Shown: one piece after another, positions 1 to 64,000 of the stretch
Layout of the letters: the number at the start of each line of letters is the position of its first letter
Position numbering within the stretch: position 1 is the first letter of the stretch
DNA from: Paramecium tetraurelia
Taxonomy: Eukaryota; Ciliophora; Oligohymenophorea; Peniculida; Parameciidae
DNA: 64,000 nucleotides
Assembly (NCBI RefSeq): GCF_000165425.1
Contig: NW_001799628.1
Span: 186,001-250,000, forward strand
Reading direction: 5' to 3'
Translations under genes and position numbers: made by a program
The notes under the pieces: model-generated
Databases searched by the model: none
What the model was told of the DNA's origin: nothing
Seen by the model: the letters and a program-made list of their open reading frames with translations, nothing else

Positions 1-1152
1 TACAAGTTACTAGTAGTATTATTATTATGCAGCATTTGCATTTATCTCAGCATTGATAGAAGGGTATCTTTATTTTTCGATCTGTGAAATCATACCTGAA
101 TACATAACGTAGATGGAACATGCTCTGCAATTCAATGAGTCAGAAATCAAAATAACCCAATATAAGCAATCAAATATTACACTTGAAAGCAATAGGGCCA
201 ATCTGACTGATGACAAGATGGCTAACTCGTAATTCAAATACAGATACAGACAAAAGATAGAAAAGTCATATAAATCCTTTTTATCAAAAATCAATAGAGT
301 GGGCAAATCTAAATTTGTTACTTAAATTAATAGGATCATTCAATTTTCAATGTCTTAATTATTTAAGTTTGATCTCTTTGGTGATGTAACCTTCATTTTA
401 GTTCTATAGAATTGCAATTACAATGAATTATTTTATTTGACTTGCATCATCACTGGATTTACATAAGGAATCAATTTTATTTATTTTCTCTACTTAATCA
501 CTAAAGGACTTTTCTAATCTAGTAAGTCAATCCAATAATTATCATCCCAATTCATTAACGAGTTCTATTCCATTGGATTCCTAGGAAGAAATTCTGCTCT
601 ATCTAATTTATTAGATTCCATTGCTCCTTATAATGTGTCAGTCATCCCCAATAATAAATTAACCAGGGCCATCTTACCAAATTAAGCAGGAAAATCAATG
701 AGCAACCTAGTTAAAGTACAAATTTAAATTAATAATAACTTAGGGCTACTTCTTTTAGTTTATTTTTGAAGATTTGCCTCAAATAGTGATACAGACATAT
801 TTTACTGTGAACCAAGCTTGGAAGTAAGAAGGGGAATTGGAATTCCTAACATATCTAAGAATTGCCATCTCCTTATTAACAGTTGTAACCTCTTTTATAA
901 GGTAAATACTGATTAAAATAAATTAGATTTATGTCCATAAGACCAACAATTTTAGTGTAAGATGATTTTGATAAATTAAGTGATAGAAAGAAATTTAATT
1001 ATAAAAATATAAGAAAAGAATTATTACAAAATGAAAAAAAATAGCTAGCAATTTATTCAGAGTTCAGTTCCCATCCTTCAAATGAACAATATGAACGTAA
1101 TGCAGATGAAACTCATCCCTTAAATTTATAGTAATCATATTAAATTCCCTGA
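1..1152 (+). CDS. Multi-pass membrane protein, 3' part (5' end outside window)
   Basis: The frame is open from base 2 and ends at TGA 1150-1152 once introns at 716-743 (28 nt) and 902-926 (25 nt) are removed. The protein has several hydrophobic stretches (the first in the opening residues, others near 390-490 and 750-900) separated by a Lys/Arg-rich loop, so it is an integral membrane protein. After the first intron it carries the motif FEDLPQIVIQ. Short acidic-Pro-Gln motifs of this kind occur in XK-like membrane proteins, but the resemblance is too small to assign a family. The tail is hydrophilic and probably cytosolic. Function unknown. Confidence 0.7.
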
Positions 1153-1839
1153 AGCAGAAGATATCATGAATTAAATATTATTTATTAACCACCATACTCT
1201 CCTGTAATCAAATTTCATTTAATTTTACATTAACATATTTTTTATTCATTTTTTAAAAGCAATTTATTCTCATAAATCTCCGATCGATTTACAGTAATTA
1301 ATACTGAAAATTATAAATGGTTAACCAAAAGTAATTTACAGTAGGATAAAATGTCAAAAAAATTATGTATTTCATTAAACATATCTTATTCACCTATGTA
1401 TGAAAACAACCCTTAAAAGTAATATTGATGATCAGAAATTAATCTCTCCAATTTTGATATAAATTTACATATCTTCATACATATATTCTAATATTTCTAC
1501 TTAGATTTATGTCCATAGACTTATCAATTATAAATTACTTTAACATTCATAATCTGTATCAGACTGCAAAGTTAGTTATTAGCTCTTAATGAGGATTAAT
1601 TAATGAAAGATTGAAATTTATTAAAAATGCTTAGGAAAACAAGTCAAGAACAACTTCACCTTGATAGAGAAGTGGAGAATGGTTAGTTACTATCAATTAT
1701 TATAGAGAGCAGATTGAATTGCATAATAATAATGTACACAAAGTATATAATAAATAATCGTTTCTAAATGAAAACGGATAGTTGATTTAAAGTGATTAAG
1801 TTGATTGATTGATGGATGTGTGTAGCAATAATTTAATTA
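1153..1839. other. Intergenic, no convincing gene
   Basis: This stretch separates the membrane protein from the trichocyst gene. A plus-strand ORF of about 50 codons starts at ATG 1627, but it has no recognisable motif and I do not call it. The last ~100 bases before 1840 must contain the trichocyst gene promoter; no specific motif stands out from the A+T background. Confidence 0.5.
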
Positions 1840-2967
1840 ATGAAGATTGCCATATTGCTTATTTTAGCTGTTTCACTCAATGCAGTCTCAACAGACTTGA
1901 ATAGATAGGCCTAGAAGCATGTTGATGCCTTAATGAAAACTAATTGGGGACAAACCATCTTACAATTGGCTGAATTACATGCTCACACAGGAGGAGTTTT
2001 ATAAGACTTAGTAGGAGCAATTGAAGAAATGATTTAATAAATGTAAGATGAATTGGATGAAGTCGAATACAACTATGGAGTTAGAACAAATGAACACAAC
2101 TCATTATCATTATAATATACTTAAGAAGTTTAAGATGCTGATATTGGTATGTGATTTAAATTTAAATTAAGACATCTAAAGAAGTGCTGATACATTGGAG
2201 AATTTACTTTATCCAAGAAGAGAATAACTCAAGAGCAAGATCTAATAATTGATTGATTACTAAGAATTCAATAGAAAGAATGTCGATGAAGAAACATTGA
2301 TCAGAGAATAAGAGCATGAAGCCTTCGAAGCTTAAATCGCTGAATTCAACGATGCAGTTGGTGCCACTGATGATGCCTTAAACTTGTTGAGCACATTGAC
2401 CAACCCATCATTGGTTTAGATTCAAAAATTCTAAAACAATTTGAGAAAGATCGAAGCCAGAATCCAACCACATTCATAACACCAAACTTTAATCAAGGCC
2501 TTGATCACTTTGGCTTCAGAATAAAACTTCTCAGATTAAGGAATCATCAAACAAATCGTTGACAAATTGAATGAATTCAGAAATGCCGTCGTTGATGCCA
2601 TCAATGCTGCTACTGCTTAAGAAGCCTAAGATGTTCAAGACTACGAGGACAGAATTGAATAATTGGACGCTGAATATGCTGAATTCTAAAGATAAATTAC
2701 TAAAATTACCATTGATTTGAATGCTACTTAAGGTAATTGTCAAATAAAATGAAAATAGAAAAGATTGAACAATTTTTATCATTCCAAGCCCAAAGATAAT
2801 CTGACAGAAACACTGCTTAAGCTTTACTTGATTTGGAGAATGAACAATATGCTGATGACACCTAAATTTACACCGACTTAAAGAACAAATTAATCAGAGA
2901 TATTCAAGTGACTGAGGAAGCATTCAGTTTAGTCAAGAGCGTTGACTTCAGCAAAATTAAAGTCTGA
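1840..2967 (+). CDS. Trichocyst matrix protein (TMP) precursor
   Basis: This encodes a secretory precursor of the crystalline core of trichocysts, the extrusive organelles of Paramecium. The 358-aa protein starts with a clear signal peptide (MKIAILLILAVSLNAVS). The rest is almost entirely acidic, Gln-rich, heptad-like helix, as in the TMP family (T1, T2 and T4 types), whose precursors are cut in the secretory pathway before crystallising. Two introns, 2147-2171 (25 nt) and 2733-2758 (26 nt), restore a frame of 359 codons ending at TGA 2965. The family is large and multigene, so I cannot assign a subfamily. Codon use is biased toward GCC, ATC and AAG compared with neighbours, fitting an abundantly expressed gene. 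Confidence 0.88.
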
Positions 2968-3091
2968 TTGAATATATAAACAATATATTAATAATTATTC
3001 ATTGAGAATTTCTAGAATAAATTTTAATTGTAGTATAAAAGACATAGTTAAAAATGTTGATAAGAAATAAAAATTAATTTGAGGTAATTAA

Positions 3092-5176
<2,085 letters not shown>

Positions 5177-5690
5177 TATATTATGTTATTAATGTTGTAC
5201 AAATCTATATTTCTATTTTAAAAATACATCTATATTCTAACATAAATTAATGTAATTTTAGAATTAATTTCATTTATACTCATAAATTATAATAATATTT
5301 TGTAATTCTATTTAGTTTATATTAAATCTTTATTATTTCCATTGACTTTTATTATTTCTCTAAGATTAATATTAATTATGTTTATTTTAATTATGATAAT
5401 TGGGAGTATCAAGTAGATAGTTTAGAATTTCTTATCTCGCAAATAATATTCTAACTTGTAAATAATATCTCCCAGGCATATTATATATTAAATGATAAAT
5501 AAGTAATCCAAATAATAAACTATAATTATAAAAAAAATCAGACACAATTTAGTGTATCTTATGCTTATTTTTGATAATTATTTAATACAAAGAGGATATA
5601 AAAATAGATTTATTTTTATTAAACTAATTATCAAGACTGGGGAATTCAAAGGAAGAAGCTAACTATGAATATTAACAATTATATATTTAA
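5177..5690. other. Intergenic between convergent genes
   Basis: Hsp70 (plus) and the SAM-FHA-RING gene (minus) end toward each other here. The stretch is almost pure A/T with homopolymer runs and should hold both 3' ends. No ORF or structured element is visible. Confidence 0.6.
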
Positions 5691-7014
5691 TCAATTTTTG
5701 TAAATTCTAATTTGCTATGAGATCTTCATTTTGCAAATTGGACATAGTTACAAATTTTTACTACATTTGAAACAAGTCGAATTGTGCTTACAAGGGAGAC
5801 ACAATGCATCTCGTTCATTTTCATGACACAATGTACAAAAATTGTATTCATTATAATTTATACTGAATTTATCTAATTGGCATAGGTATTAATTAACTGT
5901 GCCAATCCTGACGATAGTCATTTCATCTTCTGAGGTAAGTGGATAAATCTAACTTGGTTGTCCATCTGCAGATAATCTTAGCCAAGTGCTAGATACAATT
6001 AATAACATATGCTATACCCATTAGTAGAGGAATGATCTTCAATAGTTACATCCTTGTCTACTAAATAAAATTTAGCATGTAAATTAGATAGATGGTGATC
6101 TTCAGGAAATGCTATATCTGCATTGGTCTTCCTGCCAAAAGTGACAGAGTTTTTCTCTTGATTGAGATGAAAACTAATTTATTCATCACAATTTGGTCCT
6201 TCCATAACAAGGAGTTCAAGTTGAATGCCATCAGAGACTTCCTCCAATTGAGTAACTTAGAACAGATTGCTGCCTAGTTCGATTAGCATATCTTGGGAGA
6301 GGTTCATTCTTTTTTAAATTTTAATATATGTTCCTGTAGTGCTTCCTATATCTTTGATGTAAAACTGTGAATGATAGTATGGAGTGATACCTTAGCATCC
6401 TAATATGTAACTTCAGCATGGAATCTACTGATATTTTCTTCTAATATGAGGATGTGATTGCTGGAATGTCTTCCAATCTTGGCTCCAGCTTGTTTGATAC
6501 AATAAAAGTTGTTTTGTTAACTTTCTAAAGGTTATAGGATGAGTTAATTTTCAATCCTAATTGTTGATTTTGTTCTAAGAACCATGTAACTCGTCGTATT
6601 GATTGATAATTGATTAGCATTATTTGTCCTAACAAGCATTAACATTCTTCTGGAGAGTGAAATCCTCATTGGGTGATTTCTTGATGGTATTGAGTTTCAT
6701 TTAGCATATGTAAATGCTATATTCTTTCAATCCTGTTGATATCCCTAAGGATTAGATAATGATTACAATTCATTAACTTTTTTTTGATCAATTTCGAGTT
6801 GATTCCCAATTCTTCGTCCAAGTCATCCTCTGTTATCTCTTCCAGAATGGAGCCATCAATTGAGCAATTCACTACAATAGAACAAAGGAAACTAGATACC
6901 AAACTTATCCTCCATCTAACCTAGTCCAATGAATTAGAGCCAAATAAGGACATCAGACACTTGCCATTTCTTAGGTTCTTTTGGCAATAGTAAATAGAGA
7001 GAATCATAATCCAT
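5691..7014 (-). CDS. SAM-FHA-FHA-RING protein (putative E3 ubiquitin ligase)
   Basis: Domains in order: a SAM domain near the N-terminus (KWQVSDVLIWLQFIGLG ... ITEDDLDEELGI), an FHA domain (GAKIGRHSSNHILI, RFHAEV, DIGSTTGTYI), a second FHA-like domain (VTFGRKTNADIAF, LSNLHAKF, DHSSTNG), and a C-terminal RING finger (CTLCHENERDALCLPCKH ... CFKCS ... CPICK). FHA domains bind phosphothreonine and the RING suggests ubiquitin-ligase activity, so a phospho-dependent ligase is the natural inference. Introns: 6872-6899 (28 nt), 6365-6390 (26 nt), 5989-6017 (29 nt). Between the SAM and first FHA domain (about 6640-6790) the frame is lost: a 22-nt GT...AG segment gives one continuation and no splice restores the FHA frame, so a base is probably missing or extra. 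The start ATG at 7014 directly precedes the SAM domain. Confidence 0.75.
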
Positions 7015-7070
7015 TTATAAAATATTAATATTCCCATGCTAATTCAGTTTATTTAAAGAGAAAATAAAGA

Positions 7071-8532
7071 TCATTTAATGAAGGCAATCACTATTGTAAT
7101 ATCGTCTATGACTTCGTCCTCTCTTTGCCAAGCTTCCCTTGCTAATTAAACCAACTTCTAGCAAGCCCCTTAACTGTCATCTCTCTTGTAATATTCATAA
7201 ACAATCTCAACAACCTATTCATTTGATAGAAATCTAAACTATAACAATAATGATATACTCCCAAATTCCATCCGAAGCAACTACAATAAACTTGTCACAT
7301 GGCAACAGAGAATGCTTAATTATCTCAGGCTCACAAATTACTCCAACTTAACTAGCAATATAATCCCCGAAACTCCTTGACATTGCCAATCCAGGCACAT
7401 CCTCATCCAATTTCCACACTCTTGCTGGTCCAATGGGATTCCCATCCTCATCACTATAAGCCTGTACTCTACCTCCCCTTTAAAGAATCCGAGCCTATTC
7501 CAAAAAGCAATCTGGCTTATGATCTTTGGATAATTCTATAACTGATAATTTGTTATCGAATCTCCCTATGATTGCTCGACTGTCTCCAATATTTGCACAA
7601 TACAACACATTATCAAAAGACAACACTACAACAGTTGTTGCCCCAGAGTATGTTATATCAATTCCACTATCCATCAATTCGTCACTTGTCTACAAAAAGC
7701 AATTCTTAAGCACTTAATTGATTTATCTAGATTCACATCAAATATTTACTTATCTCTCTCATAACAGGATGTCATATGAACTACTCCTTGCTCAACAAAT
7801 TGGGGAAGTACTTCCTATAAAAATTAGGCTACTTAATGCCCATTGGTTCCATGACCATCAGAAACTTGGATATACCAATCATTCTCTCTGCGACAAAATT
7901 TCTATATTAATTTGTATATGTCTTAATTTGTTTTGGTTTACCCATTATAGAGCATACCTGCAGCACTTTAACCGTTTGCTTTCACTATTTATAATTGCAT
8001 AGTCGAAATATCAGGATTACTTATGGAACGTGGCCCCTTAAATAATTTAGGTTTTAGTATTAACTATTGTTATTATTTCGTCATTTCCATTAATTTTTAA
8101 TACTTTTTTTGAATTGTTTCTTGGTTATACAGATCTTTTGGCTATTAAATTTGAGATTGTTTATTTTCATGCTTGTCTTATTTGATTTTGAGCAACAACG
8201 AAAGAGCACTTGTTGATAGATTCTAAGAATTCTCCTTTGTTTCAACTAATTTGCTATTTTAACGTGCATGAGTCTTCTTCAACAAAACCTTGCTCACATC
8301 CTTCAAATCCTTTCCACTCGCAGGTCTTGCCTTCTTAGCTTCTATTTTCGAAGTTCCCCCACTGTTTCTGTTACTGGAAACTAAATATCTAATTTGTATG
8401 ACAATCACATCCATACTTATTGGCAGTCACTATTGGAGATTTCAAACGAGCCTGTTATTCTTATTCGTTCTTCCTTTTCAATAAACTAGCATATAATTTA
8501 TCTGGAGATATCTATGAAACCTTCTATTTCAT
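7071..8532 (-). CDS. PP2C-type Ser/Thr protein phosphatase with long N-terminal extension
   Basis: Metal-dependent phosphatase (PPM family). About 185 residues of basic, Gln- and Ser-rich, probably disordered sequence (from MKQKVSQISPDK) precede the catalytic domain. PP2C motifs: VSDGHGTNGH (metal-binding Asp), SGATTVVVL, YCANIGDSRAII, SKDHKP, MSRSFGD, VVASDGIWE and the terminal EVIDDITIVIAF (metal-binding Asp). Introns 8389-8416 (28 nt), 7727-7749 (23 nt) and 7234-7258 (25 nt) leave exactly 462 codons. The gene lies 56 bp upstream of the FHA-RING gene on the same strand and 33 bp head-to-head from the PX gene. Substrate unknown. Confidence 0.88.
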
Positions 8533-8565
8533 ATTTGTTAGTTAAATATATAATTTATATAATAA
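8533..8565. promoter_or_regulatory. 33-bp divergent intergenic region
   Basis: The start codons of the PP2C gene (minus, 8532) and the PX gene (plus, 8566) face away from each other across only 33 A/T-only-looking bases. Both promoters must lie in this gap or overlap the partner's 5' end. No sequence motif can be singled out. Confidence 0.5.
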
Positions 8566-9825
8566 ATGATTTAAAATGTGATCGACGTAGTCGAGTCTCA
8601 AACTACATCCTAATCACTATTCTCAAAGCAGACTTATTACACCATTAAAGGCTCTGACAAAGATGGAAACTTCGAAGTCCATCGTCGATTCAAGGATTTC
8701 GTGGCTCTAAGGAATCTTCTAGCTCAACAATGGCCTGGATGCTATGTCCCAAGTTTGCCTGGCAAAAAGCTTTTTAATGGAAATGATCCAAAGACCATTC
8801 ATGATAGAAAAAAATTCTTGAATGCTTTCTGTCAAAAGTTAAGTCTATTACCTCATCTATTCCAAACAGATGCAGTCTCCCAAGTGTTTTTAAGATCCAA
8901 AGACGATAAGATCTATACTAAATTAGAATCAATCAAATCCTAATCTACCCAGGATCTTCTTTAAAAATACTAAACCACATTTGCTGATATTCTAGATGTA
9001 TGTTAATCTCATTTAAAGTTAAGACGGCCATTGATGCAAGCACACTTAAAGAGATTGATAATTTTGCAGATTAAGTCAGAAATTATAGTATAAAATTAAA
9101 AAGCATAAAAAAGATGATTAAGGATAGTGTAGATTCAGGCAAGAAATACAACAGCTGTCTAGAAGAAATAATCAAAACAAGACTAATTAATTTTGAAAAC
9201 TCATTTGTTACTCAATTTATCAATAAAGATGCCTCCTTGTTAATCTTCAACAGAATTAAGTAAGAATTAGCTGACACTTACCAAGAGAATTAAGTTTTCA
9301 GACTCAATAACATTGAAATATTGTTAGATCTGATTAGATTAGAATCTAAGGATTGTAAAGTATTTTATCTAAATTAATATTAAGATTGTATTAAGGTAAA
9401 TTAGTGACAGAATTAATTTGGAAAATAAAGTTAAGACTTTAGAAAACAAGATTATTGAATTGGAGAAGGAATTAGACAAATTGAACTAAGGCAAAGTCTC
9501 ATTCAAAAATTTGATTAAATAGAAGTCACCTGAGGATGCTAAAAAATAGGTTGAATAGGAAATAAGTGAAAGTGTTAAAGAAATCAAATTGTTATAAGAT
9601 TTGATTATTTTGATTAACAAAATCCTTGCACTGAAAGAAAGAAACAGATATGAAAATGAAAAGAATACTTAATTTAAAGAAATTATGGAGATTTTATAAT
9701 AGATGGAATTAGATAGTATCAAATTAGAGTCTTCATATTGGGGATTCATTTTAAATGAAACAAATCAATTAATTGCTTAAACATAGAATTAATCCCAAAT
9801 AGAGGATTAAATAAATACAGAATGA
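8566..9825 (+). CDS. PX-domain protein with C-terminal coiled coil (sorting-nexin-like)
   Basis: Residues ~1-115 form a PX (phosphoinositide-binding) domain: YYTIKGSDKDG, then VHRRFKDFVALRNLL with the conserved RRF...F motif, PSLPGKK, and DRKKFLNAFCQKL. The remaining ~285 residues are mostly charged and Gln-rich helix with heptad character, in the place where sorting nexins have a BAR domain. The likely role is membrane remodelling or sorting on PI3P-rich endosomes (inference from the family). Introns 8998-9023 (26 nt) and 9360-9384 (25 nt) give 403 codons including TGA 9823. The start ATG 8566 is the first in frame; the nearby ATG at 8576 is out of frame and followed at once by TGA. Confidence 0.85.
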
Positions 9826-9960
9826 TTTATAGAAATTTTAATGTCTCAAAAATATTAATTATCAAAAATCTATCATTTTATGTTATCCATAACCTTACTA
9901 TATTGATCTTTATTGAGTAATAAATTAGCAATGAGAAAATTCTACAAGTATTCTATATTT

Positions 9961-11811
9961 TCAACAGTTTGAATCTTGTATAAATTAATTATTAAATACA
10001 TTTTAAGCAAAAACTAACTTTGGTATTATTATAACAAAAAAGCTTTGAGTTTCTTCATTCATTTCTATTTGCGAAAAGAGTTAAAGTTATTTGATGTCTT
10101 ATTCAATAAATGGTTTAAGCAGGTTAATCATAAAATTGACTCCAAATTTAGAGTCAATGACATCGTAAATCACTTCAGATAATCTAATTTGAATTTGCTC
10201 TAAGATTAGTTCCTTAATGAAATCCTCATTGGTTATTGAGTATATTTTGAAGCCATACTCGACTTTTTAAGAATTATCAGCAGTTATCCTAGTTATTAAT
10301 TTTAAAAAGCAATTCCAAAAAGATACTATTAATTCTGACTATTTTATAGAAGAGTATAGCTTTAATATTTCTGTATAGTAATCTTGAGTTTGTTTGATTA
10401 GAAATATTCTTTCTAAATTAGAATGAATCTATTTAATTGTAGGCTATTTTTAAACTGAAAAGTCATTTTCTTCTTCATGTATTAAATCTAAATTTTGAAC
10501 ATTCAATTTAATTGATGGCTTTTATTTTAATGGCAATTCTTCAATATCAGAATCACTTGATTCAGATGTATCCAATTTCTTTTTAGAATTTTTTTTTTTA
10601 TTTTTCCAATTATTATCTAGTTTTTCCAAAAGATTAGCAATCAATAACTTTAATCTTTATGACGCAACTCGCTTCTCAATCCAACAAAGCCTAGGATATT
10701 TTTGAATTAATTTACAGCGTTCTAATTCCTTTAGGAGAAAAACAAAATTAATCTTTATTCCATTGAGTACATTCCTTTTACTTTAAAAAGGAAATGAAAT
10801 CTTGCTCTAATTAAGTATCCTCTCTATATTGTTTAATAAATAGATCATTCTTCACTAGAATTTTAATTATGGATACTTGCTGAAATAATATCAAGAAGAG
10901 ACTCAACAATTTCATCTGTAAAGAATGCTTATAAATTTTTATTCTCTAATAGATAGATTAGTCTATTTTGTAATTAGAGAATAGAATTATTGATGTACTA
11001 AATTTTGATGACTCTATCTTTATAAAGATGAACAATAAATTTATATTCTAAAATTATAGAACACTTTACTTCCGATAAAATTTTATTTCCTTTTAGTCAA
11101 TACAATAATTTCATCATCTTTGTTATATGAATTTTGAAATTCCTCGTAATTTTCTTAATAATAAATAAAGCTATTTAAATAGCTATCTAAAAATTAATAA
11201 GAATTTGTATGTTTAATTATTTCTTTCATCAATTAACTATACAAATGACGAAATTTATTTTAATTTGCCGCAATATTGATTAATTCTTCAATAAATGTGA
11301 TAACATCATCCTTCCTAAATATGTATAAGGACTTATTTACTATTTTTGAGTGAGTAGTTCAATAATAATTTTGCTGATCTAATTGTAATTTTATTGTGAT
11401 AATTGATTTAGTCTAAATTTAAGAGTCTTAGCAAATTCATTAGAGTTATTTTTGAGACCAGCAAACCAAGAGAGGTTTTTGAGGATTTCTTTTTTCTTTT
11501 CCATCTTAAGATTGTAAAAATAAATTCATTACTACTAATGGATCTTCATACTGTCTTTTCATGTATTACTTTTGAATTGGTTTCCGATGTATCAGTGGTT
11601 TTAAATGCTATACCAATGGATGATTAAAGAAGTCTTCTTTGACGAAATTTTTCAATTCTAATGCCGTATAAAATTTTTGATCGCTCGGCCAAAACACATG
11701 TACATTAGAATCGAAATGAATGATGGGTTATTTATCACAAGGAGTATTTGTAGGAGGCATTCTACCATTTAGCTACTCAAAAGAAATTTCATAGTTAAAA
11801 TGTTTCTTCAT
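9961..11811 (-). CDS. MIF4G-domain protein (eIF4G/translation-factor-like)
   Basis: Five introns of 28, 26, 22, 22 and 22 nt leave exactly 577 codons, ending at TGA 9963-9961. From about residue 95 the pattern matches a MIF4G helical domain: FAKTLKFRLNQLSQQNYNQI, then VITFIEELINIAANQNKFRHL, NFIGKYKFIVHLYKDRVI, and RLKLLIANLLEKLDNNWKN (compare the eIF4G helix before 'DLRKNNW'). A Ser/Asp/Lys-rich linker and a second helical region follow. MIF4G domains bind eIF4A-like helicases and RNA, so a role in translation or mRNA turnover is likely, but eIF4G, CBP80 and NMD factors cannot be told apart. A 24-nt intron near 9940 could extend the end to 9862. The start is 32 bp from the end of the upstream secreted-protein gene. 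Confidence 0.62.
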
Positions 11812-11843
11812 TATATATATATTTATTTATTATATTTGCCTGT

Positions 11844-12614
11844 TCAAATATCTTCATTTTCAAGCTCTCCTCTTAAGCTATCAACCATTTGATCGGTTTG
11901 TCTTTGTAATTCTTCTGGTGACAACTCACTTTAACCTGGAGTCTTTTCATAAGCAGCTTCTAAGTCCCAACTGGGTGCTTATTCCATCTATGGAGTTTCA
12001 GTCTATTGGAATCTGCTTTCGAATTGAGACATTTCCAAAAGTGATAATTCTTCTGGAAGCAATTAAAGTGGTTAACCATTCTCATCTAACAAATCCAGTT
12101 TATCAATTGCTCTGACATAATCTAAATTATCATCCTAAGGAATATGAGCCATTGGAGGAGATGGGGAATCTTCAATAAGAGCTTGCTTTCCCATATCAGG
12201 TGATGAACCATCGTTTGTGAATAAGTCTGCAAAATTAATTTCCTTTTAAGGAGTTTAATCTAAGGTTTCTTCCACATAAACTTAGTTTTCATTATCAGTC
12301 ACTTAAACAAAAGACTTTTGAGATTTTTTCACAGCATTATGAATAGCATTTCTTTCCTTCTATTCAGCCTTTTCAATTCTGTCTTAATTAGTTAAAGCAT
12401 TGGTAACAGTTTCGGATGAGGATATAACTCCTACATTATTGCTTAAATCATAAGACGCTCCAACATTTTCAGATCTAAAATGCAATATAACAATTTGTTA
12501 CTCAATTTGAACCAAATCTTAGGTATGCTTAGTTCCTTTATGTTGCTTGTGTTTCCTTACGTTGGCTCCATTTGTCAATACTAATACCAATAGAAGAATA
12601 GCTACGTATTTCAT
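11844..12614 (-). CDS. Secreted acidic protein, unrecognised family
   Basis: A single exon of 257 codons. It begins with a strong signal peptide (MKYVAILLLVLVLTNGA) followed by a basic His/Lys-rich stretch (RKHKQHKGTKH). The rest is acidic and rich in Gln, Ser and Pro, with repeated PP/EE motifs and no Cys pairs, so it is probably an extended secreted or vesicle-lumen protein. I recognise no family. Possible homes are trichocysts, alveolar sacs or the cell surface, none of which is shown by the sequence. The gene ends 32 bp before the MIF4G start. Confidence 0.75.
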
Positions 12615-12887
12615 TTTTTTATATTATTAATCCGTTTTATATTGTAATTAACTAAAATTGCTGTATAATAAAAAATAGCATTTTATCTATTTTTATTTGC
12701 TAAATGAGACTTGAGAATGTATCAATAATGAGAGATCATTAAAAATAATACAATTCAGAATCTAAAATAATAATATTATTATATTACATAAGACTATTAT
12801 TAAATTAGCATTCTAATTATAAAATTTCAAGATTATTCACTATTCAAATATGAGACATTGATATAATACATTGTGTTTTATTATATA

Positions 12888-13835
12888 TCAATAAAACAAA
12901 AATTAATTCAATATAATTTACTTATTTAATTACTACAAAGATGATCTATCTAACTACACGATCCATCTTTGTTTGTTTATGTGATCCATAAGAATATTCA
13001 TTTTATCTGGAAGCAAATTTATTATATTCTTAAGTGTTTTTTCTATTTCACTTTTAACTTTATTAAAATGAACACTAAGTATTGTAACGATATTATCATA
13101 ATACATGAAGCTAACTCCTCGTTTGTCGTAGTGTTCAATTAAGTGATTTAAGAAGTCAAGATGAAACTATATTAATTCTTTGGAGAAGATTTGCCTCGTC
13201 AATTTTATTGGCTTAATATCAGGTGAATCATTCAAATCAAAGTCATTATGATAGATTTTGAATTAAGATCCGAATTATTCAAAATCTTCACAATTAATTA
13301 TTGATAAATGTTCTTTATGTTTTATTTTAACTTAATAATCAAGTATATCTCTTAGTATTGTCATCCTTTTCTCAATTATTTCAGACATTTATTTGTATTC
13401 TTGCTAAGATTTAATAGCATTTTTGTTATCATTCTTATTAGAAATATTTAAAAATGGATGCTAAATTACAATGCCTTCTGAATTCACTTTAATTTTATAT
13501 AAATTAGGATTCAAATTTAATAATTGGAGGACTTAGATGATTTCTGTAAAATTGTTCTAAACAGAAAAATATATTTAGCATTAATTTCTTAAAACATTCG
13601 TTTCTATTCTCTTGCATAAATCTAAAAGACATGCATATTTTTTTGGAAGTGGATAAAACCCACCTTTTTGATGTATACCAAATTTTTATCTTAGACTCAA
13701 GAAGGGTATAAAAGAGGTCTCATTTTTTTTAATGATGGCTGACATCGTTTCATCTTCAAATGAGTTAAAAAGGTCTAGTTTCACCTTCTTGATTGTAAGT
13801 TAGATGCTATCACATATAAATAAGAAATCAGACAT
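12888..13835 (-). CDS. Winged-helix protein resembling replication-licensing factor CDT1
   Basis: One uninterrupted frame of 316 codons from ATG 13835 to TGA 12888, with no intron. Residues ~65-130 run GGFYPLPKKYACLLDLCKRI ... FTEIIQVLQLLNLNPNLYKI. This follows the order of the CDT1 geminin/MCM-binding winged helix, in which 'LP.KY..L...F..ld' is followed by a helix, a beta turn and 'P..Y'. The C-terminal half is helical with a second possible winged helix (LIQFHLDFLNHLI). If correct, it loads the MCM helicase at origins. Similarity is by pattern only and no catalytic residues exist to check, so the name is tentative. Confidence 0.45.
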
Positions 13836-14412
13836 ATAATTTTAATATTTCTTCCCCTCTCATTAACCGCACTATTTTAATTATAATATGTGCGCCTAAA
13901 ATATATTTATAATTATAATTTGGCTATAATTTTTGAATTATTAACCATCTTAAAAATAATACCCAGTAATTATGAATGTCAATCAAAATTTATCCTATAA
14001 GAATTTCTAGACTTAACAAAAAAAGGAATTTTTTGGAATATTAGTTAACTCCATAATTGATTATAGAGGTAGAATAAATTAAAATTTAAAAATATAATAG
14101 TTTTACTCTCTTTTTATAGATTTTGATCTACAGACATATTATATAAATGTCTCAAAATTTTTTGGTTATTTATATTATTATTAAATTCCTAAAATCGAAA
14201 ATTGATATGAGTCTAACTATTCAATTATCATTCATAAAACTCTTTATTGTTTTGAGAATATCAAATATAATTTTAAACTGTAATCCGAATATATACTTTT
14301 GTAGTACTTATAATAATTGATTAAATTAAATAAAATATATATTGTGCCAAGTAAACTTTTGTCTTTTATTGAATAAATAAAAGACAAAAGTTTCAATAAG
14401 TTATTATAAGAA
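13836..14412. other. Intergenic, contains a perfect inverted repeat
   Basis: A/T-rich DNA with no gene found. Its only distinctive element is the 18-bp inverted repeat listed at 14353-14393. Confidence 0.5.
14353..14393. repeat. Perfect 18-bp inverted repeat (hairpin, 5-nt loop)
   Basis: The left arm AAACTTTTGTCTTTTATT (14353-14370) is exactly complementary to the right arm at 14376-14393, with loop GAATA. An 18-bp perfect stem is far longer than chance in a short A/T-rich spacer, and both arms contain G/C. It lies just downstream of a possible small minus-strand ORF. It could be a transcription or 3'-end signal, a small-RNA hairpin, or a trace of an excised element; the sequence does not decide. 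Confidence 0.8.
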
Positions 14413-14679
14413 TCAATTATAAAAGGCTATAGGATTTTTGTATTGTTATTCTCTCTTATTAATACAAATATGCTACAATATAACATCTATATTTAACAAA
14501 ATTTTAGATTAGTATTTAAAATTAATAAAGACTGAACACTATTTTAATATTATTAAAGGTAACTAAAAAATATTTATTTCCCAATTTTACCAAATTCTAT
14601 TAGCATTGAAATTAGCATATATTTCTTGCTCAAAATTTGATTGAGATTGAGATTGGGATTCAGAATTTTGATCTGTCAT
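14413..14679 (-). CDS. Possible small Gln/Ser-rich protein
   Basis: An 89-codon open frame from ATG 14679. The first ~35 residues (MTDQNSESQSQSQSNFEQEI) look protein-like, with Ser-Gln repeats from CAA/CAG codons. The remainder is hydrophobic and could be read-through. No intron or family was found, so this may not be a gene. Confidence 0.3.
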
Positions 14680-14955
14680 ATTTTAATCTGTTTTAAATCT
14701 GGAATTAATATTCCATATTAAGTTTTGTTCACAGTTCCTAAATAATATCTGAATAGTTAGAATTATCCAAATATATAAATTATAGAATTTCTATTAAGAA
14801 ACTTGCAATAATTATTTACTTTATTAGTCATTTAAGGATAATTACGAATAAGATTAGTGTAATTAAATTATAACTAATAATTAAAAATAGTATTCTTTTC
14901 AAAACTATTAAATATTTTTTGTAGAAATAAGTTCTTATTTTTTAAATGTATATAT

Positions 14956-16047
14956 TCATTTTGTTGGAATTTCGCTTTTCTGCTCGTATGGAACCCAAAA
15001 ATCTAAATTTTTAAAGACTTGGCGGAGGAACTTTAAGATATCTTAAGAATTTAGTATTAATTCCCCCACTTATACCAAGTAATATAAATTTTTGAAGTAA
15101 CTATCTTCTAGACTTTTGCAATATTCACGATACTTTGGGAGTATTTTATAGTATTATGGAAGGTAAAGAACAATACCAGGTTCAATTTTCTTAACCTTGA
15201 GTTTGAATTGATCAAGGAAGTCTTAGGCTGAATTGTCTTCTACTTTAACTTCCCTTTAAAGTGTTATTTATCCTTAAATCAATTCTTCATCATCATGTTG
15301 ATGATTCTTTTTATCATTATATTTTTTAATCTTCCTCTTTTTTTTGTGTTCCTCAGCTTTTGGGTCATTCTAAATAAACTTCTCGAGTTCCTCTACAAAG
15401 ATTTTCATCTCTTCTGACTGTTTAAATTTTTACTCTTTGATTTTTTCTAGAAGACATCTCATTTTATGAAAATGAAATGAACTTACTTCTACTAACGGAG
15501 GATGTTGGTTACATAATTTCATCTATGTGGCAATTTACTTAGATTCACTGACAAAGTCCTCACCTTTGAACCATTTCTTCTATTTTATCTTTGTTCCATC
15601 ATCCTTAATTTCCTTGTCAGCGTCTTTCTAAAATTCTGATTACTTATCATTTGATGGAATCTCAAACTTAGTTGGCTCTTTGTAGAAGCTCTAAAAGTCG
15701 AAGTTATTCCTTATTCTTTCTTAGCTTTCTATTAAAAATTTCGATTAGAATTTTATTGATTTTGCATCCAACTCTTTGATTAGAAACTCAACAACCTCTT
15801 GTTGCATTTCCTTAGGTAAATCTACAAGAGATTTCCATACAGATTAATTAGGATATGATTAAAGGGAGGCACAGCGATTGATACATCCTGGTTTAATACT
15901 TACACAAGTTATCAAAGGATGATACGGAAGTTCATTCATGTTAAAAAACTTGCGTAGGCCGTTTAGAATAATCTTCATAAACAATTTTTTGGCTTTCTCT
16001 TCCTATTAAGGCTACTTTTTATATTATTCAGATTGGTGTATTGACAT
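14956..16047 (-). CDS. Hypothetical charged protein, 363 aa
   Basis: An intronless frame of 364 codons. The N-terminus is Gln/Lys-rich, followed by helical sequence with one Cys-containing motif (CVSIKPGCINRCASL), long Lys/Glu-rich helices in the middle (residues ~180-260, coiled-coil-like, ending KKKRKIKKYNDKKNHQ) and a hydrophobic C-terminal part. It is probably a soluble, possibly nuclear protein given the basic patch. I do not recognise the family. It starts 21 bp after the end of the next upstream gene on the same strand. Confidence 0.65.
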
Positions 16048-16068
16048 TTATTTGGATTTAATTAAAAT

Positions 16069-16500
16069 TCAATCATTTAATTTTTTGCAGCTTTGTACCT
16101 CATAAATTCTATCATTTTAAACAATCCTCCCTTCCAAATAATAGGTAATTACCAATCTAATTGCCTCAATATGTCGATTGTGAAAAAAGATTATTGTTAA
16201 TTTTTGGTATTTAACCATCATCAACAATAATCCTTAAAAATATACTCAAAATAGACTCAAGTTATGGTAATCAATCTCCTAAAGATATGTAATGCTGATA
16301 TTCTTCCTCTTCCAATGCATTTAGAAATAAAATTGAATGCCATCATTATGTTTTTTGTAATTTATTTAATATACCTTCCAAATTTTAACGTAATATCTAT
16401 GTACTTTGTAATAGATTAACAAATTCTATCCCTTTGCAATATTAGGATTGCTTTTAGTTAAGGATTCTAATAAATTTATAAGGCTTTTAATTTTTGGCAT
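16069..16500 (-). CDS. Hypothetical small basic protein
   Basis: ATG 16500 begins MPKIKSLINLLESLTK. Removing one 24-nt intron (near 16242-16265) that contains an in-frame TGA gives 136 codons. The protein is rich in Lys, Tyr and Ile, with a possible beta-rich end (LEGRIVQNDRIYEV). No motif is recognised. Its end lies 21 bp from the start of the 363-aa gene, so the two could be parts of one longer gene with a missed splice, although in-frame TGAs lie between them. Confidence 0.45.
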
Positions 16501-17046
16501 TTCGATTATAATTACTTTTAAATAATGATATAAAATCCTTAATTTATTACAAATTTAGTTTATGCTTCTCTTTATCAAAATTGCATTAGTAAATTTTGAA
16601 AATAGTTTTAATATTCAATAATTTATTCATAAATTCTATTAAATCCAGGAACAAAAAACATTTTTATTCGAAAATCTTTCCTTCTCCCCCCTCCTTACAA
16701 AGCCTTTTACATTTTCTATTTGATTTTTAATAATACCAAACATTTTTGCCTTTAACCTATTAATATTACAATTAATAGTAATTCTATTAAAATTTACACT
16801 ATATTTCTAAGTTTTAGATTTTGAAAGAAGAATTTGCATTTCTATTTCCAATCGTATGAATTCGAGGTAGAATAGGAACAAGAAGATGTTATGATAATAA
16901 TTTTTTTATTAAAATGAATTTTTTCTATCATGTAATTTTGATAATTATCAAGAACCTTTGGATTTCTATTAATTTTATGGCAAATTCATCAAATCGCAAA
17001 CATCTTCTAAAATAAATATAAGTTTTTATTACATAACTCTTTTCCT
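16501..17046. other. Intergenic, nothing recognised
   Basis: Region between divergent genes. A/T-rich, with scattered poly-T and a short C-run near 16684. No ORF is supported on either strand. Confidence 0.5.
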
Positions 17047-17459
17047 ATGTTAATGAACCCAAAAAAGAAGAAAATAGATTATGTTGCCAATTTTAAGTGA
17101 ATGATCATAGCAATTATTTTATGATGAACCTAAGAGATTTGATAATTTATAAGGATCTCAAATGAATAAATTGGTGTAATCTTCACCGATACTTTCAAAA
17201 ACATTTTCAATTCACAGTAAACTCATAGTAATAGTCAGGAAATTAACACTCAAGAATCAGTGTCTCATACAAAATTCTAGTGATGTAAGTACAAATTGTA
17301 AAGGATCTTAATGCATTCAGCAAGACTTATATAGGTTATTTAGAATCTCTGAGTTTATAAATGAATTTTAAAAAACTTAGGTTAAGTAAGTTCTATGAAA
17401 CCAAGAGAAGTGTGTATTTCCAGCGATCATACATAAAACCATCTGCTATGATAATTTGA
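17047..17459 (+). CDS. Hypothetical basic protein, 120 aa
   Basis: ATG 17047 starts MLMNPKKKKIDYQLFYDEPK. Introns 17083-17110 (28 nt) and 17217-17238 (22 nt), both containing stops or frameshifting length, give 121 codons. The C-terminal half (LRLSKFYETKRSVYFQRSYI) is basic. No family is recognised. An N-terminal PKKKK could act as a nuclear signal. Confidence rests only on the consistent frame. Confidence 0.4.
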
Positions 17460-17962
17460 ATATGATGGAATACTTTATAATCATACATAACTTTACCATT
17501 GATATCTAAATTAATATGATACAGTCTTTAAAGTGATCTAATAGGTCAAGGAACACCTTTTTCAAGTTAAACCATCCTTTTGATTGAACAAAAATTAGAA
17601 AGTCACTCTCTCAATTAATCCTTTGATATAAAATATGTATTTGATATATAATTCATTAATTACTATGGCTTATTTTGTGCAATAAATTTCTAAGCTATCA
17701 AAAATTAATAATAAGCATACTAAAATATTATTGGAGAAAATCATTATATTGAAACATAAAAAGTGTTGCGAAAGATGCAATAGAATAATATTTATTGAAA
17801 ATATGTACTTCTAAAATTTTGATAATAAAAGAATAGATTATTTAGTCTAAAAAAGAAGATTAAGTTTTCTAACCCTCATACAACAAAATTGGAGAATTGA
17901 AAAATTAATTTAAAGTAGATGTTGTAATAATTGATAAATGAAATGTTAAATTAGAATTAATA
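17460..17962. other. Intergenic, nothing firm
   Basis: Short protein-like fragments occur in two plus-strand frames (around 17430-17600), but no splice pattern joins them. They could be an extra exon of the upstream gene or chance. The last part must hold the 3' end of the STPG-repeat gene. Confidence 0.4.
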
Positions 17963-19102
17963 TCATTTTCTCATTACATTTGTTCTTAATGTTCCATTAT
18001 TTAAAATAGAAGAAGACATATTTTTAAACACTGAAGGTTACTCATATGTGCCAGGTCCTGGAGTTTTGTCATTTTTGGTGAAATCATACTTATTACCGTA
18101 TCCAAGTGTAATCCTATTAAATCTTGAAGGCTCAATGATCGATGATTTGACCTCGTAAGTGTTGGAGGCAGGAACTTTTTCTTAAAAGGTAGCTAATGGC
18201 TTAATTCTGGCACCGATGGTACAGGAGGGCTATAATTATTGAATCCATTTTCAAATTTACTTTATTTGAACCAATCATCTAGGTAACCTCATAGGAATTG
18301 GGACTAGGTACTTGAACAGTCTGTGACATTTTGAATCTATCACTTTGGGACCAATTAGTTTTTCGATATTTAGAGGGCTATTTGGTTTCTTCTTTGAAAT
18401 ATGCATCAGGAGGTGGATTTTATTCAGCATTCCTTTGAACATACAAAGGAGAAATGAATTTGTTGCCATAACCGAAGCCTGTTGATCTGGCTGCAGATCC
18501 AACAGTATCAGGAATACTGTAATTGAACTCAGTTCTGAGAGTTAAGTTTTTATCAAATCTAAAATAATGACAATACTGACCTCTGAGCTTTGGAGAAGGA
18601 CACTTCAGGTATGCTGTGTCTGAGTGAAGAAGCAGATTAATACATCGAAGTTCCTTTACCTTATTCAACTAATTTGTGTCTCAATTGGGATAGCTAAATA
18701 GTAGATAGGGTAGATCCATTCATAGCTGAATTGCCTGTTACTCCTTGAGTGTTTGCATTACCATTTCTAACTTTGAATGACAATGCAAAGACATCTCCCG
18801 GTTGGATAGGTTCTTAAGTAAGTTACCCATTTTAAAGTAGCAATTTATATGTTGATTACATTTCAAGATTGTCGGGAAGGAGTTCAGCATTGTAATCATT
18901 TACTTTGATTGTTATTGGTTAATTGCCTTCAATTACTGGAACCAAAATATTAATTGGTGATCGATCTAAAAGCTATTCTGGTATTAAAACCTGCTTTAGT
19001 GACGAGGTTGAAGAGAATGTCATCTTATTGTTTCAATTCAACTTTGACTGGTGAGTTGTCTTTAAGCAGAAATAACCTCATGTCTTATAATCGAATGCTC
19101 AT
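17963..19102 (-). CDS. STPG-repeat (SHIPPO/ODF3-like) ciliary protein
   Basis: A 353-aa protein with the repeats that mark axonemal microtubule-lining proteins: VPSPNSYEV, VPASNTYEV and a perfect TPGPGTYE near the C-terminus, each followed by a FGYGNKF or LGYGNKY turn. The N-terminal ~170 residues carry no STPG motif and may be a separate beta-rich domain. Introns 18966-18990 (25 nt), 18559-18580 (22 nt) and 18230-18260 (31 nt) leave exactly 354 codons. STPG proteins bind inside doublet microtubules, so a structural ciliary role is likely. It begins 19 bp after the calcyphosin gene ends, in a run of three ciliary genes. Confidence 0.78.
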
Positions 19103-19121
19103 TATGTATTATTAATAATTA

Positions 19122-19771
19122 TCATAAATTCCACGATTTCTTTAATATAGCCTCAAAAGTTTCATCCTGTTGCACAGAAGATGACACATCCTAAACAATA
19201 AGCACAAGAGACATACTTAATAAAACTCTCCAAACTCTTAAAATGAAATCACTCTATCAGGATTTGCTTTATTCCAATGGGATACAAAGTCTTAGAACAC
19301 TTGCCTTTCAGTTTTATATCCTTTCAAGACATCTGGGTGTTCCTTTACATTAATCAATCGGCCCATAGTCTCTAATGTGACTTTGCCTGCCTTCTACTCA
19401 ATCGATGCATAGGCTCTTTATACATAATACAGTCTTTTATCACTCATTTATAACTAATTAGATTTTAGAAATACTCTAAAGGCATCCAAAAACTCAGTGA
19501 ATTCAATTTTGCCATTACCATTTTTATCAAATGTTTGGAAGATCATTTTAGTCTCATCTTCTGATAGAGTCAATCCAAAATTCCTCAATCCCCACTTGAA
19601 ATCATTGTACTCTACGACTCCATCTAAAATAATATATCATATAATCTAACTATTATTTTAATCCATTTCCAAAAATATTTTAGCCAATCCTCTCAATCCA
19701 TAAGCTCCTTTGCCTGTAATTTATTATTTGACTCTTATCATTAAATTCTTCACATTCCTATTGTCATCCAT
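19122..19771 (-). CDS. Calcyphosin-like EF-hand calcium-binding protein
   Basis: A 198-aa protein, close to the ~190 aa of calcyphosin, which is a ciliary doublet-microtubule protein in several eukaryotes. The family opening 'GA.G..GLA..F..MD' is present (GKGAYGLRGLAKIFLEMDQN). EF-hand 1 is DQNNDGVVEYND, EF-hand 2 is DKNGNGKIEFTE, both with good Ca ligands; the later EF-hands are degenerate. The end (ETFEAILKKSWNL) matches the calcyphosin tail 'F...M...W.L'. Introns 19624-19650 (27 nt, in the first EF loop) and 19191-19216 (26 nt) give 199 codons. Start ATG 19771 is the first in frame, 19 bp from the CFAP161 stop. Confidence 0.85.
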
Positions 19772-19790
19772 CACAGATTCATCAAATTGT

Positions 19791-20696
19791 TCACTTTGAT
19801 TTCTAGCAACCTAAAATTTCCACAAGTTTTATGGCCTATTAAAATAACATATTCTGCTACTCTTGATTTCTTAATGGAATATCAATTGTGGTTCTCCCTT
19901 CCTTCTCAGCTATTAAGTTTTATGTTTTATTTAAGCATTAATAAGAATGCACAAAGACCTCTCTTTCTCTTCCAAAATCATTTTAGTAAACTATATCATC
20001 ACTGGCTAACCAATGCTAAGTAAAAGAATGTTTAATTAACACAGTGTCATCTGATCTTACAGGTTGTCCTTCCATCTCAAATCTTATTTTTGGATCGGCA
20101 TGTTCCAATTTCCAAACTGTATTGAATACATCACTCTCAATTGCACAAACCTCCTGTTTTCTAGATATCTTAGCACATCTGGTTGGTGTCTAAGGAAGTG
20201 AATGAAGATAGAATGTTTTATTATTAGATATTCTAGGATTGGCCACAATTCTGAAATGCTATCCGTAGTGTAATACATCATCTCCATAGTAATTTGGTTC
20301 TTTAGTGTAGGGAATTATAACAAACACTGATCTCACTGTTGGTTGTGTGGTTTATGCAGTGGTTATATTGTATGCCTCTTCTCCTATTTTCAATCTCTCT
20401 TAGATATCTATTGACAAAAACCCAAGAGTCTTCAAATTTTAAAGCATCAAATGAAACCCAAAATGGATGTAATTGTCTTAAGGAAATGATAGAGATGCTA
20501 ATCTTAAACTGAAATTTGTCTTTGTGTCTTTCACTATGCTTGCCAGTTATCCATTTGATCTATTTTTTAAGTAGTCCTTCTTCCTATATAATTTATGCAC
20601 ATATTATCACTTTGTTTCATCCAATTCCCATTCTTCAAACCAATTACCAATGCGGGTCTGGAACTTATATTTATGATCAACGTTGTAATTGTGCAT
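19791..20696 (-). CDS. CFAP161 (ciliary microtubule inner protein)
   Basis: A 292-aa protein; the vertebrate family member is ~300 aa. It binds inside the doublet microtubules of motile cilia. The N-terminus RIGNWFEEWELDETKKKDYL parallels the 'GVRIGNW.EDV.LEEE..KD.L' opening. Other anchors in order are DNYIHFG, VLHYGQHFRI, FYLHSL, LEHADPKIRFEMEGQPV and FGREREVFVHSYQ, matching 'YIHYGD', 'RYGQDF', 'PDPQLRLEYEG.PV' and 'FGKE.EVVAHTY'. One intron, 20584-20610 (27 nt), lies early in the gene. The coding length is 293 codons and the stop is TGA 19793-19791. Confidence 0.88.
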
Positions 20697-21390
20697 TAAT
20701 TATTAATTTTTTATATTTCGATGAATACTTTTAAAATATTCCCATGAATATCATTATCACACTCACTTTGATATATTATTCCTATTTTAAAAAGAAATTT
20801 CAATTTTCAGAATACAACTCCTTATAGATTGCTTAATACAGTAATTATTCTCATTTGATAAACCTGAAATTCTGTTAATAATTCCTTTGAAATAATTAAA
20901 TCAATTAATGAAACTAATAAATACCCTTTGAAGGGATACTAATAGTTTTCATAAAAGGCTTAAAATTGTAATTAATAAACGAAGAACCATCCGTATCTTG
21001 AGTGCAATAAAGTGGTTATTAAAATATAGTTGCTCGCTATGATATATTTTAGTAATAGAGACTCTTATTAAACTAGATCAAAACAATTCGAAAATAAAAA
21101 TTTCATTAAATTATGTAAAACTCATATATATTGAGTAAACATAAAGTAAAATAAGTATACATATTATAAATATTTGACTATATCAAACAGACTTAATAAA
21201 ATCTTTATGGTTTTTTTTGATAAATGCAAGTATCTAATTTATAAAAATACCCAAGCTTAATTTCCTTGTAGATCAGTTGAAATATAGAAGGAGATTAGAA
21301 AAAAGTATTAACGGTCAAAGATATATGAAAGAGTTGGTAGATCTTATAAAGAAATAAAATTAGATTTGATCTAAATACTTATTATATGAT
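20697..21390. other. Intergenic, nothing recognised
   Basis: A/T-rich with several short palindromic A/T words. It should contain the promoter of CFAP161 at its left end and the 3' end of the arrestin-like locus at its right end. No ORF is supported. Confidence 0.5.
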
Positions 21391-22509
21391 TCACTTCTTA
21401 TTTTGATATCTGGTACGGATAAAAATCACATGAAAATAAATAAGTTAATTTAATATCAATGTATTTTGAATAAGAATGTAGAAAATTTTTGAGACCACTT
21501 AGATTAGAATATCAAATGTTTGACATGGGTAGGAATCAAGAATATTTAAGGTCCTGAAAGACTCTCTCTTGCAAATGGAACCTTGTTCAAACATGAAATT
21601 AGTGTAATAAATTGTTAGGGTCACCAATTGAAATGCTCCTTTTTTGAGATAAACCCATAAAGTGATTGCTGTATAATTTATTGCCATGGTTTTAACGGCT
21701 GCCAAGTAGAAGGAGTGAAATATGCTCATGTTGCTGCTCAATATAATCTCAATTTTTGCACTTTTGATTTTCAAGGGTGTGGTCAAAGTCAAGGGGATTT
21801 GATTACTTTTGGGTAACATAACCTATTTAAATAGTTATTTAGAATAGAATGATATCACATGCATTATTTTAGATATCAAAAAAAGATTCTAATAAAACTA
21901 ATTTATTTTATGGGGGAGATCATTGGGAGCGACTACTATCTAGTTAAAGAAACAACCATATGTCATTGGTTACGTGCTGGATTCATGTTTTACTGACTTG
22001 AACAAGGCATGTGTGAGTATGATTTAGAAGTCCACTTCTTTACCAAAGTTGATAATTAAAAGTGCATTATATCTACTTAAAGGTACATATATATTTCAAT
22101 ATCCCAGGGAAAATTGAATCATAAGGCAATTTCAAATTTGAAGACATCAAAATTTAAAGGGCTGACTCTAGTGTCCCAACTCTCTTTATTTGTAGTGATT
22201 AAGATACATTAATCAAATCCAAAAATACTATTGGCTTATTCTAGTAACATAATGGTTTGCGAGACCTCATAAAGATATAAGGAGAACACAATGATTCCAG
22301 GTCCCTTTAGTTGATTAACTAAATATGTTGTTGGTGTAAAGAGAGATTTCAATTTAACTTTTAATAATCCTGTCAGGAATCATCACCTGGAGAAATTCGA
22401 AAAAAATATTAGCACCTTGCAGGAAGAAGCAGTCTAGTACATACTCCTTCGGATATTATAAGCAAATATGAATAAAGCAGATAATATGTTAATCATTGTC
22501 AAAACCAAT
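21391..22509 (-). CDS. Arrestin-like protein locus (splicing not resolved)
   Basis: The central part reads like an arrestin-type beta sandwich: VKLKSLFTPTTYLVNQ, SLYLYEVSQTIMLLEQ, then LNFDVFKFEIALPYDSIFPG (compare the arrestin 'F.FEF.LP..lP.SF.G' signature), and IVVAPNDLPHKIN. Downstream a 106-codon frame (from 21819) and upstream a frame beginning near 22509 look coding. I could not join all the parts with normal 20-35-nt introns, so some splices are longer, or bases are missing. Arrestin-fold proteins in protists are trafficking adaptors (VPS26 and alpha-arrestin classes); the class here is undecided. Ends are approximate. Confidence 0.35.
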
Positions 22510-22705
22510 CTACATCAGTGCTCAAATACAATAATCAATATGTCATCCAAACAAAAAAACTATACTATTAAGAATATCCTTAAAAAATTGTTGGTTAATA
22601 ATTCAAAATCTTATAATAAAGGATGAGTTCGGAAATAGGGAACAGCATCAATTTTATTCACAAACCAATATTTGATTGAATTAATTAATGATAATATATG
22701 TTTAT

Positions 22706-22921
22706 TCAGAGTTTTGGTTTCTCTATTATTGGAAGTCTTGATAAATGTTACAACACAGCATGATTTGAGAGATGTCCAGCTTCAAAAAAACTATCTGTGC
22801 CATCTTTTCCGTTTAATTTTTCTAATATTTCCTTCCCTCCTGGATGCATTTCTGAGAATTCTGTTAAATCATACCATTTTCCAAATAGCTAAACAATTAT
22901 CTTTTGCTGTTAATTATTCAT
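22706..22921 (-). CDS. Small soluble cytochrome b5-like protein
   Basis: A single 72-codon exon. The haem-binding core is complete though short: KWYDLTEF, then MHPGGKEIL with the first axial His, and FFEAGHLSNHAV with the second axial His, in the usual order and spacing. There is no C-terminal membrane anchor, unlike the ER form. The protein is shorter than most b5 domains (~85-90 aa) because it ends right after the second His helix. It could donate electrons to desaturases or reductases; partner unknown. A missed upstream exon cannot be excluded. Confidence 0.72.
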
Positions 22922-23451
22922 AAAATTAAATAATTATAATAAGATTTTAGAATAAAGAATTTTAATTATCAAGATCGAATGCATAATTAATTATTTTGAT
23001 TATTGAACAATTTATAGAATTGATAAAATTTCATTATTACATTTCTAGTGTTATTTTATTCTTATAATTATCAATAAATATTTTTATGAATAAACTATTC
23101 AGAATAGTTTGTAAAGTTAGGTTTCGATTCAAAATATAAAATAATCACCTATATCAAAATAAATTAATATAAATACAAACTTTGAAAAGAGTTCTCTCTT
23201 AATTAAACAAAATTAAGAAAATTGTTCTTATTATATATTATCTTAATTTTAATTATTTAATTGAAAATAAATTCTAGTAAATTAATAGATGTTATAACAC
23301 AAAAATCCTGTAAACAATACATTTGATATTGCACTGTTAAATTTAAGAAAATAATTTATTTATAGGTGATGATGAAAGCTTTGTCACTTTATTTAGTGCT
23401 CGCATTGCTTTTTCAACCCCAAATAACGGTATCAACCAGTTAGGGGGTTAT
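22922..23451. other. Intergenic with a 19-nt palindrome
   Basis: A/T-rich spacer. It contains an inverted repeat at 23092-23110 (arms AAACTATTC and GAATAGTTT around one A). The plus-strand ORF listed at 23369 starts in this stretch. Confidence 0.5.
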
Positions 23452-23485
23452 TCAATACCATTTCTCTTGGCGTTGGTCGCGTTGA
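23369..23485 (+). CDS. Possible short signal-peptide ORF, antisense to next gene's end
   Basis: ATG ATG at 23369 opens a 39-codon frame. Its first ~22 residues (MMKALSLYLVLALLFQPQIT) look like a perfect signal peptide, followed by ~16 ordinary residues and TGA. It overlaps the 3' end of the minus-strand Cys-rich gene by about 34 bp. It could be a truncated gene start or chance. Low confidence. Confidence 0.25.
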
Positions 23486-24090
23486 TACGGTTGAATATAT
23501 AAATGTTAAGATTCTTCTATCTTTAAGATTTTCTTACAGATCTTATCACCCAAATCATTGTTTTTGCCAATTTATTATTATTTTGAAATCAAGTTTAAAG
23601 TAACTAAATTAAATAAGAAATTTCACCTGTCTCTTGCTTAAATTTAGCAGCTTCCTTCGCTTATGTAACTTGAATCAAATCTTATGCAACGATATCATTT
23701 AATTTTTATTCATTTGTACAACATTCTCTACAACAAGGATATCGTATTGCTCCATTCTAAGAATCGCTTAATAACCGTTGTTCACTCTCTTAACATTTAA
23801 AATGCAAATTTTAACTTTTAAGTTGTTTATCACTTAAATGTCTTTCCTTTCTAGTCCTCCTAATAAAATAAAATTGAGTCGTGCTTATACTTTGATATCA
23901 CAATTTCTTATATTACTTAAATATTTATATTTGTATATTCTAGAGAATCTTCAAACAATTATGATAATAATCGTTTTTCTGCAACAATACCAATCTCTTC
24001 TACATCTTCTTCATATGAATTTTTAAAGGATTAAATGGATGTTAATGAAGAGGGTTCAGATAATTTTTAAGGGTAATCAAATGATGACAT
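23452..24090 (-). CDS. Hypothetical protein with CCRECC cysteine cluster
   Basis: Introns 23860-23890 (31 nt) and 23604-23626 (23 nt) give 195 codons. The N-terminal half is Ser/Glu-rich and probably disordered. The middle holds a tight cysteine cluster (RYPCCRECCTNEQ) after an upstream Cys (LHFKCQESEQ), which could bind zinc or be a lipidation site. The C-terminus is Lys/Gln-rich. No family recognised. It starts 66 bp after the histidine-kinase-like gene ends, on the same strand. The splices are supported because each removes a frame conflict. Confidence 0.55.
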
Positions 24091-24156
24091 ACTTAATTGA
24101 GATATTGAAATGGAATATTTTATTTTAATTATTAGAGGCATATATATATTTAAAAT

Positions 24157-26389
24157 TCAAGTAGTGAAGATTAGCTAAATAGTGTCAAAATCAAAATCCT
24201 CTCCCATAATATCCGCCTTATCTACGTATAAATCATTTGGCAATTCAAATTAAACTTTTGTTTAGTGTTGTGATTAAGAACGAGAAATTGTTATTTATTT
24301 ATTATAACCTCCCAATAATTTAATCAACTTTTGTGATGCTGCTAAGCCTAACTTACAATCATCAAGTCTTCTTGGATTGATATTCTCCTCATTCAAACCA
24401 CATCCATAATCAATGACCTCAAAACGAATATTTTATTCATAATTATTTAGGTTTATTTAAACCAATCTTTAAGTTTTTTAATTTATCTAATCGAATTCAT
24501 AAGATTTTATTGAGTTGTAAATGATATTAAACAATAATTATTTCAATCGTCTAATTAAATTATATATATATAAATATACCTTAAGTCTGATGTTATATAT
24601 TTATTTTATAAGTCCCCCTGTATGGAAAATCTGATCTTTTTTGTAATAACTATCTCATCATATTGAAACTAGTTAATTAACAAGGAAATGGTTTGCGTTA
24701 TATCGACCCTCTTTTTTTCAAATTCAATAATATCATTTACAGAGAACACTTCAAAATAATTAAAATGGTTCTGAATTATCCTCAAAAATTGAAATTATAA
24801 TTAATTGATGAATTAGGTTATTTAAAATTTCTTTTGTCCTTTCTCAGAAAAGTCCGATAAAGCATCATCCACACTATCTTTATATGAACATATGCTATTT
24901 GTTCTTTTAATTAACTGGGTGTTTTAATTGCTCCTTTAAATTTCGTTAATGGCATTCTATTACAAAACTATCTTTCTGTGCAATCTCTAGATTACGTCTG
25001 CTTGCTATTACAAAAATTTAATTGTTGAATTTATTTTTTAAATATTCTTCAGGTTTGATTTGATTTGTTTAACTTACTTCTCCAAGTCCCGAATGAGAAC
25101 AGCTATCACTTGATGTTAAACACCATCTACTTCCTTCAATTAATATAAAAAATACTTCGAGAAAAAAACTTATTTAAATGTAAAAATTGTAATTGTATTT
25201 CTTCCCGTTATATTGTCCATACGCAATTCTTCTATTCCTCAAATTTGATACCTCAAGGGAACCCTAAATTAATTATATAGCAGACAACCCAGATATGGAT
25301 TTCTCTATAAAAGCATCCAACATCACAATTGATTGTTAACAAATTGGTGAACTAACAACTAAGTTTTCCTCAAATCTCCTTTATTAATTAACATCTTAAA
25401 AGTTTGAAGAAGTAGCATTAGCTTTAATCCAATCAAAAAGGCTATCCTGTTTTTTATCCAGATAATTTGATTCGTATAACTTAACATTTAGATCACTACT
25501 CACTTTCATGTCTTTAAATAGATTAATCAATTGGCTTTTGTTATCCTGTAGAAATTTCTACATAGAATAATTATTTTATGCTTGATTTATATTGTTTTCT
25601 AAATCATCCACGTTGAAATAGAATTTACTGATGTAATCTTCACTCTATTCTATAAAATTCTGCCAGATCACATTCTAAGTAGGAGCTTATAGATCAACTT
25701 AATTCTGTATTAGATGCATTGATGCTTCCTGCCTACTTAATGATCCAACCTCTTAGATTTATATGACTGATTTTGAATTCTCTTAAATTTTACAAGAAAA
25801 TTTGTTCAAAGACCCATTTAAGTGAGCGTTACTCTAAAGAAACAACTCATCTTTGTTCAGCTCCAATAGTTTAACATTTTAACGATAATTTTGGTACTAG
25901 ATAAAGAGCATTAAGACTATTAGTAAAATACTCTAAACCAATTACTCAGAAAAATAATAAATTAAAACACCAATTAGAAATCCAAATTATACAAATGCTT
26001 TTACTAATTCTGCTACCTAGTTTATAAACCTGCGAGGGGTCATACTCACATATAATCCATTGCTAAAACCCAGAATATAAAACCAATAAGCTGTCTGATC
26101 TTTATTGACATTTTTTATAAATACAATCCTAACCAAAGCCAGAGACCAAAAGAAAATTGGTGAATAATCTATATGATAAATCAAAATTAATACCTTACTA
26201 AATTCCAAACACTTTCTTCTTTTGTATCATTTTAGATATTCCTGCTAGGCCTAATAAACCCAAACTAAAATATTATAATACGTCCAAATATTATTGTAAA
26301 TAAACTTCTAATCCAATTGAAAGTAGAGATATGATGTAATCTAAAGATTAATCTATTCGATTAAAAAAAGAGCTTGCATCTCTTATCAT
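24157..26389 (-). CDS. Membrane histidine-kinase-like protein
   Basis: The N-terminal ~190 residues contain four to six hydrophobic segments (LDYIISLLSIGLEVYL, FFWSLALVRIVFI, FGFLIGVLIYYF and others). A long helical/PAS-like region follows. The C-terminus is a GHKL ATPase domain: N-box RLKQLLFNIIYNSIKSYE with its Asn, G1 box EVIDYGCGLNEENI, and G2-like LGLAASQKLIKLLGG. No receiver domain follows. Introns 26169-26193 (25 nt) and 24551-24579 (29 nt) are clear. The middle (about 24900-25100) needs one more splice or has a missing base, since the length is off by one. It probably senses a membrane signal; whether it still autophosphorylates is not shown, as no canonical H-box is visible. Confidence 0.65.
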
Positions 26390-27140
26390 TAAATTAAATA
26401 ATTATAAATTTATTAGAAAATTATAAAGTTCTTAGCAATTTATTTCTATCTTTTTAAACCTATTAATTTGAATGTCATTTTATGATTAAATATCTTTCCA
26501 TTTTTATTATCATTTAAAATTAAATAAAGAAAATTTTATAATAAGAATTCCCTCAGTGTATTTTATTATTTATCATAAATAAGTAATTATGAATTTATAT
26601 TTGATATCAGACTTCTCAAAAAGAATAAACAAATTTATTCTCTTATAAAATAACTTTGTAGGAGATGGGACTGTTTGACACTTTTTTAACATAATAATTT
26701 AAGCTGTTTAAAAGAATTTAGGTAGATTTTATCAATTAATTATATTGAATTAATTTATAACACAATATTAATTAATATATGTATGTCATCGCATATTTTT
26801 GATAATCAAACGTATAAAATATTTCTATGTATTGATTAAATTGTCATTCTTTTAGAGTAAAATACTTTAAGAATTATATCAAAGAAAATAGCAATAATAG
26901 TATCAGTATTTTTCTTATTTTGCAAAGAAGATTCAGTTTAATATAATTGTTTTCATTATTGAATGTATTATAAATACAGAAATTCTCATTAAATTTACTT
27001 CTTTCTAATCATATATTATCCTTCATCGTTTTTCTTTATTTCAAAATTCACTAAATCTTACTAAGTTTTCCTTTGGAATAATTGAACAATGTCTAATAAA
27101 TCATCTTCACTTTTAATTTTTGATTTAACTTTTGGAAAAT
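26390..27140. other. Intergenic, nothing recognised
   Basis: 750 bp of A/T-rich DNA between the kinase-like gene's promoter and the 3' end of the coilin-like gene. No ORF, repeat or RNA gene is apparent. Confidence 0.5.
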
Positions 27141-27359
27141 TCAATAATAATTTAAATAGCATAACTATAAATTAAATTAACAAATACATTTTTCCGGATT
27201 TTAAGCTGAGTGTTATAAGATAAAATCATCTTTTGAATAGTTCTTATCGCTATAATAATAATTAATTTATTAGCCAATGGCAAATGGATCTATAACTTCC
27301 TTTTATTATTATGAAGTATTATTAATATTAGTATCAGATTAATCTTTTTATTATTATTA

Positions 27360-27391
<32 letters not shown>

Positions 27392-28550
27392 CTTATTATT
27401 ATTACTATTATTACGGTTATTATTATTATTTTTATTATTATTATTTACTATCAACACCTTCTGATAAAACTTTTATTGCCAATTTTCTGGTTTATGATTA
27501 AACTGTTGCTAGATTAATTTGCAATTCTTAGATTTCACTATAATATATTGATAATCTATCGCCTTATTTTGTTAAAATTATTAATTTTTTATCTTTTTGT
27601 TGGTTGTCCTAAACCTTTCCTTATAATAAATTACTAACTGTAGGTTAGCATAGTTAAATATCTAGATAATTGTACTTAAAAAATATTTCGTCATTTTTTT
27701 CAATTAAAGTCGGGTCATCCTTTATATGTGAGATAGATAATTTAATATATTCGTTTAACTTTGTATTTTATGTGGTTTAACCACTTTATTACTATTTTCT
27801 TTCTTGAGTTTAACTTACAGGATTTTATGAAGCATTAGATTATATAGGGTTAAAATTAACATTAAATTTATTTTATTGAGATTTCTACGGCTCTGTTGTT
27901 TTCTAGCCACTTTTGATAAAAGACTTTCTCCATTCTTCTTAACTCTTTTTCAATTCATCCCCTGGGGTTGATACTACTGCTTACATTTTGTTTGCTGTTT
28001 ATGGTTTCTTTATCGGAACATCCTCAGAGGAAGACTCTGACTCGGAAATGATTTTCTGTATTTTTGGTTTTATTTTTAATGAAGACTTTGATGAAAACTA
28101 ACCAGGTTGAACAATTAAATTAGATTTTATATGCTAAGACTTTAAGTTTTGATCTTGAGTCAAAGGCTATTTTTTTTAAACTTGCTTATCATCTTCTACG
28201 CTGCTGCAGTCTTAATTCTAGAATAAATAAGTAAATATTTATTACTTAAATTATTTACTTCTATCTTACTTTTGTCTCTTTTTATGCCACTTTATTTGAT
28301 GATCCAACTCCTTCAACAATCCTTTAATAATTAAACAATAATACTGTATTATTTCACTATTTAATACGAGATTCTCAACAATTTAATCATTCAATGCTCT
28401 AAACCCTTCAATCCAGATTTATGGACTTTGAATATTGCAAGTCTTAGATAAATGGTTGCATAAATCTTCAATAGTTTATTGAGGCTTGGTAACTAGCACA
28501 ATATTTTCAGTTGAATTATTCTGGTAATGGATAATTATTTTAAGTCTCAT
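27141..28550 (-). CDS. Coilin-like protein with poly-Gln tract coded by TAA
   Basis: One intronless frame of 470 codons. The N-terminus (MRLKIIIHYQNNSTENIVLV ... ICNHLSK-like helix ... IWIEGFRALNDQIVENLVL) resembles the ubiquitin-like N-domain of coilin. The middle is Ser/Lys-rich with an acidic SESESSSED patch. Residues ~300-390 (EIFFKYNYLDIQLCQPTVSN, LLQGKV, KLIILTKQGDRLSIYYSEIQ) resemble coilin's atypical Tudor domain. A tract of about 35 residues (27345-27450) follows, almost all Gln, nearly every one TAA, then a Tyr-rich end. Coilin scaffolds Cajal bodies and snRNP assembly. The assignment is by pattern only. Under the standard code this gene would look like a run of stops. Confidence 0.45.
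27345..27450. repeat. TTA/TAA trinucleotide tract inside coding sequence
   Basis: Imperfect (TTA)n on the plus strand, read as (TAA)n = poly-Gln by the minus-strand coilin-like gene. The longest pure run is nine TAA codons; interruptions are AAA, CCG, TAG, GAA and CAA codons. Such a tract is expected to vary in length between strains. Confidence 0.9.
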
Positions 28551-28950
28551 AATAATTTATATTAAAAATTATAGTATAAATTGATATCGTTCTTTTCTGT
28601 CTTCTGTTAAATATTGAATAATGGCTTGAAGTTAATATCTTTTTTGATTACAATTTTTAATGATCTTTTGATCAATGTGATTTTAATTTATGAACTAAAT
28701 TTTGATTTTTTATAAGTCCCAAATAAAAACCAAAAACTTTGATAAAATACTTTTTCATTTTGTATTATTGTTTCAATAACAATTATATTTTAATTATATT
28801 CTTAGTCAGTTTATCTGCTAATGTTCTAGTATGATTTTTATTTTCTTTCTTTTTTTATTAATTATTATAAATTTATTCAACATAATTTTCAATTAGTTAT
28901 TTAGATTGATTTACAAGGTATTTATTATCAATTTATTTTAATAAAGTGCT
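28551..28950. other. Intergenic, nothing recognised
   Basis: A/T-rich stretch upstream of the coilin-like gene. Open minus-strand frames occur with coiled-coil-like composition but lack starts and conserved motifs. Confidence 0.4.
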
Positions 28951-29238
28951 TCAATTTAACGCTTTTTTGCTGATAATTCTTTTTAGATGGATTATTTAAT
29001 CAATAAATCCTTATGTTATTACTCCAGATTTTTTTTAATTTTAATTTTCATTTTTATTAAAATAGTTTTAAAGTATAGATTTCTTCCTGTTAATTTTAAA
29101 ACTATATTTAATGTTATTCTAATAATCGAAATGATGACCAATTATATCTTCTAATAGACTAGAGAATTTAGTTCAACAATTATTATTCTAGATGATGATT
29201 TTTTCAATTAATTTTTAGATGCTTAAATAATATTACAT
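28951..29238 (-). CDS. Possible small basic protein
   Basis: ATG 29238 with one 27-nt intron (about 29143-29169, containing TGA) gives 87 codons. The product is rich in Asn, Lys, Ile and Gln without a motif. A competing frame through the same DNA has coiled-coil character. Low confidence. Confidence 0.3.
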
Positions 29239-29345
29239 TGTAGTTGAGAAAGAAATTTTAATTTATTATATTCTTCCTAAATTTATTTATATCTATATTA
29301 CTAAATACAAAATATAAAGGTGTTAAATTTATAAATGCAGAAAGA

Positions 29346-29636
29346 ATGATTATTAATGCTTAAGGAAAGTATTAGTATAGTTATAAGACCCTCAGTTCTA
29401 TGAATAGTGGAAACGCTATTACAAATGATTTATAAAGGATAATTATTAAATAATTTTCACTAAATAATTTAACAGATTTCAAAAAGATATTAAAACAAGA
29501 AAAATGTTTAAGTTATCAAGAAATTTATATTTCTAATCTAATTGGTTTTATAATATTGTTATAATAGTTATTTTTTATAAATTAGTTTATTACATAAATA
29601 AATATAAATGCTGAATTAGCATTTTTGCGAAATTGA
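29346..29636 (+). CDS. Possible small protein, 96 aa
   Basis: ATG 29346 opens a 97-codon frame to TGA 29634, ending 77 bp before the next plus-strand gene. The N-terminal part (MIINAQGKYQYSYKTLSSMN) is soluble, and a hydrophobic segment (SNLIGFIILLQQLFFI) could be a membrane helix. No family recognised. Confidence 0.3.
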
Positions 29637-29713
29637 CGATGACAGTAAGCTCTTTGATGTAATACATAGTCTCTGATGCCACATCCTTTGAAGAGTCTAT
29701 TTAAAAGAGATGT

Positions 29714-31313
29714 ATGACAGCTCCTCCAAGACCATTAACCGATTTAGAGGAATTTAAGAGGTAAAGTTGTAAAGACATGTGAAGATCAGAGGAATATGAG
29801 GCCCTCGAAAAAGCATATAGAAGCTAAAGCTAATTAATATAGAGAGATTATTAGAAATACGATTTAGACAATCCTGAAGGATAGCACAGTTGTAAGAAAT
29901 TTCTGTACCATCTTGAAAATATGTGTAAAGTATTTGATCAAATAACCCACAGGTGTATAAAGTGAGTGCAGTATCAAGGGAATATCGAGACACATTTTCA
30001 AAAGCTTACAAAATATTGTACACAGATGGTGAGTTGTGTTACTTGACTGAAATTCTCGACAGTGCATAGGAAGGTAAAATTGAACGTTGAAACTTTAGGC
30101 TTTCCTTATTTGTGGGTTAATTCTGAAAAATATTCGTTTTCTGCTGATGTTTTGGATGCTGGAATGCGGTTAGTGGAGGCATTTTATAAAGTACAACATG
30201 TCATCAGATACACATATTCTGGCACTCTATAGGAGAGTCCTGACTTTTCTTCTTCAAAATTGAAAGATGAAATTCAATTATTGTTGGAGAATTTCGATAT
30301 CATTTGGGTTAACTTTGAGAAAGTACTTTAAATTGATAATTTAGTATTACGTTAAAGAATTAATGCAGATAGAGGCAGAAGCTCGACGATTTATACTGAA
30401 AGCAATAGAACTTGATAAGGAAATGATCTCAATTGAAGTGCGAGAAAAGCTAAAGGGGAGAATCCTTGTGACTTGTGAGAATTATCTGCAATTAAAAGCT
30501 GAAGTAACTCACATACTGAAGCTAGTTATGCAAAGTGATAGCACAGATTAATTCGGTCGCTAATGTTGAAGGTAAAGGAAGAGATGATCTCGGTGTAAAA
30601 ATCCTACTCGAAGCTGAAGGGATAACCAGAAGAGTTACTCGAGAGTAATCTTAAGCTGTACGAAATCTTGCTGATAGCATCAAAATGAAGTAGACTTGTT
30701 ATAATAGTTAAGTTTCCAAAGGTTCAGAGAACAAATGAGAAGATATGAGGGTAATATTGAAATGGTCGATCCTCAATTGAAAAATAATTAGGAATTAGTT
30801 GATTTATTGGTTGAATATGAAACACAATGGGAAAAAGGCTTAAATTATTTATTGGATCCAAAGAGATACACACAATTAATGTTGTTTTCTCATATTATAG
30901 AAACATCGGCTGAGAAATATTCATAATTTTAAGAACAATTAGAATGCAGGGATAGTGACATTTTTGTTGCGATTCCATGCTTGATCATATTGAAACACCT
31001 TGAAGATGAGGATCGTAATATTTGTCTTTACTTCCTACCTATGTTAAATGATACATCTTCTAAACTCTATCAATCATTTATGATTTTAAAACAGGAATTC
31101 CAGGGATGGAGAAGACAGCATTCAAAATCATATGAATACTATAATATTATTGAAAAATTGCTTTTAGGAATTCCTTAATAATAATTTTCTGAGGAAGAAT
31201 CAAATTAAATTGAGAAGATAATGCAGAAAATTAAATTTCTTTCCATTGAACTCTAAAGGCACAACGCTATAGAATGGAATTCATTCATTGATGCAGCAAT
31301 AAACAATAATTGA
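29714..31313 (+). CDS. Unrecognised 485-aa helical protein
   Basis: Six introns (29761-29784, 29953-29978, 30074-30098, 30323-30344, 30556-30577, 30707-30729; 22-26 nt) give exactly 486 codons. The start MTAPPRPLTDLEEFKR is the first ATG. The protein is mostly alpha-helical and rich in Glu, Leu and aromatic residues, with well-ordered segments such as YLWVNSEKYSFSADVLDAGM and QGWRRQHSKSYEYYNIIEKL, so it is a folded globular protein. There is no signal peptide or membrane helix, and no catalytic motif that I know. The clean splicing and balanced composition make it a real gene. Confidence 0.75.
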
Positions 31314-31390
31314 TTTATATAATTATAATTCTAATTAATTGGAAACACAACTAATAGACTAATTTTTCTATATTATATTTTATTATTATC

Positions 31391-33400
<2,010 letters not shown>

Positions 33401-33789
33401 TTGAAGAAGAACAACCCATAAAAAGATATTTATTTATAATATGAAACTAATTAATTAAATTTCCTTTATACCTCTACTATTATTGTACTGAATTTTTAAT
33501 TTCATAATAATAAAAATTTTGGATAGGACTGCTCAATTCCTTTCATTTTCAACATAAGCTAATTACTTATAAGATATTGAAATACTTATTTTTATACTAA
33601 TCCAATAAATACACATATTATGATCATATAGATTAAAGAATAAAATAACTAATTCCTCCCTAAGTTGGACTAATTTAATTTCTATCAAAATGCTTTTGAT
33701 AATTATTCTTCTCGTCTACTTGATGAAGTTTAAAATTAATATTGAATTCATTTTTCTGTATTATATATTTATTCAATATAATGAATATA
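33401..33789. other. Intergenic, nothing recognised
   Basis: A/T-rich spacer between the adenylate kinase start and the PKA end (both minus strand). No ORF of interest. Confidence 0.5.
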
Positions 33790-34920
33790 TCACCATTCAA
33801 GGAAAGGATCATCTGCAGGTTTAAGGGCTGGACTTTAAGTATCTGATTCTGGGTATGATGAGAAATTTGAAGTGTCATTGGGAGCTCTTAAGAGATTGTT
33901 TTAAAGAATTACTTAACAACAGGTTTATAAGGAACAGGCAATTTCTTTTATGTGAGCAAATTCCAGTCTAGATTTCCAAACCATCTATGATTTTTTACAT
34001 CAGCAGCCCCTAGTTACATATAATCATGAATGAATTACCATTCTTTAAATTTCCATATCTTTTAGATAGATCTGCAACTAATAAATGTTTGACTAATGAT
34101 TTAGCATTTCTATGTTATTTTTAACTCAATACTTATCAAAAGACTTAGGAAATTTAACCTTTCCTTTAAGAATTTTTTGGTAAATAGCCATAGGATCTTC
34201 ATCAGAAAAGGGATCAATTCCTGCATTCATTTCATATATCAAAATTCCCAATGTCCACCAATCAACCGCTTTACCATGTCCTTTATTCAATAAAATCTCC
34301 GGTGCCAAATACTCTGGTGTTCCACAAAGAGTGTATGTTCTTCCTTCAACCACTTTTGCAAATCCAAAATCTGTCAGTTTTAAATATCCATCATCTGCTA
34401 TTAATAAATTTTCTGGTTTTAAATCTCTATATATAATATTTTTTGAGTGGAGGTATTCAAAAATTGAAGCAACTTAAGAAGCATAGAAACTGAATAATTA
34501 AATTATATTATTTACCCTGCATGCTATGTATCAAGTCTTCCAATGCTTCTCAAATAAGTAAATAATTCTCCTCCAGAAACAAATTCTAATACCAAATATA
34601 TGTATCTTGGATCTTGGCAAAATCCTTCAAAATTGACCTAAAGATTTAAAAAAGTAAGGAATACGATAAAAGGATGCTGCAAGTTGCCCAAAATGGTATT
34701 CTCATTAATGACGTGATCAACTTGCTTTAAACGTATGATTTCAGCTTTCTTTAAACTTTTTAATGCAACATATTTATTTGTTTATTTGTTCCTTGCCAAT
34801 TTGACTCGCCCAAAGGAACCTAAAATTATCATAGAGTGATGAAGTACCTGTGCCAAGAGTTTGAAATACTTCATAATCTGTCAACTTGAGTTTTTTTGGC
34901 TTTGCAAGAGAGGTACTCAT
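33790..34920 (-). CDS. cAMP-dependent protein kinase (PKA) catalytic subunit
   Basis: A 323-aa AGC kinase. Landmarks: short N-tail, glycine loop LGTGSFGRV (split by intron 1), VALKSLKK (catalytic Lys), [36 protein letters not shown] activation segment with the phosphorylatable Thr, [13 protein letters not shown], the RYG motif (LSKRYGNL), HRWFGNLDW, and an AGC tail ending PADDPFLEW. Six introns (23-29 nt) leave 324 codons. No PH or regulatory domain is present, which fits PKA-C rather than PKG or AKT. In Paramecium PKA acts in cilia, controlling beat with cAMP. The tail lacks the usual terminal FTEF and ends at W. Confidence 0.9.
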
Positions 34921-35057
34921 CGAAAGTCAAGATTTATATAATAAATAAAATATAAACATATATATAATTAGTTTTCGTATTAAAACTGAACTATATTATC
35001 ATCAAGAATTTAAGTGAAATGTTAATGAATATGTCTTATTATACATTATAATAGAAA

Positions 35058-35388
35058 TCATTGATGTAAAATTCCAATAATGTCTGAATCTCTGAAAAGG
35101 AAATACTCTTAATCTGCCAACTTGATTTTCTATCCTCCATAATCTGGAAGTAAGACAACATCTCCAGGTTTGACTAAAGTTGGTATAACATTTCCTTTTG
35201 AATCTGTTTATCCTGGACCAGTCTGGAAATTTCTAGAATAAAATTCATACTTCGACAACTTTTCCTACGGCTTATTTTTCTTCTGAGGTTTATAAGAGGA
35301 TTCCTGAAGCTGTCTTTGTGACAGGTTCATACTTTTAGATTAAGACTCTGTTGAGGAGAGGTGCCAATTTCTTGAATTAAGATGCCAT
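35058..35388 (-). CDS. Mitochondrial 10-kDa chaperonin (cpn10/GroES)
   Basis: A 100-aa co-chaperonin, the usual family length. Anchors: LAPLLNRVLIQKYEP, SGILLQTSEEKQAVGKV, then the mobile-loop side, VKPGDVVLLPDYGGQKI and the C-terminus EYFLFRDSDIIGILHQ. One intron, 35223-35250 (28 nt), after GKVVE. It caps Hsp60 in the mitochondrial matrix. A separate presequence is not obvious, as is normal for eukaryotic cpn10, whose N-terminus itself acts as the targeting signal. Confidence 0.93.
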
Positions 35389-35584
35389 TATGAATCTCCA
35401 AATTGAACTTAAATAAATAATTATCAGAATTAAATTTTTAAGTGCATAAATATAAACACTATTTTAGAATTTGCTAGAAAATTTGATAGCTTTGATCTTG
35501 TAAACTAATTCAACTCCTTAATTTCAAAAAATATATAATGTATACTATTACTATATTTATCCTATATTGTTATTGATTTATTTA

Positions 35585-37350
35585 TCAACCGTCTCTTTGA
35601 TCTCCAAAGGTTTCTTATGGTTCCTCTTCTCCTTGACGACCAGATTATTATTGCTTCTTTTTAATTCCTGACACAACATCATCAATTCTCAATAGCATAC
35701 AGGCTGACTCGATGGCAGTTTTAAAAACTTATCTAAATCATTAAATAATTAATATACTTTTTTACAGATAAAGGTTCCCAAACATTAATTTCATTCATCT
35801 TCGCAATTTTTCCAGTATTTCCATCAACTCCAAAAAATAATCCTCCGGTTTCACTATGTTTGGCTCTTAATTCAGTCAATATTCTGACAGTGTCAGCTCC
35901 ACAATTGGCAGAGAGTGTTCTTGGTATAATTTCCAAAGCATAGGCAACTATTAAATATATAATTAGTAAATATACCAGCTTTATATGGCAATTGACCCAA
36001 TCCTTCAACTTTATTTGCTTTTTCCAACAATCTAGCACTAACTTCCATTTCAACAGCTCCTCCTCCTGGTAATAGTTTTGGATCTTAATAGATATTTTTG
36101 GCAACTGCTAAACAATCATGTAAATTTCTTTCCTAATTATTATTATTTTAAATAAATACCATTTCATTCAAAACATCTTTTGATGCACCTGCTCGAATAT
36201 GATAGAGCATGCAGTTGGATTTTAGCAATCTACAAAGAAAGCGAAATAATCATCTCCAATTTTTTTGACTTCAAATGTTCCACATAAAGTACCAACATCA
36301 GTTTCTTATAGTTCTTCTGGTCTATTGACAATAGTGGCACCTGAAACTCTAGCAATTCTTGTGTTGTCGGTCTTTCTGACTCTTCTAATGACAGAGACAT
36401 TTCCTTTTAATAAAAAGTGTTAAGCCAAATCTGAAACTCCTTTTTCTGTAATAACAATATCAGGTTTGTGTTTCAATATATCATTACACATAAGGGCAAC
36501 CTCATTAATTTCTTATTAGAGTGCATCAGTCATATCTGATTCCTTTGTCATTTCCATATTAGTCATAGATTCACCTTTCTTGTATTCCAATGTGCAATCC
36601 AATAATATAATTCTTGGGTTCTTGATTTCTCTTCTCATTCTTGGATGAGTAACATCTTTATTAATCATGACTCCTTCAAGTACAGAACTTTCTTCAAGAG
36701 TTCCTCCTGGTATTTTTTCTACCTTTGCATACCTCTTAATTTCTAAATTCAATTTATTAATATTTCCTCCTCTAAGAACTATTCTGGTTGCTTATAAAGA
36801 GAGATCACTAATTAATGTTCCCCATCTGAATGCAAATTTAGTACCAATACAAGATTGTAATGCTTTCATAACTTCTTCTTTTTTGTCGGTGTCTATTTAT
36901 TATGAAATCTCATCCAAGATCTTTACAGAATCTTCCAAGGCTCTGAAATACCCATTAACAATTTCTGTTGGATGAATATTCTTTTCAATGAATGGTCGTG
37001 CTGCTACCATCATTTCACCTGCTAATATGATGACTGATGTTGTTCCATCTCCGACTTCTTCATCTTGAGCCTTTAAATTCTTAGTTATTAAAATATACTC
37101 TTGCTAATTCGATCATACTCTTTGCTGCTGGATGCTAAACATCAATCTCTCTCAAAATTGCATTTCCATCATTTGTCATTACAATGCCGCCCATTGGATC
37201 AAGTAACATTTTTAACATTGATCTGGGTCCAAGAGTAGTCAATACGATATCTGATACAGCTTTGGCTGCCTAGATATTTCCTAATTGAGCTTTTCTACCC
37301 TATTCTCTTTTTGTGTTAGCATTCACCACAATCACTGGAGCTCCTTACAT
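35585..37350 (-). CDS. CCT3: CCT3, gamma subunit of the cytosolic chaperonin TRiC
   Basis: Group II chaperonin subunit that folds actin and tubulin. Motifs: [62 protein letters not shown], and the C-terminal WEPLSVK...[20 protein letters not shown]. Gamma identity rests on [20 protein letters not shown] with [15 protein letters not shown], on the region around CQNPTACS, and on the Gln/Glu-rich tail. Introns: 37071-37098 (28 nt), 36133-36156 (24 nt), 35948-35975 (28 nt), 35733-35757 (25 nt). The coding length is one base short of a whole number of codons; the break lies near 36190-36210, where one base is missing after CSII and the frame resumes at [12 protein letters not shown]. Confidence 0.9.
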
Positions 37351-37437
37351 ATATTTTTAAATATAAAAACTTTTAATGGATTTGATTATTTTCTTTTATA
37401 TTTATCAATTCCTCTAGAAAACTGAAAATTTATAATA

Positions 37438-38209
37438 TCAATAATTTATCAAATTTGCTTTATTATATCCTATAGACTATTTAAAGCTTCGACGGGAGCT
37501 GCCCGTTTTAATTTGAGTAGATTCTAGGTCCACTTTGGTATTGGAGAAGTCAATCAACTTAATTTTAAAATCATTATCATCACGATAAATCAATAACAGA
37601 CTTGTTCCTTACCATGATGTCACTTGCTTACAATGACTAATGATAAATTGCTTTAAGGATTCTATTTTCTCGATGGCCTCTTTTAAAATTTCTAAATTTA
37701 ATAAACTCTAACTTACAATTTCTATTTTTTAAACCAAAAAAAGTCTTAAGTGACTCAATTAATTCCTATACAGATATGGTTCTACCCCAATGCTTATCCT
37801 TAAACAAAACCAATTCATTATTTTCTTGTATTTTCATTCCACAAATTCTGAGGCCTACTTTAGAGGAAGTTGAATCTTGATAACGCTAAATATGCGATTA
37901 TTTTTCAACTGAATAGCCTAATTTCAGGTCTAGAATTCTCAAATTCTAAGAGTTTTAAGTCAAGTTTTCAAGTATTAAATATTCTAAGAAATTTTTAAAA
38001 TATTTACTCTTATTATTTGGATTATACCTCTTAGAAATAAGAGTATCTAACCATTTTTATTAAGAGTTGATTGTTTCTTATTTTGATATTTCTTGATTTT
38101 TTTCTATAATTGCTACACCATTGTATTGAGAGAAGAACTCCTAATATCCGTCTATGTGCTGAATCCATTCATAAAAACTAATTAGCTTTATAGAAATACT
38201 TTTATTCAT
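37438..38209 (-). CDS. Inositol polyphosphate kinase (IPK family)
   Basis: A compact 248-aa kinase. The family signature PxxxDxKxG appears as ILDLKLG (Asp and Lys conserved, Pro lost), followed by the matching QRYQDSTSSKVGLRICGMKI (compare 'STS..IG.R.CGM'). The metal-binding SSLL...IDF motif appears as SLLLIYRD ... KIKLIDFSNT. One 25-nt intron (37692-37716) leaves 249 codons. It would phosphorylate soluble inositol phosphates (IPMK, IP3K or IP6K activity; class undecided). It is short for the family, consisting of the core only. Confidence 0.8.
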
Positions 38210-38658
38210 TATTATTTTCAATTGAGTGGGACTTCGCTACAAACTCGCCATCATTAAGTTTAATAAATATAGAATGCCCAGAGATTTATTATTCGAAAAA
38301 AGCTTATTGTTATTATTATTATTAGAAACTCATAAAAATAATATATTATCAAATAATGTAATGTTGGATAAATTTATGTTTTAATAGCATGCACCAAGAT
38401 ATTCAAATAATATACAAGTGCAGTTTCATTCTAATTTTAATTTAATGAGTCATCATCTCAAATTTACTTGTATTTTGATTTAAAGCAAAGTTGATATGTT
38501 CACATTTAATATCAGCTTATTTATTTTTCTTTAAGAGAATTGGAGATTAATCAAATAAATTATATTAAAATAGTTTATACGATTATTTTTAAATTTAATT
38601 TGATTGTTTATTGTTTGAATTTAATATCGATTAAAAATTAGATTAGGTAGTAGAGTCG
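38210..38658. other. Intergenic, nothing recognised
   Basis: A/T-rich promoter-side region upstream of the inositol kinase. No ORF is supported. Confidence 0.5.
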
Positions 38659-38979
38659 TCATAAGAACTATATTTATGTAAATGTATCATTGCAATTTGA
38701 ATGGATTTAAATTTATTAGTGATACATAAATATTGAATTGATACAAGATATACTTTATAATAATATTTAAGAAAATTATTATTATGGGATTTTCTGCAAG
38801 TCATCGATTCTAATTTGATTAAAAATATTATAAAATAGTTTTAGATTCATGTAACCTTTAGATGAACATTTAATCAATATTTCCAATCTTCTTCTTGGAG
38901 TTGTGCATTCAAAGTCAAGAACTCTAAATCCAAATATAACAGAGGATATTTCAAATATTATTTTAATTTTAACCATCAT
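38659..38979 (-). CDS. Possible hypothetical protein, 106 aa
   Basis: ATG 38979 opens 107 codons to TGA 38659. The first ~65 residues (MMVKIKIIFEISSVIFGFRV ... PRRRLEILIKCSSKGYMNLK) look protein-like, with mixed hydrophobic and basic residues. The rest is Gln/Asn/Ile-rich, partly from TAA codons, and could be read-through. No family. Confidence 0.35.
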
Positions 38980-39219
38980 AAAATATTTTATGAAACTTCA
39001 TACATAAACCATAGAATATGATGAAATATTAAATAATGTCTAATATAATTAATTATCAAAGAGAACAACATTTTATGAAATCTAAAATTCTCCTTAGAAT
39101 ACAATGGATATTAGAAGAAAAATTAGCTATTCTTTTTATACTAAAAAATGAATTCCTGCGTTGGGATTAAAGTTTTGAATTATTTTTATGAATATATAAA
39201 ATAATAATTATAATAATCA

Positions 39220-39707
39220 ATGGAGTATTTCCTTACAAGATTTACAGTTTATGGAAGTCCATTTTATAATCTCAATGCCGGAAGAGATCATACAGATTGG
39301 GAAAATCAATCAAGACTGAGAAAGGCTTTGAGTAGATTTTAATAATCTGAAGGTAATTATTTAATATTAATAAATAGAGGGACAAGCCTTACCCAAAAAG
39401 TTTACAGATTAATAAATAAAAGGAATTAGATGGGGATTACCTGTTGTTGGTCTGTTTGTAAATGATTTTGTTAATGCTTTTAAAGTTAGGCAGGTTTGTT
39501 GGGGATATTTATTGTGCTTAAAGTTCCATCTACATGAAGGGCATTTTCGCAGTTTTAGGACTCACAATATTTAATAAAATTGGAATGGATATCAGGAATG
39601 ACAATGAAATCTCTTATTGGACAACCAATTATCCCAAGTTACCATCGGACATTCAAAAGGCTCTTAGTTATGGAGATGCAAGATATACTGTGAGATGGAT
39701 TGATTGA
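39220..39707 (+). CDS. Small single-pass membrane protein, possibly mitochondrial
   Basis: Introns 39353-39377 (25 nt) and 39458-39485 (28 nt) give 145 codons. The N-terminal half is soluble, with DHTDWENQSRLRKALSRF. A hydrophobic pair (IRWGLPVVGLFLGRFVGDIY and MKGIFAVLGLTIFNKIG) forms one or two membrane helices. A soluble end (SYWTTNYPKLPSDI ... YTVRWID) follows. The length and layout suit an accessory respiratory-chain or inner-membrane subunit, but nothing in the sequence proves it. No family recognised. Confidence 0.65.
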
Positions 39708-39749
39708 TTTAATATTGCAAATATATAAAATAAATAAAAGCAAATATTG

Positions 39750-41779
39750 ATGTATAATATACTTAGAGCGAAAAATGCCTTCAAGCAAAATAGAAATAAA
39801 ACACCATAGGAATCTATAAATCAGAGGCAACCTAGTTAGAGTGTATATGATTAAAGGTAAATTGATGATTGAAATTTGAAAGCAATTATTCGTTGAGTGT
39901 GACCAAAAGTAAAACTAATAACTCAACTACTATGAATACGATAAATAGAACAAGTAACTCCTTCTATATTGGTCCAAGAAGGGACAAGTTGTAAACTTAT
40001 ACAATAGAGTTATAAAAAACTATGGATGCTGATTTTGGGAATAAATTAAGAACAGGTCATAGGGAGAGTGGCAGACAGAGTAGAAAAGTAGTAAGGTATT
40101 GATGTCATCTTAAGCATACCTCTTATGGACAGAATGATTAAAGACTTATATAACATAGTAAATCTGTCATTTATGGAAAAAAAGAAGTGGAAAATGATGA
40201 TGAACAAACATAAGAGTATCAATGTTTATAATTAGAAATATGACCATTGTTTAATAGGGGTTGATCTAAGAACCTTCTAAACCATTAATCAATACAAATG
40301 AAGAATTGACTAAAATAAAAGAACAAGTTAATTCTATGTATAAGAATTTGGAACCTGACACTATGGAAGTAGATTAATGGGATTATTAGGTAGACTATGG
40401 GAAACTAGAACTTAAAGTATTTAGTTTGGATGAATTGAGATATTTAATTTAAGAATTTGAAAAGGAAGAATATGAAAGAAACTATTTGACAATGGATAAA
40501 ATTCTATTGAAAAATAAGTTTTTTTAGAGATTTGGCTAGGGAATCAGGATTGGAATAATGGAAAAAGCCTCTATGGAAATTCATGATGTTGGAGAAGTCA
40601 TTCTTCAATTGGGTGCTAATAGCAATAACCTTTATGTCATACTTAGAGGATCTTGTTAATAGACATTGACTATGGACATTCAATTAGAAGAATATCAATG
40701 TTTGACTGTCTAATCTTATTTTGATGGTTAAGATTTATCAGAGATCAATTTATTGTAATTAAATAATAGCAGGGGATATTCTGCAAATAAATTCATAGAT
40801 ATGGTTGAGGAAATTAAAGAGCATCCAAAATTCAAAGGTATCATATTCAATTAATAGAGATATGTTAAAAAATGAAAGAACTAAATTGATAACCAGTCAT
40901 ATATCTTGTGCAGAAAAAACATATTTATTGAGAATGGACAATGATCAATTCTAAAAGATTTTGAAATAGTCAATTGAAAAAGACAAAGAATTCAAATTGA
41001 GTATCTTATCATAAATCAGATTTTTCTAACATACTTCTGCATCTCAATTATTGCATTTGGTAGCAGAGTTGGGAATTCAAAAATACTTTTAGGGAGATTG
41101 CGTAGTAAGAAAGGGAGATTAGTTAAACAGAGTGATTATAATAGCTTAAGGTGAGTTTGATATTGTGGAGGAAATACAACTTTAGAGGGAAACAAGAAAT
41201 TATTATTTAGAGAACAAATTAAGACCTTTGGTGCATAGAAAAATCATAGACAGGAATACTAAACCTATGATACCTAGAGATTTTGCTGATTAATCTTTTG
41301 ATTTATCTTTAAATAACAATTCAAAATAATAAGTTATACGAAATTCAAAATGCTACCAATATTGTAATAAGTAAATTAGAGGCAAAAATGAAATCGCATA
41401 TACACATTTACATGTATTGAAAACATTGAAGAAATGCGATGTAATTTGTGGTAGATCATTACTAATTTTATATGACAATGAGTATGATTAGGAAGAGTCA
41501 AGTAATGCAAAGTAATCAATAAATACATTTATAAATAGATTGACTGTTGTTGTAAAGAGTGTGTAAGGTTAAGTTTTCTTTTTGGATGAAAAAAGATACT
41601 AAAATCTCCCAGAAAGTTTACAAAATCAAATTTTAGCAGGATTAAGATCTATGAAGGAATTTGATGATTATGAGATAGATCACATTAGGAAACAAATAAG
41701 AACATGGGAGAAATATAAATAAAATTTATATAAACAGTTTATAATGGAGAAACGCTAAAATACTTTTAAAACATACTGA
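39750..41779 (+). CDS. Cyclic-nucleotide-binding-domain protein, 645 aa
   Basis: Introns 39857-39882, 40091-40114, 40216-40235 and 40838-40859 (20-26 nt) leave 646 codons. After ~170 disordered Ser/Thr/Lys-rich residues comes a cNMP-binding fold (IHDVGEVILQLGANSNNLYV, ILRGS), then a second (ILSQIRFFQHTSASQLLHLV, YFQGDCVVRKGDQLNRVIII, AQGEFDIV). The phosphate-binding 'GE.A....R.A' loop is not clear in either, so ligand binding is uncertain. No kinase, channel or transmembrane part is present. Such stand-alone cNMP-fold proteins are abundant in ciliates and usually have no assigned role. Confidence 0.72.
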
Positions 41780-41850
41780 TTATTAGATTTGTATTTTTAA
41801 TTTGAAATTAATTTCTTTTATGCAAATGAATAAATAGATATATATATGAG

Positions 41851-44800
41851 TCAATTTTAAGCTTTTTTTTATAGAATGGAATTTAATTTGTCTGCAATTT
41901 TTGAATCGAGCATTAAGTTTTGTTTAAGTTGTTACAAATCTATGGCTTAATTTGGTTAATCTATAATGTCATCTTACTAGTCTATTTCACTATAATCATA
42001 TTTCTCAATTGCATGATTTAACTAATCTTCAAATTGCTAGAATTCTGGATCTTCCATTTCAGTCTATTTCTTTGAAGGTCTTGTAGTTGATTGCAGATCT
42101 AAATCTTCAACTATCTGGACATTATCTGTAAAAATAACACCTTCAGCTGATCGTTTAATCCATGGTGCTTCTGGTTTGTTTTCAACTACGGTTGGCTAAA
42201 ATTGTATATAATTTCATTTATACACTAATTGTCTCAAGTAGTTTATCATCGAATTTGGTAGTCATTTCTGGAATCTCTACTGTGGGCAAACAAAAAGATA
42301 ATCTTAATTATAGATTTTGCTTATATTTCTTCAAAGGTAACTTAACCATAGGATAGATCGAGCATAATCTATTGTGTTAAGGGAAGATGATGAATTCAGT
42401 CAACTTTGAAAGCTCAGAATTGATTTCGCTTTTGGGGTTCTAATCTTCCTTCAATAATTAAATGAATAAGGAGAGGTGTTCTTAGATTTCTAGCTATTAA
42501 ATGTTCTCCTGTAATTGTTCTAAATAATGAAGTGCAGAATCAGTCTATCCTAATAGTAAATGGATTGCAGATCTATTGAAATAATATTCAAATAAATTGT
42601 AGGTTCTATCGCTGAATTCAAATTCTTCCAAGGGCTTGCTTTTATATTCCAACTTCTTATGTGTTTGATTCAATTGATCTAAAATATATTAATCAGAATC
42701 ATTCATAGACCCTTATTCCTTTTTCTATTACTCCTCCTTAATTTTATATGATTCTCTCATTGCCTATTGAGCACTATCATATTATTTTAAATAGAACTAA
42801 AATAAGCCCTTGTAAAATAGAATATCTGATTTCTTGAATATCCTCCCTTCTGCTCCTTTTTTTAAAATTTGATTTGCACACTGTAGAGCCTCTTAAAATA
42901 GATTCTAATCATTATTTGCAGTTGAGGTATTTTTTAATTACTAGAGGAGATTTAGATCTACAATGGCATGAATATCATTGGATTATTCTACTATTTTCTA
43001 TAAATCAAGCATCGAGCTATTTAACTCCTTTATTACGATGTATGTTTTTGCTCTGAAATATAGCACTTATAAGCTTTTTTCTGAACTGATGCTTTCAGAA
43101 TAGGATTGAATGGCATCTTCATATGCTCCTATCTAAAAAAACAAATTCCCTAGGAGAATGTCAGTTTGTGGATCAGTTTATTTACATTCTTTGTATTTTT
43201 GAGCATCGTAATAAGCACTTTTCCTATCTCCCAATGATAGAAACACTTTTGCTCTATTTAAATAAGCATCCAAAAGTTTCTCATCTAGATTTAATGCTAT
43301 TGTTAAATCATTGACAGCTGGTTCAAATGCTTCTCTACATGCTTGTATCAACCCTCTCACATAGAAATGTTTTGCTACATGATCTTCTGACTTTTCGATT
43401 GCCTTATCTAAATCAATTAGGGAATCATCTAATCTCCCTTACGCAAAAAGAACAATTCCCCTATAAAATAAGAGATTGGATTGCTCATTGATTTTGACAG
43501 CCATGTCCATGTATTTAATGGCATCATTCAAGAATTTATTCTTTTTTTCTATGTCGTCCTTTGGAATGAGATAACTATAGAATTTAACTAAAGTGGTGGC
43601 TTTATAAAAGTAAGGTTCCATTTTATTGGGCACTAACTTTTAAGCTTTTAAAAAGTATCCCTAAGATTGTTCAAATTAGTTAGCAACAGCAGCCAGAATA
43701 CCTTCAGCGATAAGTTTATTATAAATGGAGGGTTTTTCAAGGGAAGTCAATTGATTGAGATCATTAAGTGCCTTTTAATACTATGATTGACAGAAGTATC
43801 CATAGGCTCTATATTAATAGATGAGTGGTTTCAGAAAATCTGTAACCTAGTGTTTGGTAGTGAGTGTTGTAAGAGCCTCTACTCCTTCATCAAATTTACG
43901 TTTCATTAAGAATGTGACTCCGTCAGTAAAGATCTTGAATTTCTCTAAAATCTTCTCGTCTACATCTAGATAATCAGCACGACTTAATTGATAAAATGCC
44001 TCATAAAAGTCTCTTTGTTCAATTTTAATTTTAGCAATTTCATATAGAGATTTAGACACTGCTTTTTTTGAGTTGTTGTGTTTGATTGATTACTCATAAG
44101 CAAGGAAAGCTTCTTGAATTTGATCTAGAAATAAAATGATAAAATAGCTTACTTTTTTTAGTACAAATGAAACCTTTGATGTAAAGTGCCTCGGAATCAC
44201 AGTAGTCTTCTTCCAACACAGCTTTAATGTCTGAAAGAGCCAAGTCATATTCTTTTAAATCAATATATAAAAGAGTTCTTTTAATAAGGGCTTATCTGAA
44301 GGAGGAATCTTGACATTCAATAGCTTGAGTACAAGCTTAGACACTTTATTTTGGTTGGTTCATATATCTGTAGCAATCAGCTTAGCCAATATAAGAAATG
44401 GCCTTTTTTGGCTGTATTTCAACTGCACAAGTAAAATCCTTCAAAGCGCGATCAAATTATTTCATTTTCAACAAAAGTTTGCCTCTATAAATATACGCAT
44501 CAAAATATTTGTTAAATTGTTTGATTGCAAGAGTTAACTATAAATTTAAATGAATAAAAATACAGTGTTTAAAGCATCGTTTGGACAGTTTGATTTTTTA
44601 TAGGCAATGGCTAAGAGAATGTAGGCATTTCGTTTGTAGTGTGGTTGTTGTTAAATTAAGAGACTAAGATCTGCTATGGCTTCGGAGAATTCAGATTTGC
44701 TCAAATGACATAGGCCATTTAAATATCTGGCTTCTGGGTTGTTGCTGACTTAGAGAATTTCCCCGAAGAGTTTTTGTGCTTCTTCCGTTTAACCCAAGCT

Positions 44801-45390
44801 CAGAAGCTTTTTGCCTTCAATTATTTCTTAGGATTTGTCAGATGGCATTTTGTTGGCACGTGCTAATGTTTATGATTTGGATTTATACCTTCTACATCTA
44901 TGTAATCTTTGAAGGATACGTTGGACATGTTGTTAAAATGCATGCAAAATTCATCATCCTCGTTTTATATACTGTCATCTATATAATTATTTGTATGTTT
45001 CAATTACAATAACTAACAGAATGCATTTTTCTAGAGCGATTCTTTACAAAACTATTTTGCTTGATAAGTTTTTTGGCCTAATACTTGGTTGTTAAGTAAT
45101 TATGAGACTCATTTAACACTCTCTTAGAATGTTTCTATTTAATGATTGGGTGTTATTATACTTGCAGGACTGGCTAAACCATAGGTTTTGACTTAGGTCT
45201 CTAATTATTCTCTGGCAAGAGATGGAAACTCACTTGCTATGCTTTGGGAGGCAACTCTAGATAATAGACTATATTGTTTTACTTTTGACATTCTATTGAC
45301 TTTGCAATTTAAGAATCTGAGAATTTTGATCATTTTCTCTTGACTTTTGTCGAGTCTTGAATCTACTAAATGAATTACTGTCTCTTACAT
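41851..45390 (-). CDS. Large TPR-repeat protein, ~1,130 aa
   Basis: Five introns: 45084-45119 (36 nt, or 42 nt with the alternative AG), 44864-44889, 44538-44563, 44125-44152 and 42196-42223. Together they leave 1,132 codons. An N-terminal ~130-residue linker leads into tandem TPR-like helical pairs through residue ~880: EAQKLFGEILQVSNNPEARY, AIADLSLLIQQQPHYKRNAY, DRALKDFTCAVEIQPKKAIS, PAVNDLTIALNLDEKLLDAY and more. An acidic, Gln-rich tail follows (EIDQQDDIIDQPNQAIDLQQ). TPR arrays are protein-binding scaffolds, in ciliates often ciliary or basal-body proteins; no specific partner can be named. The start is the first ATG after an in-frame TGA; the real 5' end could lie further upstream. Confidence 0.75.
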
Positions 45391-45628
45391 TTTTCATTCT
45401 CTCTAGTGATATTATTATTATATTACTTCTAAATTTACTGTTAACTTATTAATATAATTCAAAAATATTGCATTCTGACTCATATTTTTAATATATATAA
45501 TTATATGTATATATTTTTAAACAAGATAAACAACACCCACTACTCGATGGGTTTCACTCTAAATTAATTTCTGTTTTTGTCTAATTTCTACAGAGAAGTT
45601 TTGCTTTGATTATAAAATTAATTAAAAA

Positions 45629-47324
45629 ATGGGATGCGGTTCAACCAAGCCAGGGGATGTAAATAATCCTCAATAAAGTAATATCTTAAATCCATATATG
45701 AGTCAATGACAAATCTCAATTGCGTGTGACATCTCTCAATTTGGTAACTGAAAAGATTGGGCAGATTTCGTAAGATTATCATCTTCTGAAACCTTCCTTA
45801 GGAAAAGGTAATTATCATGGTCCATCCTCCCTAGGTGCTTACGGAGAAGTTCGAAAGGGCATTCACAAATTAACCAATCAAACCAGAGCTGTGAAAATTA
45901 TCTCAAAAGAAAAGGCCAAAAAGGCTGACATAGAACGTCTAAAGGAAGAAGTTGATATCCTCAAAAGATTGGTATGTTTAGTTGTCTCATATAAGGATCA
46001 TGCCAATATTATAAAGATCTATGAATTTTATCAGGATAATAAAAACATGTATATAGTTACAGAACTATGCACTGGAGGAGAGCTCTTTGATAAGATCTAA
46101 GAATCCAGTTCGTTTTCAGAACGAAAAGCAGCAGAAACCATGAAACAAATCTTGAGTGCTGTCAATTACTTGCATAAAAGCAAAATAGTTCATCGGTATG
46201 TATTTGGTTGCAATTATTTCTAAAAGTGATATAAAACCAGAAAATATCCTATATGAATCTTCTAAGCCAAACGCCTTACTCAAAATAGTCGATTTTGGGA
46301 CATCTCGCTTTTATGATCCAGACGTAAAAATGGATTAAAAACTTGGAACTGTAAATCTATACCTAATCTAGCCATACTACATTGCACCTGAAGTATTGGA
46401 AAGGAAATATGATGAAAAATGTGACATTTGGTCTTGTGGAGTTATTCTCTATATTCTACTCTCTGGAACAGCTCCTTTTAATGGTGATGACGACAATTTA
46501 ATAATGGAGGCTGTGAAAAGAGGATTCTACTCATTCGACACTGAAGAATGGAGACTGATTTCAGTCGAAGCCAAAAGATTGATATCAAAAATGCTTGAGA
46601 GGGATCCCAAAAAAAGGATATCTGCTGAATAGGCCTTATAAGATGATTGGATTACAACTTACGTGAAGAAACCAGAAATAGACCTACCTTAATTGACTAG
46701 AGTGTTAAATAACATGAAAAATTTTAATGTTGAAAAGAAGTTCTAAGAAGCTGCTCTTACATTTATGGTCAATTATTTAGCAACTAGTTAAGAAAAGTAG
46801 GAATTATTGACATAATTTTAAGCATTAGATTTAAATGGAGATGGCAGACTAAGTAGGGAAGAACTAGTTATAGGTACTTCTTGCATCATATATTTCAATA
46901 GGTTATTCCAAAGTTATGAGTTATACTGATGCTGAAATTGAGGTTGATAAATTAATGAAGCAAATTGATTAAGATGGCAATGGTAGCATTGATTATTCTG
47001 GTAATTTATGGTTGTTTCTATGTATTTAGAATTTGTTTTGGCTACTTTTAATAAAGTAAAATTGATTGAGGATAAAAGGTTGGAGTAAGCCTTCAAATTG
47101 TTTGATAAGGATGGAAGTGGTACCATATCTATTGATGAAATCAAACAGATATTTGGACAAAATTCTTAGGTCTCAGAAAAAGTCTGGAAGGATCTAATAT
47201 AAGAAGTTGATTAAAATGGAGATGGATAAGTAAATTGTGTTTTAATTAGATCGAATTTAAAGAATTCAAAGAAATCATTGTCAAATCTATTTAAAATACT
47301 AATGATATTGATGACAAGAAATGA
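45629..47324 (+). CDS. Calcium-dependent protein kinase (CDPK)
   Basis: A 496-aa CDPK. The N-terminus [10 protein letters not shown] has Gly2 and Cys3, a myristoylation/palmitoylation signal for membranes. The kinase domain (~55-320) has [11 protein letters not shown] (split by an intron), [40 protein letters not shown] and [17 protein letters not shown] junction helix leads to four EF-hands: [36 protein letters not shown] and DQNGDGQIEFKE, all with good Ca ligands. Eight introns (20-31 nt) leave exactly 497 codons. Ca2+ releases autoinhibition. In Paramecium, CDPKs act in ciliary and exocytosis signalling. Confidence 0.93.
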
Positions 47325-47453
47325 AAAACCTTTTATATTTATTATTATTTTGCAAACAAGATTTTATTAATTATTATAAATTTTGTTATTTTTATTTAAC
47401 AAATGCAATTCAATTTTAGAACTTATTTATAAAATAATAATTAAACGTGTATA

Positions 47454-50400
47454 TCATATTTTTTTATATTCTGCATTTTTCTCATCAAATTTAGTTTTCC
47501 ATCTGTTAAAGTAGCTATCATTAGCTTCATTGATTGGATATTCCCCAAAAGACAGTACTTCATTTAGTAAATCCTATTATTCCATCTATTTTACAAATTG
47601 AATGGCTTTGAGGGTTTCAGCGTATTTACCTTGAATATTAAAATGATAATACTTAATTCCTTCGTCAAATTCATTTCAATATTATATGAATCCTTAATAA
47701 AATTGATCTTTCTATGGACCTCTCTCAATTGCAAATATTACAATTCTGCACAGAAACCGTAAATTATGTTTTGAATAAACATTTATAATAATTCATCTCT
47801 ATTGGCTATTATAATAATTAGGATAATTTTACTTGGATAAACACATAATTATTAGAGTCCGTTGTATTAAATTTGGAAATCATAATTGCTTAAAAGCCAT
47901 TGATGCATTTTGATCAAATTATTAATGTATTCGGACTAGGAAAGATTTGCAAATGCATCAAAATTGAATTGAATGAAATTCTGAATGTTGTTACCAAAAC
48001 TATTCCACACATTATCTTCCAATTAGAAATTGCGATCCACTTCAAAAATGTTCATCGAAGCTGCAATACCCTGAATGCTGAAACGACAGAATCTTAAATA
48101 TTCGATCAAACAGATGTATTAAAATAAGGATATATTATCTACGTCTCTCTTGAGATTAAACCTTTAGCCACCTCCTTATGTTGATTTTCCATCGAAATTG
48201 GATGTTTAATCTCTTTGGATTGTTCTGTGAGGAGAGAAAGTTTAATTTTATCTCATCATCTAAGCAGATTATACAATTGAAAAATAATCAGAACTTTTAA
48301 TTGATTCGGCTTTGGCAAACAATTGGTTAAGTTTGGTTTCAAGTAAAGTGTAGGGTTTGAAACTCTGGAAAAATTACTTTAGTTTTTTATGATATCCTAA
48401 TTGCTGACTGTATTATCCCATAAAGGTGTAGATAATCTTGTCTAATTGTCTTTTGAATTGCAATCTCATGTTTTTGCATAAGATCAATTCAAGCATGAAT
48501 TAAGTGATTTGAGACAATTCAAAAAAGAGCATGTAACTCTACTAATAAGTTTGAATGTGCTTAAGTGTTAATCCAGTGACATCTGTAAATTGACGAAGAG
48601 ACTAATATTATTATGTTTGATCAATTTAAATGATTGCAGAATGCATTCTTTATTCATGAGAAGACAAGAATTCCAATATTGATCTACATTAAGTTTGATC
48701 ATAGGCTAATAATTCTCTAACCAATACAAGTACATGACACCACATCGAGTGTTTGTGATTGTATTGGCCATTCTCATTCGAATTGTAGATTTGTTCATCT
48801 GCAATAAATGTGAGTTGTTTCAAATATCTCACATCAATCTTATTTGAAATATTGAAGGTGATTATGTCTATCCAACATTGGATGATCGATTAGAAAATCT
48901 TAGAATTATTTTGGTTCTTTAATGCTTCTAGTTGTAAGTTGATAATATTATAAAAGCCTTCGTTTGGTTTATTTAACAATTCTGGATTTGCTGGGTACAC
49001 ATTTAATATGACTGATAGAATTGATGATAATTATCCTATGAGTTCTTTACAATTTGGATCATTGAAATCGATTTACAATATGAAATAATGGAAGACTTGC
49101 ACCAAATCTTAAGGCTCTTGCAATTCATTTTCTTTCACACTTTGTAATATCAGTAACACGGAATGGAAACAAGTGAACAACACTTACCTATATTTTCCTT
49201 TGTATTCATTATTGCAAACAGATTTCAATTCCAAAATTCGTTTGAAGAAGTAAAATTAATGTTAACTCATATTGTTTAGCTTTTCATATGTCATTAAGGA
49301 TGTATCTTTATTAGAAACTACACTCTTATATTTGCAAACTACTTATTGAGTATACCAACATATTTGGTTTAATACTTCTATGGCTGGTATCATCAACTCT
49401 TCATGAATTTTGATGGTATCAAGTACAAAAATGCTTTAACTTGCTTTTTGTAGGAAATATAATGCAGCATTGAATGCATATTCAGTTTCACTTAACTAAT
49501 TGTCTTCCTAACCAAATAGTTTTACTACTCCTCCTTCTATAATATCCTTCCCATGATTAGGTGAGAATATTGAATCTCCAAGCTCAATTTCTTCATATAA
49601 ATCTTTTAAATAAATGTCACTAAAAGCAGATCCTGTCAAACCAATTGAAAAGAAGAATTACACAAATTAAGATAATTAATTAAATGTTGATAAGAGTTAA
49701 GTAAACCATGATGCCATTATATTAGATTTTTATATGGCAATTGCATTTCCACCAATGTAATTGACAGTGTTGCTATCAATTTAAAAGTCTCGACCATAAC
49801 TGTAAATGTAATTGGATAAATAATTGAAAACCAAATTACTTTTAATTACAGGAGTACGTCTTAAGAATTTAGCAAATTCAATATGGTCACTGAATTGTAT
49901 CAGTATCAAATACCACTCTCTAATGAAGTTCTTTTAAAACATCGATTTGATTATTTCTGAAAATGCCTTTGTTGTTTCCTTTGATTCTTATTTCATTTCA
50001 TTTATAAGTAATTTGAATAAATACTCTAACATTACTAGTTCTTCTATTGAATCTAAAATACAATTCTCAATGACACATTATTCTATTGCTGTTCCTGTTT
50101 CTCTAGTAATATATAACTTAGCATTCTGGTTTGATAAAAATTTAATTAATTTTTCACATTTTTTATTTAAAAAAAATTAAACCTCTTTGCATAGTTTAAG
50201 CAATAATGAGGCATAAGTTGTCCTACATTCTTTTGCAAATGATTGATATCTGGATTAATTTACACACAGAACTTAATGAAAGAATACTAAAACCAACATT
50301 GGTATTCTATAATCTTATTCTAATTCATCATCATAACCAAATATATTTTGGAATAATTCTAATATGTACTTGATGCCTGAACTTAGATTTGGATTTTAGG

Positions 50401-53400
50401 ATTTGAGAATGTATTGCATAAATGATTAATTATTTTCAAGACTGATTATTAAGAACTCCAATATTTCCTATTTTTCAATTAAATAACATCTCTTATCTAG
50501 TCTATTTAGTATAGTGTGAAGACTCTAAAAGATTAAATGATGATAATGTATTCTCTTATTTAATAATTAATTCTCCTCTGTTTCTATTGTTGTTATGCTC
50601 TATTCCAAATTATAGTTCAATAATGGTTTTGACAACAAACGCAATGCACTTGTGAATATCGTACTTTGTTATGGTAAGTTCCTGTCTAAAATTTGATGAT
50701 AATTTTTGAATTTCATGTCATCATATATTTATTTGAAGTTTCTTTGTTCCATGTCTTCAAAATCAGGAGGATCTTAACAATTGCTTTAAGGGTCACTTAT
50801 TGTATTCAATAATCCCAAAATAGAATGGATAAAATTCAATTTCACTCTGTTATTAACATAACCATTAATATCTTGATGATATGTGCTGACTATCTGTTAT
50901 AAGAAATATTGTTCTTCTTGGAAAAACTAATGTAATTACTTAACTAATTGTAAATTGTTGCTAAAGGTTTCATCATAGATGGAATATAAATCAATAAGAG
51001 TGTTCCAACAATCAAGTAAATTGATCAATAATGAAGTCACATGAAATTTCAGCTTGTCAAAATTTCTGACTTGTTCATACAACTTATTTTTAATCCCAAC
51101 CATATTAATATTATTTGATAATTGCTTTTATCCAATATCTTCAAAAAAGGAGTCTGTTAAAGTAACATCTAAATTCGTCAATAAAAATTCAAGAATCAAT
51201 TAACTATTGATTTCATTCATATATTATTTGATTAGACTATGCAATTATGTTTCTTTGTATTCTTTGGTGTGATAAAACAAAAACTTCTTCAAGATCTTTT
51301 GCAATGCTAGATACATACTTGACTAATATTCAATGGTGACTTCCATCTTATCCTCCTCGAATATTTTCCACTCCTATAATTGAAATCTTAGGAAGGTTTC
51401 AAGAGTGTTTTTCACAAAAGTATGCTATGTTTATTGATAATAATGATTAGTGTTTTATTATTCAAATAATTGCAAAGGATTGTCCTACCCAAATATTGCA
51501 CTGCATAATTAAGCATAATTCAAATGAATTCTAATGACTTACTTAACCTTGAATTAATAAGATGCTTAACACTTCCTTGCTATATGGAACAGCTCAAATA
51601 ATGGATGATAAGAGAATCCTTATTATCTCTAAATTTATTATTCATTGGTAGACAATTTGTTTATTTCCTCAGCCATCTCTTTTTAAAGCATAGGATCTTC
51701 TAATATAAAATTGATAATCTATATGGCTTCTGATCCTATTGTTAATAGGTTATTGATTAGTTGAATAGCTTTCTCTTCCTCTTTATGAGTATCAATAATT
51801 AAATCTATCAATCTTGAACATTCTGATGTTACTTTAAGGATCTATCTATTGATGTTATTTGAACTGCATAATAAAGCAATTCTTTTAATGGATGTAGCTT
51901 ATTTTTTTACTTCACCCTTAATGAATTTAATTGCATGCTTAAATTTGTAAACACTCACTCCTAAATTGTCTATACCCATTGACAATGTCTTGTTTTTCAA
52001 TTTATTTTACTCATTGTAATAATCCATAGAAGCTCTATTACTTTTACCTAAGAAATCAGATGATTTATAAAGATTATTTGTCAATTTCCCTTCAGAGAAA
52101 TCCCGTATCATATTGTGTAAGCTTTGGAATTGATTGTGATCGTCTGCCAATAAATCCAGGGTCTCATTTTAATTAATCTTACGGAAGACTTTCAATTTAT
52201 TCAATCTATCAAAGATGATTTGTTCAGTTGTATCAATTTTTTTAACAAGGACATAAAACATATCCCATAAGGAAGGTAATTGTAACAGAATTGAAAATAT
52301 CTTTGATAAGAGTTCAACTTCATCATCATACTCATCTTCTTAATATTTATTCTTGTAACATCTAATCCATTGATATATACAAGTGCACGCAGAACTCCAA
52401 AAATGGCTATTTATTGAGGCATTTTCCAATACTCTAAGTACTTCTTCGAAGTATCTCAAACTAATCTCGTAATCATTTTAATTTTAGACATCTTTACCCT
52501 CCTACAAGATAATTGCAATCTAAAAGATCTTTTGAATATAATCTGGCTGTATTTACTTTATTGCTTCAACCTTGTTAATCCATAAGGGAGGAAGAGGATA
52601 TTCCTCTTCCTCAGCCTCTATTTCCTAATATAAAGGTCTGATGCATAAAGATAAAACGAAAACGAATGCTATTTTTTTGTATTCCTCCTATAGTTTTGAT
52701 GCTAAAGGACTATACTCTTAGAATACTAGATGTTCATTTTTATGGAACAATCCTAGGAATTGAGTGGTTTTCATGTTCTCTATGAGTTTCTAAACGGGTT
52801 TGACATATAATTCTTCAAATCTATCAATTTTAAAGTAGCGCTATAAAATTGTGAATATCTCAAGGATTTGTGTTTATTCTGACACGAAATGTTGTAAAGT
52901 CTAAAAGGTGTATTCTTCTGAAAAGTATTCTTGCTTTAAGTAGAAATTTAAGGCAGCAGGCACACTCAAAAATGAATTGGCCAATCCCTCAATAAGTCCT
53001 CTCTTAAACATATCATTTAAAAATTTTGAAGGTTTTCCAACATCATCGTCTTCGATTAAGTTAACAAGCATTAATTTTAATCCAGCAACCAATTATGACC
53101 TTTGTTCAGCATAATGATTAAAAAATATATGTTAGAACTTTTTAATTTCATTTTCAAAAAACTTACTTTTTTCTGGTGCTTTCTATTTTCTTTAGAATTG
53201 ATCATTCAATATCTTAACTCTTGATGCTTACAAGCTGTCTTTTAAGACGTAATAAACTTCACTTTTAATCTTGTTATCAAAACATTTGGTTCTAATTTCC
53301 TAATCAAAAGGGGTATCTGATTGAAGTTAGACCTTATTATCTGAAAATGAAAACCAATTAGATCCTTAGATCATAATCTTATATAAATTATCATCTTCTT

Positions 53401-54750
53401 TAAATAGACTCTAAATTTTAATATCATCTCTACAATTCAAAACTTCCATAATTTTATAAAAATCTCTATTTTTAGAAAGGGGTAATTATAATTTTTATTA
53501 AGGTGGGGGTTAACTTGCTGGTTACTACTGAGCTGCTGGGGGTTATTGAGATAATTGCGTAGTCTATGGAACTAATGGTTATTATTGTGTAGGTTATAAT
53601 AATGATGAAGTTTATTGTTGCGGTTATTAGACGGTTGATTACTAATTTGGTTATGTTCCAATTTAGATGATGCTTGGTGTAGTTTAAGTTGTTGTTGGTT
53701 ATTAGGTGGATGGCTGTTAGGTAGTTGGTTGTTAAGCTGGTAGTGGTTGAGCTATTGGTTAAGCAGGTGGTTATGCTGATGGTTGTGTTGGTGGTTATGC
53801 TGTTAGCTATGTGGGTTGTTATGCTGGTGGTTTTGTAGATGGTTAAGTCATCCAATTTGAGCTTGTTGTTTGCTATTATTAAGGTTGTGTCAAATTTTAT
53901 AGGCTGCTGGTTGGATTAGTAAATAAATTATTTGAAGTGCCCAATGGACTTGCCTAAGGTTGACTAGGTTAGGCTTGATTTGTGCCTAGTGTTGTTGTGC
54001 CTAAAGGATTTGAAGTGGGAGGTGCTGAGGCTGGGTTTTGGAGGTTTAAAGGAGCTGATGCCGGATTTTACGAAGCTATAAAATTATTGTTATTTAAAGA
54101 TGGCTAAGCATTATTTGGTTATAATCCAAACAATCCTCCACTTGTTGCACCTTATCCAATACTCTGAGTAGTCCCTGCTCCTAATCCAGTTGAAGTGACA
54201 TTATTAAATGCGCCTAAACCTGTGGGGTTAGTTGCTATTGGCTAGGCTGTATTTGGTTGAGTGGGTTAAGCCAATGGATTAGGATTTAGACTTGGAAACA
54301 AACCCGTAGAATTGTTATTTGCTTATGGTGGTTGACCACCCAATGGTTATTATGAAAGAGAATCTAAACCACTCAATCCTGTTTAATTTGGTTAAGGAGC
54401 TGCACCTCCAAATAGTGGTTGTTACTATTAAGGAGGTTAGGCTCCTGCTTATGTTGCTGAGAAAATATTGTTATTATTTGGAGCATTGTTTCCAAACAAA
54501 TTTCCACTCGGCTATGCACTCCCAAATATATTGAGGGATGATGGTTGAGCTCCTGATGCTGCTTACTAAGCTCCACCCATATTACTCTATTAATTAAAGA
54601 TAGCCCCTTAATTCTACGTCTATCCATTTGAATTAAAAATGGCTGCTGATGTGCTTGATGTTTAGCCAAACAGATTGCTCTATGGATTCCCAAAAATTCC
54701 TGCTTAACTGAAAAATAAACTAAAATCACTTACTTATTTTAAGAGTTCAT
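47454..54750 (-). CDS. Giant FG-repeat plus alpha-solenoid nucleoporin (~2,414 aa)
   Basis: One frame links two halves. Residues ~1-430 are an FG-nucleoporin region poor in charge and rich in Gln, Asn, Pro, Ser and Thr: GIFGNP, SNLFGQ, LNIFGSA, GNLFGNN, QPLFGGA, GGLFGLQ, plus AAIFN and GAIFN. Without a stop it runs through SKNRDFYKIMEVLNCRDDIK into ~1,980 residues of continuous alpha-helical solenoid ending EKNAEYKKI. Introns: 54708-54733 (26 nt) and 47806-47832 (27 nt). The coding length is two bases over a multiple of three; a frame break lies near 47660-47685. From memory, Tetrahymena Nup308 has a similar FG-then-helical layout; Nup205/188-type scaffolds are the alternative for the solenoid alone. 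It should sit in the nuclear pore. Confidence 0.78.
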
Positions 54751-55752
54751 TTTTAATTATTTAAATTTATGAATATAAACAAAAAAGGGAAACACTTCAT
54801 ATTTTTTTTATTGCACAAAAAGTCAACAAAAACTCATATTCTCAATAAAATGTATTCTAGAGTTTTACACCTAAATTTTGAATCACAGTTAAACAATCCT
54901 TGACCTTCAGGCATTTCCCTAAAGAATTATTTCACTAGCCATTATATCTCGACTTATACCTATATCATTTGTATTATTAAATCTCTAAGACTCTATAATC
55001 TATCTACATTATGATGATTTAAGAGATTTCAGGTTGATATATCTCAATTCAGATCATTTTCATGAAGACAGATTTGTATCTGAATGATCATTGCCAATTT
55101 TCAAATCAAGCTTTTAAAAATGTATCAAGAAATTACTGTAAATAATCCTTTGATCTTAATTAACATAAACTATAAATTATTAATAATTTAATCTGAGCAG
55201 ATCAGCAGCTTAATTATAGGATTATCTTTTCATACTTATTGCTTTGTTAATTAATAGAAGATTAGGCTAAACTGTTAACTAATTTAATATTGCATTTCAT
55301 CAATATTTTATTAAATTCAATCTCTCTAATCTATAGGTCCATCAAATTTCTAATATCATGAAATATGAAAATATTTCGAAAATAAAAAGAAAATTTCTAC
55401 TATTTCTCTTCCTACTTTTCAGCAATCTCACTTATATTTTCTACTAAGTGTTAAAAACCTGCATTCTTATGGTTTAATGGTTATCAATTGGCTAATAAAG
55501 ATAATTCTCATTAAAATTTGAACTTTAAAATCAATATTAAAATATTTGAATATTTTAATTTTCTTATTAACTTAAAGTAAAAAGATTTTCATTTATTAAT
55601 AATGAATTCTTAATATTTAATTAATAAATTAAATTAATTAAACAGATTTAATTATTTATATTAAACTCTACTCTTTAAAATTCGTTAATAAAGAGGTTTT
55701 AAATTTTTTTTATTATGAAAAAATTAAATTTTTAAACAAGATAAACAATTTT
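54751..55752. other. Longest intergenic stretch, nothing recognised
   Basis: About 1 kb of A/T-rich DNA between the 5' end of the giant nucleoporin gene and the 3' end of the ankyrin kinase. Short open frames occur on both strands (for example near 54945-55100) but lack starts, splices or motifs. Confidence 0.5.
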
Positions 55753-57978
55753 TCAAAAGTCTGTATGAACATAGGACCATCCATGAATATGAGAGGATAG
55801 GTTCTGATGTTCATTTTAAAAAAGATTCTAACCAATTTATGTATCAATTTTTATTTTTCTGGTTGGCTTAGGAAGTTCTAATTCTTTGTTTTTGACTTTT
55901 TCCCAATCAACATCTTGAAAGTATGGATGTTGCTTGATTTCCAAAGAATCACCAACTCCTGATCCCAATCTTTTGATAGGATTTCTTTTGAGAAGCTATT
56001 TAGTGAAATAATATTTACTAGTTTTATTAAATTTCTACCTTCAAAAGAAATGAACGAAGGAATTTTAAGTGTAGCATTCTCAATATTGTCAAAGAGCTGA
56101 TCCTTTTCATTATCATAATAAGGAGGCACTCCAACTAACAATTCATACATGACTACTCCAAGTAAATACCAATCTACAGCTTTTCCATGGCCTTTTCGTT
56201 TAAGCATTTCAGGGGCTAAGTAAGCAACAGATCCACAAAATGATCTAGCTCCTTGACTAGCATGAAATATGCCCTCCTTTGAAAGTCCAAAATCAGTAAG
56301 AATAGCATGCCCATCAGCATCAATAACTATGTTTTCTGGTTTAAGATCTCTATAAATAATATCTCTTTAGTGCAAATCTTCCAAAGCAAGGATTATTTCG
56401 CAGATGTAATTTTTGACTTATTCTTCTGGAAGTCTTTATTCTTCTTCCAAGAGTTATCCCAAGTCTCCACCTGGACAATAATCTAGCATCATAATCAATT
56501 TATCTGTAGTTTGAAAGGCGTATCTTAACTTTACTATAAAGGGATGCGAAGTCATCGATAAGACATTTCTTTCTGTTTAAGCATAGGGAAATAAATTTTG
56601 TTCTATATTAGGTTTATTACATAGATTTACTTAATACCATGATCTTGTCCAACACCTTCATTGCATATAATTAATTTTATCTCTTGACTAGATAGACTTG
56701 ACCGAAACTACCTTTTCCAATTAAACCCAAGATTTAAAACTACGATAGAGATACATCATCTTCTTTAATGTTTTTACAAGATTCAGAGTAAATGGTTGAG
56801 AAGGTTTGTTGTTTTTTCTGCAATTAATTTTTAAATTATTCAAGCTATTGTAAGGTTGTTTATAATTATTTTATTTTTGGATATGAATCCTAAATCATCT
56901 CTAGATTGTTTGAAGACTTGCATTTTTAAATTAAATTTTTTATCGATTTAATATTTTTTCTTTAAAACATTTTTAATATTGTTTCGGTTTAAGTAGTTTA
57001 AATTATAACTTCTTTCATTCGTTTTTCTAAACGTATTTTTATATTTTTACAATTTGTCTATTCCAAATAGTCTGCAAATATCTGGGCGATCTCTGAATCC
57101 TCAATATAATAATCTGGATATTATGACTCCTGATTTTACAACAGGATAAGATGCGATTTTTGAAGTAAAAATTGGACAATCTATTTAAAATTAAACTTGC
57201 ATGCATAATGGAGAGATGAGTTGCCATAAATATCTTGATGGTTGATGTTGGCTCCCAAATTGATTAATATTTATAAGGTTTCAAATTTCCCACTAAGTTA
57301 ATATATATAAATTAAGTACTAATAAGCACTCAATAGTAAGGGTGTCATTTTATCTTCATTCTATGTATCTATTTGTATATCTTTGTACAGGAGAGCTTGT
57401 ACAAGATGGGTATTTCCATTTCTGGCAGCGTAATGAAGAGCTGTGTTGCCATTTTAATCTCGCGAAGAAACCGAAGCACGAAGGTTCGAATTTACCTTTG
57501 CTTTAGGTGAAAGATTTACTAAATTCAATATGATATAATTACACAGGTTGTGAACCAATGGAGGTTCAAGAAATTAGAGACAAGCTCCTGCTCTATTACA
57601 TGAGCTTTCCTTCAAAAATTGTTCGTTCAATTATGTCCTTAGTTTTTCTATTCCCTCTTGTTTTGGACTTTTTTATTCAATAGTCAGATGATAGTTCTTG
57701 ATTTCGCATTGTTTAAACTCTTCTTCCAAAGATTGCAGTTTAGTCAACTTGGTCATTTTTGAAGTGAAAGGAAGATTCAAATTTTGATAGGATTTGGCGG
57801 ATCTATTTGAAAATAGTTTTGGTTAGAACTATTTGCAAGTCAAATGTATCTTTGGGATAAGTATTTTCATTTTTTTTTAAGGAGTAAGAAATTTATTGGA
57901 TTTGGGACTTCTGTGTTCGTGGATTTATCTCTATTTTGTTTGATATTCAGAAAGAGTCAATTTGCGATGACTGTTCAT
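55753..57978 (-). CDS. Ankyrin-repeat AGC-family protein kinase
   Basis: A single 715-aa frame. N-terminal ~190 residues: basic, Gln/Lys-rich. Residues ~195-300: ankyrin repeats ([54 protein letters not shown]). A coiled-coil linker (IQDSYPKIKQLQTTLQQLEQ) follows. Then an AGC kinase domain: [98 protein letters not shown]. Introns 57293-57319 (27 nt), 56603-56630 (28 nt) and 55996-56018 (23 nt) leave 716 codons. Kinase class is nearest S6K/SGK/AKT-like. The region between the ankyrins and the kinase has no TGA in frame, so this is one gene. ATG 56898 could start a kinase-only form. Confidence 0.85.
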
Positions 57979-58337
57979 AGTTTCTAGAAGTTAATAAACT
58001 TAATTAAAATATATGTGTATGTAATTTTATGGTGGTTTTGGATGTAATAAATTTAATCAGAAACTATAGATTCATATTTAAATTCTTATTAAACAAATAA
58101 GTTGATATTATTTTTGAATTGCATTAATATTGTTATTTTTCATATTTTCATATTTAAACAACATCCATATTCTTCTATATTCTTCTATTTTCTTATATAT
58201 AAAAGATATCTAGCCATCCCCATTAAAAACATTAACTAATTACTAATTCCTATTATTATGTTGTTAATAAATATATATATATAAATGAGTTCAAATATTT
58301 TTTAGGTCATTCCTGATAAATTAAATTATTTTATTTA
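57979..58337. promoter_or_regulatory. Divergent promoter region
   Basis: 359 bp between the start codons of the ankyrin kinase (minus) and the RING/B-box gene (plus). It contains a near-triplicated word (ATTCTTCTAT/ATTCTTCTAT/TTTCTTATAT around 58170-58200) and a TATATATATATA run at 58272-58283. No factor site can be named. Confidence 0.4.
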
Positions 58338-59236
58338 ATGAAAGTGGTTCAAAATCCAACACAATATTTCTTTGAATAATCAAATAATCCACCTACCGAA
58401 TATTTACCAAAAATCAATGAATTTGTCAGCAAATTGCTTAATCAAAAATAATGCATTTTATGCAAAAATGATTACAATATGAAAGATAGACTGCCCAGAA
58501 TACTGATTCATTGTGGACACACTATTTGCACAGCCTGTCTCACCAATTTTTATAGGTAATAATCGTTTCTTATAATGTATTTAGAAACAGAAGAGTAAGA
58601 TGTCCTCTATGTTTAAAATTAATTAAGCATCTTGATTCAGTTGATAGATTGCCAGTATAATAATAATATTAAATGATAGATTAATCACACTATTTTCACC
58701 AGAATGGCAGATGATATAAATAATAAAAGCAAATAACATGGAGGCACAGAAGTCATAGATCCACAGCAATATTTGTTCACACAATTCCAATAATCAGCAT
58801 TGTAATCACAAAAGGCACGTCAATAATAATAAAATGCATATCCTTAAGTGGATCCAGATTCAGGATTGGAGTTTTGTGAGTTTCATAATGACAGAGTGAA
58901 ACATTTCTTTTGTATGAAACATAAAGTGACATGTTGCAGAGTGTGTTCAGAGATGATTCATTAAAAGAAAGTATATAAGGTGTGTTAAATTCAATAGGAT
59001 TGCATTGTGGTGGATTTATATGAAATTGAAGATGTGCCACAATTTTTGAAAGAAGCCTACAAATTGAATGAAGATAATGCCTAATAGCAGAATCAAAGAA
59101 GAGAAGACATGGGTTTCATTTAAGATGGTGAAGGAAGTATAATTTTATTGTTATAAATTTAGATGATGGTGACAATTAGTTTAATGATGATGATTTAGAA
59201 GATGAATTTGAGGGAAACAGCGTTCAGAGCATATGA
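58338..59236 (+). CDS. RING and B-box zinc-finger protein (TRIM-like)
   Basis: A 263-aa protein. RING finger at ~37-92 (CILCKNDYNMKDRLPRILIH, CGHTICTACL, RVRCPLCLK), with the last Cys pair after intron 1. A Gln-rich linker is followed by a B-box-like finger at ~160-195 (CEFHNDRVKHFFCMKHKVTC, CRVCSEMIH), then a helical segment and a very acidic tail (DDDLEDEFEGNSVQ). Introns 58556-58584, 58655-58679, 58971-58997 and 59137-59162 leave 264 codons. The likely role is E3 ubiquitin ligase. It lacks the long coiled coil of animal TRIM proteins. Confidence 0.88.
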
Positions 59237-59678
59237 ATATTTTAAATATTAATATTCATTTACATCTATAGTTTTGAAATTATTCTACTCTCCTTCCTTT
59301 GTTTTGATTCCTCAATTATATCATAGAATAAATAGATTATATGAATAATCCTTATTTTTAATAATGGATACTAGAAGAATAAAATTATGATCCCTTAGTT
59401 AAAAGGTGTTTATTGAAGGAACTCTATTAATTGAATCTCTTTTTTATATGTTTTAATCATTTTTTGATACAGCATTCATTGATGGTTACACAATATGTTG
59501 TATTGTTAAAGTGGATTATAACACATAATAAGCTGATTTGTTTTATTTATGAAATAAAATTACCTTATTTTGGGATCTTAACAATCCTTTTTGACAGTTT
59601 GTTTCATAAAGTAGTTTTAGAATTGGAGATCATTTAGAGTGTTATTGATTCATTTTATCAAATTTTATTATTATTTTA
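59237..59678. other. Intergenic, nothing recognised
   Basis: A/T-rich promoter region of the eIF4E gene. A long plus-strand frame from 59431 is hydrophobic and runs out of frame into eIF4E, so it is not called. Confidence 0.5.
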
Positions 59679-60377
59679 ATGGCTCATAAACTATCATAAA
59701 ATTGGGTATTTTGGTATGCTCCTAGAGGCAGAAAAGCTATTGCAGGTTCAGATCATTATGATGTAAATTTGAAAGAAATTGGGGAATTCAATACAGTCGA
59801 AGAGTTTTACACATATTATTGTTTTTTAGGCAGACCTAGCGAAGTAAGTTTTTAAACCTAAGAATAGATTGAAATTGACAACAAAATAATGTTGTTTAGG
59901 AAGGATCACAGACCAATGTGGGAAGAGTGTTTGGAAGGAGGCACATGGATTATTCATTTTAAAAAAAGAGAGAATGAATTATTGAATAAGAAATGGGAAG
60001 CCTTATTGTTAGGTATTAATTGTTAAGTCATGGTAAGCATGCATTGGCGAGGAATTCGATGATGACAATGTAATTGGTGTAGTTTTGTCCATCAGAGAGA
60101 GAAGAAATTTGTTGGAAATATGGTTGAAAGACAGAAAAGAGAGTGAAAAGTTGAGGATTGGAGAGAAATTAAGAGTGGCTTTGGAAATGGATCCAAACAA
60201 TCTTACATTCTTCTTCAAAGAACACAGCAAGAGCTTGAATGTATAATTGAAATTATGAATTAGGATAAATCAACTATGAAAGGAGCTGAATCATACACTT
60301 TTGTAAAAACTCCACTTGAAACTCCATAGACTGAACCAAAAGGACAACACCCAGATCTTGATCAGTTTAAATTATGA
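59679..60377 (+). CDS. eIF4E-family cap-binding protein
   Basis: A 208-aa translation-initiation factor or 4EHP-like relative. Signature pattern in order: NWVFWYAPRG, EFNTVEEFYTYYCFLGRP, LFRKDHRPMWEE, EGGTWIIHFKK (cap-binding Trp), NKKWEALLL, GVVLSIRERRNLLEIWLKD. The first cap-stacking Trp position is shifted: the usual 'P.WE' Trp is present in RPMWEE. Introns 59844-59867 (24 nt), 60013-60037 (25 nt) and 60241-60263 (23 nt) leave 209 codons. The C-terminal ~30 residues are a family-atypical Thr/Pro-rich tail. Ciliates have several eIF4E paralogues; which one this is cannot be said. Confidence 0.87.
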
Positions 60378-60588
60378 TTAATTATTTGCACAAATATATT
60401 GGTTACAAATTTATTAATAAATAAACTTCAGCAACTATTATACTCACAAATGCCCATGTTCCCAAGATTTAAGTACGTAATGTATTTTATTATATAAAAA
60501 TTTATCAAAAATATTTAACCCATTTTTATTCAGATGTGAGCTATAAATATTTAAGAATTAAATTCCAACTCTATTCTAATTTTATATC

Positions 60589-61097
60589 ATGCAAATTCAC
60601 TCTGAGTACACTTTCAACTTTGATTGGGAAACTGTAGTTAAAGGATTCTGGAGAAAATACCCTTGCAAAGAATTCGATTTCATCAAGTTTAACTAAGTTG
60701 TAGATATGATCCTCGATGACAATAATAAAATGCAAATTAAAAGAATAGTAAGAACAAACCCAATAATTAGGTCTATGCACGTAAATTCACTGTTTGGTGT
60801 TTGACATTGGAGTAGATCACAGTTGATCTTGAAAATAGGAGCATGGAAATGTAAACGAAATTGCTTAAATCATGCAAACTCTATCCTAATCTAGCAGGCG
60901 ATGAATCAATTATCTATAAGGCAATAGACGATTAAAAAACTCATTATTCTGTATCCTATTCTGATTTAATTTAGAAACTATTGTCAAATTTCCAATAAAC
61001 TTTCATAACAAAATTAATATCCCAATTCAACTCTTCTTTTAGAAAGGGCATAGAAGTAGTAGAAGCCAGATGTAGAGAATTATAAAATAATCAATGA
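60589..61097 (+). CDS. PRELI/MSF1-domain protein (mitochondrial lipid transfer)
   Basis: A 161-aa protein consisting only of the PRELI/MSF1 domain. It starts MQIHSEYTFNFDWETVVKGF WRKYP, matching the family opening 'W..V..AFW.KYPNP'. The strand order continues QVVDMILDDNNKMQIKRIV, YARKFTVWCL, SMEMQTKLL, and ends with the helix FITKLISQFNSSFRKGIEVV. One intron, 60748-60770 (23 nt). These proteins carry phosphatidic acid or phosphatidylserine across the mitochondrial intermembrane space with a small TRIAP1/Mdm35-type partner. The lipid is not predictable. Confidence 0.78.
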
Positions 61098-61136
61098 TTA
61101 TAATTAATATATGCCCTAATTATTTTTAATATAATT

Positions 61137-61379
61137 ATGATGAAATAAAAGAATCATTAGGAATAATCCATAAACACAAAGAAGCTCAATAGAATAATAT
61201 ATAAACAATATATCGCGCAGATAACTACAGAAATTTTGTTTGCTTGCATAAAACCTATATTTAATAACTTTTAAGAGGAATTAACTAATAAGTAGATCCT
61301 AAAAAAAGAATAATACTTAAATATGAAATGTTCTTTTTAAATAAAAATTATGAAAAAGTTATTTTAAACTTTAAATTGA
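61137..61379 (+). CDS. Possible small basic protein, 80 aa
   Basis: ATG ATG at 61137 opens 81 codons to TGA 61377 without an intron. The product is Lys/Gln/Ile-rich and helical (MMKQKNHQEQSINTKKLNRI). A competing frame over the same DNA is also open for ~100 codons but has no ATG. No family. Low confidence. Confidence 0.3.
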
Positions 61380-61599
61380 GCAGAAGGCTTTTTTATTTAT
61401 GAATTTTAGAGTTAAAAATAAAAGGGAACTAGTCATAAAAAGGGAAATTTATAGTATTTTTATTATATTTGAGATGCTGATAAAATTTAGTTAAATATAT
61501 TTTGGATGTGTTTATAAAATGCAAATTGAGTATTTTTGAAATATTATATTTGAATTGTTGATTTACTCAGCAGATAATCTATAAAATTAAATTATATTT

Positions 61600-64000
61600 A
61601 TGATTCAAAAGAACGTAGTTGAGTATCTTCTCAAAGAGTTGTAGATCTTTTTGGCTCTCCTTTTGGGTAGTGATTGTTGCTAATGTAGGACTGTATCAAT
61701 CTCAAGGTATTGATTCAATTTTACCGATAATTTTGAATTCAATAGTTGAAATTGGTTACTTATTTCTTAAATATAAGAATAGTGATCATATTAAAAATGT
61801 TTGGAGAATAAAGATCATTTTCATTCTGATTCAAATTTCAATGAATATTGAGATGTGTCAATTCTGTTTAATAATTGTGCATTTGATTGAGGAGGATACG
61901 ATTTAAACTTTTATATTGAGCACAGTGTTTCTCATCAGTCTAATCCAGGAACAAGAGAATAATTATGTGACTGAAATACCATTCAACTTGCTGTTTTTCT
62001 TTAATGTAATATTTTTGATGGGCTTGCTCTTTATGAAATGGAAATCACTTAAATCCAACGAAGCCTACCTAGAACAAACCTTCAAGTAGAAATCATTAGA
62101 ATGTATGTATATGACCACTACTTTCATAGTAAAGGAATCAATAAACAATAGAGATTTGGTAAGCAAATCCAATCAATAATAATCGGTTAGTTAGGATATC
62201 AATGCTATAAAAATGGAATGCAATGAGGACGAAATCGTTTTATAGAATGTGGCTTGGATTCAAAATCAATCTGCTTTAGTCTATAACAAAAAGCTTAACA
62301 TAGTTTATTAGAATATATTTTTAGGGAAATTACTCAAGCAATCGAATTTGGATGAACAATAAACCCAATAGTAATCAAAACCAGATTATGAGGAGTTGTT
62401 CCTTGATTGTTAGATTTTGGTTGGAAGCAAAGAATTGATGGAAATCAATAGCAATAATAACGATTAGTCTGTAAATAGCGAGTAATTAATTATATAATGA
62501 AAAAGTGGCTCATTTTTGCTTAATAGAGTGAATGATTATCACAAATGCCGGATGAAGTCAAGTCTGACCATCAGAGATTTGAGTCTAATGATGCAAAACG
62601 AGATCGATAAGTAGTTTAGTTGGAATTAAAAAGAGATGGCGACCGAGCATGGTGACATTGTTTAAATTGAGGAGCGAAGTGTTCGATTTTGAGAATATCC
62701 AAATCAAGGCTTTTGTGAATAAGGTCAATGAATCCTCCTATCTGATCTTCCTTTTTGAGCAGTAGCCTCCTCAAAGAAAGAAGGAAGACACCGCCTAACC
62801 AATCATCAACGTATTCTCAACCTTTGTGCACGAATCAGTAAGCTATATCAACTGTATATTAACCTTAATTTTACTCACACAACATGAACACGAGAACACT
62901 CTCAAAATCTCATTAAAGCAGCATTATTACATGCCAATAAGGATGATGAGTATGAGATATATCCTATTTGTCAACAGCATGAGGGATTACATCTTCTACA
63001 TATAAAACTAGTTATTCTTAAGAATTTCAGCATTCAAGGTGAATGACTTGATAGAAGAATTACTAATTGTCTATGAAGACAACCTAAAAATTAGAGAAGT
63101 GAATTTAACAACATCCATAGATCTGAGTGACAATAATCAAGTCATATTCAGCGATTTAGATAGAGTAATAACATAATTATGATTAATTAGTTAAAATAAA
63201 TTCTAGCATGTTTATTCTCCTATTGTTTGAAATACACATCTGCATCATAATTAAAATTAGATATCAAAAGTTATACTGTCAGCGGTATTATGGTATCTTT
63301 TAAAGACAGCATGATAGCTAAAGATGAAAATATGAGAAAATCAATAACCAATTTAGTTAGACTTCTCAATTCTACTCTTAAAATGGCTTCATTTTATGAT
63401 GTTGATCTTAACAACCCATTGGAATTATAGATCTGTGTTATTTTATGTTGGTAATTGTCTGGTACATTCAAAAGAGGTCTCGAATTCTTGTATGATAGTT
63501 AGGGATATGGTACCTTCACTTTTGTAATTGAATCTTAAACCAACCAATAAAGAATGTAATCTCGTCAAGATACAGGCCCAATCAAAATATTAGGTCAAAG
63601 AAAATATTATGAAACATCATTATCATTATTATTGGCTTAAGATAGCAGTGGCTATAGAGAGGAATCTAAGTAATTCATCTTTTCATTCTAGATATTTTTC
63701 ATTGACATAATTATCAAAACAATTCTCAATGAAACCTGGAGATCCATTTGATGTTTAGAGTGCTTATTTTTCTTAGATTTCAAGAATAAAATAGGATTCT
63801 TCTAATTCCAAATAAGTATAAAATTCTGGATCCGTTCCAAAACAATCCAAAGAATAGAGCAATAGCTTTTCAGGAACTTGGAAATAAGGGTTTCCTGATA
63901 CAATATAATAGACATATAAAAAAACTAGAAATGAGAAAAGTGATTCATAACATGATTCAATGAAGACACATTCTAATTTTGATTTTGGCGCAGAGTTGAG
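61600..64000 (+). CDS. Membrane histidine-kinase-like protein, 5' part (runs off right edge)
   Basis: ATG 61600, then a 22-nt intron (61615-61636) that is required because the downstream frame has no start. The first ~150 residues hold four or five membrane helices (SFWLSFWVVIVANVGLY, IIFILIQISMNIEMCQFCLI, LLFFFNVIFLMGLLFM). A long Gln/Asn-rich linker leads to a dimerisation-like helix (NVFSTFVHESVSYINCILTL) and a GHKL-like region (FSDLDRLKQILACLFSYCLK). The N-box position lacks its Asn, so ATP binding is doubtful. Other introns lie near 62486, 62658, 63165 and 63673. A Ser/Gln-rich tail runs past 64000. Same layout as the kinase-like gene at 24.2-26.4 kb, so probably the same family. Confidence 0.6.

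Follow-up and report, generated by a model that had tools for sequence, protein, structure and literature searches.

Can a single gene carry both the FG repeats and a giant helical scaffold of the nuclear pore, and if so, to which branch of pore proteins does it belong? A locus on contig NW_001799628.1 of Paramecium tetraurelia raises this question, and we analysed the 64,000 nucleotides around it (positions 186,001 to 250,000 of the contig; hereafter the window, whose own numbering is used throughout). A first-pass annotation, made from the letters of the DNA, had singled out the locus on the grounds that FG repeats and large scaffolds normally sit on separate nucleoporins. The combination is not unique: the Nup98-Nup96 (Nup145) precursor is a classic case of an FG head and a helical scaffold made from one gene.

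On the minus strand, from 54750 to 47454, we find a single predicted gene with a spliced product of 2406 aa, whose sequence makes sense only if TAA and TAG are read as glutamine and TGA is the sole stop (code 6). Its parts are listed here, with reference to a second copy of the gene, the paralog, that is described below.

54734..54750, minus strand: exon 1 with the start ATG of the candidate FG-scaffold nucleoporin gene; start and splice position are common to the paralog.
54708..54733, minus strand: intron 1, 26 nt (25 nt in the paralog), GT...AG; the 1-nt length difference shifts the frame unless the intron is spliced.
47833..54707, minus strand: exon 2, about 6.9 kb, from the FG head into nearly the whole solenoid; 0 TGA in 2,286 codons.
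47806..47832, minus strand: intron 2, 27 nt (26 nt in the paralog), placed by comparison with the paralog.
47653..47805, minus strand: exon 3, from the gene model.
47630..47652, minus strand: intron 3, 23 nt (25 nt in the paralog), placed by comparison with the paralog.
47454..47629, minus strand: exon 4, ending in the TGA at 47456-47454, from the gene model and the paralog.
53855..54750, minus strand: FG-like head, residues 1-290, with intron 1 inside the span; 13 Phe, 6 of them in FG and the others mostly in FN, FS, FT or FP, with 12 of the 13 kept in the paralog.
53495..53854, minus strand: Q/P/T-rich linker without Phe, residues 291-410, from composition and the list of Phe; dN/dS 0.31.
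47454..53494, minus strand: solenoid predicted to be helical, residues 411-2406 and the TGA, with introns 2 and 3 inside the span, from paralog identity, dN/dS and periodicity.

Exon 2 holds all codons except the first 6 and the last ~109, and its coding frame (47834-54691, code 6) is free of TGA, compared with 50-88 TGA in each of the remaining five frames and a mean of 42 (minimum 27) when the exon is shuffled 200 times. We preferred the spliced model to the naive code-6 open reading frame at 47141-54580 (2479 aa), which starts at codon 49, crosses introns 2 and 3, and ends with about 170 wrong residues that are intron 3 plus out-of-frame sequence, the true gene end being 47454. The gene is real and was correctly bounded in the first-pass annotation, whose ends at 54750 and 47454 coincide exactly with the ATG and the TGA after removal of the three short introns. 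Its reading of an FG region that runs into a solenoid without a stop is likewise borne out, as the head, the linker and the start of the solenoid share one exon.

Searching the organism's own genome (231 contigs, 69 Mb) with the gene returned five matches, namely the gene itself and four pieces that lie at a single place on another contig (paralog L002, contig C201). The paralog model (2416 aa) shares the layout of the window copy and has introns at the matching three positions, but the intron lengths differ between copies (25/26/25 nt against 26/27/23 nt), so that both frames hold only with the introns spliced out. DNA similarity between the copies continues for about 190 bases 5' of the ATG and for at least 450 bases 3' of the stop, where the compared stretch ends, as expected if the duplicated segment is larger than the gene, and the two copies are presumably whole-genome duplicates. 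With dS between them at about 0.9-1.0, the pair offers a view of how selection acts along the protein. The solenoid is under strong purifying selection (89% identity over residues 411-2297; dN/dS 0.059 over residues 411-2406), while residues 1-410 are 61% identical with a dN/dS of 0.315.

The same comparison bears on whether an FG-protein gene and an adjacent solenoid-protein gene have been wrongly read as one. Such a reading could point to a Met (M426) close to the start of the solenoid, but residues 411-427, which extend upstream of this first solenoid Met, are identical in protein between the copies while their codons have changed silently. More broadly, the alignment of the copies over residues 395-440, which span the junction, contains no TGA, and dN there is 0.03-0.05 against dS at 0.35-0.38. 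Silent-only change upstream of M426, together with the lack of TGA there, argues against two separate genes, as do the absence of TGA throughout exon 2 and the presence of the fusion in both copies, and we regard a misread gene pair as hardly credible.

The head itself is sparse in FG, with 6 dipeptides in 410 aa. A region of about 430 aa had been proposed; we measure 410 aa, and all 13 Phe fall within residues 11-268, leaving the roughly 140 residues from 269 to 410 rich in Q, P and T with zero Phe, but an FG-like head is present and its FG content exceeds that of shuffled sequence. In the window copy 6 FG dipeptides stand against 1.1 expected (as many in 0 of 2000 shuffles), and in the paralog 7 against 1.3 (shuffles, p 0.0005); GLFG occurs just once in the window copy. 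The wider motif [LIVMA]F[GNSQTP] takes in 12 of the 13 Phe in the window head, where shuffling predicts 2.1, and occurs 11 times in the paralog head, although the window-copy solenoid is also slightly rich in it (19 against 13.3 expected, p 0.06). FG motifs are thus enriched in a disordered region, as in FG nucleoporins, in modest number. A Pfam scan of the window head gave Nucleoporin_FG as its sole match, at an insignificant E of 4.7. Conservation singles out the Phe positions: the paralog keeps 12 of 13, compared with 222 of 368 other aligned head residues (Fisher p = 0.02), and the copies differ in the residue that follows Phe at several positions, such as GIFG/GLFP and GLFP/SLFG. We also note that the paralog head carries, at residues about 194-226, a stretch of repeated GTGLGTGL units without a counterpart in the window copy; one of the Nup98 loci discussed below, the LFG-type locus L009, has a similar stretch.

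Downstream of the head, about 1,996 aa (residues 411-2406) are predicted to be helical, from hydrophobic periodicity and low-confidence structure models. The first-pass figure of ~1,980 aa of helical solenoid is close to this length. In composition the region is solenoid-like (Pro plus Gly 4%, large hydrophobics 39%), and its 100-degree hydrophobic periodicity is 0.268 against 0.212 +/- 0.008 in 20 shuffles; residues 1-410 have no such periodicity. AlphaFold2, given two-sequence alignments of the window copy and the paralog, yielded models of residues 411-1460 and 1111-2297 with mean pLDDT of 34.1 and 32.2, a pTM of 0.24 and every residue below 50, which are too poor for fold assignment and for recognising the question-mark-shaped solenoid of Nup205/Nup192, though 66-69% of residues were modelled as helix with a median helix length of 14-15. 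Foldseek comparisons of these models list mixed solenoids, including karyopherins, Ctr9 and condensin, among the best 50 of 313 and of 618 matches. Within the matches listed, none for the first-half model reached E <= 0.001, the four that did for the second-half model were all CRM1, and yeast Nup192 stood at rank 32 of the best 50 for the second half. We give these lists no weight, because low-confidence models yield meaningless matches.

Which solenoid might this be? In length (about 2,000 aa) and helical character it resembles NUP205/Nup192. The profile of that family, PF11894 (Nup192), matched nothing at E <= 10, whether in the open reading frame, in the solenoid or solenoid halves of both copies, or in the C-terminus of the window copy after splicing, whereas a stretch of human NUP205 used as a positive control matched it at 5.9e-81. 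When both copies were compared with human NUP205 by hhalign, the score was 19.8, within the range of 16.9-26.9 given by one reversed and six shuffled controls. The profile check against Nup205 that had been suggested for this gene therefore found no link. Profiles can fail in distant lineages: an HMMer search reported in the available part of PMC2951903 gave Trypanosoma brucei Nup205 an E of 0.96. The full Pfam scan, covering the open reading frame, the solenoids and their halves from both copies, and the head and spliced C-terminus of the window copy, found nothing significant; we judged the sub-cut-off matches to DUF3045 (0.0049-0.047), REP_ORF2-G2P (0.021-0.046), DUF5360 (0.094) and Nucleoporin_FG to be chance or uninformative. 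Against PDB sequences, the open reading frame gave five matches (E 0.49-9.2), all inside the Q/P/T-rich stretch, and a two-sequence profile and the spliced C-terminus gave none. Own-genome searches with PF11894, PF04097 and PF13634 were without matches, but control genomes were equally silent, and these searches are therefore uninformative on absence. No relatives were found in the contig collections viral_contigs and genome_contigs.

The closest published parallel is Nup308 of Tetrahymena thermophila (TTHERM_00091620), a protein of 2675 aa with GLFG repeats in residues 1-570 and a helix-rich remainder (571-2675). According to the available part of PMC5450191, Nup308 was recovered in a GFP-TtNup93 pull-down, was placed with Nup205 with a bootstrap of 72%, and was assigned as a Nup205 ortholog in the Nup93 complex, present equally at macronuclear (MAC) and micronuclear (MIC) pores. 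In the same text the FG addition is called unusual and unique to Tetrahymena, Nup205 orthologs elsewhere being without FG repeats, and the authors suggest that the repeats make up for an FG-poor Nup62. The Paramecium protein has the same order of parts in another ciliate: a disordered FG-type head (residues 1-410) lies directly before a single very long helix-rich region (411-2406), with helicity judged from periodicity and the low-confidence models. Set side by side by published description, the sizes are similar (2406 aa here, 2675 aa there). The heads differ, as that of Nup308 consists of 570 aa with GLFG repeats, whereas the Paramecium head has 410 aa, 6 FG, one GLFG, several FN, FS, FT and FP, and a Q/P/T linker at its end; the presence of two gene copies in Paramecium is a further difference.

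We think it likely that the gene is a Paramecium-type counterpart of Nup308, an inner-ring scaffold of the Nup205/Nup192 kind that has an FG head of its own. The first-pass annotation had suggested the same counterpart; order and similar size agree with the part of PMC5450191 available to us, but orthology to Nup308 or Nup205 gained no sequence support. That the protein would work like Nup308 is suggested by its layout and by selection, with orthology to Nup205 unproven. Calling it a ciliate-specific pore component was too strong, because Nup308 is assigned to Nup205 in that text, which makes the added FG head special and not the scaffold. The layout is already published for Nup308, and the gene is most likely the counterpart of that known protein rather than something new. 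Our literature search found no paper on a Paramecium counterpart of Nup308, though most subscription journals lay outside the search and such a paper may exist. A meeting abstract (PMC4519060) reports that, in both Paramecium and Tetrahymena, an FG-nucleoporin antibody stains the transition zone of cilia as well as nuclei; it names no nucleoporin gene.

A pore protein of this layout could also belong to another branch, either as a Nup188-like protein or as a lineage-specific solenoid with an independently acquired FG head. The failure of Pfam, PDB and hhalign to link the protein to Nup205 would fit such an origin, and the placement of Nup308 itself depends on the 72% bootstrap; but size, order and head-solenoid layout resemble Nup308, and no Nup188 candidate was found in Tetrahymena in the 2017 account (PMC5450191, available part), so that we consider another branch unlikely. 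Among other alveolates, the Plasmodium berghei protein called Nup205 (PBANKA_1140100) is likewise a large nucleoporin, with FG regions flanked by helical domains, but in the part of its description available it was named for its mass and not for homology to NUP205, and no orthology is claimed. Distinctly unlikely, in our estimate, is a large helical (HEAT-like) protein with no role at the pore, in which a prion-like Q/N/P-rich head contains a few LFG motifs. It would account for the small number of FG dipeptides, the insignificant Nucleoporin_FG match and the assorted solenoids that Foldseek lists for the poor models, but not for the motif context of 12 of the 13 Phe, for their conservation in a head that evolves faster, or for the resemblance to Nup308.

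The Nup98-Nup96 type of precursor, with an FG head, an autopeptidase and a Y-complex solenoid and cleaved into two proteins, deserves mention as the classic combination of FG and solenoid in one gene. In Tetrahymena, MicNup98B and Nup96 share one transcription unit (PMC5450191, available part). A Pfam scan of the Paramecium protein found no Nucleoporin2 autopeptidase domain (PF04096), a domain that five loci elsewhere in the genome do have, and this disfavours such a precursor; its solenoid of about 2,000 aa is moreover far longer than Nup96. A cleaved precursor therefore seems very improbable.

Should the Nup308 reading be correct, the helical solenoid would form part of the inner ring and serve there as a hub for partners of the Nup93 type, the FG head would extend into the channel by means of the Q/P/T linker, and the conserved head Phe could bind transport receptors and one another, adding to the permeability barrier. 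By analogy with Nup308, the protein may be present at the pores of both nuclei. An FG-bearing Nup205 would then be no oddity of Tetrahymena but would have existed at least since the ancestor that this genus shares with Paramecium; in our reading the FG-bearing scaffold probably predates Tetrahymena. The scaffold has hardly changed under selection, and in the head Phe is retained more than the residue that follows; because the duplicates hold their Phe positions while the remaining head drifts, they provide a natural test of which part of the FG motif matters. One could also speculate that each copy is nucleus-specific, with diverged heads on near-identical scaffolds, one tuning macronuclear and the other micronuclear pores. 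We see this as a long shot, but if true, nuclear identity would reside in the inner ring itself, in contrast to the single Tetrahymena Nup308 reported equally at both nuclei.

The five autopeptidase loci (L006-L010, on contigs C2, C228, C158, C206 and C153; PF04096 at 4.9e-24 to 1.8e-12) differ in the repeats that accompany them. In repeat-bearing open stretches, [LI]F[NQS] outnumbers FG at L007 (11 against 2), L008 (8 against 1) and L010 (16 against 3), and the balance is reversed at L009 (1 against 7). At L006 one repeat-bearing stretch, in a frame different from that of the autopeptidase, has 9 against 2, and a second stretch 4 against 4. This split parallels the Nup98s of Tetrahymena, in which the micronuclear forms carry NIFN and the macronuclear forms GLFG.

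Several other genes share the window. Convergent with the candidate nucleoporin gene, at about 46800-47200 on the plus strand, sequence that looks EF-hand-like by eye may mark a putative calcium-binding gene; a domain scan of the minus-strand open reading frame at about 46800-47200 was without a match. Farther away lie an HSP70 gene (3144-5342, plus strand; PF00012, 2.6e-232), a TCP-1/cpn60 chaperonin fragment (36171-37013, minus strand; PF00118, 1.3e-60) and a TPR-repeat protein of 688 aa (42185-44248, minus strand). Just upstream of the candidate nucleoporin gene, at 55431-57978 on the minus strand, overlapping open reading frames encode ankyrin repeats and a protein kinase domain and are perhaps one intron-bearing gene.
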